A DNA stretch of 64,000 nt from Denitrobaculum tricleocarpae (GTDB lineage Bacteria > Pseudomonadota > Alphaproteobacteria > Kiloniellales > Kiloniellaceae). Location: positions 248,001-312,000 of the forward strand of contig NZ_ML660054.1 in NCBI RefSeq assembly GCF_007004665.1, in the 5' to 3' direction. Positions 1-64,000 of the stretch are shown here, in pieces; within the stretch, counting starts at the first letter, position 1, and every line of letters starts with the position of its first letter. The position numbers and the translations under genes are program-made. The notes under the pieces are model-generated. The model was not told where the DNA came from, did not search any database, and worked only from the letters and a program-made list of their open reading frames with translations.

Positions 1-144
1 TGAATCGGTCATCAGATATTAACCGATGTCACGAAATTCCAGCGCCTCATTCGGGCGGGCGCGGGCAAAAAGCCACGGGCCGGGGGGTAAGTCCAGCCCG
101 CTTTCAAAAGCTGTGACATTTGTATGTCATAATGAAAAGCTGCA

Positions 145-193
145 GGCCAATTCTGTAGGCCGATTCTGCGGGCCGATTCTGCGGGCCGATTCG
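145..193. repeat. 13-bp tandem repeat downstream of matA
   Basis: Nearly four head-to-tail copies of a 13-bp unit (consensus GGCCGATTCTGCG). The first copy has three changes, the second and third are identical, and the fourth is partial. The array ends about 14 bp past the stop of the malonyl-CoA decarboxylase gene, so it would lie in that transcript's 3' end. No coding role is seen. Confidence 0.75.
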
Positions 194-206
194 AAAAGAC
201 GCTCCG

Positions 207-1673
207 CTACTTCCGAACGATGTTGAGCCGTTTCATGGCCTCTGCGCCCACGTCCTTGAAAGACCTGGCCAGGGCCTTGACCTCGCTGCCGATGGCGATG
301 CGGTGATCCTTCATATAGGCTTCGTGGTTTTTCTCAATATCCTCAAGCATATAGCGGTAATTCACCATGATCCCGGCGGACTGTTTTATGCCGTTTTGCG
401 AGGTGTCGCCCAGCCAGTTCATATGCTCCAGACGCGCACCGTTCTTCAGGTGAAAGCGCGCCACGGGGTCGACCGGCAGGCCTTTGGCCTGGCGCGCGTG
501 GAAGTAGGCCGTGCAGAGGCGCATCAGCGGACCGCGCAAAGTCTCCTCGGTCACCTTGTCCTGGAACCAGTTTTCAACCGCCAGGATGGTGTCGAGCGCG
601 TCCAGCGTCTTCTCGTTCTCACCGAGCGCCCGGATGCCGTCACGTTCGTTATCCTGCAGAAAAACATCAATCTTTTCGGGGTCTCCGTCTCTCAGCCACT
701 TGCGGAAACCGGGGACGGGAGAGAGGGTCGAGAAGACCTTGAGACCCGGCAGGTCATGGGCCAGCGACTGCACCGCCTGCTTGATCAGATGGTCGCCGAA
801 GGTCACGCCGCGCAGACCGCGCTGAGTGTTGGAAATCGAGTAGAAAATCGCCGTATCCGCCGCGCCCGGGTCGGCCTGCGGCGCGCTCTCATCCAGCAGT
901 GTCTGAACGTTTCTGGCGATGCCCTTGACCAGCGCGACCTCAATGAAAGTCAGGGGTTCCTCGGGCATGCGCGGGTGGAAGAGCGCGAAGCAGCGCCGGT
1001 CGGAATCCAGGCGGTTGCGCAGGTCGTCCCAGGAACGGATCTCGTGCACCGCCTCGTAAGCGATGAGTTTCTCCAGCAGCGCCGCGGGCGAATCCCACGT
1101 GATCCGAAGCATGTCGAGAAAACCCGGATCGAACCAGGACGACAGGAGATCCCGCAGATCGTGATCCAGCCCGCGCAGATAGGGATCGCCGTTGCTCAAA
1201 TGCAGCAGGTCGGCACGCAGGTCCACAAGGAACTTGACGCCCTCGGGTAACCCATTGAACTGCTTGAGAAGTCTGACCCGCGGAGGAATCACGACCCGGC
1301 GCAGGCGCTCTTCGGCCTCGAGCTTCGCGTCCGGATCGGCCTCGAACTGGTAGTCCGAGATCGCCTTGGCCACCAGATCGGGATCGAGCGCGTATTCGCG
1401 TGCGAGGGTCGCGAGGAAATCGGCGCGTCCCTGCGTGTCCAGTTCCAGGTAGCTCTTGCCCAGTTCAGCGGCCCGCATGCGCGCGGAGACCTCGCCGCCG
1501 CGCGCTTCCAGGCATTCCGCCATGAGCTTGCGGATGGTTTTCTTGTCGCCATTGGCCGCGGGCACAGCTTTGAGTCCAACCGAACGCGCGGCGCTATTGG
1601 CAATATCCCGCCAGGCACCGGCCAGGTTGGAGAGTGTCCGCTCTACAAGGGTTTCCGTCTCTGGAACCGCCAT
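207..1673 (-). CDS. matA: Malonyl-CoA decarboxylase
   Basis: Converts malonyl-CoA to acetyl-CoA and CO2, the last step of malonate use. The 488 residues match the bacterial MCD length. The N-terminal half (about 1-160) is the helical oligomerisation domain; the C-terminal half is the GNAT-like catalytic domain. It carries the conserved FSTLSPVPGF segment (314-323), which supplies the catalytic serine, and HLKNGARLEHMNWLGD (408-423), whose His408 fits the catalytic histidine. It lies downstream of the TRAP genes on the same strand, 76 bp after dctM, so co-transcription is likely. With the malonyl-CoA synthetase at 5724 it completes the pathway malonate to malonyl-CoA to acetyl-CoA. Confidence 0.95.
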   Translation of the reverse strand: MAVPETETLVERTLSNLAGAWRDIANSAARSVGLKAVPAANGDKKTIRKLMAECLEARGGEVSARMRAAELGKSYLELDTQGRADFLATLAREYALDPDLVAKAISDYQFEADPDAKLEAEERLRRVVIPPRVRLLKQFNGLPEGVKFLVDLRADLLHLSNGDPYLRGLDHDLRDLLSSWFDPGFLDMLRITWDSPAALLEKLIAYEAVHEIRSWDDLRNRLDSDRRCFALFHPRMPEEPLTFIEVALVKGIARNVQTLLDESAPQADPGAADTAIFYSISNTQRGLRGVTFGDHLIKQAVQSLAHDLPGLKVFSTLSPVPGFRKWLRDGDPEKIDVFLQDNERDGIRALGENEKTLDALDTILAVENWFQDKVTEETLRGPLMRLCTAYFHARQAKGLPVDPVARFHLKNGARLEHMNWLGDTSQNGIKQSAGIMVNYRYMLEDIEKNHEAYMKDHRIAIGSEVKALARSFKDVGAEAMKRLNIVRK

Positions 1674-1749
1674 CTCTTCACCTCATCCTACATCCGTGCC
1701 GCCCCATAACCCTGGTGGGAGACCCGCCGTCCTCAATCCTATCACGGAT

Positions 1750-3057
1750 TTATTGCATCATTGTGCGCGGCAGCCACAGGGCGATTTCTGGGACAAGGCA
1801 AAGGATGATAATCCCCAAAACCATACAGAACATGAACGGCAGCGCACCCCAGAGGATGGTCGGCAGGCGCACATCAGGGGCAATCCCGTTGATAACGTAG
1901 AGATTTAGGCCCACCGGCGGGGTGATCAACCCGATTTCCATGTTGATGGTCAGAACCACGGCGAACCAGATGGGATCGAAGCCGGCGGCCTCGATGATCG
2001 GTACCAGGGTCGGTGCGGTCATGAGGATCACCGCGACCGGCGGCAGGAAGAACCCGGCCACCAGCAGGAAGATATTGATGCAGAACATCAAAACCCAGCG
2101 GTTCACCTCCAGCTCACCGATCCAGATGGCCAGGGACTGGGTGATGAAGAGCGACGACATCATGTAGCTGAAAAGCGCCGCAGCGGCGATGATCATCATG
2201 ATCATGACCGATTCCCGCATGGACTCCTTGAAGATCTTCCAAAAGGCGAAGGGCCGCCACATGCGATAGATCACGGCCACCACCAGGATGCAGAAAACCG
2301 CCCCGACCCCTGCCGCCTCGGAAGGGGTCGCCACGCCGCCGTAAAGCACCCAGAGGATACCGGCGATGATGATCAGGAAGGGCAGAACCTTGGGCAGAAT
2401 CTCGAAACGCTGCTTCAGAGTGAAGTGCGCGGAAACATCACTGAAACGGTAACCGCCGCGCCAGGCGACGAAGAGTCCCCAGCAGGTGAAGAGCGCGGTC
2501 AGCATCAGTCCCGGCAGCAGACCGGCCAGGAACAGGCGGCCAATGGAGGTTTCGGTCGCGATACCGTAGACGATCATGGTCACCGAGGGCGGGATCAGGA
2601 TGCCCAATGTGCCCCCGGCCGCGATGGAGCCTGTCGCCAAACCGGCGGGATAACCGCGCTTGCGCATTTCGGGAATGCCCATCTTGCCGATGGCCGCGCA
2701 GGTCGCCGGCGAGGATCCCGAGAGCGCCGCGAAGATCGCGCAGGCACTGATATTGGAGACCAGCAATCCGCCCGGCACCTTGTAGAGCCAGCGGTCCAGC
2801 GCTTCGTAGAGATCGCTGCCGGCTCTGGAAGAGGCAATCGCGGAGCCCATAACGATGAACATCGGGATTGAGAGCAGCGCGAAGCTGTCGATGCCGCCGT
2901 AAAAGATCTGCGGAATGACGTCCAACGCGCCCATGCCGTCAAAGATCAGCAGGAAGCCGACGGCGACAATGCCCAAGGAGAATGCCACCGGTGTCCCGGA
3001 CATCAGGATCACGATGGTGACGACGGCGACCAATACGCCAAGGGCCAGAGGGCTCAT
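1750..3057 (-). CDS. TRAP transporter large permease (DctM/SiaM type), probable malonate uptake
   Basis: Membrane translocation subunit of a tripartite ATP-independent periplasmic transporter. The 435 residues are almost wholly hydrophobic, with about 12 predicted helices and the family's glycine-rich motifs such as GSSPATCAAIG near residue 114 and LITPPVGLNLYV near residue 374. Its start overlaps the stop of the small permease by 4 bp (ATGA), so the two are translationally coupled. Placement between malonyl-CoA decarboxylase and the binding protein suggests malonate or a related dicarboxylate as substrate; that assignment is from context only. Confidence 0.93.
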   Translation of the reverse strand: MSPLALGVLVAVVTIVILMSGTPVAFSLGIVAVGFLLIFDGMGALDVIPQIFYGGIDSFALLSIPMFIVMGSAIASSRAGSDLYEALDRWLYKVPGGLLVSNISACAIFAALSGSSPATCAAIGKMGIPEMRKRGYPAGLATGSIAAGGTLGILIPPSVTMIVYGIATETSIGRLFLAGLLPGLMLTALFTCWGLFVAWRGGYRFSDVSAHFTLKQRFEILPKVLPFLIIIAGILWVLYGGVATPSEAAGVGAVFCILVVAVIYRMWRPFAFWKIFKESMRESVMIMMIIAAAALFSYMMSSLFITQSLAIWIGELEVNRWVLMFCINIFLLVAGFFLPPVAVILMTAPTLVPIIEAAGFDPIWFAVVLTINMEIGLITPPVGLNLYVINGIAPDVRLPTILWGALPFMFCMVLGIIILCLVPEIALWLPRTMMQ

Positions 3058-3575
3058 GACTGGCGCTCCTCTGGTTTCAGGCCAAAGGGCATATCACGCC
3101 CTGTGATCAGTGAAAGCATGTCCGCCACGTACTGCAGCGACAGCAAACCCATGCCCAGAGGCATTGCGATGTAGGGTATCCAGAGCGGCGGCGCCCAGAC
3201 TGTCTCCCCGTGCCAGTTCCCGACCCAGGCTTCTTCCCACCAGAGCAAACCGCGCCAGGCAATGATGACGCAGAAGATCAGCGACAGGACCGAGGACAGA
3301 AGCGCCAATGCAACCCGGCCCCTGTGGCCCAGGTAAATCGGCAGCAGGTCCACATTGACGTGCCCCTTGGTGAGCAGAACGTAAGGGCCACCCAGGAAGG
3401 TCGCGCCGATCAGGCTGAAAGTGACGAACTCGTGCTGCCAAATCGCCGATGCGCCCAAACCATAGCGCACGATCACCAGATGGCAGACCACGACCACCGA
3501 TGCAATCAGGAGCAGGACGGAGGCAACGCCGCAAGCGACAGATAGGCGCCGGACAGCTTCGATAAAAATATTCAT
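3054..3575 (-). CDS. TRAP transporter small permease (DctQ type)
   Basis: Small integral membrane subunit, 173 residues with four predicted helices (starting near residues 12, 45, 85 and 128). It bridges or stabilises the large permease in the inner membrane. It overlaps the dctM-type gene by 4 bp and follows the dctP-type gene after a 192-bp gap containing a hairpin. Such small permeases are poorly conserved, so identity rests on length, hydrophobicity and gene order as much as on sequence. Confidence 0.9.
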   Translation of the reverse strand: MNIFIEAVRRLSVACGVASVLLLIASVVVVCHLVIVRYGLGASAIWQHEFVTFSLIGATFLGGPYVLLTKGHVNVDLLPIYLGHRGRVALALLSSVLSLIFCVIIAWRGLLWWEEAWVGNWHGETVWAPPLWIPYIAMPLGMGLLSLQYVADMLSLITGRDMPFGLKPEERQS

Positions 3576-3718
3576 GACTTCAATACTTTATGCTTCAGGA
3601 GCAACGACAAAGCGGTCGCGCTGGGAGGCACGCTGCCCGGCAGGACGGCAGCGCAATGAGCGACAACTCGATAGGCACGCTCTTGTGAGCGCCAATTCAT
3701 TCTTTAGAAGTCGTGGGA

Positions 3719-3752
3719 GGGACGCTCGCCAATCAGGTCCAGCCAGCGTCCC
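3719..3752 (-). other. Intercistronic hairpin between TRAP dctP and dctQ
   Basis: Perfect 8-bp inverted repeat (GGGACGCT / AGCGTCCC) around an 18-nt loop, 15 bp past the dctP-type stop codon. No T-run follows, so it is not a classical terminator. In TRAP and ABC operons such structures often protect the 3' end of the highly expressed binding-protein mRNA or thin out downstream transcription; that role is inferred here. Confidence 0.5.
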
Positions 3753-3767
3753 CTCACCCACTTGAGC

Positions 3768-4787
3768 TTACTCGACGGCGAGCGCCTTCTCGATCAGTTC
3801 CTTACCGCCGGGAACCTTCTCGGCGAAGTTCTTGTAAGAGGACTCCTTGGCGATCGCGACCCACTTGGCGTGCTGTTCAGCCGACATGCCGACGACCTCG
3901 ACTCCAGCGCCCTTGTAGGCGTCGACCAGTTTCTGATCGAGGCCCTTGGCGGCATCGAAGAAGTAGTCTTCAGCAACCTGCCCCGCGGCCATGAAAGCGT
4001 CTTTCTGTTTGTCGTCGAGCTTGTTCCAGGTCTTCTTGGACATCAGGATCGGCTCATACATGAACCACAGGGCATTCGCGCCCGGCTCGGTCAGGCAGCT
4101 GACCTGCTCATAGATACGATAGGAAACGAAGCTGCCGGAACTGGTGTTGGCGCCGTCGAGAACGCCGGTCTGCAGACCGGTGTAAATTTCCGAACTCGGC
4201 ATGGCATTGATTGACGCACCCGCAGCCACCAGCATCTGCTCAAAGGCCGGCCCGGCCGCCCGCAGGACCTGTCCCCTGGCATCTTCCGGATCCAGGATGC
4301 ACTCCTTTTTGGAGGCAAAACCGCCGGCCAGCCAAGCATCTGAAATCACCACGACACCGGCATCATCGATGATCTTCTTGATGTCCGCCATAAAGTCAGA
4401 GTCGTTCAACCGCTTCGCGTGATCGTGGTTCTTGACCAGACCGGGCATCAGGGTCGAGCTGAACTGCGGATGTTTACCGCTGGCGTAATCGAGCGGAAAG
4501 GCAGAGACGTCGAGCTGCCCCTTGACCATGGCGTCCCACTGCTGCTTTGGCTTGAAGAGGGATTTGCCCGGGTAGACCTGCAGGGTGACGCCGACACCGG
4601 CCTTCTCGACCTCGCGTTTGATGATTTGAACCATCTCGTCACGCACATCACCTTTACCGCCCGGCCATTGGTGCGAGGCTTTGAGCTTGATATCAGCCGC
4701 CTGAACGTTTGCGGATAGGGCCATAACCGCGGTCACACCGACGACACCGGCCATCAAACCCGGCAAGAAACCAGATAGAGTTTTCAT
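3768..4787 (-). CDS. TRAP transporter substrate-binding protein (DctP family)
   Basis: Periplasmic solute receptor of the mat TRAP system, 339 residues. It begins with a Sec signal peptide (hydrophobic stretch about 9-28, cleavage likely after VQA at about residue 30). The mature part has the DctP fold, with an ISDAWLAGGFASKK region near 148-161 and an arginine in QVLRAAGP near 173-180, the region where the family binds carboxylates. It is the first gene of the leftward mat operon; its promoter region is shared with the divergent GntR regulator. Malonate specificity is inferred from the flanking matA and matB genes. Confidence 0.92.
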   Translation of the reverse strand: MKTLSGFLPGLMAGVVGVTAVMALSANVQAADIKLKASHQWPGGKGDVRDEMVQIIKREVEKAGVGVTLQVYPGKSLFKPKQQWDAMVKGQLDVSAFPLDYASGKHPQFSSTLMPGLVKNHDHAKRLNDSDFMADIKKIIDDAGVVVISDAWLAGGFASKKECILDPEDARGQVLRAAGPAFEQMLVAAGASINAMPSSEIYTGLQTGVLDGANTSSGSFVSYRIYEQVSCLTEPGANALWFMYEPILMSKKTWNKLDDKQKDAFMAAGQVAEDYFFDAAKGLDQKLVDAYKGAGVEVVGMSAEQHAKWVAIAKESSYKNFAEKVPGGKELIEKALAVE

Positions 4788-4879
4788 TTTTTCCCTCCCA
4801 TGTTCGCGCGCCTTCTATCAGCCCGCATTCCTTCTCGAACTTCATAGGAGCCTATCGCGGCTCGATTTATGAGTCCAGT

Positions 4880-4891
4880 CTTGTATACAAG
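4880..4891. promoter_or_regulatory. Candidate MatR operator
   Basis: Perfect 12-bp palindrome CTTGTATACAAG in the 156-bp gap between the divergent TRAP operon and the GntR-type regulator. FadR-subfamily GntR proteins bind short palindromes with TNGTNNNACNA-like cores, and this matches the type of site described for malonate regulators. Binding here is inferred. Confidence 0.65.
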
Positions 4892-4943
4892 GATATCATA
4901 TGTGTATTCTAAACAGTACCGTTTGTATGCCTAGGTCTTATCG

Positions 4944-5624
4944 ATGAAACAGGAACCAACCCGTCTTGCAGACCAACTCAGAGTCCGGCTGGAGGGCGAG
5001 ATTCTCTCAGGCGAGCTGGCGCCAGGCGACCGACTGGACGAAACGAAGCTTGCCGCCCGCTTCTCCGTATCACGCACACCGGTACGCGAGGCGCTGCATC
5101 AGCTTGCGACCGCGAAACTGATCAACCTGCGTCCCAGGCAAGGGGCGGTTGTTGCAGCCGTGACGGTTCAGGAACTGCTGCAGATGTTCGAAGTCATGGC
5201 CGAACTGGAAGCCGTTTGCGCCGGATTGGCGGCCCGCCGGATGACTCCCGCAGAGCGCAAACAGCTTGAGGAAAGCCATGAGCGCTGCGCCGATCTGGCC
5301 AAAAGCGGAGACGTGAACGCCTACTATCAGGAAAACCAGGTTTTTCACGAGACCCTGTACGCGGGCGCACACAACGAATTTCTGGAGAACATGACATCCA
5401 ATACCCGCAACCGCCTTGCCCCCTACCGGCGCTTTCAGCTTCATCACCCGGGCCGTATCCGCAGGTCGCTCCAGGAGCATGCGTCCGTGGTCGAAGCGAT
5501 CCGCGAGGGTGAATCGGAGCTGGCGGCGGAACGGATGCGCGGACACGTCAGTATCCAGGGCGATGTCTTCTCTGATCTGGTTTCCGCACTCCCGCCTTCC
5601 TATGTCCAGGCAAAGACGGCATAA
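4944..5624 (+). CDS. matR: GntR/FadR-type transcriptional regulator of malonate genes
   Basis: The 226 residues consist of an N-terminal GntR winged helix (about 6-72, including the typical FSVSRTPVREALHQL recognition-helix segment) and a C-terminal FCD ligand-binding domain (about 80-205) with histidines suited to metal-assisted carboxylate binding. It sits divergently from the TRAP operon and 99 bp upstream of the malonyl-CoA synthetase on its own strand, with a perfect palindrome 52 bp before its start. The likely role is a repressor relieved by malonate or malonyl-CoA; the effector is inferred from context. Confidence 0.88.
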   Translation: MKQEPTRLADQLRVRLEGEILSGELAPGDRLDETKLAARFSVSRTPVREALHQLATAKLINLRPRQGAVVAAVTVQELLQMFEVMAELEAVCAGLAARRMTPAERKQLEESHERCADLAKSGDVNAYYQENQVFHETLYAGAHNEFLENMTSNTRNRLAPYRRFQLHHPGRIRRSLQEHASVVEAIREGESELAAERMRGHVSIQGDVFSDLVSALPPSYVQAKTA

Positions 5625-5723
5625 GGCGTCGGCAAGGCCGGTTTTATCCCGACACTTTTCGAACCAGCAACAGGCCGTCGCCAGCGCGCGCCGCAACGAG
5701 AGAGCTTCGCAGAGATTAAATCC

Positions 5724-7244
5724 ATGAATGAGAACCTATACAATCTTCTATCGGCCCACTTTCCAAAAGATCTCTCTCAGCGTTTCATCGAAACCGCCGA
5801 CGCCGCGACTTACAGCTACGCCGATCTGATCGAGCATTCCGGACGTTTTGGACGCCTGTTGTCAAACCTGGGCGTCAAGAAAGGTGACCGGGTCGCGGTC
5901 CAGGTCGAAAAGTCGCCCGAAGCCATCTTCCTTTATCTCGGATGCCTGCGGATCGGCGCCATCTATCTGCCGCTCAACACTGCCTACAAGGAGACCGAGG
6001 TCGCTTACTTCCTGGGCGACGCCGAACCCACCGTGGTGGTGTGCCGACCGGCAAGCGAGGCCGCCATGGGCAAGATTGCCGAAAGCGCCGGCGTGAGCGG
6101 GGTGCTGACCCTGGGGCAAGACCGCGACGGCACACTGGTCGAGCGCAGCCTGGATCTGGATCCGGAAATCGGGTGCGTCGAGGCAAGTCACGATGACATC
6201 GCAGCCATCCTCTACACCAGCGGAACCACCGGCCGCTCGAAAGGTGCGATGCTGAGCCACCGGAACCTGGGTTCGAACACGGAAACACTGCACAAGCTCT
6301 GGGGCTTCCAGCCCGACGACGTCCTGCTGCACGCCCTGCCGATCTTCCACACCCACGGGCTCTTCGTGGCCACCAACTGCGTCCTGCTGAACGGCAGCAG
6401 CATGCTGTTCCTCAATAAATTCGATGCGGACAAGATGATCGAGCTACTGCCGCGTGCGAGCGTCATGATGGGCGTTCCCACCTTCTACACACGGCTCTTG
6501 GCGGACGCCCGCTTCACGAGAGACGTCTGCGCGAATATGCGCCTCTTCATCTCGGGTTCCGCCCCCTTGCTGGAAGAGACCTTCCAGCAGTTTCAGGCGC
6601 GCACCGGCCATAGCATTCTCGAACGCTATGGCATGACCGAAACCAATATGAACACCTCCAACCCTCTCGAAGGTGAGCGCCGCGCGGGAACGGTCGGTTT
6701 TCCTCTGCCGGATGTGGAGGTCCGCATTGCCGATGACGACGGCAACATACTGGCCACCAACGAGCCCGGCGTCCTGGAGGTTAAGGGGCCGAACGTTTTT
6801 CAGGGTTACTGGCGCATGCCGGAAAAGACCGCTTCCGAATTCCGCCCGGACGGCTTTTTCATCACTGGTGACGTGGCCAAGATCGACGAACGTGGCTACA
6901 TCCACATTGTCGGCCGGGCCAAGGACCTGATCATCACCGGTGGCTTCAACGTCTATCCTAAGGAGATCGAGCTCTGCGTCGATGCCGTCGAGGGTGTCGG
7001 CGAATCAGCCGTGATAGGCCTGCCCCATCCGGACTTCGGCGAGGCCGTGGTCGCCGTGGTCACGCGCTCAGGTGCCGCGAACCTCGACGGACAATCCATC
7101 ATCGATAGCGTGAAAGACGATCTGGCCAACTTCAAAGTACCGAAGAAAGTGGTTTTCCTGGAGGAACTGCCGCGTAACTCCATGGGCAAGGTCCAGAAAA
7201 ACGTCCTGCGGGAAACCTACAAAGACAGCTTCACAACCCGGTAG
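5724..7244 (+). CDS. matB: Malonyl-CoA synthetase (malonate-CoA ligase)
   Basis: Adenylate-forming ligase making malonyl-CoA from malonate, ATP and CoA. The 506 residues carry the AMP-binding core motifs: LYTSGTTGRSKG (163-174), ERYGMTE (300-306), TGD (381-383) and the C-terminal NSMGKVQKN with the adenylation lysine at 489. Length and motifs fit MatB rather than longer acyl-CoA ligases. It follows the regulator on the same strand. With matA and the TRAP genes on the opposite strand it makes a complete uptake-and-activation route for malonate. Confidence 0.94.
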   Translation: MNENLYNLLSAHFPKDLSQRFIETADAATYSYADLIEHSGRFGRLLSNLGVKKGDRVAVQVEKSPEAIFLYLGCLRIGAIYLPLNTAYKETEVAYFLGDAEPTVVVCRPASEAAMGKIAESAGVSGVLTLGQDRDGTLVERSLDLDPEIGCVEASHDDIAAILYTSGTTGRSKGAMLSHRNLGSNTETLHKLWGFQPDDVLLHALPIFHTHGLFVATNCVLLNGSSMLFLNKFDADKMIELLPRASVMMGVPTFYTRLLADARFTRDVCANMRLFISGSAPLLEETFQQFQARTGHSILERYGMTETNMNTSNPLEGERRAGTVGFPLPDVEVRIADDDGNILATNEPGVLEVKGPNVFQGYWRMPEKTASEFRPDGFFITGDVAKIDERGYIHIVGRAKDLIITGGFNVYPKEIELCVDAVEGVGESAVIGLPHPDFGEAVVAVVTRSGAANLDGQSIIDSVKDDLANFKVPKKVVFLEELPRNSMGKVQKNVLRETYKDSFTTR

Positions 7245-7254
7245 TTCCGCCGCT

Positions 7255-8226
7255 TCATTCAGCAGCAGCGCGAGTCTCCAAGCCTTCGTCAGCGGTCAGA
7301 CCCAGCATGAGGTTCAGGTTCTGAACCGCCGCGCCGGACGCCCCTTTGCCCAGATTGTCGAGCTGCGCAACCAGGACCGCCTGCCCCAGCTCTTCGTCGC
7401 CAAATACATACAACCGCATGTCGTTGGTGCCGTTCAGGGCTCGAGGGTCGAGGGCTGTTGCGCACCGCGCCGCTTCCTCCAGGCTCGCCACCGAGACAAA
7501 ACGCTGTCCGGCATAATGCGCGCTGATAGCCGCATGGATGGCCGCGACCGAGGGTTTCGCCGCCAAGGCGCCGAGTTGCAGCGGCACCTGCACCAGCATG
7601 CCCTGGCTATAACGGGCCACGGAGGGCACGAAAATCGGCCGTTGGGTCAAACCGCCGCGTGCGACGATTTCCGGCACATGCTTGTGGTGCAGGCCGAGCC
7701 CGTAAGTATGAAAGGCCCGGGTTGTGTAGTTCGGTGAAGACTCGTCCTCGTAGGACTCGATCATGCCGCGACCGCCGCCGCTGTAGCCCGACACCCCGTT
7801 GATGGTCAGCGGGAAATCCGGCTGCAGCAGACCTGCGTCGATCAGGGGCCGGATCAGCGCGATGGCGCCGGTGGAATAGCAGCCCGGATTGCTGACGAAC
7901 CGCGCTTTTGCCACCAGTTCCGCCTGCCGGGCGTCCAGCTCGGGAAATCCGAAGACCCAGTCGGGGTCGGTCCGGTGCGCCGTACTGGCGTCGATCACCC
8001 GGGTCTCCGGGTTCTCGAGCAGGCTGACAGCCTCGCGCGCAGCAGCATCCGGCAGGCAGAGAATGACCAGATCGGCGGCATTCAGCAGGCGTGCGCGGTG
8101 AACGGCGTCCTTTCGCTGCGAGTCGTCCAGACTCAGCAGTTCGATCGAACTCCGCTCCTGCAGGCGGGCCCGGATCTGTAACCCGGTCGTACCTGCCTCA
8201 CCGTCAATAAACACCCGCGCGCCCAT
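7255..8226 (-). CDS. argC: N-acetyl-gamma-glutamyl-phosphate reductase, type 2
   Basis: Third step of arginine synthesis: NADPH-dependent reduction of N-acetylglutamyl phosphate to the semialdehyde. The 323 residues have an N-terminal FIDGEAGTTG nucleotide-binding motif (6-15) and the active-site cysteine in SNPGCYSTG (Cys116), with the catalytic histidine region HHKHVPEI further on. The length and the GEAGTTGLQI start are those of the shorter type 2 enzymes. It is convergent with matB (10 bp apart) and stands alone; no other arg gene is in the window. Confidence 0.95.
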   Translation of the reverse strand: MGARVFIDGEAGTTGLQIRARLQERSSIELLSLDDSQRKDAVHRARLLNAADLVILCLPDAAAREAVSLLENPETRVIDASTAHRTDPDWVFGFPELDARQAELVAKARFVSNPGCYSTGAIALIRPLIDAGLLQPDFPLTINGVSGYSGGGRGMIESYEDESSPNYTTRAFHTYGLGLHHKHVPEIVARGGLTQRPIFVPSVARYSQGMLVQVPLQLGALAAKPSVAAIHAAISAHYAGQRFVSVASLEEAARCATALDPRALNGTNDMRLYVFGDEELGQAVLVAQLDNLGKGASGAAVQNLNLMLGLTADEGLETRAAAE

Positions 8227-8386
8227 CGGGCCGCCTCCTTCTGCTGTTAGATTAATGCAAATTTGTCTTACAGACCGTGTCGGATAGCAAGTTCTTTGGC
8301 GGAATAGCCCCTATGCGTGCGGCACCTGCACCTATTCTGTAGTAGGCTCCAAGCCCTCCACGGGAACCTCAATTGGAAGGTAAATC

Positions 8387-8887
8387 ATGCATCTGGAAGG
8401 CTCGTGCCACTGTAGAGCAGTGACCTTTAGCGTCGAATCTGCCCATCCCGTGCCCTACATGCGCTGTTATTGCAGCGTTTGCCGTAAAACCGGCGGCGGT
8501 GGCGGTTACGCCATCAATCTGGGCGCGACCCACAACAGCCTGAGCCTTCAGGGTAAAGAGAACATTCGGGTTTACCAGGCCATGATCGAGGATCCTCAAA
8601 CCGGCAAAACCTCCAAGAGCCCAGCCGAGCGCAGCTTCTGCGGTCTCTGCGGCACAGCGCTCTGGGTCTGGGATTCACGTTGGCCCGAACTGCTGCATCC
8701 CTTTGCTTCCGCCATCGACAGCGACCTGCCTGCCGCGCCATCCCACAACCACATCATGCTGGAATTCAAGGCGTCCTGGGTGCCGCTTGAACGCGCCGAG
8801 AATGACGCCTGTTTTGACGCTTATCCGGATGAATCACTGGCGGATTGGCACGAACGGATGGGACTGGCAGCGCAAGTTGACAACTGA
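8387..8887 (+). CDS. GFA-family zinc protein (CENP-V/glutathione-dependent formaldehyde-activating fold)
   Basis: A 166-residue Mss4-like zinc protein. Cysteine ligands are visible in GSCHCR (Cys7, Cys9), RCYCSVCRKTGGG (Cys27, Cys29, Cys32) and FCGLCG (Cys85, Cys88), the usual GFA pattern of a structural and a second metal site. The family name comes from a formaldehyde-activating enzyme, but most members are uncharacterised and I do not assign that reaction here. It stands alone between divergent argC and the EEP protein. Confidence 0.88.
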   Translation: MHLEGSCHCRAVTFSVESAHPVPYMRCYCSVCRKTGGGGGYAINLGATHNSLSLQGKENIRVYQAMIEDPQTGKTSKSPAERSFCGLCGTALWVWDSRWPELLHPFASAIDSDLPAAPSHNHIMLEFKASWVPLERAENDACFDAYPDESLADWHERMGLAAQVDN

Positions 8888-9034
8888 GCGTACTCAGGCT
8901 TTTTTTGCAGGCCTCACACGCGAATCAATTCCTGCATCCGGCTGGACCCGGCATGCGCAGCCGTCTAATTTGGAACTTTCCGCTTAAGATTCATTTTTTT
9001 GATTGGGCCGACGCTCATTTCTGAATTCTTCTCA

Positions 9035-10105
9035 ATGCTTCTGCCCTATGTCGCACTGATTGTCGCTGTGCTGGTGATCATCGTTACCCTGTTGCCTTTG
9101 ATCAAACGCGGGCGCTGGTGGATCCGGGTGTGCGACTACCCCCGGCTACAAATCGGGTTCTTCGGGCTCCTGGCACTTGCAGGCCTGCTTCTCCTGGAGG
9201 TGCCGGAGGGAATGAAGTGGCCGGTCGCCGCGGCCCTCCTTGCCGCCCTGGTCTATCAGTTCTGGCTTGTGATCCCCTTTTCACCGATCTTCAGGAGCCA
9301 GGTCGTGAGGGCCGAAGAGGGAGATGATCCCTACAGAGTCAGTATTCTGGTGGCCAACGTCCTGACCCCGAACCGGCGCGCGGACGATCTGCTCAAGATT
9401 ATATGCGACGCAGACGCCGATATCGTTCTGGTCCTGGAGCCGGACGACTGGTGGCAGCAAAAGCTCGACGCCATCGAGGAGGACTATCCCCACACGATAA
9501 AGCGCCCGTTGGACAACACCTACGGCATGCTGCTGTACTCAAAGCACCCGCTGATCGAACCGGAATGCCGTTTCCTGGTCGCCGAGGGCATTCCCTCTTT
9601 CCGAGCTTTTCTGGAGCTGCCATCAGGTGATCGGGTCCGGTTTCACGGTCTTCATCCCAACCCGCCGCAGGTCGGTCTGGACACCGTCGGCCGGGACGCC
9701 GAGCTCGTCATTGTTGCCCGGGAGATTCAGGGTCATTCAGAGCCGGTCATCGTGGCCGGTGATATGAACGACGTCGCCTGGTCTCATACCACGCGGCTGT
9801 TTTTGCGTTTGAGCAGCATGATGGATCCCCGGATCGGACGGGGGCTCTACAGTACCTACAACGCGAAGATACCCTTTTTCCGCTGGCCCCTCGATCATGT
9901 ATTTCACAGCAGTTCATTCCGGCTTCTGAGCCTGAAGCGGCTGCCCTACTTCGGGTCTGACCATTTTCCCCTTTACTGCGAGCTGCTGCTCGATCATTCG
10001 GTCCATGAAGAACATGAACCTCCGGAGCCGGCGCTAGAGGATCATCACGAGGCCCGGCGCATGATCGAAGAGGGTAAGAACGACGAGAGCCTGAAGCTGA
10101 ACTGA
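9035..10105 (+). CDS. Membrane-anchored endonuclease/exonuclease/phosphatase-family protein
   Basis: About 356 residues from the ATG at 9035. An in-frame TTG at 8999 is possible but has no clear ribosome site. Three hydrophobic helices occupy the first about 90 residues; the rest is an EEP domain with the expected landmarks: a VANVLTPN start, a LEPDDWW segment in place of the usual glutamate metal ligand motif, VAGDMNDVAW, and the terminal GSDHFPL. This layout resembles the YafD-like membrane EEP proteins, whose substrates are mostly unknown (nucleic acid or phosphoester). It is convergent with the DMT transporter, 18 bp apart. Confidence 0.85.
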   Translation: MLLPYVALIVAVLVIIVTLLPLIKRGRWWIRVCDYPRLQIGFFGLLALAGLLLLEVPEGMKWPVAAALLAALVYQFWLVIPFSPIFRSQVVRAEEGDDPYRVSILVANVLTPNRRADDLLKIICDADADIVLVLEPDDWWQQKLDAIEEDYPHTIKRPLDNTYGMLLYSKHPLIEPECRFLVAEGIPSFRAFLELPSGDRVRFHGLHPNPPQVGLDTVGRDAELVIVAREIQGHSEPVIVAGDMNDVAWSHTTRLFLRLSSMMDPRIGRGLYSTYNAKIPFFRWPLDHVFHSSSFRLLSLKRLPYFGSDHFPLYCELLLDHSVHEEHEPPEPALEDHHEARRMIEEGKNDESLKLN

Positions 10106-10123
10106 CCTGTAGGAAGAAGATGG

Positions 10124-11017
10124 CTACGGCACGCGCCGGACCTGGGTCCGCCGTCCGGCCATGACCGAGGCAACGACGGCAAGCGCGAAAGCGATTTCGA
10201 TCCACCCGACGGCTTCAGCCAGTAAAAGTGCCGACGCCAGCAACGTCACAAAAGGCTGCAGCAACTGCAGCTGGCCGACGCGGGCGATCCCCCCGAGAGC
10301 AAGACCATGGTTCCAGGCGAAGAAACCCAGGAACTGGCTGAAGAGCGCCACATAGAAAAAGCCGCTCCAGGCGCCCACTCCGGCCTGCCAGTTGATCGGT
10401 CCGGAGGCCAGGAGGACAATAAGCAGCAGGAAAGGCACGGCGATGACCAGTGCCCAGCAGATCACCCGCCATCCGGCCATGTCGCGGGCCAGCACACCGC
10501 CCTTGGCATAGCCGACCGCCGCGCAGATCACGGCGATCACCAGCAGCAAATCGCCGAACGAGATCCCGCCGATCCCACCACCGCGCACGACGACAAAGGC
10601 AAAGACCAACGCCGCGCCCATCAGACCGAAGAACCAGAAAGCCAGTGACGGCCGCTCGCCGCCAAAGAGCGAACCCGCCACCGCGGTCGCGAGCGGCAGG
10701 ATCGCAAGGACCACACCGCCGTGCGCCGCTGGAACCGTCGCCATGGCAATGGTTGCAAAGACCGGAAACCCGAACACGATGCCGCCGGAGGTTATGGCGA
10801 GGTTCCACCAGTGCCTGCGCGCAGGTATGGCTGTGCGGGTGACAAGCAACAAGAGCCCGGCACAAAGCGCCGCGGGGAGCGCGCGCCCCAGGCCGACGAA
10901 CACCGGATCGAGCTCGGCCACCGCGATACGCGTGGTCGGCAGCGTAAGACCGAAAATGAGGACGCCGATCAGACCGTAGAACAGGCCTTGCGCATCCCGG
11001 GACCCAAGGCTTTTCAC
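10124..11017 (-). CDS. DMT-superfamily transporter (two EamA domains)
   Basis: Inner-membrane protein of 297 residues with ten predicted helices arranged as two EamA repeats (about 10-140 and 155-290). Family members export amino acids, metabolites or drugs; no substrate can be read from the sequence. Its start lies only 8 bp downstream of the stop of the PanE-like gene on the same strand, so the two are probably one operon, which may hint at export of a pathway-related metabolite. Confidence 0.9.
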   Translation of the reverse strand: MKSLGSRDAQGLFYGLIGVLIFGLTLPTTRIAVAELDPVFVGLGRALPAALCAGLLLLVTRTAIPARRHWWNLAITSGGIVFGFPVFATIAMATVPAAHGGVVLAILPLATAVAGSLFGGERPSLAFWFFGLMGAALVFAFVVVRGGGIGGISFGDLLLVIAVICAAVGYAKGGVLARDMAGWRVICWALVIAVPFLLLIVLLASGPINWQAGVGAWSGFFYVALFSQFLGFFAWNHGLALGGIARVGQLQLLQPFVTLLASALLLAEAVGWIEIAFALAVVASVMAGRRTQVRRVP

Positions 11018-11025
11018 AGACCGGG

Positions 11026-11955
11026 TCAGCTTTTGCGGGCTTCGCGGGTGGCCACGTAGGCCTGAAGATGGCAGTAAGCCATGTCGAGCATCGGTGTCTC
11101 TATTCCGGCTTTGTCGCCTCGCGCGACCAGGTCGCCGATAATATGGTCCGCCTCGACCTCCGCGTCATTCTGAATGTCCCGAAGCATGGAAGAGGTTTGA
11201 ACCGCGCTCTTGTGGGTCAGAAAACCGTAGGTGCCTTCGACGAACTTCTCGTCAAGCTCAAAGCCCTCCGCGCCTGCGATCGCCACGCACTCCTCGAGCA
11301 TGGCACGCGTGTAGGACGTGCCGCGCTCGGTGGCGGCCACCGCATCCATGGAGCTGCGCATGAGACAGGTGATCCCGGCGAGAGTCGCCAGCAGCGCCCA
11401 TTTTTTCCAGAGATCATTGCGGATCCGGTCGCTGCATTTGCTGTCGAAACCGGCTTCGGAAAAAAGCGCTTCGATCTCGGCGCAACGCGCTTTCTGGCCC
11501 TCTTCGAGCGGGCCATAGGTCACCCGGTGCAGTTTGCTCATGTGCTGGACCACGCCCTCGCCCGTCAGGGTCACCGCAAGATGACAGAGGCCGCCCAGCA
11601 CCTTCGAAGACCCGAAGCGTTCGACCAGGCGGTCCAGATGAGCCATCCCATTCAGCAGCGGCAAGATAAGCGTCCCCTCCCCGACCGCCGGTGCAATGTC
11701 TTCCAGGGCCTGCGTCAGGTGATAGGCCTTACAGCTCAGCAGGATCAGATCGTAGGGCGTATCGATCCGGTCGGCGGTCAGGCTCTTGACCTGAAGCTCC
11801 GCGTTGCCAAAGGGACTCTCGATCCGCAATCCCTCCTTGGCCAACTGACCGGCCCGGCGTTCGCGCACAAGGAACGTGACATCCGCACCCGTCTCCACCA
11901 AACGTCCGCCAAAGTATCCTCCGGTTCCGCCGGCCCCCAACACGAGAATGCGCAT
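11026..11955 (-). CDS. panE: 2-dehydropantoate 2-reductase family protein (PanE/ApbA)
   Basis: NADPH-dependent ketopantoate reductase fold, 309 residues. The N-terminal Rossmann motif is VLGAGGTGGYFGG (5-17); the C-terminal helical ApbA_C domain starts near 175 with NDLWKKWALLATLAG, whose lysine fits the catalytic position. It could make pantoate for CoA synthesis, but this family has many paralogues acting on other 2-keto acids, so the symbol is tentative. It is divergent from an XRE-cupin regulator and followed closely by a DMT transporter. Confidence 0.82.
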   Translation of the reverse strand: MRILVLGAGGTGGYFGGRLVETGADVTFLVRERRAGQLAKEGLRIESPFGNAELQVKSLTADRIDTPYDLILLSCKAYHLTQALEDIAPAVGEGTLILPLLNGMAHLDRLVERFGSSKVLGGLCHLAVTLTGEGVVQHMSKLHRVTYGPLEEGQKARCAEIEALFSEAGFDSKCSDRIRNDLWKKWALLATLAGITCLMRSSMDAVAATERGTSYTRAMLEECVAIAGAEGFELDEKFVEGTYGFLTHKSAVQTSSMLRDIQNDAEVEADHIIGDLVARGDKAGIETPMLDMAYCHLQAYVATREARKS

Positions 11956-12085
11956 CGACTTTGTCCGTATAATATATTAGATTATTTCCACTTTATTGGA
12001 TCAGCGGCGCCTGTCAAGCGACGTTGGAGCAATTTCAGGTTTACGAACCTCAAGCGTAATCGCCGCAAGGACGCTCGACAGCTTA

Positions 12086-12664
12086 ATGACCAGATCGCCC
12101 AACCTGGATGCCCCCATCGCGCAATCCATCCGCCGCCTCCGCAGCACAACAGGACTGAGTCTGGAAGCGCTCGCAAAACGGGCCGATGTGAGCAAATCCA
12201 TGATTTCCAAGATTGAGCGCGGTGAAACCAGTCCAACCGCCAACACCCTCGGCCGACTAGCCGAGGCGCTCGATGTCAGCCTTTCCCAATTGATGGGCCT
12301 GCAGGAAAAACGCGAGGTCGTTGTTCTGCGTGAAGCGGAACAACCTGTGTTCCGGAGCATCGACGGCAGTTTCCAGCGCCGCTGCCTCTCGCCGATCTTC
12401 CCGGCGCGGGGCGTGGACGTCGTGCTGAACACACTGGCCGCGAAATCCCGCAGCGATCTCGCAGTCGGTCACAAGACCGGCGTGGATGAGCACCTCTATG
12501 TCACCAGCGGCAAACTGCGTATCCACCTTGGGAACAGCGCGTATGAGTTGGCGGCGGGAGACAGCATCTACTACCAGGCCGACATAGCCCACGAGTTCGA
12601 AAACCCGGGTGACGACGATGCTACGTTCTTCATAGTGATCGACAGTTCGGCCCTGCGGAAATAA
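12086..12664 (+). CDS. XRE-family regulator with C-terminal cupin domain
   Basis: 192 residues from the ATG at 12086; an in-frame TTG at 11996 would add 30 residues without family support. An N-terminal HTH_3 domain (about 10-65, with SLEALAKRADVSKSMISKIERGE-type spacing) is followed by a cupin_2 sensor domain (about 110-185). Such proteins commonly control a neighbouring amino-acid or metabolite pathway. Here it is divergent from the PanE-like/DMT pair across an AT-rich promoter region (about 11960-11995), and control of that pair is the simplest guess. Confidence 0.85.
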   Translation: MTRSPNLDAPIAQSIRRLRSTTGLSLEALAKRADVSKSMISKIERGETSPTANTLGRLAEALDVSLSQLMGLQEKREVVVLREAEQPVFRSIDGSFQRRCLSPIFPARGVDVVLNTLAAKSRSDLAVGHKTGVDEHLYVTSGKLRIHLGNSAYELAAGDSIYYQADIAHEFENPGDDDATFFIVIDSSALRK

Positions 12665-12924
12665 AGCAGCCCGGGCCGAATGAACTTTCATTAACACCGG
12701 GCTTTTGCAGCGACCTTGATCATGAGCGAGAGTCAGCACGCTAAAGCCATGCAAACAAATCGCTTTACCCCTTGAGTCGTCATGCCTGTGAATCCATCTT
12801 GTCTTTGAGACTAAGATGAGAACTCGTAGCGAGGTCCGTTAAAAATGCCAGCCCGCCGCCTCTATCCGCCGCGCCCCACTCGAGTACCACCAGCAGCCAG
12901 ACCGCATCTCGCGGAGACGGGTGT

Positions 12925-15330
12925 ATGAGAAGAGTCTTGCGTTACGGTTTTTGGGGCGTCACATCCCTCCTGGCCCTGCTCCTCGTTGTTGCAGTCGGCG
13001 GTTTTCTCTGGCTGCGAACGTCACTACCGGACCTGAACAGCGACGTCTTGTTACCTGGTTTGCAGGCAGAGGTGACCGCACTGCGCGACAAAGACGGCAT
13101 CGTCACCATCAAAGCTGGGTCCGATCTGGACGCCTACCGGGCGCTTGGCTATCTGCACGCCCAGGACCGGCTGTGGCAGATGGACCTTATGCGCCGCAGT
13201 GCCGCCGGACGTTTGTCGGAAGTGATCGGTTCCCCGACGATCCGGATGGACAGGATCATGCGCACGCTTGGGCTCTATAATCTGGCGAAGGCAAGCTACA
13301 GCAAGCTCACACCTGAAGTCCGCTCGGCGCTGGACGCCTATACGGCCGGCGTGAACGCTTACATGGACAGCAGGAGCGGCGCTCTGCCGCCGGAGTTCCA
13401 TCTGCTTCGCTACAGCCCTGAGCCCTGGAGCCCGGCAGACTCCTTGGTCTGGAGCCGCCTGATGGCGATCCAGCTCTCGGGCAACTGGCGCAGCGAACTG
13501 TTAAGGGCGCGCCTGAATGAATTTTTGAAACCGGAACAGATCCGCGCGCTGTGGCCGGACTATCCGGCGGACGCCCCGGTCGCGCTGGCGGGGCTCGACC
13601 GCAGAGCCGCGCTTGATCCGCTGGAGAGTCTGCCCTGGGCGCTGGAACCCAAGGATGCCTCGAATTCCTGGGTACTCTCCGGCGCAAAAACAACGACCGG
13701 CAAACCGATCCTCGCCAACGACCCTCATCTCGCCCTCAATGCTCCCGGACTCTGGTATCTGGTCGATATCCGAACCCCCGACGGACGCATTCGCGGCGCT
13801 TCCGCGCCGGGCGTACCCTTTGTCGTTCTGGGACAAAATCAGCATCTCGCCTGGGGTTTTACCACCACGCACAGCGATACGCAGGATCTTTTCGTAGAGA
13901 AGCTCGACCCGGCGCAAGCCGGACATTACATCACACCGGAAGGCCCGCGTCCCTTTGAAACGCGCGAAGAAGTGATCGCGGTCCGCGGCGCAGAAGACGT
14001 CGTCCTAAACGTCCGACGCAGCCGGAACGGGCCAATCATCGATGACATCGCCGATCCCGAAGACCTCGCGAGCGCGTCGAAAACCGCCGGCGCGGAGAGC
14101 GGGACACGGCTTGCCCTCGCCTGGCCCGCTTTACGCGATGACGACCTCATCCCGCAGGCCATTTATGGCTTCAACAAAGCCAGCAACTGGCAGGAATTTC
14201 TGGCTGCCAGCCGCTTCTTCCACGCACCTCAGCAAAACATCGTCTATGCCGACGTGAATGGAAACATCGGTCTGGTCGTGCCGGGGCGTGTGCCGATACG
14301 CGCCAAGGGCGACGGCCGGGTTCCGGTCCCCGGCTGGAGCGACGAATACGCCTGGACGGGCTTCATTCCCTTCGAGGAGATGCCCCAGGGCGCAAACCCT
14401 GAAGCCGGTCTCTACGTGGTCGCCAACAATAAGATCGTCGACGACGACTATCCGCACCTGATCACCGCCGACTGGCCCAGCCAATACCGCGCCGCCCGCA
14501 TTCAGGAGGTGCTGGACGCGACGCCGAAAGGCAGCATTGAGGACTCGCTAGCATTGCAGAACGATATCGTCTCGATTCCAGCGCGCACGCTCATGCCTTT
14601 CCTGCTGCAGACCGAAGCGAGTTCGCCAGCCGCCAAAGAAGCACTGGCGCTGCTGTCGAATTGGGACTTCAGACTGGACCGCACGCGGCCAGAGGGTCTG
14701 ATCTACAATAACTGGCTCAATAAGCTGAATGCGGCCCTGCTCGAGGACGAGCTCCGGGCCGAATTCAGCAGCTTCCGCCGCCCCAAGACAGAGCTGGTCG
14801 CCCGTATTCTCTCCGGCGCGGCCGCAGCCTCCGACCCGCCGCTGGACTGGTGCGACGACATCGGCACGGGGCAGGTCGAGAGCTGCGCGCAGATCCTGGC
14901 AAGCAGTCTCGAAGACTCCCTGGCGGAAATCGCGGCGGCTTATGGCGACGACATAGATGCCTGGCGCTGGGGAGACGTGCACCGCGCCACCCTGCCCCAT
15001 CCCATTCTCAGCCGCATTCCGGTGCTCTCGGACCTCTTCGATATTTCAGTCGAAACAGATGGCGGCGCCGAGACCGTCAAGCGCGCGGGCGTGAGTTTCA
15101 ACGGTCCGCTCGACAAGCGGTTCAATGACCGCCACGGCGCCGGTTACCGGGCGGTCTACGATCTGGCCGACCCGGCGAACTCGCGCTTCATGATCGCGAC
15201 CGGCCAGTCGGCCAATCCCCTCTCGCAACACTACGGCAGCTTCGCGGAACGCTGGCGGGACAGTCAATACGTGACGATCGACACCAGCGAGGCGAACGCG
15301 AAGTACCGCATGCTGCTGAAGCCGGAATAG
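12925..15330 (+). CDS. Penicillin acylase family protein (Ntn amidohydrolase)
   Basis: 801-residue precursor. It has an N-terminal membrane-anchor or signal helix (about 8-30), then an alpha-chain region, then the self-cleavage point before Ser246 in ASNSWVLSG, the nucleophile of the mature beta chain, with NDPHL at 265-269 close behind. The enzyme would mature by excision of a linker and hydrolyse amide bonds in the periplasm; natural substrates in this family include penicillins and acyl-homoserine lactones. It stands alone, followed by the convergent cyanase gene 8 bp downstream. Substrate cannot be told from sequence. Confidence 0.92.
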   Translation: MRRVLRYGFWGVTSLLALLLVVAVGGFLWLRTSLPDLNSDVLLPGLQAEVTALRDKDGIVTIKAGSDLDAYRALGYLHAQDRLWQMDLMRRSAAGRLSEVIGSPTIRMDRIMRTLGLYNLAKASYSKLTPEVRSALDAYTAGVNAYMDSRSGALPPEFHLLRYSPEPWSPADSLVWSRLMAIQLSGNWRSELLRARLNEFLKPEQIRALWPDYPADAPVALAGLDRRAALDPLESLPWALEPKDASNSWVLSGAKTTTGKPILANDPHLALNAPGLWYLVDIRTPDGRIRGASAPGVPFVVLGQNQHLAWGFTTTHSDTQDLFVEKLDPAQAGHYITPEGPRPFETREEVIAVRGAEDVVLNVRRSRNGPIIDDIADPEDLASASKTAGAESGTRLALAWPALRDDDLIPQAIYGFNKASNWQEFLAASRFFHAPQQNIVYADVNGNIGLVVPGRVPIRAKGDGRVPVPGWSDEYAWTGFIPFEEMPQGANPEAGLYVVANNKIVDDDYPHLITADWPSQYRAARIQEVLDATPKGSIEDSLALQNDIVSIPARTLMPFLLQTEASSPAAKEALALLSNWDFRLDRTRPEGLIYNNWLNKLNAALLEDELRAEFSSFRRPKTELVARILSGAAAASDPPLDWCDDIGTGQVESCAQILASSLEDSLAEIAAAYGDDIDAWRWGDVHRATLPHPILSRIPVLSDLFDISVETDGGAETVKRAGVSFNGPLDKRFNDRHGAGYRAVYDLADPANSRFMIATGQSANPLSQHYGSFAERWRDSQYVTIDTSEANAKYRMLLKPE

Positions 15331-15338
15331 ACGCCGAG

Positions 15339-15779
15339 CTACCAGGCTTTATAGGGCAGAAACTTGCCGCTCATCTTCACCTCGATACGGTCGCCCTTGG
15401 GGTCGGGAATCTTATCGACGTACATCTCGAAGTCGATTGCGCTCATAATGCCGTCGCCACCCTTTTCCTGGATCAGTTCCTTGATGGTATCTCCGTAGAC
15501 GCCGACGATTTCGTAAAGCCGGTAGATACAGGGGTCCGTGGGGATGGTCTGATTGAACATCTTGGTGGGAAACTCCGCGAGCACGACGGCGGCTTCCTGC
15601 GGCAGGGCCAGGGTCTTGACCAGAAGGTCGGCCTTTTCGCGCGGCAGGGAGTTCATGCCCAGGCAGGCCGAGGTCGTAAAGACCGGCGACATGCCGATGC
15701 TCTCGGCAATGCCTTCCCAGGTCAGACCGGCGGTCTTCTTTTTCTCAATGATCATTTCCGCGACATCGACTTTATTCAT
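15339..15779 (-). CDS. cynS: Cyanate hydratase (cyanase)
   Basis: Bicarbonate-dependent breakdown of cyanate to ammonia and CO2. The 146 residues have an N-terminal helical domain and the C-terminal catalytic domain. Arg87, Glu90 and Ser113 align with the catalytic Arg96, Glu99 and Ser122 of the E. coli enzyme at a constant offset of nine. It has a good ribosome site (AAAGGA) and lies 46 bp after the ABC ATPase gene. It is the last gene of the leftward operon that starts at the sigma-54 promoter, which identifies the transporter as a cyanate rather than a nitrate system. Confidence 0.97.
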   Translation of the reverse strand: MNKVDVAEMIIEKKKTAGLTWEGIAESIGMSPVFTTSACLGMNSLPREKADLLVKTLALPQEAAVVLAEFPTKMFNQTIPTDPCIYRLYEIVGVYGDTIKELIQEKGGDGIMSAIDFEMYVDKIPDPKGDRIEVKMSGKFLPYKAW

Positions 15780-15825
15780 TGTCTGTCCTTTCTCGAGGAT
15801 TCCTGTGATTAGAGTGTTGAGTTGG

Positions 15826-16785
15826 TCACTGCACCAGCGACATGCGTTCGGGTTCCACGAGGGGTGCAGGCCGGTCTTCCCCCGGTCGCTCCCCGAGTCC
15901 CTCCCCGGACCCTTCCCCTTCAGCCGAATGTGCCGGTCGGACTGTCGCAGGCCGCCGGGGCTTCATGGGTCCGTCATCGTCGGGGCGTTCCTCAGCCAAA
16001 GCCTTGGAGCGCAAAGCCAGGAACTCGACCAGATGATTGCGGATCTTGTAGTAGCCCGGGTCGTGAATGATCTCCGCCCGGTTCCGCGGCCGGGGAATAT
16101 CGATCACCACACTCTCGGCAACGCGGGCGTAGGGCCCGTTGGTCATCAGCAGAATGCGGTCGGCCAGCAGAATCGCTTCGTCCACATCATGGGTGATCAT
16201 GAAGACCGTCTGTTCGCTGCCCGACCAGATCCGGATCAGCTCGTCCTGAATGGTGCCCCGTGTCAGGGCGTCGAGAGCCCCGAAGGGTTCATCGAGCAAC
16301 AGCAGCTTCGGCTGAATGGCGAAAGCGCGGGCGATCGAGACCCGCTGTCGCATGCCGCCGGAGAGCTGCGAGGGCTTGCGGTGCTCCGCCCCGCCGGACA
16401 GTCCCACCATCTCCAGATACTTGTAGGAGTGCTCAAGGATCTGCTCCTTGCTCCAGTCCGGATGGCGGGCACGCACGCCGAAGGTCACGTTCTTAAGCGC
16501 CGATCGCCAGGGCAGCAGGGAATAGTTCTGAAAGACCACGCCCCGGTCGAGGCTCGGCCCCACGACCTCCTTGCCATCCATAGTAACCGCGCCCGAGGTC
16601 GCTGTATCCAGTCCGGCCAGGACGTTCATGATGGTGGACTTGCCGCAGCCCGAATGCCCGATGATGCAGACGAACTCGCCCTTATTGATGTCGAAGCTGA
16701 CATCCTCGAACACGGTCAGATCTTCACCGCCGGGGCTGGGGTAGCGCTTGGTGAGTGCATCGATTTCTAAAAACGGATTCTTCAT
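15826..16785 (-). CDS. cynD: Cyanate/nitrate-type ABC transporter ATP-binding protein
   Basis: 319 residues from the start at 16785; upstream in-frame codons run into the permease gene and lack family support. Walker A GHSGCGKST (43-51), the LSGGMRQR signature and Walker B LLLLDEPFGALD are intact. It belongs to the NrtD/SsuB/TauB group. The last about 50 residues form a low-complexity tail rich in Pro, Glu and Gly that is not part of the fold. It follows the permease by 7 bp and precedes cynS, so it powers cyanate uptake. Confidence 0.92.
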   Translation of the reverse strand: MKNPFLEIDALTKRYPSPGGEDLTVFEDVSFDINKGEFVCIIGHSGCGKSTIMNVLAGLDTATSGAVTMDGKEVVGPSLDRGVVFQNYSLLPWRSALKNVTFGVRARHPDWSKEQILEHSYKYLEMVGLSGGAEHRKPSQLSGGMRQRVSIARAFAIQPKLLLLDEPFGALDALTRGTIQDELIRIWSGSEQTVFMITHDVDEAILLADRILLMTNGPYARVAESVVIDIPRPRNRAEIIHDPGYYKIRNHLVEFLALRSKALAEERPDDDGPMKPRRPATVRPAHSAEGEGSGEGLGERPGEDRPAPLVEPERMSLVQ

Positions 16786-16792
16786 GCTGCCC

Positions 16793-17629
16793 CTATTCCT
16801 GATAGCGCACGGCGCGTTGAACCTGGGCGAAGGCGGCGTCGAGCAACATGCCCACGACACCGATCACCAGAATGGAGAAAATCACGCTGGTCAGATCGAG
16901 GTTGTTCCACTCGTTCCAGACGTAATAACCAACGCCGGTTCCGCCCACGAGCATCTCCGCCGCCACGATCACCAGCCAGGCAATGCCGATGGAAATGCGC
17001 ATGCCGGTCACGATGGTCGGCGCGGCGGCCGGCAGGATGACGGTCAAGGCCGTGCGCAGCGATCCCAGTTCGTGAGTGCGCGCGACGTTCACCCAGTCCT
17101 TGCGCACCCCGGCGACCCCGAAGGCCGTATTGATCAGCATCGGCCAGATGGAGCAGATAAAGATCACAAAGATCGAGGAGGCCTCGCTGTCCTTGATGAT
17201 AAAAAGCGCCAGGGGCATCCAGGCCAGCGGTGAGATCGGCCGCAGCACCTGAATGAAGGGATCAAGCGCCCGGTACATCAGGGGCGACATGCCGATCAGA
17301 AAACCGATGGGGATCGCGATCATCGCAGCCAGGAAATATCCGCTCAGCACCCGGAACAGCGAATAGCCGACCTGAATGCCGATCCCCTTGTCGTTGGGTC
17401 CGTTATCGTAGAAGGGATTGGAGAGTTCCTCCCAGGCGCGTCCGAGCACCTGCGAGGGCGGCGGGACTCTGGCCTCCTGGTCCGCCCCGCCCATAAGTCT
17501 CTCGTATTCGGTCATCTCACCGGCGGCTTTCACCGCCGGTGTCGACAATTCCCAGATCCCCAACGTCACCACAAGGATGATACCGGAGAGGAATAAGGCC
17601 CGTGCGGCCAGTGAAGACATGATGGCCAT
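16793..17629 (-). CDS. cynB: Cyanate/nitrate-type ABC transporter permease
   Basis: 278-residue inner-membrane subunit of the NrtB/SsuC family with about six helices and a BPD_transp_1 domain. The cytoplasmic EAA-like loop, ending in LPAAAPTIVTGMRISIG (about 193-209), is where the ATPase docks. It starts 3 bp after the binding-protein gene ends, so the two are tightly coupled. Cyanate as substrate is inferred from the adjoining cyanase gene. Confidence 0.92.
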   Translation of the reverse strand: MAIMSSLAARALFLSGIILVVTLGIWELSTPAVKAAGEMTEYERLMGGADQEARVPPPSQVLGRAWEELSNPFYDNGPNDKGIGIQVGYSLFRVLSGYFLAAMIAIPIGFLIGMSPLMYRALDPFIQVLRPISPLAWMPLALFIIKDSEASSIFVIFICSIWPMLINTAFGVAGVRKDWVNVARTHELGSLRTALTVILPAAAPTIVTGMRISIGIAWLVIVAAEMLVGGTGVGYYVWNEWNNLDLTSVIFSILVIGVVGMLLDAAFAQVQRAVRYQE

Positions 17630-17632
17630 ACC

Positions 17633-19057
17633 TCAGACCCGGGTGATCGCGAAGCTCTTGGCGTAAGCCTCGGGCTCGCTCGGGTCGAAGGTCTTGCCCA
17701 TGATGGTGTAGCTCTCGTAGGTCTCGTCCGGCGGGGTCAGTCCCAGCTTCTTCATGATCTTGGCGCAGTCCGCGGTCAGATAAACCTGCTCGGCAATACC
17801 CTTGTAATCGACCTCGCCCTCGATATAGCCCCAGCGTTTCATCTGGGTCAGGATCCAGACTCCCATGGAGTGCCAGGGGAAGGGATCGAAATCGATCCGG
17901 TCGGGCACGTCCTTGATGTTGCCCAGCCCGTCGGCGTAACGCCCGGTCATGACCTGCTCGATGACCGGCACCGGCTGGTTCAGATAGTTGGTGGGCGCGA
18001 TGGCGGCGGAGATTTCCTTCCGGTTCTCGGCCTTGCTGGCATAGGTCGTGGCGTCCACCAGCGCTTTCAGAAGATTGCCGTAGGTATTGGGCAGGGTTTC
18101 GGCAAACTCGGCCGAGCAGGCAAAGGCGCAGCAGGGATGCCCGTCCCAGATCTCTTTGGTCAGGGCGTGAATGAAACCGACCTTCTCCCAGACCGCGCGC
18201 TGATTGAAGGGGTCCGGCGAGAGATAGCCGTCGAGATTACCGGCGCGCAGGTTTGCCACCATCTCGGGCGGCGGCACGACGCGGATCTGGATGTCCTTAT
18301 CCGGATCGAGCCCGGCCTCGGCGACGTAGTAGCGCAGCAGGAAGTTATGCATGGAGTATTCGAAGGGCACGCCGAACTTGAAGCCCTTCCACATCTTCGG
18401 ATCGTTCTTGTCCTTGTGGTCGACATGCAGAACGATGGCCTGCCCGTTGATGTTCTCGACCGCCGGCATGATAAAGGGCGTCGCCGTCGAACCCGCACCC
18501 ATGGTGATGGCCAGCGGCATCGGGGTCAGCATATGCGCCGCGTCATATTCCTTATTCAGGGATTTGTCGCGGGCAACCGCCCAGCCCGCCGTCTTGATGA
18601 CATCCACGTCCAGGCCGTATTTCTCATAAAAACCAAGCGGCTTCGCCATGATGATCGGCGTCGCGCAGGTGATCGGCACGAAACCGACATTCAGTTTGCT
18701 TTTCTCCGGCTTGCCAAGGGTATCGAGGATCGCCGCCTTGGCTTTCTCTATCGGGAAGACGCTGGAGATTGCGGCCGCCAACGCGGTCGTTCCCAGCAAG
18801 CCGGCGAAGCTGCGGCGCGAGAGCTCGTTGTGTCCGAAGACCGAGCGGACAACCGCGCTCTCGATGGCACGCTCCATGACCGCCTCGCTGGAGTTCAAGG
18901 AATCCTGTTCCCCGGCCACCTCGATCTCGGTGGCCGCCATTTCATCAGACAGTGTCTCAGCGCCGCAGACCTCGCAGCCGCAGTTTGCGCCGTGGCGCAG
19001 GTCCGCTTTGGCGCTGTAGGGATTGCCTAAGGAATTACTGGGTCTTTTCGAAGCCAT
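17633..19057 (-). CDS. cynA: Cyanate/nitrate-type ABC transporter substrate-binding protein (NrtA family)
   Basis: 474 residues; the start at 19057 is chosen for its AGGGGA ribosome site, while a start at 19117 would lie upstream of the likely transcription start. The NrtA/CynA-type binding fold begins near residue 120. Unusually, the twin-arginine motif RRSFAG sits at 81-86, followed by a hydrophobic stretch. It is preceded by an about 80-residue extension holding three cysteines (Cys26, Cys28, Cys31, as CGCEVC) and acidic residues. It is the first gene of the cyanate operon, about 45 bp downstream of the sigma-54 promoter's expected start point. Confidence 0.9.
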   Translation of the reverse strand: MASKRPSNSLGNPYSAKADLRHGANCGCEVCGAETLSDEMAATEIEVAGEQDSLNSSEAVMERAIESAVVRSVFGHNELSRRSFAGLLGTTALAAAISSVFPIEKAKAAILDTLGKPEKSKLNVGFVPITCATPIIMAKPLGFYEKYGLDVDVIKTAGWAVARDKSLNKEYDAAHMLTPMPLAITMGAGSTATPFIMPAVENINGQAIVLHVDHKDKNDPKMWKGFKFGVPFEYSMHNFLLRYYVAEAGLDPDKDIQIRVVPPPEMVANLRAGNLDGYLSPDPFNQRAVWEKVGFIHALTKEIWDGHPCCAFACSAEFAETLPNTYGNLLKALVDATTYASKAENRKEISAAIAPTNYLNQPVPVIEQVMTGRYADGLGNIKDVPDRIDFDPFPWHSMGVWILTQMKRWGYIEGEVDYKGIAEQVYLTADCAKIMKKLGLTPPDETYESYTIMGKTFDPSEPEAYAKSFAITRV

Positions 19058-19113
19058 TTCGGTTCCCCTGTCATAGATCGTTGTTTGGCTCGTGGCCGTT
19101 GACAGGGGTATTC

Positions 19114-19128
19114 GCAAAGACCGTGCCA
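19114..19128 (-). promoter_or_regulatory. Sigma-54 (RpoN) promoter of the cyanate operon
   Basis: On the minus strand this reads TGGCACGGTCTTTGC, a full match to the TGGCACG-N4-TTGC core with correct spacing of the -24 GG and -12 GC. The predicted start point near 19102 gives a leader of about 45 nt before cynA. A sigma-54 activator gene is divergently encoded immediately upstream. Confidence 0.9.
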
Positions 19129-19158
19129 GTTATTGTGCAGCGCACAGTATTGATAAAC

Positions 19159-19170
19159 ATCAAGATCTTA
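19159..19170. promoter_or_regulatory. IHF-like site between promoter and activator sites
   Basis: ATCAAGATCTTA fits the IHF core (WATCAANNNNTTR) except for the first W position. It lies between the sigma-54 promoter (ends 19128) and the activator repeats (begin 19196), the usual place for an IHF bend that brings an enhancer-bound activator to the polymerase. Inferred from sequence and position only. Confidence 0.5.
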
Positions 19171-19195
19171 CTCTACCCTCCTCCATTGATACATC

Positions 19196-19251
19196 ATTAC
19201 GAAAATTCGTAATTTCTATTTTTTCGTAATTCGGTTATGATTTTTCGTAAT
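19196..19251. promoter_or_regulatory. Upstream activator repeats (ATTACGAA/TTCGTAAT) for the sigma-54 activator
   Basis: TTCGTAAT occurs at 19206-19213, 19223-19230 and 19244-19251. Its inverse ATTACGAA at 19196-19203 forms an 8-bp inverted repeat with a 2-bp spacer with the first copy. The cluster lies about 70-125 bp upstream of the -24 element of the cyn promoter and just before the activator's own start, so it is the natural candidate for enhancer binding and for autoregulation. Confidence 0.7.
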
Positions 19252-19276
19252 CGTTGCTCTCAGGAGATTTCACGCC

Positions 19277-21241
19277 GTGCCGGTCAAGCTTCCCGATCCT
19301 CAAGCAGCGCGCCGCTTTGGCGTCTCTCTTGACCCAGAGAGCCTGCGCGACGCGCCCCTGCCGATGACCGGCGAACTCCTGAAGACCGCCTTTGCGAACG
19401 CGCCGGAACCGCTTCTGCTGATCGATCCCCTCAACGACGTGATTCTGCGCGCCAACAAAACCGCCTGCGCCATCTACGCGCTCACGAGTGACGAACTGCT
19501 GAAACGCGCCTTCTCGGGCCTCTACAAGGAGTGCCGCGGCGAACTGCTGGTGGTGAGCGAGGAAGCCTTCGAGCGCGGCCATGCCTGGAGCCGGGATCTG
19601 GTCCTGCGGCGCCCGGACGGCAGCGCGATGGACCTGGAGCACGGCTTCGTCGCTTGCAAGCAACGGGACAGGCGCTATCTGCTGGTTTCAATCCTGGACC
19701 TCACATCCCTGCGCTATCGCAGCATCGACAGCGAAGCCGATAGCTATCATCGCCAGGGCCTTGACGAGTGGCGTCGCGCCGAGCGCTTCTTCCGGGAAAT
19801 CGAGCGCGAGAACCAGATGATCCTGAGCGCCGCGGGTGAAGGCATCTACGGGGTCAACGCCGATGGCATCACGACCTTCGTCAATCCGGCGGCGGAAGCG
19901 ATGCTGGGCTGGAAGGCAGAGGAACTGGTCGGCTCCGAAATGCACAGCATGATCCATCACAGCCACGCGGACGGCACCTGCTATCCCAACGCCAGTTGCC
20001 CGATTTTCAACGCTTTTCGGGAAGGCAAGATAAATACGGTCGACGACGAGGTCTTTTGGCGTAAGGACGGCAAACCACTCCGGGTCGAATACACCTCGAC
20101 CCCGATCGTTGACGACGGGGCCATGGTTGGCGCCGTGATCGTGTTCCGGGATATCTCCGAGCGCAAGCAATCGGAGGAACAGCTGCGTCAGGCCCTCGAG
20201 GAAAACGCCGCCCTGCGTGAGCGCCTGGAGAAGGAAAATGCCTATCTGCAGGAAGAAATCCTGACCCAGTCCAACCACCATGAAATTCTCGGGAACTCCG
20301 CAGCTGTCAAAAAGATCCTGCAACAGATTGATCTTGTTGCCCCGACCGATGCCTCGGTTCTGATCACGGGCGAAAGCGGCACCGGCAAAGAGCTGGTGGC
20401 CCGCGCCATTCATCAGGCCTCGGACCGCCGGGACCGGCCGTTGATCCGGGTGAACTGCGCCGCGATCCCGCGCGAGCTTTTCGAGAGTGAGTTCTTCGGG
20501 CACGTGAAGGGTGCTTTCACCGGCGCCTTGCGGGACCGCGTGGGGCGTTTTGAGCTGGCAGACGGCGGGACCATCTTTTTGGACGAGGTCGGCGAGATTC
20601 CGCTCGATCTCCAGTCCAAGCTCTTGCGCGTTCTGCAGGACCGCCGCTTCGAGAGGCTGGGCGACGAAAAAACCCGCGAGGTCGACATCCGCCTGATCGC
20701 GGCGACCAACCGCAATCTCAAGAAGGAGGCCGCCGCCGGACGTTTCCGGGAAGACCTCTATTTCCGGATCAACGTCTTTCCCATCGAATGTACGCCCCTG
20801 CGCGAACGCAGCGACGATATTCCCATTCTGGCCCAGCATTTCCTGAAGACGGTTGCCAGCCGCCTGAACCTGAAGAAGCTGACGCTGACCAATGCCAACA
20901 TAGAGACCCTTCGGGCCTATGCCTGGCCGGGCAACGCCCGTGAGCTTCAGAACGTGATAGAGCGGGCCATGATCCTGGCCCGCCATGGCCGTTTGCAATT
21001 CCATTTGCCCGGCGATACGGCGTCCGCCGGCAAATCGGAGGAAGCTGCCACAGACGAAGGCCGGATTCTCACCTCGAAGCAAATGTCCGCCTTCGAAAAA
21101 GCCAATATCGAGCGCGCCCTGCTGGCCGTGGGCGGCAAGGTGTCGGGAACAGACGGTGCGGCCGCCCTGCTGGGCATGAAAGCCACGACCCTCTACTCGA
21201 AAATCAAGAACATGGGCATTGGCGAGAAACGCACCGCCTGA
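19277..21241 (+). CDS. Sigma-54-dependent activator with two PAS domains, probable cyanate-operon regulator
   Basis: 654-residue enhancer-binding protein: PAS (about 35-145), PAS (about 175-295), a coiled coil (296-335), AAA+ domain (about 336-560) and a Fis-type HTH at the C-terminus (about 605-650). The AAA+ domain has Walker A GESGTGKE (365-372), the sigma-54 contact loop GAFTGA (412-417) and Walker B GGTIFLDEVGE (430-440). The GTG start has an AGGAGA ribosome site. There is no receiver domain, so a ligand, redox or nitrogen signal through the PAS domains is likely. It is divergent from the cyanate operon with a consensus RpoN promoter between them; known cyanase regulators such as CynR are LysR proteins. 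Confidence 0.93.
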   Translation: MPVKLPDPQAARRFGVSLDPESLRDAPLPMTGELLKTAFANAPEPLLLIDPLNDVILRANKTACAIYALTSDELLKRAFSGLYKECRGELLVVSEEAFERGHAWSRDLVLRRPDGSAMDLEHGFVACKQRDRRYLLVSILDLTSLRYRSIDSEADSYHRQGLDEWRRAERFFREIERENQMILSAAGEGIYGVNADGITTFVNPAAEAMLGWKAEELVGSEMHSMIHHSHADGTCYPNASCPIFNAFREGKINTVDDEVFWRKDGKPLRVEYTSTPIVDDGAMVGAVIVFRDISERKQSEEQLRQALEENAALRERLEKENAYLQEEILTQSNHHEILGNSAAVKKILQQIDLVAPTDASVLITGESGTGKELVARAIHQASDRRDRPLIRVNCAAIPRELFESEFFGHVKGAFTGALRDRVGRFELADGGTIFLDEVGEIPLDLQSKLLRVLQDRRFERLGDEKTREVDIRLIAATNRNLKKEAAAGRFREDLYFRINVFPIECTPLRERSDDIPILAQHFLKTVASRLNLKKLTLTNANIETLRAYAWPGNARELQNVIERAMILARHGRLQFHLPGDTASAGKSEEAATDEGRILTSKQMSAFEKANIERALLAVGGKVSGTDGAAALLGMKATTLYSKIKNMGIGEKRTA

Positions 21242-21265
21242 CCCGGCGGCATACGAAGCAACAAC

Positions 21266-21652
21266 CTACTTCAAACCTTTGAGGCCGCTGGTGTCGATTC
21301 CCTTTAGCGCATCCTGGCCAATACGGTCTTTGCGCGCCTCTTCCATCTGCTGGATCTCAAGCGCCATCCGCATCTGCCTGTCCATGGCTTCCTGTTCCGA
21401 TTCGCACTGCCGGAACCCGTCCGACCAGCCCTGCGCATACTTGCTGTCGGCTTCGAAGCGGTTGACGTCTTTCTTGAAGTCCTCGAACAGCGCCCCGCCC
21501 GCCTTCTTGCCGCTGTGACAGCCGTCTTCAAAGCCGTCCGCATAAGCAACAGGATAACCCTGTTCAAGCAAAAGATCCCGTTCACTCGCGCAGGCACTGA
21601 GAATGACAGCGCCGATCAAGAGGGCCCCAGTAGAATATCGGTTCAGTCTCAT
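21266..21652 (-). CDS. Small lipoprotein of unknown function
   Basis: 128 residues from the ATG at 21652. It has a short signal peptide ending in the lipobox LSAC (cysteine at about residue 21), so it should be lipidated and membrane-attached. The mature part contains two related motifs, YADGFEDGCHSG and YAQGWSDGFRQC, then a charged helix rich in Gln, Met and Glu. I do not recognise the family with certainty. It is convergent with the sigma-54 activator gene and divergent from the cystathionine beta-synthase gene. Confidence 0.75.
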   Translation of the reverse strand: MRLNRYSTGALLIGAVILSACASERDLLLEQGYPVAYADGFEDGCHSGKKAGGALFEDFKKDVNRFEADSKYAQGWSDGFRQCESEQEAMDRQMRMALEIQQMEEARKDRIGQDALKGIDTSGLKGLK

Positions 21653-21869
21653 GGCCGAACGCTCCCTTCCTCTCATCCGCTAAAACCTGATCAGATGTCA
21701 GTCATGCAAATTGATATTGAGTGCTACCATGACGGCGGCAAGTGTGGTGTGGTCTCGCCCAGAGATAACGCAAAGCGGCTTTTTGAGTCGCCTTCCCAAG
21801 CATGGCGCCTTACCTTTCTATGAAACACCGAAGAGTAGAAGCGGTGATGAAAATTCAGGGAAGAACGCA

Positions 21870-23252
21870 ATGACAGCAAAAGCACCGGTTTTTGGCGGCG
21901 TCCTGGAAGCCATCGGCAACACGCCGCTGATGGAAGTCACACACCTGGATACGGGCCCCTGCCGTCTGTTCCTGAAGCTGGAAAGCCAGAACCCGGGCGG
22001 ATCCATCAAGGACCGCATCGGGAAGTCGATGATCGAAGCGGCTGAACAAGACGGTTCGCTCAAGCCCGGCGGCAAGTTGATCGAGGCGACCGCAGGCAAC
22101 ACCGGGCTCGGCCTGGCGCTCGTCGCCGCGCAGAAAGGTTATCACCTGACCCTGATCGTCCCGGACAAGATGGCGCAGGAAAAGATCTTCCATCTGAAGG
22201 CTCTGGGCACTGAAGTGATTCTGACCCGCTCCGACGTGGGGAAAGGTCATCCCGAATACTATCAGGACATGGCCGAGCGCATCGCCGCCGAAACCGGCGC
22301 GATCTTCGTCAATCAGTTCGATAACCCCGCAAACCCCTACGCGCACGAAACTACGACCGGGCCGGAGATCCTGGAGCAGATGGACGGCGACCTGGATGCC
22401 ATGGTCTGCGGCGTCGGCTCCGGCGGCACCATCACCGGACTGGGCCGCTATTTCGCCAAGGCCTCTCCCAAGACCGAAATGGTCCTGGCCGATCCGGAAG
22501 GCTCGATCCTCGCGGAGTACGTGAACACCGGACACCTCTCCGAGGACGTCGGGTCCTGGGTGGTCGAGGGGATCGGCGAGGACTTTATCCCACCGGTCTC
22601 CGATCTATCGCTGGCAAAATCCGCCTACACGATCAGCGACAAGGAAGCGCTGATGACGGCACGGGAGCTTCTGACCAAGGAAGGTGTTCTCGGCGGCTCC
22701 TCCTCCGGGACGCTCATTGCCGCCGCCCTGCGCTATTGCCGGGAACAGACCGAACCCAAGCGGGTCGTCACCTTTGTCTGCGACAGCGGCAACAAGTACC
22801 TCTCCAAGATGTTCAACGACTTCTGGATGGTCGACCAAGGCTTTATCCAGCGCGAGCAACATAATGACCTGCGCGACCTGATCGCCCGCCTGCACGAGAA
22901 GCATGCCACGGTTCTGGTCAGCCCTGAAGACACGCTACTGGTCGCTTACGGCCGCATGAAGCTCTACGACGTCTCGCAACTGCCTGTCCTGGACGCGGAC
23001 AGCAAGGCGGTCGGCATCATCGATGAAAGCGATATTCTGCTGGCGGTGACGGAAAACGAAGACCATTTCAAAAAGAAGGTCGGCGAGGCCATGACCAGCA
23101 AACTGGAAACGGTCCCCTCCGACGCGCCGATGGAAGCCCTGCTTCCCATATTCAACAAGGACATGGTCGCCATCGTCGTCGATGGCGATACCTTCCTCGG
23201 ACTCATTACGCGGATCGATCTTTTGAACTATCTGCGTCGCAGGATGAAGTAG
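21870..23252 (+). CDS. Cystathionine beta-synthase (PLP enzyme with CBS pair)
   Basis: Joins homocysteine and serine to cystathionine. 460 residues from the ATG at 21870, which has an AGGGAAG ribosome site. The PLP lysine is Lys47 in NPGGSIKDRI, the phosphate-binding loop is TAGNTGLG, and the C-terminus (about 335-460) is a tandem CBS-domain pair. The catalytic part also resembles cysteine synthase, but the CBS pair and the adjoining gamma-lyase gene favour reverse transsulfuration. The next gene starts 6 bp after the stop. Confidence 0.9.
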   Translation: MTAKAPVFGGVLEAIGNTPLMEVTHLDTGPCRLFLKLESQNPGGSIKDRIGKSMIEAAEQDGSLKPGGKLIEATAGNTGLGLALVAAQKGYHLTLIVPDKMAQEKIFHLKALGTEVILTRSDVGKGHPEYYQDMAERIAAETGAIFVNQFDNPANPYAHETTTGPEILEQMDGDLDAMVCGVGSGGTITGLGRYFAKASPKTEMVLADPEGSILAEYVNTGHLSEDVGSWVVEGIGEDFIPPVSDLSLAKSAYTISDKEALMTARELLTKEGVLGGSSSGTLIAAALRYCREQTEPKRVVTFVCDSGNKYLSKMFNDFWMVDQGFIQREQHNDLRDLIARLHEKHATVLVSPEDTLLVAYGRMKLYDVSQLPVLDADSKAVGIIDESDILLAVTENEDHFKKKVGEAMTSKLETVPSDAPMEALLPIFNKDMVAIVVDGDTFLGLITRIDLLNYLRRRMK

Positions 23253-23258
23253 AAAACT

Positions 23259-24443
23259 ATGCCGGATAGCCCCGACCGCACCACCGCCAAGACCAACCGC
23301 GCGAGCTTCGAAACCCGCGTGATCCACGCCGGTCAAAGCCCCGACCCCTCGACCGGTGCCATCATGCCGCCGATCTACGCCACCTCCACTTATGTGCAGG
23401 AAAGTCCGGGGGTCCACAAAGGCTACGAATACAGCCGTTCCCAAAACCCGACCCGCATGGCCTACGAGCGCTGCATCGCCGATCTGGAAAGTGGCACGAA
23501 CGGCTTTGCCTTCGCCTCGGGCCTCGCGGCCATCGGCACCGCGCTGGAGCTGCTGGACAGCGGGAGCCATATCATTGCCATGGACGATCTCTATGGCGGC
23601 TCCTACCGGCTCTTCGAGAACGTCCGTAAGCGCTCGGCGGCCCTGGAGTTCAGCTTTGTCGACATGACCGACCTCTCGGCCCTGGAAGCCGCGATCCGGC
23701 CCGAGACCAAGATGATCTGGGTCGAGACCCCGACCAATCCCCTGCTTAAGCTGGTCGACCTGGAAGCCGTCGCTACTCTGGCCCGCAAGCGCGGCATCCT
23801 CTGCGTCTGCGACAACACCTTCGCCTCCCCCTGGGTCCAGCGCCCGATCGAACAGGGTTTCGATATGGTGATGCACTCGGCCACCAAGTATCTCAACGGC
23901 CATTCCGATATGGTCGGTGGTGTGCTGGTGATCGGCAACCGGCCGGACCTGATCGAACAGATGGCCTACCTTCAGAACGCGATCGGCGCCGTTCAGGGGC
24001 CTTTCGATTCGTTCCTGGCATTGCGCGGCCTTAAGACACTTGCCCTGCGCATGGAACGGCACTGCAACTCAGCCCTCACCATCGCGCGCCACCTGGAAGC
24101 TCATCCGAAGATCGAAAAGGTCTACTACCCCGGTCTTGAGAGCCACGCCCAGCACGAGTTGGCCAAGCGCCAGATGCAGGCCTACGGCGGCATGGTCACT
24201 GCCGTGCTGAAAGGCGGCCTGGACGATGCCCGCCGCTTCCTGGAGCGGGTCGAGCTCTTCGCGCTCGCCGAGAGCCTGGGCGGTGTCGAAAGCCTGATTG
24301 AGCATCCCGCCATTATGACTCACGCCTCGATCCCACCCGAAAACCGGGAAGCACTCGGCATCAGCGACGGGCTCGTGCGTCTCTCGGTCGGTGTCGAAGG
24401 CGTTGACGATCTGATTGCGGATTTAGAGCAAGCCCTGGCCTAG
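23259..24443 (+). CDS. Cystathionine gamma-lyase/gamma-synthase family enzyme
   Basis: PLP-dependent transsulfuration enzyme of 394 residues. The PLP lysine is Lys210 in MHSATKYLNGHSD; substrate-binding motifs include YEYSRSQNPTR (57-67) and VETPTNP (155-161). In operon with cystathionine beta-synthase it most likely acts as the gamma-lyase, giving cysteine, 2-oxobutyrate and ammonia. A gamma-synthase role cannot be excluded from sequence. Confidence 0.92.
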   Translation: MPDSPDRTTAKTNRASFETRVIHAGQSPDPSTGAIMPPIYATSTYVQESPGVHKGYEYSRSQNPTRMAYERCIADLESGTNGFAFASGLAAIGTALELLDSGSHIIAMDDLYGGSYRLFENVRKRSAALEFSFVDMTDLSALEAAIRPETKMIWVETPTNPLLKLVDLEAVATLARKRGILCVCDNTFASPWVQRPIEQGFDMVMHSATKYLNGHSDMVGGVLVIGNRPDLIEQMAYLQNAIGAVQGPFDSFLALRGLKTLALRMERHCNSALTIARHLEAHPKIEKVYYPGLESHAQHELAKRQMQAYGGMVTAVLKGGLDDARRFLERVELFALAESLGGVESLIEHPAIMTHASIPPENREALGISDGLVRLSVGVEGVDDLIADLEQALA

Positions 24444-24564
24444 ACTGGGCCTTTAAACAGCCAGCGAACGCACTCCCTGCGACGGACGGCCCGCTTTCGA
24501 GATCTATCCTGCCCAAAACCTCCTGAAACGGTGTCAGGGTGTGAGGGTATCCGGGCTATGCCCA

Positions 24565-25581
24565 TCAGCGGAGCCGGAATTGCTTTCGGTACTCGCTCGG
24601 CGAGGTGTTGACGGTACGCAGGAAAGCCCGTCTCATCCCTTCGTCGTCCTGAAAGCCGCATCTGCTTGCGATGACTTTTATGCTTTTGTCCGTCGTCGCC
24701 AAAAGATCACGTGCCCTGTCTACACGGATAGCCTCTAACGACTTCGCAGGTGAGATGCCCATCACGTCGCTGTAGCGTCGCGAGAAGTTTCGGGAACTCA
24801 TCCCGCATTCATCGGCCATATCATCGACTGAAATCCTGCGCCGGATATTGTCGGACAACCAATCGTGCAGACGTGAGAACCTGCCTTCGGTGTCGCGGGC
24901 TTGCCGGTCCAGTTCCGCGCTGAATTGCGACTGGCCGCCGGACCTCACCATGGGTGTCACCAGCGAACGCGCCATCTCAATGGCGGCGGGTTTTCCAAGG
25001 TCTTCTTTAACAATCGCCAAGGCCATATCGATACCAGCGGTGATGCCGGCGGAGGTCCAGACCTTCCCGTCCTTGATAAAGATCGGATCGACTTCCACCT
25101 TCACTGCCGGATACTGACTTGCAAGCTGTTCACAGTCCTCCCAATGCGTGACGGCATGCCGATCGTTCAGCAATCCCGCCGCTGCCAGAACAAGCGCGCC
25201 GGAACAAACCGAACAGACCCGGGTGGCTTGCTTCGCAAGAATCCTGATCTGTTCGACAAAAGCCTTATCGCGAGCTGCCTCGCCGGCCCCGTCTCCACCG
25301 ATGACGATTAGGGTATGAATGGGCGGCTTCTGACGCGCCTCGCTCCAATTGACGAGCGGGTCACTCTCGATCTGCACAATCGTATTGGTTTCAATCCGCC
25401 CCCCGTCACGCGAAGCGACATAGGTTCGGTATGCGGCCTCCGACAGAGCGTTCCGGCGTGAATGCGTAAAAACCTGAAGCGGACCAACCAGATCGAGAAG
25501 CACAATATTCGGATACACGATGAACAGGACGTTCATCCGGTCAGGCGCATCTATCGGCAGATTGGCAGGATATGAGGTCAT
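24565..25581 (-). CDS. GlxA-family regulator (DJ-1/PfpI-like domain plus AraC HTH)
   Basis: 338 residues if started at 25581; starts at 25614 or 25536 are also possible and none has a good ribosome site. The N-terminal DJ-1/PfpI-like domain (from MNVLFIVYPN, about 16-180) keeps the nucleophile-elbow cysteine region VCSVCSGALVLA. The C-terminal AraC-type double HTH (about 235-335) includes the ISPAKSLEAIRVDRARDLL segment. GlxA-type regulators control amine, amino-acid or carnitine catabolism in related bacteria; the target here is unknown. It is divergent from a stand-alone DJ-1/PfpI protein. Confidence 0.88.
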   Translation of the reverse strand: MTSYPANLPIDAPDRMNVLFIVYPNIVLLDLVGPLQVFTHSRRNALSEAAYRTYVASRDGGRIETNTIVQIESDPLVNWSEARQKPPIHTLIVIGGDGAGEAARDKAFVEQIRILAKQATRVCSVCSGALVLAAAGLLNDRHAVTHWEDCEQLASQYPAVKVEVDPIFIKDGKVWTSAGITAGIDMALAIVKEDLGKPAAIEMARSLVTPMVRSGGQSQFSAELDRQARDTEGRFSRLHDWLSDNIRRRISVDDMADECGMSSRNFSRRYSDVMGISPAKSLEAIRVDRARDLLATTDKSIKVIASRCGFQDDEGMRRAFLRTVNTSPSEYRKQFRLR

Positions 25582-25583
25582 TT

Positions 25584-25597
25584 TGGCATTTATGCCA
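25584..25597. promoter_or_regulatory. Inverted repeat in the GlxA/PfpI divergent region
   Basis: TGGCAT-TT-ATGCCA, a perfect 6-bp inverted repeat with a 2-bp spacer, between the two divergent DJ-1-domain genes. It is a candidate operator for the AraC-type regulator. If the regulator actually starts at 25614 the site would be intragenic. Confidence 0.4.
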
Positions 25598-25672
25598 TTC
25601 AACACTCGGGTCATACAATGGCGATCACGCAGCCACGCAGGGCTCCGTTACCTTCAGCAAAGGGCACAGGTT

Positions 25673-26281
25673 ATGAGAACACTCGGCGCACTGGTTTTCC
25701 CCGGCTTTGAAACCCTCGACTACTTTGGTCCGATCGAAATGCTCGGGGGGCTGACAGATGAAATTGAAGTTGTCACGGTCGCAAAAGATAGAGATCCCGT
25801 GCCGAGTGTGCATGGTCAGAAAATCGTTGTGGACAGGATTTTGTCGGAAAAGGACGACTACGACCTCTTGTTCATCCCCGGCGGTGATTCTGCGCTGATC
25901 GAAAGCGAAGATCCGGACTTCATGGCATGGATCCGGGAGGCATCTGCAAACGCGGAGCGGGTGCTGGCCGTATGCACCGGAACTGTGCTGCTGGCGATGA
26001 CGGGTGTTCTGGATGGACGCAAGGCGACAACCAACAAGCTTGATTTCACCAAGACAGTGCCTCTGGCGCCTGATGTGGAATGGGTAAAGCAGGCAAGGTG
26101 GGTCGAAGACGGAAAGTTCTTTACCTCTTCCGGTGTCTCGGCCGGAATGGATATGGCGTTGGCCGTACTTGCAGATTTGTTCGGTGCGGATGTCGCGAGG
26201 GAAATGGCGAGATCATGCGAATACACATGGCATAGCGACCCAACCTGGGACCCCTTCGCGAAGTCTGCCGGCCTGATCTGA
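25673..26281 (+). CDS. DJ-1/PfpI family protein
   Basis: 202 residues from the ATG at 25673. A single DJ-1/PfpI-like domain with the conserved GFETLDYFGPIEML start and the nucleophile elbow AVCTGTVLLAMTG, so the reactive cysteine is present. Relatives include isonitrile hydratase-like and glyoxalase III-like proteins. The pairing with a GlxA-type regulator carrying the same fold suggests that the two act on, or sense, related small molecules. The exact reaction is not assignable from sequence. Confidence 0.85.
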   Translation: MRTLGALVFPGFETLDYFGPIEMLGGLTDEIEVVTVAKDRDPVPSVHGQKIVVDRILSEKDDYDLLFIPGGDSALIESEDPDFMAWIREASANAERVLAVCTGTVLLAMTGVLDGRKATTNKLDFTKTVPLAPDVEWVKQARWVEDGKFFTSSGVSAGMDMALAVLADLFGADVAREMARSCEYTWHSDPTWDPFAKSAGLI

Positions 26282-26380
26282 AGGCGCGGCCATGCGCAGC
26301 GAGAGGGCCAAGGGCTGGTTTGCGTGTAACCATTTGCTATAACGCATCACGCTCGTTGAGAACGCAAAGGGCCAGTCTGA

Positions 26381-27706
26381 ATGCCCGCGCCGATTTTACT
26401 GCTGATCTATCTCGCTCTGGTACTGACACCGCTGGTGCTCACCTGGTTATCCGGGATGCCGCCGCGTCCTCTCATCGACGAGCTTTCGACGGGCCTGGCA
26501 CTGGTTGCCTTCGCGGCACTCTTGGTTGAGTTCCTGTTGTCGGGAAGATTCCGAACGATCTCGGACCGCGTTGGTATGGACACCACCATGCGGTTCCATC
26601 AACTCTTAGCCCGGTTGATCGTCGCGCTGCTCCTGCTGCATCCCTTTCTCTACACGACCCCGGTCCCTGACTATCCGCCGCCCTGGGATGTGACGGCGCA
26701 GAGCTATCTGAAGCTCACAGTCTGGACGATGGCAAGCGGCGTGCTGGCCTGGATCCTGCTCATCGTGTTGGTGGCGACGGCGATCGCGCGCGATGGTCTG
26801 CCCTACAGCTACGAGAGCTGGCGGCTGGGCCACGGGATCGGCTCGGCACTGATCGCCGGGCTCAGCGCGCATCACGTGCTGGAGGCCGGGCGCTACAGCG
26901 CAGAACAACCGCTTTACACCTTCTGGCTGGTCCTCCTCGGGTGTGCTCTGGCCTCGCTCCTTTATGTCTACCTGATCTCGCCACTCCTCCAAATCCGCCA
27001 TCCCTATGAGGTTCTATCCGTGCGACGCATCGCCGAGCGGACCTGGGAGCTGGCAATCGCCCGGAAGGACCGGAAACCGCTGCCGTTCGAGGCCGGCCAG
27101 TTCGTCTGGCTCAATATCGGCCCGACCCCGTTCTCGCTGCATGAGAACCCTTTCTCGATCAGCTCGGCACCCGCCGCCGGTGAACGGGTGGAGTTCGTGA
27201 TCAAGGAGGCCGGTGACTTCACCCGCTCGCTCGCGGCAATCCAGCCGGGCGCGCGCGCCTGGATCGACGGGCCGCACGGCAGTCTGACCACGCCGGGCCC
27301 GGAAGCGCCCGGGGTCGGGCTGATCGCCGGCGGCGTCGGCATCGCGCCGCTGGTGGGCATTCTGCGTCAGATGCGGGCGACGGGCGATCTGCGGCCGGTC
27401 GCATTGCTCTACGGCAACCGGGTCGAGGATCAGATCGTCTACCGCGACGAACTTGAGAAGCTGGCCGCCGAAGACATGGTGACGGTCCATCATGTGCTGT
27501 CCGAACCCTCTGCCGAGTGGCGCGGCGGCGTTGGTCTGGTGGATGCGGAATCGATCGCGGCCACCTTCGACGGGTTCAGCGACGCGCGCGATTGGACCTA
27601 TTTACTGTGCGGTCCGCCTGCCATGATCGACAGCGCAGAGGCCGCACTGCGGGCGCGGGGCGTGCAGTCGAATTCTATCCGCTCCGAGCGGTTCGTTTAT
27701 GATTGA
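26381..27706 (+). CDS. Ferric-reductase-like transmembrane flavoprotein (FNR-type)
   Basis: 441 residues. The N-terminal about 205 form six helices with histidines in the ferric-reductase-like pattern (HQLLARL, LLHPFLY, HGIGSALIAGLSAHH), likely for heme. A C-terminal FAD-binding domain (about 215-310, with HENPFSISSAP) and an NAD-binding domain (about 315-440, with GGVGIAPLVGIL and LLCGPPAMI) follow. It should pass electrons from NAD(P)H through FAD across the membrane to ferric iron or another acceptor. It stands alone, with a very small candidate gene just after it. Confidence 0.9.
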   Translation: MPAPILLLIYLALVLTPLVLTWLSGMPPRPLIDELSTGLALVAFAALLVEFLLSGRFRTISDRVGMDTTMRFHQLLARLIVALLLLHPFLYTTPVPDYPPPWDVTAQSYLKLTVWTMASGVLAWILLIVLVATAIARDGLPYSYESWRLGHGIGSALIAGLSAHHVLEAGRYSAEQPLYTFWLVLLGCALASLLYVYLISPLLQIRHPYEVLSVRRIAERTWELAIARKDRKPLPFEAGQFVWLNIGPTPFSLHENPFSISSAPAAGERVEFVIKEAGDFTRSLAAIQPGARAWIDGPHGSLTTPGPEAPGVGLIAGGVGIAPLVGILRQMRATGDLRPVALLYGNRVEDQIVYRDELEKLAAEDMVTVHHVLSEPSAEWRGGVGLVDAESIAATFDGFSDARDWTYLLCGPPAMIDSAEAALRARGVQSNSIRSERFVYD

Positions 27707-27716
27707 GGAGGCAATA

Positions 27717-27803
27717 GTGCCGAAAAAAACGCTCTTGCTTTGCGTCTGGTGGTCGACCAACGCGGTCGTTCTCCTGTCTTCGGTCATCTTTGCATTGCGT
27801 TGA
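27717..27803 (+). CDS. Candidate 28-residue single-helix membrane peptide
   Basis: A GTG start follows a GAGGAG ribosome site with 6-nt spacing, 10 bp after the flavoprotein stop. The peptide begins with PKKT and then has an unbroken hydrophobic stretch with two tryptophans (LLLCVWWS...VVLLSSVIFAL), fitting one transmembrane helix. Coupling to the flavoprotein would make it a small subunit or regulator. The reading is short and could be chance. Confidence 0.4.
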   Translation: MPKKTLLLCVWWSTNAVVLLSSVIFALR

Positions 27804-27830
27804 GCGGACATCTTCCTGCGCTCCCCTTAC

Positions 27831-28214
27831 TTAGACCGGCCGTCCGATCGGGTCGTTGTCCAGCGTGATCGCAACGCCATGCGGAGTAGCGTGCGCCGCC
27901 CGTTGCCAGGACTTTGCCAGCGCCGCGACACTTGGAACGTCCACGACACCTTTCGACGCCAGGAGTTTTTCCAGCGCCGTCAGCCAATGGCTGTAGTAGT
28001 CCGAGCCATCCTCCTTGGCCGATTTCTGATGCAGTTCCGCCGAGAGGAATTGCGCCCATTCCGGCCAGTCGAATAGCCCGCTCTCATGCAGCGTCACCGT
28101 CAAGGCGAAGGCCTGCGCCTGCCAGGGTTCGTCGAATACCTTTGGATCAGGCTGAGTGGCCGGATTGGACTTTTGGGGAGCTTCAGGCTGGGTCAAGGTA
28201 GCTTTCCCACGCAT
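27831..28214 (-). CDS. Nitrile hydratase accessory protein
   Basis: 127 residues, related in sequence style to the N-terminal part of the nitrile hydratase beta subunit (FDEPWQAQAFALTVTLHESGLFDWPEWA, about 29-56). Such proteins act as metal-insertion or self-subunit-swapping chaperones for the alpha subunit. Its start overlaps the end of the beta-subunit gene by 32 bp, as in many cobalt-type operons. No separate iron-type activator is present. Confidence 0.88.
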   Translation of the reverse strand: MRGKATLTQPEAPQKSNPATQPDPKVFDEPWQAQAFALTVTLHESGLFDWPEWAQFLSAELHQKSAKEDGSDYYSHWLTALEKLLASKGVVDVPSVAALAKSWQRAAHATPHGVAITLDNDPIGRPV

Positions 28215-28851
28215 CGATCGTATTGCTCAAACCTGGCTCAGCATCCGGCCCCCAGAGCGCAGCACCGTCGAATTCAACGGTGTAGAGCCACTGCGGCTGT
28301 TCCCCCTCGCCATGGGCACTGGTGTCCGGGAAAACGTGTACGCCGCGCAGGGCCTGTATGACGCCGATTTTGTCGCGTGCATAGTTGGGCAGCCGAGTAT
28401 GCCCGGCCGGATGGGCCAGCTTCGTTCGCACCTTTTGTCCAACGGAAAAAAGCGGCTCGCTGCTTTTCGGGCGCTCGGACGGCCCGCCCGAAGCCAGCAC
28501 CTTCGGCATAGCCTCACCGGTGACCTTGCGGTTCGTGCGCAGTCCGGGCTGCAAGGCCTTTCCCGCCGCCAACTCGGCATCCGTCAACTCGCCGTGCCGT
28601 TTCAAGAGGGCCGTGACCCCCTCGTACCAGATCTCGTAATAGGACAGGCCATAGTATTGCTGGGGCGAGAGGCTTTCGCGCGCGAAGCGGCCTTCGTCGA
28701 TGCTCCAGTGGCCCAGCCCGTTTGACGCGATCGTCAGGCCCAGCACCTTCTTTTCCCACTCCGCGTGGAAGATCGGTTCGTCCTGTTCCGGGTTGATGGG
28801 GCCGAAGTTTCGCTTACCGCCTAAATCCTGAGGACCATCCACAGCCGTCAC
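28183..28851 (-). CDS. nthB: Nitrile hydratase subunit beta
   Basis: 222-residue beta subunit that, with alpha, hydrates nitriles to amides. It begins with the family hallmark [12 protein letters not shown] and has a [12 protein letters not shown] segment (about 28-39). The C-terminal SH3-like barrel contains the [23 protein letters not shown] region. It overlaps the alpha gene by 4 bp (ATGA) and the accessory gene by 32 bp, so the three are translationally coupled. Confidence 0.94.
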
Positions 28852-29489
28852 TCCTGTTCCGGCTCGAGAGCCAGGCCGGTTCCGATCATGCTGTCACGGG
28901 TCACCAGATCGGTGAGTTCGCTCTCGCTCATCCCATCACTGCCCGCCGGACGCATCGGGATCACCAGGTACCGCAGTTCCGCGGTCGAATCCCAGACTTT
29001 GATCTTTGTGCCCTCGGGCAGTTCCACGCCGAATTCGCCAAGCACCTTGCGCGGCTCATAGACGACGCGGGAGCGGTAAGGCGGGGATTTGTACCAGACC
29101 GGCGGCAATCCAAGCACCGGCCAGGGGTAGCAGGAACAGAGGGTGCAAACGACCATATTGTGCTGTTCGGGCGTGTTAAAGACGGCATGCATATGCTCGC
29201 CCTGCCGGCCATCGAAACCCAGCGAGTTAATCGCCGCGCTCGCATTCTTTTCCAGGGAGGCGCGAAACTCCGGATCCACCCAGGCCTTGGCTACGACCTG
29301 CGCGCCATTCCTGGGGCCTACCTTGTGCTCGTAGGTTTCAACTACGACATCGACCGCCGCGGGATCCACCAGCCCCTTTTCCTCCAGAATGGTCTGCAGA
29401 GCGCGGACTTTCGCATCCATGTCGCTGAGATGGTTGTCATGATCGTGATGATGATCGTCAGAAATGTCCTCGCCCTCCCGAAAGTGCAT
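28848..29489 (-). CDS. nthA: Nitrile hydratase subunit alpha, cobalt type
   Basis: 213 residues. The metal-binding claw is CTLCSC (Cys115, Cys118, Cys120) followed by Tyr; threonine in the second position and the following tyrosine mark the cobalt class, while iron enzymes have CSLCSC-T. The N-terminus has a His/Asp-rich stretch (about 12-20), seen in other cobalt-type alpha subunits. It lies 108 bp after a TRAP transporter large permease on the same strand without an intervening terminator. No amidase gene is nearby, so the fate of the amide is not explained here. Confidence 0.95.
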
Positions 29490-29597
29490 ATGCGCAAGCT
29501 ATTGCAAAGGTACTTTGGAGACTGCCCCCACAGGGTTCAACGGAAAAGCGGCGCCGGTCGCGAAAACGTCAAATCGCAACGGGAAGAACGTCCGCCC

Positions 29598-30875
29598 TCA
29601 CCTGTAAATAAGCGTCGGCAGCCACATGGTGAAGAAGGGCACGAAGGTCATCAGCAACAGAACCGTGACCAGCGGCACCAGGAAGGGTGCCGTTGCGATC
29701 ACACAGCGTTCGAAGGGGACCGACGAGACCTTCGAGAGCACGTAGAGCACCATCCCGACAGGCGGTGTCAGCAAGCCAAGCATCAGATTCAGGATCAGGA
29801 TGATACCGAAGTGAACCGGATCCAGGCCGATGGTCACCGCCACCGGCAACAGCACCGGCACCAGAATGGTGATCGAAGCAATGGTCTCCATGAAGCAGCC
29901 GATGATCAGAACCATCAGGGTGATCAGGAGGAGGATGACGATCTTGTTATCGGTGAACCCTAGCAATACATCGGCGAACTGTCCCGCGACCTGATTGGCG
30001 GTCAGGATCCAGCCGAAGATCGCCGAGCTGGCCACGATCATCAGGATGGCCGCGGTGGTCTCGATGGTGTCCATGGAGACCCGAAGGATCCCGCGCCAGG
30101 TCAGGGTCCGGTAGACAACGAGTCCCAGGAAAGCGGAGTAAGCCACCGCCGCGATCGCGGCCTCGGTCGGGGTGAAGACACCGGTGATGATGCCACCGAC
30201 GATGATGATGGGTGTCATCAACGGCAGCGTAGCGTCGAGCAGCGACTCAAAGAAATGCTTTACGCTGAAGCGCTCGTCGCGCGGATAATTGTTTAGGCGG
30301 GCTTTCCAGGCGACCATGATCATCAGGGCGATTGCCATCATCACGCCGGGGATCAAACCGGCCGCAAAAAGCTGGCCGATCGAGGTATCGGCGATCACGC
30401 CGTAGATCACCAGGGGCAGCGAGGGCGGAATGATCGGGCCGATGGTCGAGGACGCCGCGGTGATCCCGACCGAGAAGTCCGTGTCGTAACCGGCATCGCG
30501 CATGGCCTTGATTTCGATGTTGCCGAGGCCGCCGGCATCAGCCACCGCCGCTCCGGACATACCGGCAAAGATAACACTGGCGCCGATGTTCACATGCCCC
30601 AGACCGCCATGGGCCCAGCCGACGGAAGCGCGGGCAAAATTGAAGATCTTGGTGGTGATCCCGCCGGTGTTCATCAGATGGCCAGCCAGAATGAAGAAGG
30701 GAATCGCGATCAGGGGAAAGCTGTTGATCCCGTTGATCATGTTGTGCAGGACCACAAGGCTCGGCATGCCGTTGAAGAGAATGAAGGTCAGCGACGACAG
30801 CCCCAGCGCGACGGCCACCGGCACACCCATCACAAGCAGCACAAAAAGCATCAGAAAAAGAAAAAGGATCGACAT
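29598..30875 (-). CDS. TRAP transporter large permease (DctM type), nitrile hydratase locus
   Basis: 425-residue polytopic membrane subunit with about 12 helices and DctM motifs such as AGMSGAAVADAGGLGNIE (about 114-131) and LGLLTPPVGMVLYVLS. It is preceded by its small permease (31 bp gap) and followed by the nitrile hydratase genes. The binding protein and both permeases form one leftward unit; the substrate could be a carboxylate linked to nitrile or amide metabolism, but no sequence evidence identifies it. Confidence 0.93.
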   Translation of the reverse strand: MSILFLFLMLFVLLVMGVPVAVALGLSSLTFILFNGMPSLVVLHNMINGINSFPLIAIPFFILAGHLMNTGGITTKIFNFARASVGWAHGGLGHVNIGASVIFAGMSGAAVADAGGLGNIEIKAMRDAGYDTDFSVGITAASSTIGPIIPPSLPLVIYGVIADTSIGQLFAAGLIPGVMMAIALMIMVAWKARLNNYPRDERFSVKHFFESLLDATLPLMTPIIIVGGIITGVFTPTEAAIAAVAYSAFLGLVVYRTLTWRGILRVSMDTIETTAAILMIVASSAIFGWILTANQVAGQFADVLLGFTDNKIVILLLITLMVLIIGCFMETIASITILVPVLLPVAVTIGLDPVHFGIILILNLMLGLLTPPVGMVLYVLSKVSSVPFERCVIATAPFLVPLVTVLLLMTFVPFFTMWLPTLIYR

Positions 30876-30906
30876 GCCAAACGTTATCCTGCGGTCCTGG
30901 TGAGGG

Positions 30907-31479
30907 TTATTCGTTTATGGCGCGCTCTTCGAGCTGTGCGACGACATCGGAACTCGGCTGCCGGATTTTCTTGTACAGCCAGACGAGGGAATTGATCGCC
31001 ATCAGTGCCAGGCAAACCGCGACGACCCAGTAGATCAGACTCTTGGGAACATCGATGGAGACCATCTTTTGCCGGGTCTTGTCCGCGAGCAAAACCGCGA
31101 CCCAGGCGAGATATCCGTAGAAGGCGACATTGATGAACTCGACCACTACGGCCACCGCCTTGCCGGCTTTGAGCGGCAGGTAGCGATAGAAGAATTCGAG
31201 AAAGATGTGCGAACCCTTCCGCACGGCGGTGACGGCGCCGACGTAACCCACGATGATCAGAAGAAAGCGCGCGACCTCTTCCGTCCAGCCGAGGGAATCG
31301 TTGAGCACATAACGGGTAAAGAACTGCAGAAACACGACGAGCATCAGCGCCCAGAAAACGACGAGCGCCGGGATGTCGATGAGTTTGATATCGGAAATGT
31401 CGGCGTTGACCGTCTCAAACTCGATTTTAGGCAGCCCGCGTTCAGCGGACTGCCCGTCATCGTGACTTGGTTCGTTCAT
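30907..31479 (-). CDS. TRAP transporter small permease (DctQ type)
   Basis: 190 residues with four predicted helices after an about 35-residue charged cytoplasmic N-terminus. The DctQ signature region around RYVLNDSLGWTEEVARFLLI (about 55-74) is clear. It lies between the binding-protein gene (23-bp gap) and the large permease (31-bp gap). Confidence 0.92.
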   Translation of the reverse strand: MNEPSHDDGQSAERGLPKIEFETVNADISDIKLIDIPALVVFWALMLVVFLQFFTRYVLNDSLGWTEEVARFLLIIVGYVGAVTAVRKGSHIFLEFFYRYLPLKAGKAVAVVVEFINVAFYGYLAWVAVLLADKTRQKMVSIDVPKSLIYWVVAVCLALMAINSLVWLYKKIRQPSSDVVAQLEERAINE

Positions 31480-31502
31480 CGAAGGAGTTTATCCGATCGG
31501 GC

Positions 31503-32495
31503 TTACTGACCCAAAGCGACAAAGCGTTTGAACTGCTCGAGCGTGTAGGGCACGTCGTCCGCGGTCAGGCGTGGCTCAACCGCTTTCATGAAGGGACCAC
31601 GGTCGACCTTATTGACTACGTTACCCTGAGCTTCGAACCATTCAGCGAGGCTCTGCTCGGCGGCATCAATCTCATTCGATGCCCGCGCGGCCGCTTCCTG
31701 GGTCACGGCGGTCAGGATGGCCGCATCCGCTTCACCCAGCTTGTCCATGGTCGAACCGGAGACGATCGTCACCAGCGAATTGATGATATGACCGGTCAGG
31801 TTGATGTGCTTCTGCACTTCATAGAACTTCTTGAACTGGATCGTCGGCAGTGGATTTTCCTGAGCATCGACCACGCCCTGCTGCAGCGCGAGGTAGACTT
31901 CCGAGAACGCCATGGGCGTCGGGTTGGCATCGACCGCCTCCGGGAACATGACGTAGACCGGCGCGTTGGGAACGCGGATCTTCAGGCCTTCCATATCTGC
32001 GGGGGTCAGGATCGGCTTATTCGAGGTGACATGACGCGCGCCATAGTAAACCAGACCGGTGATGGTGTGGCCGGTCGCGTCTTTATAGCCCGCGCTCATT
32101 TCCTGGAAGAGGTCGCTGTCGCGGTAGGCTTTCCAGTGATCGAAATCACGCAGGATGAAGGGGTAGTCGGAGATCGCAAGCGGACCATAGGAGCGGGCGG
32201 CGAACGCCGGACCGGTGTAGATCATGTCGACGGAACCGATCGCGAGGCCTTCGTTGATGTCGACTTCCTTGCCCAGGGACGATGCCGGGAAGACCTGAAT
32301 TTCGTAGCGGCCGTCGGTGCGCTTCTTGAATTCCTCCGCCGCCCAGAGCGCGGCGGTGTTGTAGGGCGAACCTGCCTCATAAACATGCGCCCACTTGAGC
32401 ACCTCAGCGGCCTGGGTGAGGGTCGCGCCGGTCAAAATCGAAGCGGCGGCGACAAAGCCGGATGCCGCGCTGAGAAACTGCTTGCGGTTGATCAT
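31503..32495 (-). CDS. TRAP transporter substrate-binding protein (DctP family)
   Basis: 330-residue periplasmic receptor with an N-terminal signal sequence (about 8-29). The mature part shows the DctP landmarks HVYEAGSPYNTAALWAAEEF (about 37-56) and LKIRVPNAPVY (about 170-180), whose arginine typically contacts a carboxylate. It is the first gene of the TRAP/nitrile hydratase unit, so the promoter should lie in the 487-bp gap upstream. The ligand is unknown. Confidence 0.93.
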   Translation of the reverse strand: MINRKQFLSAASGFVAAASILTGATLTQAAEVLKWAHVYEAGSPYNTAALWAAEEFKKRTDGRYEIQVFPASSLGKEVDINEGLAIGSVDMIYTGPAFAARSYGPLAISDYPFILRDFDHWKAYRDSDLFQEMSAGYKDATGHTITGLVYYGARHVTSNKPILTPADMEGLKIRVPNAPVYVMFPEAVDANPTPMAFSEVYLALQQGVVDAQENPLPTIQFKKFYEVQKHINLTGHIINSLVTIVSGSTMDKLGEADAAILTAVTQEAAARASNEIDAAEQSLAEWFEAQGNVVNKVDRGPFMKAVEPRLTADDVPYTLEQFKRFVALGQ

Positions 32496-32982
32496 AAATT
32501 TTCTCCCTAAAGTGCTATTTTACAGCCCCGCACAACACGGATTTTTCTGTGCGTCGCGTCAGGACCAAGAGCTTACTAAAATGCTAGCACATAAGATCGC
32601 CGCAGCGAAAGCCTTGCATTTGCTTACCAATGCTCCGGGTGGCACGCCGCTTCATCCCGGCTCCGGCGCAAACGACGAATCTCATAATAAATTCAATCGA
32701 CTGGCTTACAGGCTTATGTCACCAGGGCCGGTTTCCGATCGCAGGCTCTCCCGTCTCTATCAAAACAGGTGCCCGAGCCAAAGACGGAATCCGGGTGAAA
32801 TCAGGTCCGGACCACGCCTGTAAGTAGATTCCCGAATTGAGCTCTATATCGCTTTCGAGATAGATCGCACCCTCGGAACAGCAGCCGCACAAAGGCGCGT
32901 GCAGGCGAGATCCGGTCGCCCCGGAAAATCAGTTTAAAAGACCTCTGCCCAGGAGCGCGAAAACGATAGAGACGATGTTGTA
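32496..32982. other. Intergenic region between TRAP operon and XRE gene
   Basis: 487 bp without a convincing gene. It must hold the leftward TRAP/nitrile hydratase promoter. A TGGCACG at 32640 on the plus strand lacks the matching -12 TTGC and points the wrong way. I see no clear terminator, repeat or structured RNA. Confidence 0.4.
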
Positions 32983-33261
32983 TTGAACCGCTACGTCGGC
33001 CGGCATCTCATGCTACACCGCGAACGTATGGGGCTGACCCAGGACAAGCTTGCCCGCAAGCTGGATCTGAGCATCGTCGACATCCAGAACGCGGAGCTGG
33101 GACTGAACCGCTTGCCGGCAGTAACGCTCTACGAGGCCTGCGAGATTTTCGAGATCTCGTTGCGCAGCTTTTTTGGCGGCTTCATCGAGGCGCAAAGCGA
33201 AGTTCCTAACCGCCAGACACCCAACGCGTTGCCACAACAGCCGTCTAACCGGAGCGTCTGA
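32983..33261 (+). CDS. Small XRE-family HTH protein
   Basis: 92 residues with one HTH_3 domain (about 6-62: HRERMGLTQDKLARKLDLSIVDIQNAELG) and a polar tail. Because a stop lies just upstream and no ATG precedes the domain, the start must be the TTG at 32983 or the internal ATG at 33010. It stands alone next to the divergent TRAP/nitrile hydratase unit and could regulate it; a DNA target is not visible. Confidence 0.7.
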   Translation: MNRYVGRHLMLHRERMGLTQDKLARKLDLSIVDIQNAELGLNRLPAVTLYEACEIFEISLRSFFGGFIEAQSEVPNRQTPNALPQQPSNRSV

Positions 33262-33354
33262 GTCTCCTCCGCGCTCGGGAAGATGGCAGTCGGCCCCTCC
33301 CCGTGTCTTCGCTATCCCGGCCTGCACCTCATCCTGATCAGCGCAAGAAAACAG

Positions 33355-33376
33355 AAGGCGGCCCGTTGGCCGCCTT
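33355..33376 (-). terminator. Rho-independent terminator of the rhodanese gene
   Basis: Perfect 9-bp inverted repeat AAGGCGGCC/GGCCGCCTT around CGTT. On the minus strand it is followed by CTGTTTTCTT, so it ends the leftward rhodanese transcript 27 bp past its stop codon. Confidence 0.75.
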
Positions 33377-33402
33377 CCGTCTCACCGCCTTGTTGCAGCT
33401 TC

Positions 33403-34290
33403 CTAAACGTCTTTATCGACCGGCAGATCACCGGCGCTGCCCCACTCCGCCCAGGAACGGTGATAGACTCTGACCTGCGGGTACCCGAGCAACCGCAAGG
33501 CGACATAACTGTGCGAAGAGGCCAATCCGGTCTGACAGTGAATGACCACATTCCTTGTGTCGATCACACCCTGCGCCGCGAAATGATCCGCGAGATCGGC
33601 AGCCGGTTTGAAGGTCCCGTCTTCGTCCAGGTTGCCTTTCCACGGCAGATTCTTTGCCCAGGGAATATGACCTTCGGCATAGAGTTTGGTGGGCCGGACA
33701 TCGATCACCACGGTGTTGCTGTCACCACGGCTTTGGAGGATGTAGTCGGCGGACGCATGCCGCCGGGGCGTGATCGCCGGTGCAAAGCGTGCGGGATGAT
33801 GAGCAACGCCATCCCGCGAGAGCTCGTACCCCGCCGCCGTCCAGGCCTTCAGACCGCCATTCAGCAAAGCCACCTTCCGATGGCCGTAATGCTCGCTCAG
33901 CCAGAACATGCGTGCAGCGTGGAACCCCGCCTTGTCATCGTAGTAGACGACGCGGCTGTCGGCGGTGATTCCGAGCGCACTCAGGATTTGCGTAATCTCG
34001 GCTTCGGATTTCAATGCGCCTTCGATCGGAGAGCTGGAATCCACAACTTCGTTCGGATCGAGGTGTCGTGCGCCGGGAATATGACCGGCGGCATACTTCG
34101 CCTCACTGCGCACGTCGATCACCACGACCTTGCCTTCATTGTGATCGCCGCCGGTCATCAGGGCGAGATCCTTCGCATTTACGAGAAGTTCGGGGTTTGC
34201 ATAATCGCCCGCGTTGGCACAAGCCGATGTCGCCAGTGCCGCGCCTAGAAGGGCGCCGAAATAGAGTTTGCGCTTAAGGAGCGTGAACAT
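33403..34290 (-). CDS. Lipoprotein sulfurtransferase with two rhodanese domains
   Basis: 295 residues; the signal peptide ends in a lipobox with Cys24 (ATSAC), so it is likely anchored in the cell envelope. Two rhodanese domains follow: an inactive N-terminal one (about 35-160) and a C-terminal one (about 180-290) with the active-site Cys252 in HCQTGLAS. It should transfer sulfane sulfur from thiosulfate or mercaptopyruvate to thiol acceptors such as cyanide or proteins. Envelope location differs from the usual cytosolic SseA. It is upstream of a strong terminator and downstream of the peroxiredoxin gene. Confidence 0.9.
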   Translation of the reverse strand: MFTLLKRKLYFGALLGAALATSACANAGDYANPELLVNAKDLALMTGGDHNEGKVVVIDVRSEAKYAAGHIPGARHLDPNEVVDSSSPIEGALKSEAEITQILSALGITADSRVVYYDDKAGFHAARMFWLSEHYGHRKVALLNGGLKAWTAAGYELSRDGVAHHPARFAPAITPRRHASADYILQSRGDSNTVVIDVRPTKLYAEGHIPWAKNLPWKGNLDEDGTFKPAADLADHFAAQGVIDTRNVVIHCQTGLASSHSYVALRLLGYPQVRVYHRSWAEWGSAGDLPVDKDV

Positions 34291-34363
34291 ATTCGTGTCC
34301 CGTAAAAATGTGTGAGGAATAAAGAGTTACCGGGTCGTTCCACCGGGTTGTCCCCAGAGTGTC

Positions 34364-35020
34364 TTAAGGCTGTCCAACGAAGCGAAGATAGGGACGCTCG
34401 GCCGTCCAGCCCTGGGGAAAGGCCTCGCGGGCTTCTTCGTCGGAAACCGACGGCACGATGATAACGTCCTCGCCCTGACGCCAGTTGGCCGGGGTCGCAA
34501 CCCTGTGCATGGCGGTCAGTTGAAGACTGTCGATCACGCGCAGGATTTCGCTGAAATCCCGTCCCGTGGTCATGGGGTACGTCAGGGTCAGCATGATCTT
34601 TTTGCTCGGATCGATCACGAACACGGAGCGGGCCGTAGCATTGTCCATCGCCGTGCGGCCATCCGCTTTGTCGCCCGCGTCAGCCGGCAGCATGCCATAG
34701 AGCTTTGCCACCGCCAGATCGGAATCCGCAATCAATGGATAGTCCGGTGCCACCCCCTGGGTCGCACGGATATCCTCGGACCATTCAAGATGCGCCTTGA
34801 TCGGATCGACGCTCAGGCCGATGACCTTTACACCGCGTTTACTGAACTCGGGGTGCAGCCGCGCCATCATCCCCAGTTCAGTAGTGCAGACCGGTGTAAA
34901 GTCCTTCGGGTGGGAAAAGAGCACGCACCAGTCCGAACCGATCCATTCGTGAAACATGATCCGCCCCTTGGTGGTTTCGGCCACAAAGTCGGGTGCCATA
35001 TCGCCAATGGTCAGTGCCAT
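34364..35020 (-). CDS. 1-Cys peroxiredoxin (Prx6 type)
   Basis: 218 residues from 35020, where an AGGAAG ribosome site fits; upstream in-frame codons run into the terminator region. The peroxidatic cysteine is Cys45 in TPVCTTELG, and no resolving cysteine is seen (only Cys32 otherwise). The long C-terminal arm (about 165-218) is that of the Prx6/1-Cys class. It reduces hydrogen peroxide and organic hydroperoxides. It lies 73 bp before the rhodanese gene, so the two may share a transcript in oxidative or sulfur stress. Confidence 0.93.
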   Translation of the reverse strand: MALTIGDMAPDFVAETTKGRIMFHEWIGSDWCVLFSHPKDFTPVCTTELGMMARLHPEFSKRGVKVIGLSVDPIKAHLEWSEDIRATQGVAPDYPLIADSDLAVAKLYGMLPADAGDKADGRTAMDNATARSVFVIDPSKKIMLTLTYPMTTGRDFSEILRVIDSLQLTAMHRVATPANWRQGEDVIIVPSVSDEEAREAFPQGWTAERPYLRFVGQP

Positions 35021-35190
35021 GAGTCTTCCTTTCAGGTTTTTAGATCTCGGTCTCCGCGACGATATTGCGCCGTTCGGGGCCGCTGCAGAGGACTTAAGGG
35101 TTGCGGAGATTAAAGACCTGAAAGACTTCGGAAGCTTTCCTGAAAAGCGTTGGTTCAATCACTCAAGATGCTGTGTAAATCTCACCCCCC

Positions 35191-35227
35191 AAAAAAACAG
35201 CCCGGCAACCGAAAAGCGGTGCCAGGC
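35191..35227 (-). terminator. Rho-independent terminator of the winged-helix/TPR regulator
   Basis: On the minus strand the RNA has an 8-bp stem (GCCTGGCA/TGCCGGGC, one G-U) followed by TG and seven Ts. It sits 38 bp past the regulator's stop and separates it from the peroxiredoxin gene. Confidence 0.8.
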
Positions 35228-35264
35228 TCGCATCAGGATTTTTTAAGCAGGAGGTCGGAGCGAC

Positions 35265-36527
35265 TTATGCGACGCCGACGGCCCGGGCCGCTCTGCGGAA
35301 GGTTTTATTGTCTTTCAGGAGCGCGAGTGTCGGTTCCGCGACCAACCATTCCTTGTGGCGCCATCCGAGATCGACGACGCGTTCAAAGGCCTGAGACGCA
35401 GCCTCGAACTCACCGACTTGCGCAAGCGCAACCACGTCGTAGAACTGCAACGGGGACCGGTAGCCATCCTGGGCATTCAAAGCGCGCCAGCAGTTCTCAC
35501 GATCACCCAGAAGCGCGTGAAGAGGACCGAGCGTATTGCGCGCGCGGGCTTCCGTCGGATCGGCGATGATCCGTGCCTGCACCCGGGCCAGACAGGCATA
35601 AGCACTGCGCTGGCCTCGAACCGGATCGAACACCATGGCCGCGCGTGCCGCGAGATAGAGTGGACGCAGGTCATCCGGATTGAGCTCCGCTGCCCGCTCA
35701 GCAAAACTCACCGCACCTCTGTAGTCCCGCATTGCGAGCAGGGTCCGCGCACCAAGATAGTGTATTTCACTATCGCCCGGATCCCGGGCAAGTCCCTGCG
35801 CAAGCGCCGCCCGCGCCCGGTCCGCATTGCCGTACGCGCCTTGCGCAAAGGCCATGGCGGCGTAACAGATGCCCAGATCGGGCCGCAACCGAAGGGCCGT
35901 CTCGGCGTGCTCAAGGGCTTTGATCAATCCATCGTCTTCACCGCGCTGGTAGAGCCAGCGGTAACAGAGTGTGATCGTGTACTCAGCGTGACCCAGCGCG
36001 AAGTTCGGCGCCGTTTCCACAGCCGCTTTCGCCAGAGCCTCGGGTTCCATGAAACCACCCCGTCCGCTGCGCGCGATGGCACGGCGCGCATCAAGGCAGA
36101 GCCCGTAGGCCTCCAGGTCGAAACAGTCGCTGGCCTCGCTCAGAGGCGCGGCATCGTTCGCCGCGGTTTCAAGCAAAATGGGCGCGGTCAGCCGATAGCC
36201 GTATTTTGGAATCGTTTCGATCATCCGGCTGGATCCGCGGCGATCGTCGAAAGCCCGCCTGAGTTCCGTAACAGCCTGAGTCAGACTATCGTCCCCGACA
36301 ATGACGTCGGGCCAGACCACATCCAAGAGCGCCTCACGCGCAACCGCCTGCCCCTCACTCGCCGCCAGAACTTCGAGCAGCCTGGCCGCACGCGGACTCA
36401 CCCGCTTGACCGCATTCCCATCGGTAACACTGCGGCTCGAGAGATCGACACGCCAGGTGCCAACATGAAAAGAGCGGTCGCTTAACGTGAAGCTTTCACC
36501 GGCAAGAGGAAACTTTGCAAACCCCAT
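35265..36527 (-). CDS. Winged-helix (OmpR-type) regulator with TPR-like C-terminus
   Basis: 420 residues. The N-terminal Trans_reg_C winged helix (about 18-115) includes VSPRAARLLEVLAASEGQAVAREALL and the IPKYGYRL hairpin. The rest (about 130-415) is helical with TPR-like repeats (for example HAETALRLRPDLGICYAAMA). There is no receiver domain or transmembrane segment, unlike CadC. Such soluble HilA-like proteins regulate varied functions; no target is evident. It is divergent from an SDR gene across a 405-bp gap. Confidence 0.85.
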   Translation of the reverse strand: MGFAKFPLAGESFTLSDRSFHVGTWRVDLSSRSVTDGNAVKRVSPRAARLLEVLAASEGQAVAREALLDVVWPDVIVGDDSLTQAVTELRRAFDDRRGSSRMIETIPKYGYRLTAPILLETAANDAAPLSEASDCFDLEAYGLCLDARRAIARSGRGGFMEPEALAKAAVETAPNFALGHAEYTITLCYRWLYQRGEDDGLIKALEHAETALRLRPDLGICYAAMAFAQGAYGNADRARAALAQGLARDPGDSEIHYLGARTLLAMRDYRGAVSFAERAAELNPDDLRPLYLAARAAMVFDPVRGQRSAYACLARVQARIIADPTEARARNTLGPLHALLGDRENCWRALNAQDGYRSPLQFYDVVALAQVGEFEAASQAFERVVDLGWRHKEWLVAEPTLALLKDNKTFRRAARAVGVA

Positions 36528-36932
36528 AAACTACAACCCAGAAGAATATTTTGCCTAAAAATTAAGCTTACTTAACCGAGAATATATTGACTGCATACCT
36601 ATATTTTAATCACGTCTTCGTGAGCCATAAGGCGCGCAGCAAGAAGAGTAAGAGGCATGACCTCACCTGAGCGCAGGACAATGCGTTCGCTGAATGAAGA
36701 GCGGAAACGGACCTGATGTTTGCGTTGCGTTAATCCAAACCCGGGACAAGACGCACGATTTTCGTCATAGCTTCCAGTTTTGAACGGCTATCTAGAACAC
36801 TCGTTTGCGACGCTTCATCAAAAACTGCCAATCGTCGCCCTCTTCAATTGATTTTACCAACGTCCGCTTTGACTTCCAGTTGGTTGCTATATCAGATGCT
36901 CGGAGATTCAACTAAGTCTGGAGGGATTAAAT
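36528..36932. other. AT-rich intergenic region between divergent regulator and SDR genes
   Basis: 405 bp without a gene. The first about 80 bp are AT-rich and contain a TTGACT at about 36587 and runs such as TATATTTTAA that could serve promoters on either strand, but no well-spaced -35/-10 pair or palindrome stands out. Confidence 0.35.
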
Positions 36933-37676
36933 TTGAAGCGATGTATCATTGTCGGTGCAGGGTCGGGAGTCAGTGCAGCCGTCGCCCTGCGCTTTGGCAC
37001 AGGCGGATATACCGTTGGGCTCATTTCTCGAAACGCCCAAAACCTTGAAGATCTGAGCAAACGTTTATCTGATGCAGGCGTCACGGCATTCTGGGAAACG
37101 GCCAATGCAGGCGACGCAGAAGAGCTTGATCAAGCTTTGGATAGCCTTGTCTCACGCCAAGGCTCCTGCGACGTACTGGTTTACAACGCTGCAGTTTTGC
37201 GCCCCGGCAAGCCGCTTGACGTTACGACGGATGACATAGCTGTCGAGCTAGCGGTCAATCTGCTTGGCGCGCATCGGGCCGTCAAGAAGCTGGCGCCCAA
37301 GATGATAGAGCGGGGCGCGGGCACGATTTTGTTTACCGGCGGGGGGCTCTCGCTCGAACCGTTTCCAGAATGGACTTCTCTCGCCTTGGGAAAGTCGGCG
37401 CTTAGAAGCCTTGCGATTTCTCTGTACAAAGACCTCGCACCAAAAGGTGTCCATGTTTCGGTCTTGGCAATATGCGGTATTGTAGCGCCCGGCGGGCCAT
37501 TCGACCCATCTAAGATCGCCGAAGAATATTGGCGCGTCGCAACCAGACCTGTCGGTGTGGCGGACCGGGAAGTTGTCTTTCAACCCGCAGGGACCGATCC
37601 GTTCTACAACGACCCAGAAAAAGCCTACTCCGATGTCTCAGTACTGCCATCGCACATGCGACAAGCTTCAAGCTGA
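36933..37676 (+). CDS. Atypical short-chain dehydrogenase/reductase
   Basis: 247 residues from a TTG with a GGAGGG site at good spacing. The Rossmann start IIVGAGSGVSAAVALRF (5-21) and the NAA motif of SDRs are present. The catalytic Tyr-x-x-x-Lys is not: the lysine is found in LALGKSALRSLA, but the residue four before it is Leu. It may therefore bind NAD(P) without the standard chemistry, or use another residue. It stands alone. Confidence 0.8.
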   Translation: MKRCIIVGAGSGVSAAVALRFGTGGYTVGLISRNAQNLEDLSKRLSDAGVTAFWETANAGDAEELDQALDSLVSRQGSCDVLVYNAAVLRPGKPLDVTTDDIAVELAVNLLGAHRAVKKLAPKMIERGAGTILFTGGGLSLEPFPEWTSLALGKSALRSLAISLYKDLAPKGVHVSVLAICGIVAPGGPFDPSKIAEEYWRVATRPVGVADREVVFQPAGTDPFYNDPEKAYSDVSVLPSHMRQASS

Positions 37677-37822
37677 ATTCAATCGGAACAAAAGCCGACT
37701 TTCGAACATACCGCAGCATTGAAAAGAAAGGGCTCAAAGGGTGAATTCGCTGCGCTCCAGACCAATGACCGGTTCTCGCTCACCTGCTGTCCTGGAGTCG
37801 GCTGAAAGCACCCCCGCACGGC

Positions 37823-38569
37823 CTAAAGCAACAGCGCGCCGTCCCACAACAGCTTCGTTCCCGCAAGCGCCAGGAACAGGTATGCGATCCTGGTGAAGAG
37901 CATCTGACTTATCAGGTGATGCAGACGAAAACCAAGCAGAACACCCAGAACCAGAAACGGGGTCAGAAGGAGGCTCGCCGTCAGCGTCTCCTGGGAATAC
38001 TGCGCAAGCGCCATGTAGGAAACTGTCTTGATCAGGTTAAGCGTGAAGAAAAAAACGCTGTTAGTGCCGACGAACAGAGATTTCTCCATTCCCCGGCTGA
38101 GCAAGTAACCCTTCACGGGCGGACCGCCTGCGTGCGCGATAAAACTCGCAAAGCCCGAGAGAGCACCCAAGGAGAAGACGACGACCCGACTTGAATCCCT
38201 GGCTTGCCGACCGATCGTCTGCGCGCAGGTGAATTGGAGAACGAACAGAAGCGCCATTCCTCCAATGGCCAACTTCAGCAACGCAGGGTCCATCCATTGG
38301 AAGGTGAACGCGCCGACCACAATGCCGCAGAGAGCGCCGGGCATCAGCGACTTAACATAGATCCAGGACCAGGAATGCCGGTAGTTCCAGATGTTCGCAC
38401 AGTCCATCACCAGAAGGATCGGCATCATCACCGTGACCGCCGCTTGCGGCGTTTGGAACAGCGACATCAAAGGGACCGCGAGTACGCCGAGCCCGCCCGC
38501 GAAACCGCTTTTCGAAACGCCGGTCATCAGGACTGCAAAGGCGGCCACCAGATAAAACTCAACGGACAA
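37823..38569 (-). CDS. TauE/SafE-family anion exporter
   Basis: 248 residues with about eight helices, in two halves each beginning with the family's hydrophobic glycine-rich motif (VSKSGFAGGLGVLAVPLM near 19-36). Members export sulfite, sulfoacetate or related organic anions. It is divergent from a LysR regulator with a perfect 10-bp dyad between them, so expression is probably effector-controlled. The neighbouring genes do not reveal the substrate. Confidence 0.88.
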   Translation of the reverse strand: MSVEFYLVAAFAVLMTGVSKSGFAGGLGVLAVPLMSLFQTPQAAVTVMMPILLVMDCANIWNYRHSWSWIYVKSLMPGALCGIVVGAFTFQWMDPALLKLAIGGMALLFVLQFTCAQTIGRQARDSSRVVVFSLGALSGFASFIAHAGGPPVKGYLLSRGMEKSLFVGTNSVFFFTLNLIKTVSYMALAQYSQETLTASLLLTPFLVLGVLLGFRLHHLISQMLFTRIAYLFLALAGTKLLWDGALLL

Positions 38570-38634
38570 ATCCTCTCTCCTCGGCGATGCGTTTCTGAGA
38601 GAGGGGAATAGGCTTGTGATGGAAATATGGGAAA

Positions 38635-38660
38635 CAGTTTTATATGATTTTATAAAACTG
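38635..38660. promoter_or_regulatory. Candidate LysR operator between tauE-like and lysR genes
   Basis: Perfect inverted repeat: CAGTTTTATA at 38635-38644 and TATAAAACTG at 38651-38660 with a 6-bp spacer. It contains the T-N11-A type dyad expected for LysR proteins. It lies 14 bp before the regulator's likely start and 66 bp before the exporter's start, so it could serve both activation and autorepression. Confidence 0.7.
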
Positions 38661-38674
38661 ATTTGGAGATACTT

Positions 38675-39529
38675 GTGCCACTTGACCTCAAGGAACTTGA
38701 GAGCTTTGTAATCTCAGCCGAGACCCTGAATTTCTCCGAAACCGCAAAGCGCCGCAACACGGTTCAATCGGCGGTCAGCAGCCACATTCTAAAGCTTGAA
38801 GAACTGGTCGGGCAGCGCCTCTTTGACCGTAAGCGCGGGCAATCCATGCGGCTGACGGCGGAGGGTGAAGCCTTTGTCATCTATGCCCGGCGCATTCTCA
38901 ATCTGACCGATGAAGCGATCGATAGTATCAGGCAGTCGCGGGTACAGAGCGTCATCCGGCTGGGAACCACCAGCACACTCGCCGTTTCGGTTCTCTCAGG
39001 TGTGTTGGAAGACTTCGCCCTTCAGTTTCCCAAGGTGCGGGTCGAAGTCTCCTGCGACCGGAGTGCGGCCACGATCCGCCGTTTCGACAACGGCGACTTC
39101 GATCTCGCCTTTATCACCGATCAGGGCAAGCGGCCTGGCCGGCTCTTCGTCGAGAACGTCGGTCTGGCCTGGGTGTCGGGTCCACGTTTCAGCTTCGATC
39201 CGGCAAAGAGTGTGCCCCTCGCCTTCCTGACCGATGGCCGAGATCTCCGGCGTTTCGCCATGAACGCCCTGGACAATGCAGGACAGGAAAGCCACATCGC
39301 GCACACCAGCCCGGATCCCATAGGGCTGCGCGCGCTGGTTATTGCCAACCTCGCCCTCACGGTCATGCCGAGGATCGCTGCGATGGCCCCTCTGAAGGTT
39401 CGTTCGGAAAGCGATGGCCTGCCGAGCCTGGGCCGTCTGCCGATCTCCGCTTACCAGAGGGTCGGCATCAGCCGGAAGGACGTGGAAGCCCTCGGGCGGG
39501 CTTTGCTCTCCCATACCCTGAAAAGCTGA
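38675..39529 (+). CDS. LysR-family transcriptional regulator
   Basis: 284 residues from the GTG at 38675, chosen because GGAG lies 6 nt upstream; a TTG at 38663 is in frame. The N-terminal HTH (about 1-60: LKELESFVISAETLNFSETAKRRN) and the LysR substrate-binding domain (about 85-280) are typical. It is divergent from the TauE/SafE exporter and probably controls it through the dyad at 38635. Confidence 0.9.
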   Translation: MPLDLKELESFVISAETLNFSETAKRRNTVQSAVSSHILKLEELVGQRLFDRKRGQSMRLTAEGEAFVIYARRILNLTDEAIDSIRQSRVQSVIRLGTTSTLAVSVLSGVLEDFALQFPKVRVEVSCDRSAATIRRFDNGDFDLAFITDQGKRPGRLFVENVGLAWVSGPRFSFDPAKSVPLAFLTDGRDLRRFAMNALDNAGQESHIAHTSPDPIGLRALVIANLALTVMPRIAAMAPLKVRSESDGLPSLGRLPISAYQRVGISRKDVEALGRALLSHTLKS

Positions 39530-39547
39530 GCGGGAGCGGCAGGCTGC

Positions 39548-40231
39548 TTATTGCAGCGCCTCATAATCCCCGACCAGGAAACGATGCTTAGACTCATCTT
39601 CTTCAATGTCCGGAAACCGGCCGATGGGGTTGAGAAAGTAGTTGTCGACATGGTCGTCGTTCACCGTCGAGACCTCGCCTACCAGCACGTCTTTCCCCTC
39701 GCCCCAGAAAGCGTGGTAGACACGCGGCAGCAGCGTCACGCTCTCGCCGGGTTTCAGGCGCAGAATATCACCCGCCGAGAAGCGTCGTTCCACACCGTCG
39801 GTGAAGACGGTCACTTTCCGCTCCCGGTCCAACTCGCCTTCGTCATTGGAATGGTAGAGCTTGATGGCGAGATCACCGCCACCGCGGTTGATGATGTCCT
39901 CCGCCTTGGACTCGTGATAGTGCATCGGCGCGAGCTGATCCTTTTTCGAGATCATGATCTTTTCGGCGTAGAGCATGCCTTTCCCCGACGCCAGATCCTC
40001 CTGGCGTCCGTTGCGGACGGTAAAGAGGAAGAGACCCGTCTTGCCATAATCCCCAAGACCGTAATCGGTAATGTCCCAACCCAGACCGGCGCGGAAGATC
40101 TCGCTGCAGGTCTCCTTGCGGCTGGTCCAATCCTCCTCGCGCCAATGGGCGAAGGGCGGCAGAACAAAGCCGAAGGATTCGATGAAGGCCTGTCCTTCGC
40201 GGAGGATCTCGTTGATTTCCGAACGTTTCAT
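39548..40231 (-). CDS. D-lyxose/D-mannose-type ketol-isomerase (cupin)
   Basis: 227 residues of the D-lyxose isomerase cupin family. Metal-binding histidines appear in APMHYHESKAEDIINRGGG (about 100-118) and VYHAFWGE (about 171-178), with a glutamate between, giving the usual divalent-metal site. The enzyme interconverts an aldose such as D-lyxose or D-mannose with its ketose. It is the last gene of the sugar operon, 11 bp after the Dabb gene; the LacI-type operators upstream of the operon support sugar induction. Confidence 0.88.
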   Translation of the reverse strand: MKRSEINEILREGQAFIESFGFVLPPFAHWREEDWTSRKETCSEIFRAGLGWDITDYGLGDYGKTGLFLFTVRNGRQEDLASGKGMLYAEKIMISKKDQLAPMHYHESKAEDIINRGGGDLAIKLYHSNDEGELDRERKVTVFTDGVERRFSAGDILRLKPGESVTLLPRVYHAFWGEGKDVLVGEVSTVNDDHVDNYFLNPIGRFPDIEEDESKHRFLVGDYEALQ

Positions 40232-40242
40232 AGTCCCGTTTC

Positions 40243-40557
40243 CTAAACCGCAACTTCCATATCGAACACCAGAATTCCGTCTTTGCCACCCTCGGCTGCC
40301 GCGACGAGCCTTGCGCCGATCGCGAGATGCTCGTCATCTACCAGATAGGCATTCAGCGCCGCAGCATCCGAAAAGGTGATGATAAAACCCTCGCTGTGGC
40401 CCTTATCCATGCATTCCGGGCTGACATTGTCGCCGTAGTCGATCCCGAGAAATCCGGGGTGATGATCCTGCAATCCGGCAAGCCCCTCGTAGATCCCGCG
40501 TTTGAGATCATCGCTTGTGCCGGGTTGATATCGGATGAAGACGCAATGCCTGATCAT
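40243..40557 (-). CDS. Dabb (stress-responsive alpha-beta barrel) family protein
   Basis: 104 residues with the dimeric ferredoxin-like Dabb fold, starting MIRHCVFIRYQP and including the FSDAAALNAYLVDDEH helix. In catabolic operons such small proteins may act as isomerases or lactonase-like helpers, but no active site can be assigned. Its start overlaps the end of the Gfo/Idh/MocA gene by 4 bp. Confidence 0.85.
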   Translation of the reverse strand: MIRHCVFIRYQPGTSDDLKRGIYEGLAGLQDHHPGFLGIDYGDNVSPECMDKGHSEGFIITFSDAAALNAYLVDDEHLAIGARLVAAAEGGKDGILVFDMEVAV

Positions 40558-41591
40558 GAGAACTCGATCCTCCGTCCCTCTTCGCTGGAGCGTTTTGCCG
40601 CCTCGATCATGCGGATCGTCTCCCTTGCTTCCTCGGCCAATACAGGCGGCCGACCGCCCCGCTCGATCGCTTCGCCCAAAAGGCGGTAATACTCATAGTG
40701 CGCACCGGGAACACTGGGCTCTCGCCGGGCGAAGAGTTTTCCCTTTTCCAGAACCGTGACTTCGGCCCAACGGTCCTGCGGCTCCACGCCGTAGCCGGGA
40801 TCTTCCGGAGTCATGCCGCCGCGAAGTTGCTCCTCCTGAATATCCATGTGCTTTTTCATGTAGGAACCCTGAGTGCCGTGGACCGCGTATCGTGTAGAGA
40901 AATCCGCGGAGAGGACGCTGGCCATCAGATCGATCCGCTGCCGTCCCTTGGCCATACGGATATGGAAACCGTCCACTACCTTCCCGCCGGGCCGCTGCGA
41001 TGTGATATCCGCGCTCAGCCAATCCGGCGTGCCGAAGAGGACCAGCGCTTGATCGATCAGATGCGAGCCCAGGTCATAGTGCAGGCCCGTGGCCTTGCCG
41101 GGCTGGTCCTGCCAGATGTCACTGACTTCAGGACGGAAGAACTCGAAATGCGCCCGGTAGGAATGAACGTCCCCTAAAGCACCCTCACCCATAAGTTTTC
41201 GCATTGTCAGAAAATCGGAATCCCAGCGCCGGTTCTGGAAGCAGGACACAATGCGGTTGGCCTTCTTCGCCGCCGCAATAACGTTATCGGCTTCCGCGAC
41301 CGAGGGCGTAAAGGGCTTGTCGGATACCACATGCTTACCCGCCGCCAGCGCTTTGAGCATGAGCGGAACATGCAGATCGCTGGGCGCAGCCACCACGATC
41401 AGATCTACGTTTTCGTCGGCGCAAAGCTCCTTTGGTGTGGCATAGATCCGCGCATCCGGATGATCCTTTTTGACGTCATCGGGCCGGGAGGACGCCACCG
41501 CCGCAAGCTCCAGTCCCGCCTTGGGAAAGAGCGGCGCATGGAAAACCCTGCCCGCCAGCCCATACCCGATCAATCCGACCCGTACCGTCAT
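40554..41591 (-). CDS. Gfo/Idh/MocA-family oxidoreductase
   Basis: 345-residue NAD(P)-dependent sugar dehydrogenase family protein. The Rossmann motif GLIGYGLAGRVFHAPL (6-21) and the EKP-equivalent segment SDKPFTP (about 94-100) are visible; the C-terminal alpha/beta domain provides the sugar site. It probably oxidises the imported sugar or its lactone or ketose derivative. It is in operon with the sugar ABC transporter, Dabb protein and isomerase. Confidence 0.92.
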   Translation of the reverse strand: MTVRVGLIGYGLAGRVFHAPLFPKAGLELAAVASSRPDDVKKDHPDARIYATPKELCADENVDLIVVAAPSDLHVPLMLKALAAGKHVVSDKPFTPSVAEADNVIAAAKKANRIVSCFQNRRWDSDFLTMRKLMGEGALGDVHSYRAHFEFFRPEVSDIWQDQPGKATGLHYDLGSHLIDQALVLFGTPDWLSADITSQRPGGKVVDGFHIRMAKGRQRIDLMASVLSADFSTRYAVHGTQGSYMKKHMDIQEEQLRGGMTPEDPGYGVEPQDRWAEVTVLEKGKLFARREPSVPGAHYEYYRLLGEAIERGGRPPVLAEEARETIRMIEAAKRSSEEGRRIEFS

Positions 41592-41620
41592 GAAATTAGG
41601 TGTCCTTTGTTAAAGCCGAA

Positions 41621-42733
41621 CTATGCAATCCGCAGCTCGGTCGCGGGATCGAAGAAGTGAATCTTGCCCATATTGAAGGCGAAGGGCACATCGGCCCCGA
41701 CCGAGAGTCCGGTGGCGTTGCGCATGCGCCCGGTGACTTCCTTGCCGCCAAGCTGAGTGACGACGAAGGTATCCGCACCGGTCGGTTCCACCACTTCTAC
41801 ACTGCAGTGCGCCTGGGCGATGTGCTCGGCCTTGGGGTCGGCACCATCGGGGTCCGTGATGTCCTCAGGGCGGATGCCCAGAACCACCGACTTTCCGCTG
41901 TAGCTGTGCAGTGAGGATGGCGGCTGCGGCACCGGTAGCGACAAGGAACGTTCCCGCTGCGGGATTTCCACGCAGAGCGTATCCCCGCCGTTCTCTATTC
42001 TGGCTTCGATCAGGTTCATGGTCGGGGACCCCATGAAGTCGGCGACGAACATATTCGCGGGCTTGGAATAGACCTCGTCCGGCGAGCCGACTTGCTGCAG
42101 GATGCCGTCCTTCAGAACCGCGATCTGGGTCGCCAGGGTCATGGCCTCGATCTGATCATGGGTCACATAGACAATGGTCGTGCCCAGCTTCTGATGCAGC
42201 CGCTTGATCTCTGTGCGCATGTCCACGCGCAGCTTGGCGTCCAGGTTTGAGAGCGGCTCATCGAAAAGAAAGAGTTTCGGGTCCCGGACCAGGGCGCGTC
42301 CCATGGCCACACGTTGACGTTGCCCACCGGAAAGCTGCCCGGGGCGCCGCTTCAACAGATGCTCGATCTGCAGCATTCCGGCAACGCCCTGGATGGCCTC
42401 CTCCCGCTCCGCCTTGGAGACGCCGCGCATTTCCAGACCGAAGGCGATGTTCTCGGCAACGGACATGGAGGGATAGAGCGCGTAGGACTGGAAGACCATA
42501 GCGATGTCCCGCTTCGAGGGATGCAGATCGTTGACCACAGTCCCATCGATCGAGATTTCGCCGGAGGTGATCCCCTCCAGGCCCGCGATCGTGTTCAGCA
42601 AGGTCGACTTGCCGCAGCCGGATGGCCCGACCAGGACCAGAAAGCCCCCTTCCTCGATGGCGATATCGACACCCTTGAGGACTTCCACATTGCCGTACTG
42701 TTTATGGAGACGATTGATTTCGAGAAACGCCAT
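41621..42733 (-). CDS. ugpC: Sugar ABC transporter ATP-binding protein (UgpC/MsmK type)
   Basis: 370 residues: ABC domain (1-235) with Walker A GPSGCGKST (about 36-44), LSGGQRQR signature and Walker B LFLFDEPLSNLD, then a C-terminal TOBE/MalK-like regulatory domain. UgpC-type ATPases often serve several sugar importers. It follows the MalG-type permease by 6 bp, so it energises the importer encoded here. Confidence 0.93.
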   Translation of the reverse strand: MAFLEINRLHKQYGNVEVLKGVDIAIEEGGFLVLVGPSGCGKSTLLNTIAGLEGITSGEISIDGTVVNDLHPSKRDIAMVFQSYALYPSMSVAENIAFGLEMRGVSKAEREEAIQGVAGMLQIEHLLKRRPGQLSGGQRQRVAMGRALVRDPKLFLFDEPLSNLDAKLRVDMRTEIKRLHQKLGTTIVYVTHDQIEAMTLATQIAVLKDGILQQVGSPDEVYSKPANMFVADFMGSPTMNLIEARIENGGDTLCVEIPQRERSLSLPVPQPPSSLHSYSGKSVVLGIRPEDITDPDGADPKAEHIAQAHCSVEVVEPTGADTFVVTQLGGKEVTGRMRNATGLSVGADVPFAFNMGKIHFFDPATELRIA

Positions 42734-42739
42734 AGCCGA

Positions 42740-43621
42740 TCAGCCCTTCACCGCGCCGGCCATCAGGCCGCGCACGAAATAACGTCCGGAGACGATGTAG
42801 ACGATAAGTGTGGGCAGCGCCGCCAGAATCGCGCCCGCGAAATGCACATTGTATTCCTTCACCCCGGTTGAGGAACTGACCAGGTTGTTCAGCGCCACGG
42901 TCATGGGCTGACTGTCGAAGTCGGCAAAGGACGCCCCGAAGAGGAAGTCGTTCCAGACGTTGGTGAACTGCCAGATCACCGTCACCACGATGATCGGTCC
43001 GGAGCTGGGCAGCAGAATGCGCTGGAAGATCCTAAAGAAACCGGCGCCGTCGATGGTCGCAGCGCGGATCAGCTCGGTCGGAAAGGCATCGTAGTAGTTC
43101 CGGAAGAAGAGAGTCGTGAAGCCCAGCCCGTAAACCACATGCACCAGGATCAGGCCGTAAGTCGTGCCGGCGAGATCCAAAAGACCCAGGATACGCGCCA
43201 TGGGGATCAGCACGATCTGAAAGGGGATGAAGCAGGAAAAGAGCATCAGGCCGAAGACGATCCTGTGACCCGGAAACTGCCACTTGGTCAGGACATATCC
43301 GTTGATCGCGCCCAGCAGGGTGGAAATGATCACCGCCGGAATGACCATCACCAGCGAGTTGATGAAGTAGGGTTTCAGCCCGGTCGGCTGCACACCGATC
43401 TGCGCCTCGCCCCAGGCCTGGATCCAGGGCTCAATCGTGAAGACCTCGGGAAAGGCCAGCATGTTGCCCTGGCGGATTTCCTCCAGGGGCTTCACCGAAT
43501 TGACCAGCATCACGAAGAGCGGTAGCAGATAGAAAACCGCGAAGACGATCAGGATCGCATAGATCAGAGCCCGGGCTATCGTGCCGGTCCGAAGCGCCGT
43601 ATCCCTGGACGCCGCGCTCAC
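42740..43621 (-). CDS. Carbohydrate ABC transporter permease (MalG type)
   Basis: 293-residue inner-membrane subunit with six helices and a BPD_transp_1 domain. The EAA loop (TELIRAATIDGAGFFRIFQRI, about 177-197) contacts the ATPase. Its start overlaps the MalF-type gene by 4 bp, so the two permeases are made in equal amounts. Confidence 0.93.
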   Translation of the reverse strand: MSAASRDTALRTGTIARALIYAILIVFAVFYLLPLFVMLVNSVKPLEEIRQGNMLAFPEVFTIEPWIQAWGEAQIGVQPTGLKPYFINSLVMVIPAVIISTLLGAINGYVLTKWQFPGHRIVFGLMLFSCFIPFQIVLIPMARILGLLDLAGTTYGLILVHVVYGLGFTTLFFRNYYDAFPTELIRAATIDGAGFFRIFQRILLPSSGPIIVVTVIWQFTNVWNDFLFGASFADFDSQPMTVALNNLVSSSTGVKEYNVHFAGAILAALPTLIVYIVSGRYFVRGLMAGAVKG

Positions 43622-44490
43622 GACTTCTTCTCCCGCAGTTCACTGTAGAGATAGGGAATGATAATGGAGGCGATCATGATCAGCATGATCACAGCCGAGG
43701 ACGCGCCGATGCCCATCTGATTGCGGGTAAAACTGTAGGAATACATGAAGGTCGCGGGCAGCTCAGTCGCCCGGCCCGGGCCGCCGTTGGTCAAAGCGAT
43801 GACCAGGTCATAGGCCTTGATTGCCAGATGCGCGAGCACCACGAAGGCCGAGAGGAAGGCCGGGCGCAGCATTGGAATCACGATCCGCCGGTAAAGCTGC
43901 CAGTTGGACGCACCATCGATTTGCGCGGCCTTGAGGATTTCGTTGTCGATCCCGCGCAGCCCGGCCAGGAACATTGCCATGACGAATCCCGAGGACTGCC
44001 AGACCGCGGCGATCACGACCGTGTAAATCGCCATCTCCCGGCTCTTGATCCAGTTGAAGGAAAAGCTCTCCCAGCCCCAGAGATGCATCACGTTCTCCAG
44101 GCCGATACCGGGGTCGAGGAACCACTTCCACGCCGTGCCCGTCACGATGAAGGAAAGCGCCATGGGATAGAGGTAGATCGGCCGCAGCACCCCCTCGCCC
44201 CGGATTTTCATATCCAGCAGGATCGCGAGGCCCAGCCCGATCACGGTGCAGATCACAATGTAGAGAATGCCGAAGATCGCCAAGTTCTTGAGCGCAATCG
44301 ACCAGTGCCGCAGGCTGAATAGTTTTTCGTAATTTTCGAACCCGACAAAACCCAGGGACGGCAGCATCCGCGAATCCGACACCGAGAGATAGCCGGTAAA
44401 GGCGATGAAGCCATAGACGAACAGCAGAATCAGCACGAAGCTCGGCGAGAGCACAAGCCGCGGCAGGTATGTCTGGAGCCTTTCAATCAT
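43618..44490 (-). CDS. Carbohydrate ABC transporter permease (MalF type)
   Basis: 290 residues with six helices; the EAA loop ILKAAQIDGASNWQLYRRI is near residues 186-204. It pairs with the MalG-type permease, which starts within its last codons. It is 155 bp downstream of the binding-protein gene, and the gap contains an 11-bp hairpin. Confidence 0.93.
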   Translation of the reverse strand: MIERLQTYLPRLVLSPSFVLILLFVYGFIAFTGYLSVSDSRMLPSLGFVGFENYEKLFSLRHWSIALKNLAIFGILYIVICTVIGLGLAILLDMKIRGEGVLRPIYLYPMALSFIVTGTAWKWFLDPGIGLENVMHLWGWESFSFNWIKSREMAIYTVVIAAVWQSSGFVMAMFLAGLRGIDNEILKAAQIDGASNWQLYRRIVIPMLRPAFLSAFVVLAHLAIKAYDLVIALTNGGPGRATELPATFMYSYSFTRNQMGIGASSAVIMLIMIASIIIPYLYSELREKKS

Positions 44491-44572
44491 GACAACATTG
44501 GTCTTCGGTGTTTACCGGGGGCGTGCCCGCCGCGGAGGCGGATAACCCGTATGACGGTGTAAAAGCGAGCGA

Positions 44573-44604
44573 GGCGACGGGTGCCGCAAAGGACACCCAT
44601 CGCC
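44573..44604 (-). other. Intercistronic hairpin after the sugar-binding-protein gene
   Basis: On the minus strand GGCGATGGGTG pairs with CACCCGTCGCC (11 bp including one T-G) around a 10-nt loop. No T-run follows. It lies 41 bp past the binding-protein stop and probably raises the binding-protein:permease ratio by protecting the upstream mRNA. Confidence 0.55.
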
Positions 44605-44645
44605 AACTTACTCGAGACGACTCACAGTTCGGAATACCGCCCGAT

Positions 44646-45911
44646 TTACTGGGCGACCTCGACGGCGGACACCAATTCCTCGACGGCAGTCTCAGAGTCG
44701 AATTCGCCATTAAAGTGGGCGGTAACCACATCGTAGATGCCGTTCTTCACCGCCGCCGGTGCCGCATGGCCATGCGCCATCGATCCGTAGAGCTTGCCAG
44801 ATGCGTTGGCCTCCGAGAGTTCCTTCATGCCCTTTTTGCCGCAGGCATCGAAGGCTTCATCTGAGATATCCGTGCGCGCCGGAACCGATCCTTTGACCAC
44901 GTTGAACGCGGACTGGAACGACGGCGCCATGATCGAACTGGCCAGCTTCACCTGCGCGGCCTGTCCTTCCTCGCCCACCGAGAACATGGCGAACTGATCG
45001 GAGTTGAAGGTCACGGTGCCCTGAGTCCCGGGGAAGCGGAAACAGAGAAAATCCTCCTCAGGCTTTTGGCCTGCCTTCAGGAACTCACCCTTTGCCCAGT
45101 CGCCCATGAACTGAACGCCGGCCTTACCCTCGATCACCATGGCCGACGCCAGGTTCCAGTCCCGACCGGAAAAGTTATCGTCCACATAGGAGCGCAACGT
45201 CGCCATACGGTCGAAAGCCTCCTTCATCTGATCGGACCCGAGCGCGTCCGGATCCAGATCCACGAAGGCTTTCTTGTAGAATTCAGGTCCGCCGACAGAC
45301 ATCACGACCGCATCGAAGATGGTTGCGTCCTGCCAGGGCTGACCGCCATGGGCAACCGCGGTGTAACCGGCGCCTTTGATTTTATCCAGGGCGGCGACCA
45401 GCTCGTCCCAGCTCGCGGGCTGTGCAATGCCGAGCTCGTCGAAAATCTTCTTATTCGCCCAGACCCAGTTCGTCGAGTGCACGTTGACCGGGGCCGAAAT
45501 CCACTTGCCGTCATGCTTGGCAAAGCGCTGCAGCGCGGCCGGAACCACCTCGTCCCAGCCTTCTTTCGCTGCGACCCTGTTCAAGTCGGCGAGCGCGCCT
45601 TCCGCCGCCCAGTCCTGAATATCGAAGCCGAGCATCTGAACCGCAGTGGGTGCATTGCCCGCTGTGACCCGCGCGCGCAGAACCGTCATGGCCTGCTCGC
45701 CGCCGCCGCCTGCGACCGGCATATCCTTCCAGGCTACGCCATTGCTCTCGAGGTCCTCCTTCAGCACGTTCAGCGCGCTCGCCTCGCCGCCCGACGTCCA
45801 CCAGTGCAGGACCTCCACGGAGCTGTCAGCCGCCGACACCGCGCCCGCAGCACCGGTCATGATTGCGCAGACGGCAACCCCACCCGCAAGTTTCGAAAGA
45901 TAACGTTTCAT
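44646..45911 (-). CDS. Sugar ABC transporter substrate-binding protein
   Basis: 421-residue periplasmic receptor of the extracellular solute-binding protein family 1. The signal peptide spans about 1-27. The mature start [20 protein letters not shown] (about 33-52) is typical for oligosaccharide or monosaccharide receptors of the UgpB/AraN group. It is the first gene of the leftward sugar operon; a perfect 18-bp operator lies 60 bp upstream. The ligand is unknown; the isomerase suggests a pentose or hexose aldose. Confidence 0.93.
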
Positions 45912-45971
45912 TTCTCATCCTCCCTTAAGCGCCAAGCGCTGGATTTCTGTCCGCCGAGCCGGATCTTTTTA

Positions 45972-45989
45972 ATCTGTAACGTTACAGAT
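45972..45989. promoter_or_regulatory. LacI-type operator 1 (sugar operon)
   Basis: Perfect 18-bp palindrome ATCTGTAACGTTACAGAT, 60 bp upstream of the binding-protein start. It has the central CG typical of LacI-family operators. It is the natural site for repression of the leftward operon by the divergently encoded LacI-type protein. Confidence 0.85.
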
Positions 45990-46252
45990 CGTTTCAGGCC
46001 ATAGTCTGTCTGATTCCAATTTGATCGTCAAATCTTTCACCCCTTTGCCGCATTGCAAGGCCGCGCGAGACATCTCGGGGGAATGACCGCAAAAGCCCAT
46101 CGAATCCGGCAGGTTCTGTATCGTTACGAATTTGATTTGATTTTGGCGTCATTTCCGCAGTTCGTCCAAAATTTTATGAATAGTTTCTGTAAATTAGATA
46201 CGAATGGCGTCATCTCTGGCGCCATCTCCCGCAACAGGACCGAATCAAAATC

Positions 46253-46264
46253 TGTAACGATACA
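46253..46264. promoter_or_regulatory. LacI-type operator 2 (imperfect)
   Basis: TGTAACGATACA, one base different from the perfect 12-bp core. It lies in the middle of the control region and could be an auxiliary site for looping. Confidence 0.6.
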
Positions 46265-46394
46265 AGTGATAGGCAAAGCCGTGACGCCAAATCCTTCGGA
46301 CACGACACGGTATCTGGAAAGACTTAAGTCCCTGCTTAGCGGGACATGATCGGCCTGCTCAATTCGGCAGGCCTTCCAGTAAGCCATCACCAGT

Positions 46395-46427
46395 CGAAAC
46401 GTTACAGTGAGCAGCTGTAACGTTTCA
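46395..46427. promoter_or_regulatory. LacI-type operators 3 and 4 forming a larger dyad
   Basis: Two imperfect cores, CGAAACGTTACA (46395-46406) and TGTAACGTTTCA (46416-46427), with centres 21 bp apart, two helical turns. Together they form a perfect inverted repeat with 12-bp arms (46396-46407 and 46415-46426) around TGAGCAG. This geometry would allow two dimers to bind on the same face of the DNA. Confidence 0.75.
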
Positions 46428-46610
46428 GCTTTTCAATCCGGGGAAGACTGCCGTTCAAGACCAGTACTCAACATCCGCATTGCCGTTGCGCTGCGAGGCG
46501 ATCCGTAACTTACAGAGCCACTCTTGAAGGCAGCACGACGTCGAACGCCCCGAAGAAGCCTTCAACTGCCCTGGACCACCAACTCGCCGGGACGGAATAG
46601 CGGCAAAATC

Positions 46611-46622
46611 CGTAACGTTACA
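46611..46622. promoter_or_regulatory. LacI-type operator 5
   Basis: CGTAACGTTACA, one end base off the perfect TGTAACGTTACA core, about 180 bp upstream of the LacI-DUF1479 start. Confidence 0.65.
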
Positions 46623-46751
46623 AAAGACTTAGGGCGGCGCACCACCTGTCGAAAGAACTCTGAAAACCATCTTATCTAATTGTTTTTAATTAATATTATA
46701 GCTTTGTTAAGGTGATTGTGAAAAAAGTGATTTTGACGAATGCTTAAAAAT

Positions 46752-46765
46752 CTGTAACGTTACAG
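46752..46765. promoter_or_regulatory. LacI-type operator 6 (autoregulatory)
   Basis: Perfect 14-bp palindrome CTGTAACGTTACAG, 39 bp before the GTG start of the LacI-DUF1479 gene and just after an AT-rich promoter-like stretch; probably an autoregulatory site. Confidence 0.8.
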
Positions 46766-46804
46766 TTTCATAGTCGATCTAACTACCCCCACTCGAGGCC
46801 GCCC

Positions 46805-49300
46805 GTGACCGACAAACCAACTGATGTTCCGCTGCCCCCGTCAGCTTCTCACGCGAGTTTACGAAACCGCGGCAAACGGCCGACTTTAAAGACAATCGCG
46901 ACAATTACGGGCCTCGGCGTCACCACTGTTTCCCGGGCCCTGAAGGACGGGCCTGAGATTGCCGAAGAGACGAAACGCAAGGTCCGCCAGGTGGCCAGCG
47001 AGGTTGGTTACTACCCGGACCGCGCGGGTGTGCGGCTGCGGACCGGCAAGACCAATGTCATCAGCCTGGTCCTGAACCCGCATGACGAGGTGGTCGGCTA
47101 TGGCTCTTCGGTCATCCTCGGCCTGTCGCAGGTTCTGAGCTCGACCCCCTATCACCTTGTGGTAACGCCACATTTTCTCAATGCCGATCCGATGGACTCC
47201 GTCCGCTACATCACCGAAAGCGGTTCCGCCGACGGCATTGTCTTCTCGCGCACCGAACCCATGGACCCTCGGGTACGCTATCTGATGGAGATCGATTTTC
47301 CATTCGTCAGCCACGGACGGACCGAGCTTGCGACGGAGCATCCCTATCATGACTACGACAATGCCGAATTCAGCCGGCTCGCGGCCAGGCGCCTGATCGA
47401 AAAAGGCCGGAAGCGGCTGGTTCTGATTGCGCCGCCCACGGCTCACACTTATCACCAGCACATGACCCGCGGGTTTGCGGACACCGTGCGCGAGGCCGGC
47501 GTGGAGCAAGTTTTCCTATCGCAGGTCGATCTCGACAGCACCGCCGAGCAAATCAGAACCTCCATCCGGGAATTGGTGAAGCAAGGCCAACGTCCGGACG
47601 GCTTCGTCTGCGGCGGCGAGATCTCGGCAATAGCCCTGATGGCAGGTCTTGCGGATGCCGGGCTCAAAATCGGCGAAGACGTCGACATCGTTGCAAAGCA
47701 AACTTCGAGTATTTTCAATCACTATCAGCCGCAAATCGATACGATTTACGAGGACCTGACCGCAACCGGACAGGAACTGGCCAACATCATTCTCCGGCGC
47801 TTGGATGACAGTCCAGTCGCAAGCCTCCAGACCATCGGCACACCCGAACTCCGGTTCCGCACGTCTTCGTCGGCAGATGCAGCCTCGCCGGCTCGTCATG
47901 AGAAAACCCAAAAATCCGCCGGCGCACAAAAGGGAGAAGCAAAAATGGACGGGACGGCCCAGCCTTCTGAACGCATGCCTTCTGAAAATAAACCTTCTAA
48001 AACCAAGTCTTCTGATACCCAACCCGCAGGCGCGCGCGCCTTAAGCGCTGGGAAGACTGACGAGGCGGTCAAAGCGCAGATCACTTCGGCCAAAAAGATG
48101 CTTCGCCGCAACAAGGCAAAGCTCAAGGCCTCCTTTGCCCACCTCAGCGACGCCATGAAGGCAGAAATCGACGAAATCAAAACGACGGTGGCCGCTGGGC
48201 GGCCCTGTATTCCTGAACTTGATTTTGCGACCATCCGTGACGGCATGGTTTCGGACCAGACCCGCGCCGATATTCGCAAGCGCGGTGCGGTTGTGATACG
48301 GGGCGTTTTCGACCGTACACAAGCCGAAGACTGGAACGAGGAACTCGGCGCCTATATCGACGATAACGGCTACTATGAGAAGGAAGTGGAAAAACGCGGG
48401 CTGGACAAATACTTCGACGAGCTCGCATCCGGCCGCCCGCAGATCTTCGGCCTCTACTGGTCCAAGCCGCAAATCATGATCCGTCAGGCAGAGACCATGG
48501 CGGCAACGAAACGCTTTCTCAACGGCTTATGGGACATCGCCGGTCCGAACGGCAAGGAATTCGATCCGGACAACGATTACACCTATGCGGACCGGATCCG
48601 GCGCCGCGAGCCGGGCGATAAAACACTTGGCCTGTCGCCGCATATGGATGCCGGCTCCTACGAGCGCTGGACCGATCCCGCATTCCAGACCATCTACGAA
48701 GCTGTCTTTGCCGGAGACTGGCAGGCCTACGATCCCTGGAATGCCGCGGAACGCACGCAGACCATCGAATACCCTTCACCAGCTGTCTGCTCCATGTTCC
48801 GGACATTCCAGGGGTGGACCGGCCTGACCACCCAGGGCCCGAACGACGGGACACTGCAGCTTGTGCCGAGCGCAAAGGCGATTGCCTATATGCTGCTGCG
48901 CGCCCTGCAGGACGACGTCGCCGAGGACGACCTCTGTGGCGCGCTGCCGGGGCGGGCGCTCAGCGCAACCGAGGAATGGCACCCACTTCTGCTCGAAGGC
49001 CTGATCTCCATCCCGACCGTCGAGCCCGGAGACACGGTCTGGTGGCACCCTGACGTCATTCACGCAGTCGAAGACGAGCATAACGGCGCGGGCTATTCGA
49101 ATGTGGTTTACGTCGGCGCGTCACCGCGCTGCGCAAAGAATACGGTCTACGCCAGAAAGCAGGCACGCGCCTTTATCGAAGGCCTCTCGGCCCCGGACTT
49201 TGCGCCGGAAAACTACGAGGTGAACTTCAAAGGGCGCGCAACAGCTTCAGATCTGACCGAGCTGGGCAGAGAACAGATGGCGCTCGATACCCTTGTCTGA
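46805..49300 (+). CDS. LacI-family regulator fused to a DUF1479 (2OG-oxygenase-like) domain
   Basis: 831 residues, more than twice a normal LacI protein. Order: LacI HTH (about 27-75, with LKTIATITGLGVTTVSRALK), periplasmic-binding-protein-like sensor (about 82-350), a low-complexity linker (about 351-425), then DUF1479 (about 426-831). The last part resembles E. coli YbiU and shows a HxD motif in SPHMDAGSYERW and a distal histidine in WWHPDVIHAVED, as in Fe(II)/2-oxoglutarate oxygenases. The GTG start has a GAGG site. The frame is open throughout. A Shine-Dalgarno and in-frame ATG at 47945 (residue 381) could also start a separate 451-residue DUF1479 protein. It is divergent from the sugar operon and flanked by matching operators. 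Confidence 0.88.
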   Translation: MTDKPTDVPLPPSASHASLRNRGKRPTLKTIATITGLGVTTVSRALKDGPEIAEETKRKVRQVASEVGYYPDRAGVRLRTGKTNVISLVLNPHDEVVGYGSSVILGLSQVLSSTPYHLVVTPHFLNADPMDSVRYITESGSADGIVFSRTEPMDPRVRYLMEIDFPFVSHGRTELATEHPYHDYDNAEFSRLAARRLIEKGRKRLVLIAPPTAHTYHQHMTRGFADTVREAGVEQVFLSQVDLDSTAEQIRTSIRELVKQGQRPDGFVCGGEISAIALMAGLADAGLKIGEDVDIVAKQTSSIFNHYQPQIDTIYEDLTATGQELANIILRRLDDSPVASLQTIGTPELRFRTSSSADAASPARHEKTQKSAGAQKGEAKMDGTAQPSERMPSENKPSKTKSSDTQPAGARALSAGKTDEAVKAQITSAKKMLRRNKAKLKASFAHLSDAMKAEIDEIKTTVAAGRPCIPELDFATIRDGMVSDQTRADIRKRGAVVIRGVFDRTQAEDWNEELGAYIDDNGYYEKEVEKRGLDKYFDELASGRPQIFGLYWSKPQIMIRQAETMAATKRFLNGLWDIAGPNGKEFDPDNDYTYADRIRRREPGDKTLGLSPHMDAGSYERWTDPAFQTIYEAVFAGDWQAYDPWNAAERTQTIEYPSPAVCSMFRTFQGWTGLTTQGPNDGTLQLVPSAKAIAYMLLRALQDDVAEDDLCGALPGRALSATEEWHPLLLEGLISIPTVEPGDTVWWHPDVIHAVEDEHNGAGYSNVVYVGASPRCAKNTVYARKQARAFIEGLSAPDFAPENYEVNFKGRATASDLTELGREQMALDTLV
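47931..47947 (+). promoter_or_regulatory. Internal ribosome site and ATG for a free DUF1479 protein
   Basis: AGGGAGAAG at 47931-47939 is placed 5 nt before an ATG at 47945 that is in frame with the fused gene (residue 381). It lies at the domain boundary, just after the sequence where LacI proteins normally end (PELRFRTSSS, near 345-355). This looks like the remnant, or still functional, start of an originally separate gene. Confidence 0.65.
47963..48022 (+). repeat. 15-bp tandem repeat coding a pentapeptide linker
   Basis: Four imperfect copies of a 15-bp unit starting CCTTCT, coding PSERM, PSENK, PSKTK and SSDTQ (residues 387-406). It lies in the linker between the LacI and DUF1479 parts and just downstream of the internal start. 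Polar, flexible and length-variable by slippage in principle. Confidence 0.8.
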
Positions 49301-49337
49301 CGGTTATGGTTTGAAGATTGTGATCTGAGAACGGCGC

Positions 49338-49832
49338 TTAGCCGGCCATCTTGCTGTAGGCGCCGCGGAAATACAGCAAGGGCCGGGAACCGGCAGCCCC
49401 CATGGCGAGCCTGGTCACTTTACCCACCACAATGATGTGGTCGCCCGCGTCGTGCACGGCATCCAGCGCGCATTCCAGGTTCACCAGACAACCCGGCAGG
49501 ATCGGCGCGCCGCTCTCCCAGACATCGTAAGGGATGCCGTCCCACTTGTCGGGTTTGGGGCTGGCAAAGCGGACGGAGAGTGCCTCCTGAGGCTCTGCCA
49601 GAACATTAACAACGAAGTGCTCCGCATTCTGAAAACAGGGAAAACTGAAGGCCGCACGATCGATGCAGAAAGAGACCAGCGGCGGCTCGAGCGATACCGA
49701 GTTAAAGGAATTGACGGTTACACCGCGCGGCAAGCCCGCATCATCAAGGACTGAGACCACGGCGACGCCTGTGGCATAGCACCCGAGGGCTGTCCGGTAA
49801 TCCTGTGAATCGAACTTCATCGATTTTTTCAT
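49338..49832 (-). CDS. Flavin reductase family protein (FMN-binding split barrel)
   Basis: 164 residues, a start at 49832 or at the second methionine (49820). The flavin_Reduct domain spans nearly all of it: ALGCYATGVAVVSVLD (about 15-30), VNSFNSVSLEPPLVSFCID (about 41-59) and a terminal GAYSKMAG. It uses NAD(P)H to reduce FMN or FAD for a partner monooxygenase (HpaC type). It is convergent with the LacI-DUF1479 gene; no flavin monooxygenase is adjacent, so its partner is unknown. Confidence 0.9.
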   Translation of the reverse strand: MKKSMKFDSQDYRTALGCYATGVAVVSVLDDAGLPRGVTVNSFNSVSLEPPLVSFCIDRAAFSFPCFQNAEHFVVNVLAEPQEALSVRFASPKPDKWDGIPYDVWESGAPILPGCLVNLECALDAVHDAGDHIIVVGKVTRLAMGAAGSRPLLYFRGAYSKMAG

Positions 49833-50152
49833 TTCCGCAGTTGGCCTTGCTCAGGCGCATCGATACAGCACGGCGGCGGAAAAATAAATATCTTCCCGTG
49901 TCCGCTGGGCCCGGACCGCCTTTTACCGGTTCAGCATAGAACAACCCAGTTAAAGCCTGTGGACCGCCGCCCCCTAAAATAGGTTCCAAAACAGCTTTGC
50001 ACAGGGTTATTGATAAGTGCTTGGCAGATGAGGATAAGTTGCAGCCTACGAACGATCGACCTAGTGTGGTGAATGGCAAATCGGCGCGAAACACGAACGC
50101 ACGGGCCCGTTTCAAGCCGCGTTCATTCCGACCAGACCCTTTTGAGCCCAAG
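49833..50152. other. Intergenic region before the methyltransferase
   Basis: 320 bp with no supported gene. An open frame upstream of 50153 extends the methyltransferase by 52 polar, basic residues without family character. No terminator or operator is evident. Confidence 0.35.
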
Positions 50153-50977
50153 ATGACCAAAGCCACCCCCTCCCCGGACGACGCGCGCAGCCTTTCCTCG
50201 AGTAAGCGAAGTTATCCCCTGATCCGGGCCGTTGTCGCCCAGATCGCCGCTGCCGTTATCGTGATTGGTGGCCAGCAGATCTTGGGAAACCGGGCCGATC
50301 TTGTTCTTCCCTTACCGCTCTTATTGGCTTTCCAGGGAGTGATCGCGGCTGGCCTGGGACACTTGCTGGGCCTTGCGCGATGGTGGCTTCCGATCAATCT
50401 TCTGCTGCCGGCGGCAGCCGCGCTGGCACTCTTGCTCAACCTCCCCGCTTGGATCTATCCGTTGCTGTTCCTGGCCCTGGCTCTGGTGTTTTGGAACAGT
50501 GCCGACGACCGGGTCCCGCTCTATCTCACCAACCGAAAAACCTGGCAGGCTCTCGAGGCCCTCCTTGGCGCAGAGGCGCAGCGCTCGAAAGAGCCCCTCA
50601 AGGTAAGCGATATCGGTTGCGGTCTGGGCGGGGCACTGCTCTACCTCGCCCGCCGATATCCGCAGGCAGAGTTCGTCGGTATTGAATCGGCACCGCTGCC
50701 CTACGCCCTGGCGCGCCTGCGCGCGTTGGTCAGCGGCGCCCCCAATCTCGAAATCCGCTACGGAGACCTCTGGAAACAGGACCTGAGCGTCTTCGATCTG
50801 GTCTATTGCTTCCTCTCCCCGGAACCCATGCCACGGCTTTTCGAGAAGGCAAAACGCGAAATGGGGTCCGGCACGCTCCTGATCAGCAATTCCTTTGAAG
50901 TTCCCGGGGTCACAGCCGACGAAGTGGTCACGGTCCAGGACAGCCGAGAGACCGAACTTCTCGTCTACCGCCTCTGA
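50153..50977 (+). CDS. Membrane-anchored class I SAM-dependent methyltransferase
   Basis: 274 residues from the ATG at 50153. The first about 125 hold three to four hydrophobic helices; the C-terminal half is a Rossmann methyltransferase with SAM motif I VSDIGCGLGGALLYLA (about 150-165) and the acidic loop FVGIESAP (about 173-180). The target is unknown. It lies about 110 bp upstream of motA on the same strand, which may be accidental. Confidence 0.82.
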   Translation: MTKATPSPDDARSLSSSKRSYPLIRAVVAQIAAAVIVIGGQQILGNRADLVLPLPLLLAFQGVIAAGLGHLLGLARWWLPINLLLPAAAALALLLNLPAWIYPLLFLALALVFWNSADDRVPLYLTNRKTWQALEALLGAEAQRSKEPLKVSDIGCGLGGALLYLARRYPQAEFVGIESAPLPYALARLRALVSGAPNLEIRYGDLWKQDLSVFDLVYCFLSPEPMPRLFEKAKREMGSGTLLISNSFEVPGVTADEVVTVQDSRETELLVYRL

Positions 50978-51087
50978 CAAAGGCAGTCTTCGACTGCGAG
51001 AGGTCGAATTTTCTCCTAATAAACAGGTTATTAACCGAATTCGATCTAACTTTGCTCAAATTCCATCATTAGGAAACTTGGGCTCAG

Positions 51088-51954
51088 ATGTTTGTCATTA
51101 TCGGTCTTGTGGTTGTCTTTGGCTGCGTCGCCGGCGGCTATGTCGCCATGGGCGGAAAGCTGGGCGTTCTGTGGGAGCCCTTCGAATTCGTCATCATCCT
51201 CGGTGGCGGCGTCGGCGCCTTTATCATCACCAACAACTCTAAGGCGATCATCGGCGGCGTCGGCAAAGCCTTCGGCCGTATGCTGAAGGGCCCCGTGTAT
51301 AAGAAAGAGGACTACCTCGAACTGCTGACCATGCAGTACCAGGTTTTCCGTTTGGCCAAGACCAAGGGCATGCTGGCCCTAGAACCTCACATCGAAAACC
51401 CGCACGAAAGTTCGCTCTTCTCGGAATTTCCGAAGTTCCACGGCGACCACCACGCAGTGGATTTTCTCTGTGACTACCTGCGCCTGATGTCTCTCGGCGC
51501 CAACAAACCTCACGAAATTGAAGCGATCATGGATCTCGAACTCGAGACCCATCATGCGGAAGAACACGCAATCGGCGGCGCCATCGCCGGTCTGGGCGAC
51601 ACTCTGCCCGCTCTGGGCATTGTCGCGGCGGTTCTGGGCGTGATCAAGACCATGGGCTCCATCTCCGCGCCGCCGGAAATTCTGGGTGGTCTGATCGGTG
51701 CAGCGCTTGTCGGCACCTTTTTCGGTATTTTCATGGCCTACGGCGTCGTCAGCCCCATGGCCGGCGCCTTCAACGTGGTCGTCGCAGAAGACTCCAAATA
51801 CTACGAGTGCATCAAGGCGGGGATACTGTCCCACATGGCCGGCAACCCGCCGACGGTGTCCGTCGAATACGCCCGCAAATGCCTGCTGTCCCACGCACGT
51901 CCGAGCTTCGCGGAGGTCGAGGAAGCCTCCGACGCACTGCCCGCACCCGCCTAG
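51088..51954 (+). CDS. motA: Flagellar motor stator protein MotA
   Basis: 288-residue inner-membrane protein with four helices (two near the N-terminus, two around 170-225) and a large cytoplasmic loop carrying the conserved charged residues that contact the rotor. The motif GLGDTLPALGIVAAVLGVIKTM (about 168-189) is the proton-path helix. With MotB, 83 bp downstream, it forms the proton-driven stator. No other flagellar genes are in the window. Confidence 0.95.
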   Translation: MFVIIGLVVVFGCVAGGYVAMGGKLGVLWEPFEFVIILGGGVGAFIITNNSKAIIGGVGKAFGRMLKGPVYKKEDYLELLTMQYQVFRLAKTKGMLALEPHIENPHESSLFSEFPKFHGDHHAVDFLCDYLRLMSLGANKPHEIEAIMDLELETHHAEEHAIGGAIAGLGDTLPALGIVAAVLGVIKTMGSISAPPEILGGLIGAALVGTFFGIFMAYGVVSPMAGAFNVVVAEDSKYYECIKAGILSHMAGNPPTVSVEYARKCLLSHARPSFAEVEEASDALPAPA

Positions 51955-52037
51955 CCCCGCTGTCGTTTGATGATAGAGGCATCGGGCACATCGATCTTGT
52001 AAGCGGCGGGAGCCGTATCAGAGGAAAGCAAATCTAA

Positions 52038-52985
52038 ATGGCCGAAGAGGGCGAAAATGGCGGTGATGGTGGTGGCAACATCATCATTATCAAGAAGGTC
52101 AAGAAAGGCGGCCATGGATCCCATGGCGGTGCATGGAAGATTGCCTACGCCGACTTCGTGACCGCCATGATGGCCTTTTTCCTCCTGATGTGGCTGCTCG
52201 CCAACACCACGGAGGAACAAAAGAAAGGCATCGCCGACTACTTTACGCCCACCACACGGGTCTCCTCCACGACCAGCGGTTCCGACGGCGTCCTCGGTGG
52301 ACAGACCGTCACGGAGGAAGGCGCGATGATTTCCGATCGATCAGCAATCGGGATTCAGGTCACCCTGCCCCCGGCGGAGGAGTCGGAACCCGATCCTGAC
52401 GCCCCACCCGAAGAAACCGCCGCTGCCAAGGCGGCGCGTGAGGCCGAGGAAGCCGCCCGAAAAGCCAAGTTCGAGGAAGAAACCAAACAGTTTGACGAAG
52501 CCAAAGCCGCGTTGAAGCGGGCCATCATCGAAGCGCCGGAACTCAGTGAACTGGTCAATAATCTCGTGGTCGACAATACACCGGAAGGCCTGCGCATTCA
52601 GCTTGTCGATCAGGACGGAAAGTCAATGTTCCCTTCGGGCCGGGCCGACATGTTCGAACATACTGCCAAGCTCATGGCCCTTGTCGTCAAGGCGATCGGT
52701 GATCTGCCGCAGAATATCTCTATCAAAGGCCACACCGACGCGACGCCCTTCTCCGGTGCGAACGGATACAGCAACTGGGAACTCTCGACCGACCGCGCCA
52801 ACGCCAGCCGCCGCGCGCTGATCGACTCGGGACTGACGCCCGAGCGCGTGGTGTCGGTGGTCGGGCGTGCCGCGATGGATCCACTCATCATCGAGGATCC
52901 CAGGTCACCGCAAAACCGGCGTATTTCGATTATTCTGTTGCGGGAAAACCAGGACGTTGAAGCCGAAGGCGAAGCGGTGAATTAA
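52038..52985 (+). CDS. motB: Flagellar motor protein MotB
   Basis: 315 residues: a basic, glycine-rich N-terminus, one transmembrane helix starting with the essential aspartate in AYADFVTAMMAFFLLMWLL (about 36-54), an Ala/Glu-rich linker (about 110-165), and an OmpA-like peptidoglycan-binding domain (about 180-305) with GHTDATPF and NRRISIIL. It anchors the MotA-MotB stator to the wall. An AGGAAAG ribosome site precedes the ATG. Confidence 0.95.
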   Translation: MAEEGENGGDGGGNIIIIKKVKKGGHGSHGGAWKIAYADFVTAMMAFFLLMWLLANTTEEQKKGIADYFTPTTRVSSTTSGSDGVLGGQTVTEEGAMISDRSAIGIQVTLPPAEESEPDPDAPPEETAAAKAAREAEEAARKAKFEEETKQFDEAKAALKRAIIEAPELSELVNNLVVDNTPEGLRIQLVDQDGKSMFPSGRADMFEHTAKLMALVVKAIGDLPQNISIKGHTDATPFSGANGYSNWELSTDRANASRRALIDSGLTPERVVSVVGRAAMDPLIIEDPRSPQNRRISIILLRENQDVEAEGEAVN

Positions 52986-53296
52986 GCTTCAGTGGTTCTA
53001 AGGCGCCCGTGTGACCGAACCTCCCGGGTCTTTACGGCCGATGGTCAAAACGAGCCGCGGCCTGACCGAAACTCTATTTTCCGCTATGCTCTTCAACATC
53101 TTTCTTGCACGGAAAACAGAAGAGAATTTCCAAGCGGACCCCACAGTCGGACGCCGGGCCTGATTCGCTTGAACACCTCGGCCTATCCTCGCTATGTTGC
53201 CCCGAACAAAGCTGACCTTTCACGACGCAGGCCGCTTTAGACGGACGCTCTAAACCGCGTTCATTTTTATCCTTAGACACAGGAAAGCGAAAAGCG
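52986..53296. other. Intergenic region after motB
   Basis: 311 bp without a supported gene, strong hairpin or recognisable promoter. It has several short open frames, none with a ribosome site or family features. Confidence 0.35.
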
Positions 53297-53803
53297 ATGG
53301 CCCAAACAGAGTCTCTCGCCACGACGCAGTGCCCTTGCGGATCAGGCCGGAGTTTTGACGCCTGCTGCGGGCTCGCACTCGGTGGCACGGCGGCACCAAC
53401 CGCGGAAGCCTTGATGCGCTCGCGCTATACCGCTTTTGCCATCGGGAATATCGATTACCTCGCCGAAACCCTGTCGTCCGAGGCGCGCAAGGATTTCGAT
53501 AAGACCGATGCGGAAAACACAGCCGGAAACGCCAAATGGCAGCGACTGGAGGTCCGCGCTGTTACAGACGGTGGTGAGAAGGACGAGACCGGAACCGTTG
53601 AATTCGTCGCGCACTTTACCCTGGGCGGCCAGCGGCACGCGCATCACGAGCTGGCTGCCTTCGAGCGTGAAGAGGGCCGCTGGGTCTATACCACCGGACA
53701 GATAAACCCTAAGGAAGCGCCGCGCGAAGTCGTCAAGATCGGCCGCAACGCCCCCTGCCCCTGCGGTTCGGGCAAGAAATACAAGAAGTGCTGCGGGGCT
53801 TAA
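53297..53803 (+). CDS. YchJ-family SEC-C protein
   Basis: 168 residues bracketed by two SEC-C zinc motifs: [14 protein letters not shown] (about 14-27) and [14 protein letters not shown] (about 154-167), with a SnoaL/NTF2-like YchJ middle domain (about 30-140, beginning [15 protein letters not shown]). SEC-C motifs bind zinc and often nucleic acid or SecB-like partners; the cellular role of YchJ is not established. It stands alone. Confidence 0.9.
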
Positions 53804-53931
53804 CCGAACAAGCGCTGCTGACAGCACCGCTCTCGTGATAGGGCGCCCGCAAGTGCCACATCAGTTACCGATCGCAATTGCTTTCCCCGGTCCAGCTCCT
53901 CTGAATCGGGGAAAGCAGTAAAGCGAGTCTC

Positions 53932-55320
53932 TTAAGCCGCCGTCACCCGACCAAGCGCTTCATCAATCGCCGAGACGATCTCGTCGATATCGTCCTTGGT
54001 GGCGATCAGCGCCGGGGAGAGACAGAGCGTATTGTTCAGGCCCGGCAGTGACCGGTTGGTGGCGCCGATGACGACGGCGTTGTTTTTCATGCAGTCGCCG
54101 ACGATAGCCTGGGTCACGGACTCGGGGACCGGGTCGCGGGTTTCGCGGTCGGCGACCAGCTCGGCGCCGACGAAGAGGCCTTTGCCGCGGACTTCGCCGA
54201 TCATGTCGTACTTGCCCTTCAGGCCCTCCAGTTTATCAACCAGGTAATCGCCCATCTTCGCGGTGTTTGCCAGCAGGTTTTCATCTTCCAGAATGCGCAT
54301 GTTTTCGATCGCTGCCGCCGGGCCGCCCGTGCAGCCGCCGAAGGTGGAGATGTCGCGGAAATAGCTCATGGGTTCTTCGGGATCGGACTTGAACTCCTCG
54401 AACAGGGCTTCCGTGGTCACCGTGCAGGAGATCGCGGCATAGCCCGAGGCGACCCCCTTGGCCATGGTCACGATGTCGGGCTTGATGCCGTAATGCTGAT
54501 AGCCGAACCACTCGCCGGTCCGGCCCATACCGCAAACGACCTCGTCGATAATCAGGATGATGTCGTACTTCGCGCAGATTTCCTGAACCCGCTCCCAGTA
54601 ACCCGCGGGCGGCACGATCACACCACCGCCTGCCGTCACCGGCTCCAGGATCAGGCCGCCCACCGTATCAGCGCCCTCGCGCAGGATGACCTCTTCGATG
54701 GCGTTGGCCGCGCGCACGCCGTAGTCTTCGACCTCGCCCCACTGGGAACGGTACTCAAGGCAGTGCGGCACCTCGACGAAGCCCGGCGTAAAGGGTCCGT
54801 ACATGCCTTTGCGCTCCTGCTGGCCGCCCGAGGACAGGGCCGTGATGGTGGTGCCGTGGTAGTCGCGCTCGCGGTAAAGGATCTTGTGCTTCTTGCCGCC
54901 GTGCTTCTGATGAGAGATCTGACGGACGATCTTATAGGCCTTCTCGTTCGCCTCGGAACCGGAGTTGGAATAGTAGACGCGGCTCATACCCGGCATCTTG
55001 GCGATCAGCATCTCGGCGAAGTTGGCGCCGGGGATAGTGCCCATGGAGCCGGCGAAGAAGTTCATCTTGACCAGCTGATCGCGCACGGCGTTGGCGATGC
55101 GCTCGCGGCCATAGCCGACGTTAACGGTCCAGACCCCGCCGGAGACCGCGTCCAGGTGTTCGCGCCCGGCCTGGTTCCAGACCCGCAAGCCCTTGCCCTC
55201 GATGATCAGGAGCGGATCGACCGTCTCGAACTTCTTATGCTGGGTCAGATGGTGCCAGATACGGGTCCGGTCATTCTCGATGACCTGGCTGAAATCGTTG
55301 ACGTCGACATTGATGTTCAT
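53932..55320 (-). CDS. tpa: Class III aminotransferase, probable taurine-pyruvate aminotransferase
   Basis: 462 residues from 55320, where a GGGAG ribosome site fits. PLP-binding Lys288 lies in TMAKGVASGY, and DEVVCGMGRTG (259-269) holds the cofactor aspartate. Length and the N-terminal pattern (DRTRIWHHLTQHK) resemble Tpa, which transfers the amino group of taurine to pyruvate giving sulfoacetaldehyde and alanine. Other omega-amino acid substrates are possible, as no sulfoacetaldehyde or taurine uptake gene is adjacent. A perfect TGTAACCGGTTACA palindrome lies 76 bp upstream. Confidence 0.85.
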   Translation of the reverse strand: MNINVDVNDFSQVIENDRTRIWHHLTQHKKFETVDPLLIIEGKGLRVWNQAGREHLDAVSGGVWTVNVGYGRERIANAVRDQLVKMNFFAGSMGTIPGANFAEMLIAKMPGMSRVYYSNSGSEANEKAYKIVRQISHQKHGGKKHKILYRERDYHGTTITALSSGGQQERKGMYGPFTPGFVEVPHCLEYRSQWGEVEDYGVRAANAIEEVILREGADTVGGLILEPVTAGGGVIVPPAGYWERVQEICAKYDIILIIDEVVCGMGRTGEWFGYQHYGIKPDIVTMAKGVASGYAAISCTVTTEALFEEFKSDPEEPMSYFRDISTFGGCTGGPAAAIENMRILEDENLLANTAKMGDYLVDKLEGLKGKYDMIGEVRGKGLFVGAELVADRETRDPVPESVTQAIVGDCMKNNAVVIGATNRSLPGLNNTLCLSPALIATKDDIDEIVSAIDEALGRVTAA

Positions 55321-55396
55321 TGTTTTTCTCCCAAATGACCCGCAACAGCCCCACAACAGACTGTGAGAACTCCGCCTAGATGGCTCTGTGCCTGGA

Positions 55397-55410
55397 TGTA
55401 ACCGGTTACA
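55397..55410. promoter_or_regulatory. Candidate LacI-type operator upstream of the aminotransferase gene
   Basis: Perfect 14-bp palindrome TGTAACCGGTTACA with a CCGG centre, 76 bp before the tpa start. The form is that of GntR/KdgR-like LacI operators. No LacI gene adjoins it; the sugar-locus protein at 46805 recognises a related but shorter-centred site. Confidence 0.6.
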
Positions 55411-55668
55411 GAACTCTTCTGTCCCATATCCGTCATAGCCCAGAGTCGAGAGCAAGCGCAATTTCGATTTTCAATTCGACATCGAATCTTGCCTGTTCAG
55501 CCAACCGAGCCGGATCGATACCTTAACTGATGGATCCAAGATCGTTGTAATATCGGCCATAGCGACAACCGGTTTGTGCAGTGGAGCGGCAAAGCCTTGG
55601 CAGCGAGCGACAATCAGCCGGAAAAAAACTTGATGACAGCCCGCCCCTTCCCATGTCAGGCTCCCGCC

Positions 55669-55749
55669 ATGATCAACTCCTTCGCCGCTTTTTGGTTTTA
55701 CTTTAGCTATCCGGGCCCAATGGCGGACGGAGGGGATCCTATGTTCTGA
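55669..55749 (+). CDS. Aromatic-rich leader peptide of the aroG attenuator
   Basis: A 26-codon open frame ending 29 bp before the attenuator stem. Residues 5-14 include four phenylalanines, one tryptophan and two tyrosines, with the dense run FWFYFSY at 8-14, an improbable composition by chance. A short AGG lies 8 nt before the ATG. Ribosome stalling at these codons when aromatic amino acids are scarce would control the downstream DAHP synthase gene. Confidence 0.8.
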   Translation: MINSFAAFWFYFSYPGPMADGGDPMF

Positions 55750-55775
55750 CGACAACAGACGTATAAGACCGATCC

Positions 55776-55802
55776 AACCGCCAGCTCACTGGCGGTTTTT
55801 TT
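55776..55802 (+). terminator. Attenuator terminator before aroG
   Basis: Nine-bp stem AACCGCCAG/CTGGCGGTT with a CTCA loop and a run of seven Ts, 37 bp before the aroG start. As it stands between leader and gene on the same strand it must be conditionally bypassed. Confidence 0.9.
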
Positions 55803-55838
55803 GTTTCCGCTGGGAGCCACAGACAAGGAACCCGAGCG

Positions 55839-56897
55839 ATGCAACAAACAACCGATGATCTGAGAATCAAAGAGATAACCGAGCTGGTCTCCCCCGAGAA
55901 GCTCCTGGATGAAATCCCGCTGACCCCGGAGACTGCGAAAACAGTCCGGGGCACACGCACCGCCATCCAGCGTATTCTGAAAGGCCAGGACGACCGGCTT
56001 CTGGTGGTCGTCGGCCCCTGTTCGATCCATGACCCGGAGGCCGCGCTGGACTATGCGCAGCGTCTCTCGGCTTTGCGTCTGGAGCTGGCAGGAAGTCTGG
56101 AAGTGGTCATGCGGGTCTATTTCGAGAAACCCAGAACCACGGTCGGCTGGAAAGGCCTGATCAACGATCCGCATCTGGACGGCAGCTTCGACATCAACAG
56201 CGGACTGGCCAAGGCAAGGCGCCTGTTGGCGCAGATCAACGAGATGGGCGTGCCGGTCGGATGCGAGTTTCTGGACACCACCGTACCGCAATACATCTCG
56301 GATCAAGTCAGTTGGGCCGCAATCGGGGCCCGCACGACGGAAAGCCAGATCCATCGGGAACTGGCGTCCGGCCTCTCCTGCCCGGTCGGGTTCAAGAACG
56401 GCACCTCGGGAGATATAAAGATCGCACTTGATGCAGTACAGTCAGCCGCCCATGCGCATCACTTCATGGCAGTCACCAAAACCGGCCGCTGCGCCATCGC
56501 CGCGACGACCGGAAACGAAGACTGCCACATGATCCTGCGTGGTGGGGCCGCTCCGAACTATGATGCGGGCTCCGTCGACGCGGCCTGCCGCGCGGCAGAG
56601 GCCGCGGGTCAGCGCGGCGTCGTCATGATCGACACCAGCCACGCCAACAGCGCTAAGAAGCCCGAGAATCAGCCCCTGGTCGCCGCGGATATCGCAGACC
56701 AGATCGCCGGCGGCGAGCGTCGTATTCTGGGCCTGCTGATCGAGAGCCACCTCGTTGCCGGACGCCAGGATCTCACCAACAAGCCGCTGAAGTACGGCCA
56801 ATCGGTGACTGATGGCTGCATCGATTGGGCGACCACGATTGACGTGCTTTATGGTCTGGCCGAAGCCGTGTCGGGACGCAGGCGGGCAGCGGCCTGA
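55839..56897 (+). CDS. aroG: 3-deoxy-7-phosphoheptulonate synthase, class I (AroF/G/H type)
   Basis: First step of aromatic amino-acid synthesis: phosphoenolpyruvate plus erythrose 4-phosphate gives DAHP. The 352 residues match the class I length. The metal-binding GPCSIHD (59-65, Cys61) and the PEP-binding KPRTTVGWKG (97-106) are clear, as is the C-terminal DTSHANS. It lies directly after an attenuator whose leader peptide is rich in Phe, Tyr and Trp codons, so transcription is probably tuned to all three end products besides any allosteric control. Confidence 0.95.
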   Translation: MQQTTDDLRIKEITELVSPEKLLDEIPLTPETAKTVRGTRTAIQRILKGQDDRLLVVVGPCSIHDPEAALDYAQRLSALRLELAGSLEVVMRVYFEKPRTTVGWKGLINDPHLDGSFDINSGLAKARRLLAQINEMGVPVGCEFLDTTVPQYISDQVSWAAIGARTTESQIHRELASGLSCPVGFKNGTSGDIKIALDAVQSAAHAHHFMAVTKTGRCAIAATTGNEDCHMILRGGAAPNYDAGSVDAACRAAEAAGQRGVVMIDTSHANSAKKPENQPLVAADIADQIAGGERRILGLLIESHLVAGRQDLTNKPLKYGQSVTDGCIDWATTIDVLYGLAEAVSGRRRAAA

Positions 56898-56923
56898 ATG
56901 AATGAAAATCGGATAAGCAACGT

Positions 56924-56949
56924 CCGGAGGCCTGAGCCAGGGCTTCCGG
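56924..56949 (+). other. Hairpin after the DAHP synthase gene
   Basis: CCGGAGGCC pairs with GGCTTCCGG around TGAGCCAG (nine pairs, including one G-T), 27 bp past the aroG stop. No T-run follows, so termination would have to be factor-dependent; it may only mark the mRNA 3' end. Confidence 0.45.
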
Positions 56950-56954
56950 CGCCG

Positions 56955-56983
56955 TTGACTTGATGCGATGCGGGGCCTAGCCT
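56955..56983 (+). promoter_or_regulatory. Sigma-70-type promoter for the MFS leader transcript
   Basis: TTGACT (56955-56960), a 17-bp spacer and TAGCCT (56978-56983). Start expected near 56990, just upstream of the arginine-rich leader peptide. Confidence 0.55.
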
Positions 56984-57012
56984 GACAGCTGAACATAACG
57001 GAGCACAGCTTC

Positions 57013-57060
57013 ATGATCTCTCCCGTCGTCGTCCGCAGGAAAAGGCGCAGGGCCCGTTAA
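57013..57060 (+). CDS. Arginine-rich leader peptide (15 residues) of the drug exporter gene
   Basis: Reads MISPVVVRRKRRRAR, then TAA. A CGGAG ribosome site lies 9 nt upstream of the ATG, and a sigma-70-type promoter lies before it. Eight residues from 8 to 15 include six Arg and one Lys, giving several Arg/Lys-x-Arg/Lys patterns of the kind known to stall macrolide-bound ribosomes. It ends 24 bp before a terminator stem, the layout of a translation-sensing attenuator. Confidence 0.6.
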   Translation: MISPVVVRRKRRRAR

Positions 57061-57084
57061 CGGGTCCGGAGGATCATTCCATGC

Positions 57085-57111
57085 GCCCCCGAGAAACCGG
57101 GGGCTTTTTTT
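57085..57111 (+). terminator. Terminator/attenuator before the MFS exporter gene
   Basis: Stem GCCCCCG (57085-57091) / CGGGGGC (57098-57104), 6-nt loop and seven Ts (57105-57111), 38 bp before the exporter start and on the same strand. A competing pairing exists: GGCGCAGGG (57044-57052, in the Arg codons) with CCATGCGCC (57079-57087), eight pairs and one G-A mismatch, which would take up the stem's 5' arm. A third hairpin spans 57050-57067. Confidence 0.85.
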
Positions 57112-57149
57112 ATGCGCGCGTTTTAGACCCAAGGACATACAAACCCCAT

Positions 57150-58364
57150 ATGCTCCGAGCCGCCTCCTCCCCGCCCCGAATGGTCACACTGGTGCTGCTG
57201 ACCGCGCTGTCGACGCTGTCCCTCAATATGTTTCTACCCTCGCTCCCCGGCATGGCCTTGGACTTTCAGGTGGACTATGCGCTGGTCAACCTCTCGATCG
57301 CAGGCTACCTGGCAATCACAGCGGTTCTGCAGGTCATCATGGGTCCGCTTTCCGACCGCTTCGGGCGGCGCCCGGTGCTGCTGGTTGGGCTGGTGGTTTT
57401 CGTCATGGCCTCGCTGGGCTGTGCGCTGGCAACGGACATCTGGGTCTTCCTTACCTTTCGGATCCTTCAAGGGGCGATCATCGCCGGAACCGCCCTCTCA
57501 CGCGCTGTGATCAGGGACATGGTTCCGGCACAGGAGGCTGCGAGCCTCATGGGGTATGTCAGTATGGCCATGGCGGTCGCGCCCATGCTGGGACCGATGT
57601 TCGGCGGGGCGCTGGACGCCGTCTTCGGATGGCGGGCAAATTTTCTGGCTTTCACGGGGCTGGGCGCCGTTCTGCTGCTGTTGTGCTGGACCGACCTAGG
57701 GGAGACCAACAAGGAGCCCTCGGAAACCTTTGCCCGGCAATTCAGGAGCTACCCGGAGCTCTTTCAATCGCGGCGTTTCTGGGGTTACTCCCTCTGCATG
57801 GCCTTTTCGACCGCCGCCTTCTACAGTTTTCTGAGCGGCGTGCCCCTGGTCGCACAAACCCTGCTCGGCGTGAGTTCCGCCGAACTTGGTCTTTACATCG
57901 GCTCGATCACGGGCGGTTTTTTCTTCGGCAGCTTTCTCTCTGGACGCCTGGCCAAGCGCACCGCCCTTACCACCATGATGATCGCAGGGCGGGTTGTTGC
58001 CTGCGGCGGTCTGCTGATCGGTCTCGCTTTCATTGCCACCGGCACCGTCAATCTGCTTACCCTGTTCGGCGCGACGCTCTTCGTGGGGATCGGCAATGGC
58101 TTGACCATGCCCAGCAGCAACGCCGGCGCGCTCTCTATTCGCCCCCGGCTTGCCGGCAGCGCATCGGGCCTCTCCGGGGCACTGACGGTCGGTTCGGGCG
58201 CTGTCTTCACCTCGGTCACCGGCGCAATCCTGACCGAAGAGAACGGAGCCTTCGCACTGATTGCACTGATGCTCTTCTGCTCGGCAGCCGGGCTCTTGGC
58301 CGCACTCTCCGTGCGCCGGATTGACCGCCGCGAGAGCTTGTTGCCTCCCTCGGCCAGTTCCTGA
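57150..58364 (+). CDS. MFS multidrug exporter (Bcr/CflA family)
   Basis: 404 residues from the ATG at 57150; an ATG at 57081 is in frame but lies in the terminator stem. Twelve helices, the MFS motif A GPLSDRFGRRPVLL (about 67-80), and the Bcr/CflA-type start (STLSLNMFLPSLPGMA, about 22-37). Such proteins expel chloramphenicol-type drugs, bicyclomycin or sulfonamides by proton antiport. The leader peptide plus terminator upstream suggest induction by a translation-affecting signal. Confidence 0.9.
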   Translation: MLRAASSPPRMVTLVLLTALSTLSLNMFLPSLPGMALDFQVDYALVNLSIAGYLAITAVLQVIMGPLSDRFGRRPVLLVGLVVFVMASLGCALATDIWVFLTFRILQGAIIAGTALSRAVIRDMVPAQEAASLMGYVSMAMAVAPMLGPMFGGALDAVFGWRANFLAFTGLGAVLLLLCWTDLGETNKEPSETFARQFRSYPELFQSRRFWGYSLCMAFSTAAFYSFLSGVPLVAQTLLGVSSAELGLYIGSITGGFFFGSFLSGRLAKRTALTTMMIAGRVVACGGLLIGLAFIATGTVNLLTLFGATLFVGIGNGLTMPSSNAGALSIRPRLAGSASGLSGALTVGSGAVFTSVTGAILTEENGAFALIALMLFCSAAGLLAALSVRRIDRRESLLPPSASS

Positions 58365-58382
58365 TTGCTTGCGGAACGGTGT

Positions 58383-58784
58383 TTACATAAAGTCCTTTGG
58401 CGTCACGTCCGGCGCGCTGTTGTCCATGTCGAACAGCAGTTTCCAGCTGCCGTCGCCCGCTCTGCGATAAACGATGGCCACGCGGCCGGTGGTGCCCGGC
58501 TCATCGACATCCGCATCGGGTTTGAAGTAAAAGCTTCCGTAGATCAGCGCCATAGACTCCTGTTCGAAGACCGCTTCTTCCTTGAACATCAGCGTGCCGG
58601 TGACCTGGGGAAAAGAGCGTTCATAACAGGCTCTGATTTCGTCGATGCCGCGCATCAGTGGTGTTCGCGCCCCCGCATAGCTGCTCTCGGGATCATAAAG
58701 CGACATCAGGCTTTCGATGTCTTTCGCGTTGAAAGCCGCCAACCATGCTCCAAGACATTCACGCACACCCGATAAGTCTGTCAT
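58383..58784 (-). CDS. SnoaL-like/DUF4440 family protein
   Basis: 133 residues with the NTF2-like cone fold: helix ECLGAWLAAFNAKDIESLMSLYDPE (about 9-33), then sheet segments ending in WKLLFDMDNSAPDV. Family members are ketosteroid-isomerase-like enzymes or ligand-binding proteins; no catalytic residues can be assigned. It is convergent with the exporter gene, 18 bp apart. Confidence 0.8.
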   Translation of the reverse strand: MTDLSGVRECLGAWLAAFNAKDIESLMSLYDPESSYAGARTPLMRGIDEIRACYERSFPQVTGTLMFKEEAVFEQESMALIYGSFYFKPDADVDEPGTTGRVAIVYRRAGDGSWKLLFDMDNSAPDVTPKDFM

Positions 58785-59024
58785 TTGATTGCCTTGAGAT
58801 TGTTTTGAGATTTACTTGAACAAGATCGAAGTCCGCCAATTCTAGCAATCGAAGTCGCCGAGCTAAACGTTCAGGCTTGATTGTTCATTCCGTGCTGGCG
58901 TCACGCTGCAATTAACTGCAATACTGATGTTAATGAATGACGGCGACGGGTCGTTAGCGCCGCGGTTTGCGATAGCAACCTGATACGCCGAGACAAGAAC
59001 AGGCGAGTTAGTCAGGGGTAGTCT

Positions 59025-60476
59025 ATGACCGAAACAGAGCACGTGCGCCTGCTCGATAGTTACGACCCGAACGATTTTTACTGCGAGATGCTGGGCAAAA
59101 ACGCTTCCGTCGCACCGCACACCAAGCCCGTCCGCTACAAGCTCGGTCAGATCCCGGTCAATGAGTTTCGAGACCGCGCGCACGATGCCGAGCTGGAGCT
59201 CTATAACTTCGGCATTACCTTCACGGTCTATACTCAAAAAGAAGCCATAGATCGAATACTGCCCTTTGATGTGATCCCGCGGGTCATTTCAGCGCAGGAA
59301 TGGGACTTCATCGAGCGCGGCGTCGCCCAGCGGGTGACGGCTCTGAATTGCTTCCTCTGGGACATTTATCACGACCAGAAGATCCTGAAAGACGGGATTA
59401 TTCCGAAAGAGCTGGTGCTCGGCAATCCCGGCTATCGCCCTGAAATGGAAGGCCTGGACGTCGCGCACAAGAACTACGTCCACATCAACGGGACTGATCT
59501 TGTGCGCGGCGGCGACGGCAAATTCTATGTCCTGGAAGACAACGCCCGTTCACCATCCGGTGTTTCCTACGTCGTGGAAAACCGCCATCTGATGCAGCGG
59601 ATCTTTCCGGATCTGATGCGCGACATTGGAATCCGTTCCGTCTCCAACTATGGTCAAAAGCTGCACGAAGCCCTGACCGAGATGGCGCCGGACTCGGTCC
59701 TCGATCCCCAGGTCGTTCTGCTGTCGCCCGGAACCTATAACTCGGCCTATTTCGAGCACATCTTTTTGGCACGGGAGATGGGCGTTCCCTTGGTGGAAGG
59801 CCGGGATCTCGTGGTCGAGAACGACCGCGTCTTCATGAAGACCGTCAACGGTCTGCGGCCGGTTGACGTGATTTACCGGCGAATTAACGACGACTTCCTG
59901 GATCCGGCCGTCTTCAATCCGGAATCCACGCTTGGCGCCGCCGGTCTGATGGGCGCCTACCGTAAAGGCAACGTCGCCCTCGCAAATGCCGTGGGCACCG
60001 GCGTCGCGGACGATAAAGCTGTTTACGCTTACATGCCACGCATCATCAAATACTACCTTGATGAAGACCAGATCATCGACAATGTGGAAACCCACATCTG
60101 CCGGGAGAAGGAAGGTCTGGACTACACGCTGGCCAACCTCGACAAGCTGGTGGTCAAACCGGTAGGCGAAGCGGGTGGCTACGGCATCACCATCGGACCG
60201 CGCGCGTCCGCCGAAGCACTCGAGGCCTGCCGCAAGGAGCTTCTGGAAGATCCGGCCAACTACATCAGCCAGCCGATGATCAATCTCTCGGTCTGTCCAA
60301 CACTGGTCGACGAGGGCATCGAACCGCGGCACGTCGACTTGCGGCCCTTTGCGGTCACCGGCAAATCCACCTGGGTTTTGCCGGGCGGCCTGTCCCGGGT
60401 CGCTTTGACAAAGGGATCGATCGTCGTCAATTCATCGCAAGGTGGCGGATCAAAGGATACCTGGGTTCTTGAATAA
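59025..60476 (+). CDS. Circularly permuted type 2 ATP-grasp protein
   Basis: 483 residues of the CP_ATPgrasp (DUF404/DUF407) family. Visible parts are the N-terminal DUF404-like segment to about 80, GNPGYRPEMEGL, the DNARSPSGVSYV nucleotide-site region (about 171-182), and the KPVGEAGGYGITIGP grasp loop (about 378-392). Such proteins probably ligate an amino acid or peptide using ATP. It is followed by an alpha-E gene overlapping its end, the conserved partner arrangement in proteobacteria; the chemistry of the pair is not established. Confidence 0.93.
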   Translation: MTETEHVRLLDSYDPNDFYCEMLGKNASVAPHTKPVRYKLGQIPVNEFRDRAHDAELELYNFGITFTVYTQKEAIDRILPFDVIPRVISAQEWDFIERGVAQRVTALNCFLWDIYHDQKILKDGIIPKELVLGNPGYRPEMEGLDVAHKNYVHINGTDLVRGGDGKFYVLEDNARSPSGVSYVVENRHLMQRIFPDLMRDIGIRSVSNYGQKLHEALTEMAPDSVLDPQVVLLSPGTYNSAYFEHIFLAREMGVPLVEGRDLVVENDRVFMKTVNGLRPVDVIYRRINDDFLDPAVFNPESTLGAAGLMGAYRKGNVALANAVGTGVADDKAVYAYMPRIIKYYLDEDQIIDNVETHICREKEGLDYTLANLDKLVVKPVGEAGGYGITIGPRASAEALEACRKELLEDPANYISQPMINLSVCPTLVDEGIEPRHVDLRPFAVTGKSTWVLPGGLSRVALTKGSIVVNSSQGGGSKDTWVLE

Positions 60477-61431
60477 TCATCTTCTCTCCCGCTATGCCGA
60501 AGCCGTCTACTGGCTCGCCCGCTATGTCGAGCGGACGGAAAACCTGGCCCGCGTCCTCGATGTCAACGAGACGTTCAGCCGCGACAGCCGGGGCAGTCAG
60601 AACTGGCAGATGATCCTTCAGCTCTATCGCGACGAAGAACGCTTCGCCGAGACCGCTATGGAAGCCAGTGCGGATAACGTCCTGTATTTCTACGTGCTGG
60701 ATCCCAACAACCCCTCCTCAATCATCTCCTCGATCGGGATGGCACGGGAGAATGCGCGAACCCTGAGGCCCCTGATATCCACCGAAATGTGGATCCAGCT
60801 CAACATCCTCTACAATCATCTGCGCGCCATGACCCGCGCCAACCTTGCCGCGCCACGCATTGCCCGGCTCTGTTCCTTTATCAAGGAAGCCTGCCAGACT
60901 CACACGGGGATTACCGAGGGAACCTTTTACCGCGACGAAGGCTGGTATTTTTATCAGCTTGGCCGCTGGGTCGAACGTGCGGACCAAACCACGCGGCTGC
61001 TCGACGTCAAATATCATCTGCTCTTGCCCTCCCCTCAAGCCGTCGGCTCGCCACTGGATGTCAGCCAGTGGAACTCGGTTCTTCGCTCGGCGGCGGGATA
61101 CCATGCCTTCAGGCGGGTCCACCCCAGGGGTATGTCTCCAACCGGGGTGGCCGGCTTCCTGCTCTTTCACAAGCGGTTCCCCAGATCAGTCCTGGCCTGT
61201 ATCGAGGAACTGGAAGAGCTTTTGCACGAGATGAAGTCAACTTATGGCCTAAAGCGCGGCGTTGGCGCCCTTGAGCAGTTGGATGGCCTGCGCGGTGGCC
61301 TGGTAAACCAGACCGCCGAAGCCATCGTGAAAACCGGGTTGCACGAGTTCCTGGATTGGATCCAGTGCAGTTTAATCATTGTGCATGATGAATTGGGCCG
61401 GGACTTCTTCGGGTATGAGGAGGCCCAGTAG
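60469..61431 (+). CDS. Alpha-E domain-containing protein (DUF403)
   Basis: About 320 residues if started at the TTG at 60469, which overlaps the previous stop; a GTG at 60442 is also in frame. All-helical alpha-E domain with the hallmark LLSRYAEAVYWLARYVERTENLAR pattern at its start and a second one around WYFYQLGRWVERADQTTRLLD (about 165-185). It works with the ATP-grasp protein by gene-neighbour evidence; in many genomes a transglutaminase-like protease follows, but here it does not. Confidence 0.9.
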   Translation: MNNHLLSRYAEAVYWLARYVERTENLARVLDVNETFSRDSRGSQNWQMILQLYRDEERFAETAMEASADNVLYFYVLDPNNPSSIISSIGMARENARTLRPLISTEMWIQLNILYNHLRAMTRANLAAPRIARLCSFIKEACQTHTGITEGTFYRDEGWYFYQLGRWVERADQTTRLLDVKYHLLLPSPQAVGSPLDVSQWNSVLRSAAGYHAFRRVHPRGMSPTGVAGFLLFHKRFPRSVLACIEELEELLHEMKSTYGLKRGVGALEQLDGLRGGLVNQTAEAIVKTGLHEFLDWIQCSLIIVHDELGRDFFGYEEAQ

Positions 61432-61433
61432 AG

Positions 61434-61478
61434 AAGAGGCGCAATAGAGAAAGAGCGCAATAGAGGAGAAGCAGGGCA
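61434..61478. repeat. Short direct repeats after the alpha-E gene
   Basis: GCGCAATAGAG occurs twice (around 61439 and 61456) in a purine-rich stretch between the alpha-E and bpt genes. Too short to assign a function. Confidence 0.4.
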
Positions 61479-61560
61479 GAAATGCTTGCCAAATCAAGTT
61501 TCTGCTGCCGATATGGTCCAGAGCAGGGTAAGCTCTATCCGTGTGACTGCGAGAGCATCG

Positions 61561-62319
61561 ATGAAACCGGATAAAAACACTGCGCACCCAGGTCGAGTAG
61601 CAAAGCAATGGCGGGTTCCGCCCCAGGTCTATTGCGCACTGCCGGAAACACCCTGTCCCTATCTGGAGGGGCGCTGGGAGCGCAAGGTTATGACCGACAT
61701 TGCCGGCGCCGACGCCGTCGAGCAATACGACCTTCTGTCCCGCGCCGGCTTCCGGCGCAGTCATTTCTTCTCCTACCGGCCCGCCTGCAGTGGCTGCAAT
61801 GCCTGCGTACCGGTGAGAGTGATTGCCACGCAATTTCAGCCCGGCAAGTCCCTGAAGAGGGTAGCCAACCGAAACAAAAGCCTTCACGCCAGCGAACGCC
61901 CCGCCGTCGCGACGCACGAGCAATATGCCCTGTTCGACCTCTATCTGACCTCCCGGCATGCGGACGGCGAGATGATCGGAATGCGCTTCGACGACTACAG
62001 CGGCATGATCGAGCACACACGCCTGAACACCAACGTTATCGAGTTCCGGGACGAGAGCGGACGATTGCTCGCGGCCTGCCTCGTCGATTGGCTGATCGAC
62101 GGCCCCTCTGCCGTCTACAGCTTCTTTGATCCGGATCTTGAGGATCAGAGCCTTGGCAGCTATATGGTGCTCTGGCTGATCCAGGCCGCTGTCGCGCGCG
62201 GGCTGTCATATGTCTATCTGGGATACTGGATCGAAGCTTCTCCCAAGATGTCGTATAAGACCCGGTTCCGGCCGATTGAGGGTTTTACACCGCAGGGCTG
62301 GAAAATCCTGTTTGACTGA
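61561..62319 (+). CDS. bpt: Aspartate/glutamate leucyltransferase (arginyltransferase family)
   Basis: 252 residues from the ATG at 61561, in line with Bpt length. It transfers leucine from Leu-tRNA to proteins with N-terminal Asp or Glu, marking them for ClpS/ClpAP. The N-terminal cysteine pairs (Cys25/Cys32 and the CSGCNAC cluster at 76-82) and the GNAT-like C-terminal domain (about 105-245, with YLGYWIEASPKMSYK) are characteristic. It stands alone after the alpha-E gene. Confidence 0.94.
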   Translation: MKPDKNTAHPGRVAKQWRVPPQVYCALPETPCPYLEGRWERKVMTDIAGADAVEQYDLLSRAGFRRSHFFSYRPACSGCNACVPVRVIATQFQPGKSLKRVANRNKSLHASERPAVATHEQYALFDLYLTSRHADGEMIGMRFDDYSGMIEHTRLNTNVIEFRDESGRLLAACLVDWLIDGPSAVYSFFDPDLEDQSLGSYMVLWLIQAAVARGLSYVYLGYWIEASPKMSYKTRFRPIEGFTPQGWKILFD

Positions 62320-62733
62320 TGATCCGGCAGTTGCCCGCTTAACAGGTAAAGTCATGCCAACAGAGAACTCTATCGGTCTTTGAACGCGAGCACCCCGCCT
62401 GCCGCCTCTCTCAGTAGATCACAACGCAGGCATTAGATCACAACGCAGGCTCGCGAATTTGAACACTGCGGCAAAGAATCATCTAAAAATTGAATTCATT
62501 AGAAGAGTAAAACCGAAAGAAAGAGCTTCGGAAAAGTATTATTTTTGCAAAAAATGTAAGTTTATTTGTCACTTACGGGTCACGGTAAATCCATTGTCTG
62601 CCTAATATCTAGGCGTGTTTTCCTCTCTGTTGCAACGGCAAGAGAAGGTCTCTATTGTCTCGCAACGGCAGCCCGGATGGGGACAAAAATCTTCCGGATT
62701 TCTGCCAAAATTTTGTATCAGGGAGGATATTAT
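62320..62733. other. Intergenic region before the TRAP binding-protein gene
   Basis: 414 bp without a gene. It holds a 17-bp direct repeat at 62415-62450 and, from about 62455, an AT-rich stretch that should contain the promoter. No clear operator is visible. An open frame running in from 62566 is an extension of the next gene without a ribosome site. Confidence 0.4.
62415..62450. repeat. 17-bp direct repeat, 19-bp period
   Basis: TAGATCACAACGCAGGC is present at 62415-62431 and again, exactly, at 62434-62450, separated by AT. Probably a small local duplication; it could also be a two-site binding element, as the period is close to two helical turns. Confidence 0.75.
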
Positions 62734-63846
62734 ATGAAACGTCGTGACTTCCTAAAGCGGGCCTCGGCTACCGGCGCCGCAGCTGCAGCAACTGCAGCAG
62801 TCGCGTCCAGTTTTCCGACGCCTGCGATCGCGCAGGACAAACGCGAACTGAAGATGGTCACAACCTGGCCGAAGAACTTCCCGGGTCTGGGCACTGGTGC
62901 ACAGCGTCTGGCTGATTCCATCACCAAAATGACGGATGGCCGGATCACGGTGAAGCTCTTCGCAGCAGGCGAATTGGTTCCGCCTTTCGAGTCATTCGAC
63001 GCCGTCTCCAGCGGCACAGCCGACATGTACCATGCCGCCGACTACTACTGGCAGGGCAAGTCAAAGGCTTACAATTTCTTCACGGCCGTGCCTTACGGCT
63101 TCACCGCGACGGAAATCGATGCCTGGATCAACCACGGCGGCGGTCAGGAGTTGTGGGACGAACTCGGGGCAGACTTCAACATCAAGCATCTGCCGGCCGG
63201 TAACACCGGTGTCCAGATGGGTGGCTGGTTCAATAAGGAGATCAATTCTCTTGAAGACTTCAAAGGCCTGAAGATCCGTATGCCGGGTCTGGGCGGTGAA
63301 GTCCTTCGCCAGATCGGTGCAGCGGCTGTCAACCTTCCGGGCGGTGAAATCTTCCCGTCTCTGCAGTCCGGCGCTATCGACGCAACGGAATGGGTTGGCC
63401 CCTGGAATGATCTGGCCTTTGGCTTCTACAAGGTCACCAAGTTCTACTACTGGCCCGGTTTCCACGAGCCCGGCTCGATGCTTTGCTGCGGTATCAACAA
63501 GTCCGTCTGGGAGAGCTTCAGCGAGAGCGACCAGGCTCTGATCCGGGGCGCCGCACTGGCTGAAAACAACTACTCGCTCGCGGAATACAACGCGCGGAAC
63601 AACGACTCCCTGAAGACCCTGATCAACGATCACGGTGTTCAGCTGCGCCAGTTCAGCGACGAGGTTATGACCGCAATCGGGACCGCATCGGGCGAAGTTG
63701 TCGCCACCGCGGCCGATGAGGGCGGGATCACGAAAAAGGTCTACGACAGTTACATGGCCTTCCGCAGCGGTTCGATCGCCTGGTCGAAGCTCTCGGATCA
63801 AGGCTACTGGAACGCTCGTTCCTTGCCGTTCAAATACGGACGATAG
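62734..63846 (+). CDS. TRAP transporter substrate-binding protein with Tat signal (TakP/DctP type)
   Basis: 370 residues from the ATG at 62734 with an ideal GGGAGG site. The start MKRRDFLKRASATG has a twin-arginine motif and the signal ends near AIAQ (residue 34), so it is exported folded. The mature part resembles the TakP/2-oxoacid receptors: TTWPKNFPGLGTGAQRLA, KIRMPGLGGEVLRQIG and ATEWVGPWNDLAFG. No TRAP permease is in the window and a terminator follows, so it is expressed alone and must share permeases encoded elsewhere. Confidence 0.93.
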   Translation: MKRRDFLKRASATGAAAAATAAVASSFPTPAIAQDKRELKMVTTWPKNFPGLGTGAQRLADSITKMTDGRITVKLFAAGELVPPFESFDAVSSGTADMYHAADYYWQGKSKAYNFFTAVPYGFTATEIDAWINHGGGQELWDELGADFNIKHLPAGNTGVQMGGWFNKEINSLEDFKGLKIRMPGLGGEVLRQIGAAAVNLPGGEIFPSLQSGAIDATEWVGPWNDLAFGFYKVTKFYYWPGFHEPGSMLCCGINKSVWESFSESDQALIRGAALAENNYSLAEYNARNNDSLKTLINDHGVQLRQFSDEVMTAIGTASGEVVATAADEGGITKKVYDSYMAFRSGSIAWSKLSDQGYWNARSLPFKYGR

Positions 63847-63908
63847 GCCTTAATTGCGCTTACGCCTGCGGGTAAGAGCCAAGGGAGTGAGCGTGAAAGC
63901 TTAGAGAG

Positions 63909-63941
63909 AAGGTCCGCACTGAACGCCAGCGCGGACCTTTT
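63909..63941 (+). terminator. Rho-independent terminator of the TRAP binding-protein gene
   Basis: Nine-bp stem AAGGTCCGC (63909-63917) / GCGGACCTT (63931-63939) with a 13-nt loop and a TTTT tail, 62 bp past the stop codon. Confidence 0.8.
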
Positions 63942-64000
63942 CGTCATTCAAGACCGTAAATCCTCCTCTCGCCCGATGATGAGAGGCTGATTTGAGATCT

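Follow-up and report, generated by a model that had tools for sequence, protein, structure and literature searches.

A LacI-type repressor joined in frame to a DUF1479 domain in one bacterial genus: a candidate enzyme-repressor beside an expanded array of operator-like palindromes

What benefit, if any, might a sugar repressor draw from carrying an enzyme domain on the same chain? The question is raised by a single open frame of 831 codons with a GTG start at 46805..49300 (+), which the ORF list of the 64-kb window (the whole stretch of DNA analysed here) places exactly where the initial annotation had put it. The encoded protein is a LacI-type repressor followed by a linker and a DUF1479/Gig2-like domain. 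Its LacI-family helix-turn-helix (residues 27-72; 46883..47020, +) matches PF00356 with E 1.7e-10 and 40.9 bits against a cut-off of 27, and the remainder of the repressor (47021..47863, +) comprises the hinge and effector-binding domain as far as a conserved RFRT at residues 350-353. Here PF13377 (Peripla_BP_3), the periplasmic-binding-protein-like effector domain, matches residues 194-355 with 76.2 bits (cut-off 26.5), so that both profiles place this part in the LacI family, and effector-relieved DNA binding is predicted for it. A 75-codon linker (47864..48088, +) leads to residues 422-827 (48068..49285, +), which match PF07350 with E 1.7e-135 and 452.3 bits (cut-off 27) over profile positions 3-408 of 408, a full-length match to the family that Pfam calls Gig2-like and whose members PDB titles name DUF1479. 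Pfam finds only the LacI and Gig2-like domains in the protein, and not the ribbon-helix-helix, proline dehydrogenase and P5C dehydrogenase domains of PutA. A DNA-binding-type and a catalytic-type part are thus combined in one polypeptide, which makes it a candidate trigger enzyme. One match to DUF1479 was found in this genome (G000) and no second gene, so the fusion is its only source of the domain.

We considered whether the joined frame could be an artefact of assembly or sequencing, or a decaying pseudogene. Among 61 genomes of the order, nine carry the LacI and DUF1479 pair, and the split state of the pair in six of these nine is what such a reading could draw upon. The other three are fused, and they come from assemblies of three different species: besides G000, the relatives G002 (93% identical, 823 aa) and G003 (87%, 818 aa), both of the same genus, keep the domain order with no in-frame stop between the parts, which disposes of the concern, raised with the initial annotation, that the fusion was a lone assembly artefact. 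In all three fused pairs, dN/dS (Nei-Gojobori, NG86) is 0.01-0.05 for the helix-turn-helix, sensor and DUF1479 parts, with dS for the same parts of about 0.4 between G000 and G002 and 1.3-1.7 in the pairs with G003; judged from these comparisons, both domains are under strong purifying selection. The putative catalytic residues are likewise intact in all three fusions. An artefact or pseudogene, to which we assign a negligible probability, is ruled out by the three-species fusion and the dN/dS values.

The split relatives suggest how the fusion came about. In G001, a fourth genome of the same genus, LacI and DUF1479 are separate adjacent genes; LacI ends in a stop and, counted from the first base of this codon, DUF1479 starts 74 nt further on, preceded by GGGAGG. 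A split, adjacent pair in the same order occurs in nine loci (G001, G008, G012, G016, G018, G020, two Granulosicoccus MAGs, L059 and L061, and Pokkaliibacter, L068), with gaps of 10-75 nt or nearly so. Trees built from 11 sequences place the three fused genes in a single clade, with support of 96/95 for LacI and 100/99 for DUF1479, and the split G001 is its sister. Because the fused genes group together, with G001 as sister and the other relatives split, a single recent joining of adjacent operon genes would be the simplest history.

Outside this clade the fusion did not recur in the material searched. Among 80 DUF1479 loci kept of 116 found, open frames longer than 532 codons occur only in the G002 and G003 loci; a further 13 DUF1479 genes from 398 genomes of the phylum, with open frames of 419-573 codons, include no fusion, and none of 222 plasmid records matching the fusion query does so over 80% of its length. 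No LacI-DUF1479 fusion is described in titles on DUF1479, YbiU, GIG2, Gig2-like or LacI/enzyme fusions, among the matches listed (the best 12 of 390 for LacI/enzyme fusions). In the samples searched here, the combination of a LacI repressor and a putative DUF1479 enzyme in one protein is limited to three genomes of a single genus, which form a small group of marine bacteria; it may also occur beyond the genomes sampled.

The initial annotation had pointed to an HxD...H pattern in the C-terminal part, and the alignment bears this out. H613-x-D615, H748 and H753 are kept in all three fusions and occupy columns that are invariant in 42 aligned DUF1479 sequences; they constitute a putative HxD...H metal-ligand set of the kind found in Fe(II)/2-oxoglutarate oxygenases, in which either H748 or H753 is presumably, by analogy, the distal iron ligand. 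A structure model of residues 381-831, with a mean pLDDT of 87.4, is most similar to chain B of 7twe (7twe_B; Z 57.8), whose title, truncated at 'Bound to 2', describes a DUF1479 protein with bound ligand, then to 4rgk, 2csg, 2dbi, 2dbn and GIG2 (Z 57-41), and further to Fe(II)/2-oxoglutarate enzymes of the FtmOx1 type (Z 17-18). The modelled fold is the double-stranded beta-helix of these oxygenases. Motif and model together suggest that the DUF1479 part may carry out Fe(II)/2-oxoglutarate-dependent turnover.

The linker bears on how closely the two parts might work together. It measures 75 codons in G000 and 67 and 62 in the fused relatives, is stop-free in frame in all three, and changes fast, with dN/dS of 0.27 for the one computable pair in a protein-based alignment. 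In a full-length structure model pLDDT is below 50 over residues 300-416; the LacI part of that model is also of low confidence, with few LacI rows in the alignment, and no domain geometry is drawn from it. The open frame of the linker would on its own be weak evidence, as shuffling leaves the linkers open in 6%, 13% and 23% of cases, and the linkers of G002 and G003 each have one further open frame. A gap-length test for selection on the linker frame gave an outcome that varied with the parameters, the alignments being too divergent. As far as alignment and model can indicate, a linker that is long, variable and low in pLDDT speaks for a loose tether over a finely coupled device.

Such a tether is also what would be expected from a serious rival explanation, namely that the fusion is neutral: the LacI stop was lost, which joined two co-expressed genes; each part, at its end of the tether, works as it did before, nothing changes for regulation, and the operator expansion described below is unrelated. 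The length, variability and low model confidence of the linker are consistent with this, as is the adjacency of the pair, with small gaps, in the split relatives. Moreover, the distance to outgroups is about the same for fused as for split copies, so that no change of rate is seen after the joining, and therefore nothing shows a new function. Against this, three species have kept the fusion at dS well above 1, when one stop or frameshift in the linker would be enough to separate the parts again for as long as an internal start is present. It is also precisely the fused genomes, all three of them, that have the larger operator array, though this amounts to one event. In weighing these points we regard neutrality as possible, but on balance unlikely.

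The internal start itself was proposed in the initial annotation, at the ATG at 47945, and this proposal holds in part. The codon is in frame, corresponds to residue 381 and lies behind AAAAGGGAGAAGCAAAA; together they form a possible internal ribosome site and start (47927..47947, +) for a free oxygenase of 451 residues, and the computed masses of 91.5 kDa for the fusion and 50.0 kDa for the product from the internal ATG agree with the roughly 91- and 50-kDa products foreseen. The site pairs with the 16S tail at -8.6 kcal/mol, which ranks first among the 31 in-frame ATG/GTG/TTG codons scored across the ORF; starts of the split genes span -4.7 to -10.3 kcal/mol, a range that includes it. The site is homologous to the start of the split G001 gene. 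The 6-codon window ending on it is the most conserved of 79 windows beginning in the linker, with 61% identical nucleotides against a mean of 17%, in an alignment made on protein, which tends to line up like with like; the conservation could also reflect the peptide or incomplete decay. The homologous codon is a GTG in G002, at -5.5 kcal/mol (rank 4/33), and an ATG in G003, at -4.1 kcal/mol (rank 9/35). We read the internal start as a kept remnant of the old split-gene start, likely to be functional in G000; because the ribosome site ranks lower in G002 and G003, there it may be a decaying relic.

A stronger form of this idea would give the two products comparable importance, with most of the active enzyme made from the internal ATG/GTG and the read-through fusion acting mainly as a repressor whose enzyme tail is minor. 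The G000 site, with an energy inside the range of the split genes, and its place in the best-conserved linker window are what this would predict, but the weaker sites in the two relatives, and a conservation that has other possible sources and is favoured by the protein-based alignment, make us doubt it.

What, then, might the repressor part bind? The 893-bp region between the ATG of a divergent transporter gene (45911) and the fusion GTG contains seven CTGTAACGTTACAG-like palindromes with at most three mismatches. These are all the matches in the window, and 100 shuffles gave a mean of 0.75 and never seven. The first (45974..45987), 63 bp before the transporter ATG, has 0 mismatches in 14 positions; it is followed by those at 46116..46129 (three mismatches), 46252..46265 (two), 46394..46407 (three), 46415..46428 (one, 21 bp from its predecessor), 46610..46623 (two) and 46752..46765 (none), the last about 50 bp before the fusion GTG. 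The layout of seven is the same in G002, which has two additional sites with four mismatches, and G003 has eight. The split Kiloniellaceae (G001, G008, G012, G016, G018 and G020) have two each, 137-142 bp apart, the Granulosicoccus MAGs two at closer spacing, and no CTGTAACGTTACAG-like palindrome was found in the Pokkaliibacter locus. In G000-G003 and the split Kiloniellaceae, palindromes with a central CG thus lie between divergent genes in the manner of LacI operators and are putative sites of this kind. Among the three fused genomes the operator columns are 85% three-way identical, compared with 44% elsewhere in the region, in an alignment that may be anchored by the sites. The expanded array is confined to the same three genomes as the fusion; each is one event on one branch, and the link may be chance.

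The spacing of the array differs among the fused genomes. The distances between neighbours are 142, 136, 142, 21, 195 and 142 bp in G000, 142, 136, 142, 21, 184 and 142 bp in G002, which thus have only 142, 136, 142, 21 and 142 in common, and 143, 135, 130, 21, 139, 142 and 143 bp in G003. The array is evenly stepped in G003, where seven trial periods of 135-145 bp give R of 0.77-0.96, and interrupted by one long step in G000 and G002, where the global periodicity is not strong (p 0.08-0.42) because of the single step of 195 or 184 bp. Growth of the array by tandem duplication of a 142-bp module was considered but found no support: the DNA between sites is no more alike than shuffles, and a repeat search finds the palindromes only. 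Across the genome, loose matches with at most two mismatches number 18 against 14 for a reversed-pattern control in G000, and 14 against 19 in G001; because they do not clearly exceed the control, only the cluster is significant. The exact 12-base TGTAACGTTACA occurs once outside the locus in each of G000, G002 and G003, each time within a long, coding-looking open frame, and is therefore not counted as an operator. Contig 5 of G000 carries a second palindrome array. As far as this test goes, the palindromes would form a local control region for the fusion gene and the divergent transporter gene.

The genes on the far side of this region provide the context for a possible signal and substrate. 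The divergent gene (44646..45911, -) encodes a sugar ABC transporter solute-binding protein (PF01547); sugar-binding components are among its solved relatives, the closest PDB sequence being 4r2b, with 5dvf and the glucose-binding protein 2b3b further off. It is followed by two permease genes assigned by profile matches (43618..44490 and 42740..43621, both -), an ATPase gene of the UgpC type (41621..42733, -; NF008653 above cut-off), a Gfo/Idh/MocA oxidoreductase gene, also assigned by profile matches (40554..41591, -), and a gene for a D-lyxose/D-mannose isomerase family protein (39548..40231, -; PF07385 with E 4.3e-100, NF051472 below cut-off). The sugar setting given in the initial annotation is supported by a sugar transporter next to the fusion. 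The same transporter genes adjoin the LacI/DUF1479 pair in relatives, and a gene-by-gene comparison of 77 DUF1479 loci (L041-L117, many of them short) finds the binding protein in nine. One locus, L069, has a gene for an N-acylglucosamine 2-epimerase family protein within the cluster; on one plasmid record ybiU stands beside a LacI gene, a transporter and a GH31 gene, and E. coli ybiU is described as adjoining sugar-phosphatase and glycyl-radical genes (PMC8464067). From these settings, namely the sugar transporter, the L069 epimerase and the neighbours of ybiU, it follows that the DUF1479 enzyme most likely acts on a sugar or on something made from one. A TauE-type exporter gene (37823-38569) and a flavin reductase gene (49338-49832) also lie nearby. 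They prompted us to consider the sulfoquinovose pathway, which we set aside, as nothing in literature titles ties DUF1479 to it.

The reading that we favour, and hold to be moderately probable by analogy, is that the fusion is a bifunctional enzyme-repressor of the PutA type, which keeps both its own gene and the divergent sugar transporter repressed and, when induced, acts on a compound of the sugar pathway. In the absence of a sugar signal, the LacI part would bind the seven palindromes and repress the fusion gene and the divergent ABC transporter operon; when the signal is present, it would let go. The DUF1479 part, translated from the same message, would then use Fe(II), 2-oxoglutarate and O2 to oxidise a compound of the imported pathway, either a sugar or something derived from one. 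A single event would have produced the fusion from two adjacent genes of one operon, in the lineage whose promoter region also carries the expanded operator array. The linker would serve as a loose tether, and some free enzyme of ~50 kDa is probably made as well in this strain, from the ribosome site that the split gene left behind.

A more elaborate possibility is a new kind of control device, in which the LacI repressor brings an enzyme dependent on O2 and 2-oxoglutarate to seven or eight phased operators ~140 bp apart, where the enzyme domains link one DNA-bound repressor to the next or use up the sugar signal on the spot. If this were so, sugar, oxygen, iron and 2-oxoglutarate status would all be read at one promoter; we consider it improbable. 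A long and variable linker speaks against a tight coupling by which enzyme turnover would control DNA binding, and the LacI sensor could do the sensing alone. The related proposals made at the outset, by which the enzyme produces or removes the inducer while at the operator, or is kept on the DNA in reserve, found no result in their favour; the long, variable, low-confidence linker points to a loose tether.

A PutA-type role for the fusion, if true, would mean that an enzyme-repressor made from a complete LacI repressor and an enzyme of the Fe/2-oxoglutarate type has been caught soon after its origin. The split ancestral state is alive in the same genus, which allows a clean test of what fusing repressor and enzyme does, and the operator array is a second oddity that can be tested. 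The fixed genetic setting may also provide a route to the substrate of the DUF1479 family, which includes YbiU of E. coli. The fusion is a new, testable case of a single protein that may combine the roles of enzyme and gene regulator.

Each half of the fusion has solved counterparts. For residues 21-347 the closest solved sequence, matched over the full length, is 7cdv (E 3.1e-105), a LacI-type repressor, also represented by 7cdx and 7ce1, which we take to be SghR of Agrobacterium; it has the same domain plan, but its 370-aa chain ends after the sensor domain and lacks an enzyme domain. Residues 421-828 are closest to the YbiU-type DUF1479 proteins of Yersinia and enterobacteria (4rgk, 7twe, 2csg, 2dbi) and also match Candida GIG2 (6akz), the matches being full-length, with Z from 57.8 to 41.0 for the model. 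These differ from the fusion in being stand-alone proteins of about 420-480 residues, and neither a reaction nor a substrate for them was found in the literature on DUF1479, YbiU and GIG2, among the matches listed. The split LacI-DUF1479 operons of Kiloniellaceae, Granulosicoccus and Pokkaliibacter share the gene order and the divergent transporter, and in Kiloniellaceae the same palindrome; they differ in having separate genes and two palindromes, none in Pokkaliibacter, rather than seven or eight.

For the whole protein, the comparison is with enzymes that double as repressors, a principle that is already known. Such enzyme-repressors are few (PutA, NadR and BirA), and the put region contains several operators. 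PutA is described as a single protein with both repressor and enzyme roles, which binds the DNA that separates putA from the divergent transporter gene putP (PMC8249747, PMC5879082), and the predicted arrangement here is analogous, with one protein as metabolic enzyme and intergenic repressor of its own gene and of a divergent transporter gene. In contrast to PutA, however, which carries a ribbon-helix-helix domain and relies on its own flavoenzyme for sensing, the fusion contains a whole LacI repressor with its own effector domain, and its enzyme part has a fold of the Fe/2-oxoglutarate type. In other words, the fusion would work like PutA but is not a PutA.

A second cluster of CTGTAACGTTACAG-like palindromes, resembling the operator-like sites beside the fusion gene, is found in D. 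tricleocarpae (G000) at locus L124 (12795-12910, 15621-15831 and 16767; about 239794-243766 on contig C5), and also in the two relatives of the same genus that carry the fusion, at loci L126 and L128 of G002 and G003. Many palindromes of this cluster follow one another in 24-bp steps, and it is adjoined by a PPK2 gene (L124 16780-17643) and a gene for a CARDB-domain protein. The fusion protein may have this cluster as an additional target, or the sites may belong to another protein.

At the LacI-DUF1479 pair of Pokkaliibacter (L068), the CTGTAACGTTACAG motif is absent, and the intergenic region before the LacI gene holds another palindrome, CAAAATGAAAACGTTTTCATTTTG, which is perfect over its 24 bp. 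G011, which belongs to the same family as D. tricleocarpae, has the LacI gene and the transporter with no DUF1479 gene beside them; the place after the LacI gene is taken by a 344-aa protein (L036 8237-9268, minus strand) with no Pfam match at 1e-4.

A DUF1479 gene also occurs in many SAR11 genomes (Pelagibacteraceae loci L073-L116), where it is about 51-55% identical to the DUF1479 domain of the fusion, and the sugar transporter that adjoins the fusion gene was not found within the stretch of DNA compared at these loci. On an E. coli plasmid (CP088669.1), a gene annotated as a LacI-family regulator (L142 4230-5390, minus strand) lies on the opposite strand to ybiU, an E. coli gene of the DUF1479 family, overlaps its 3' end, and is followed by an MFS transporter gene and a GH31 gene.
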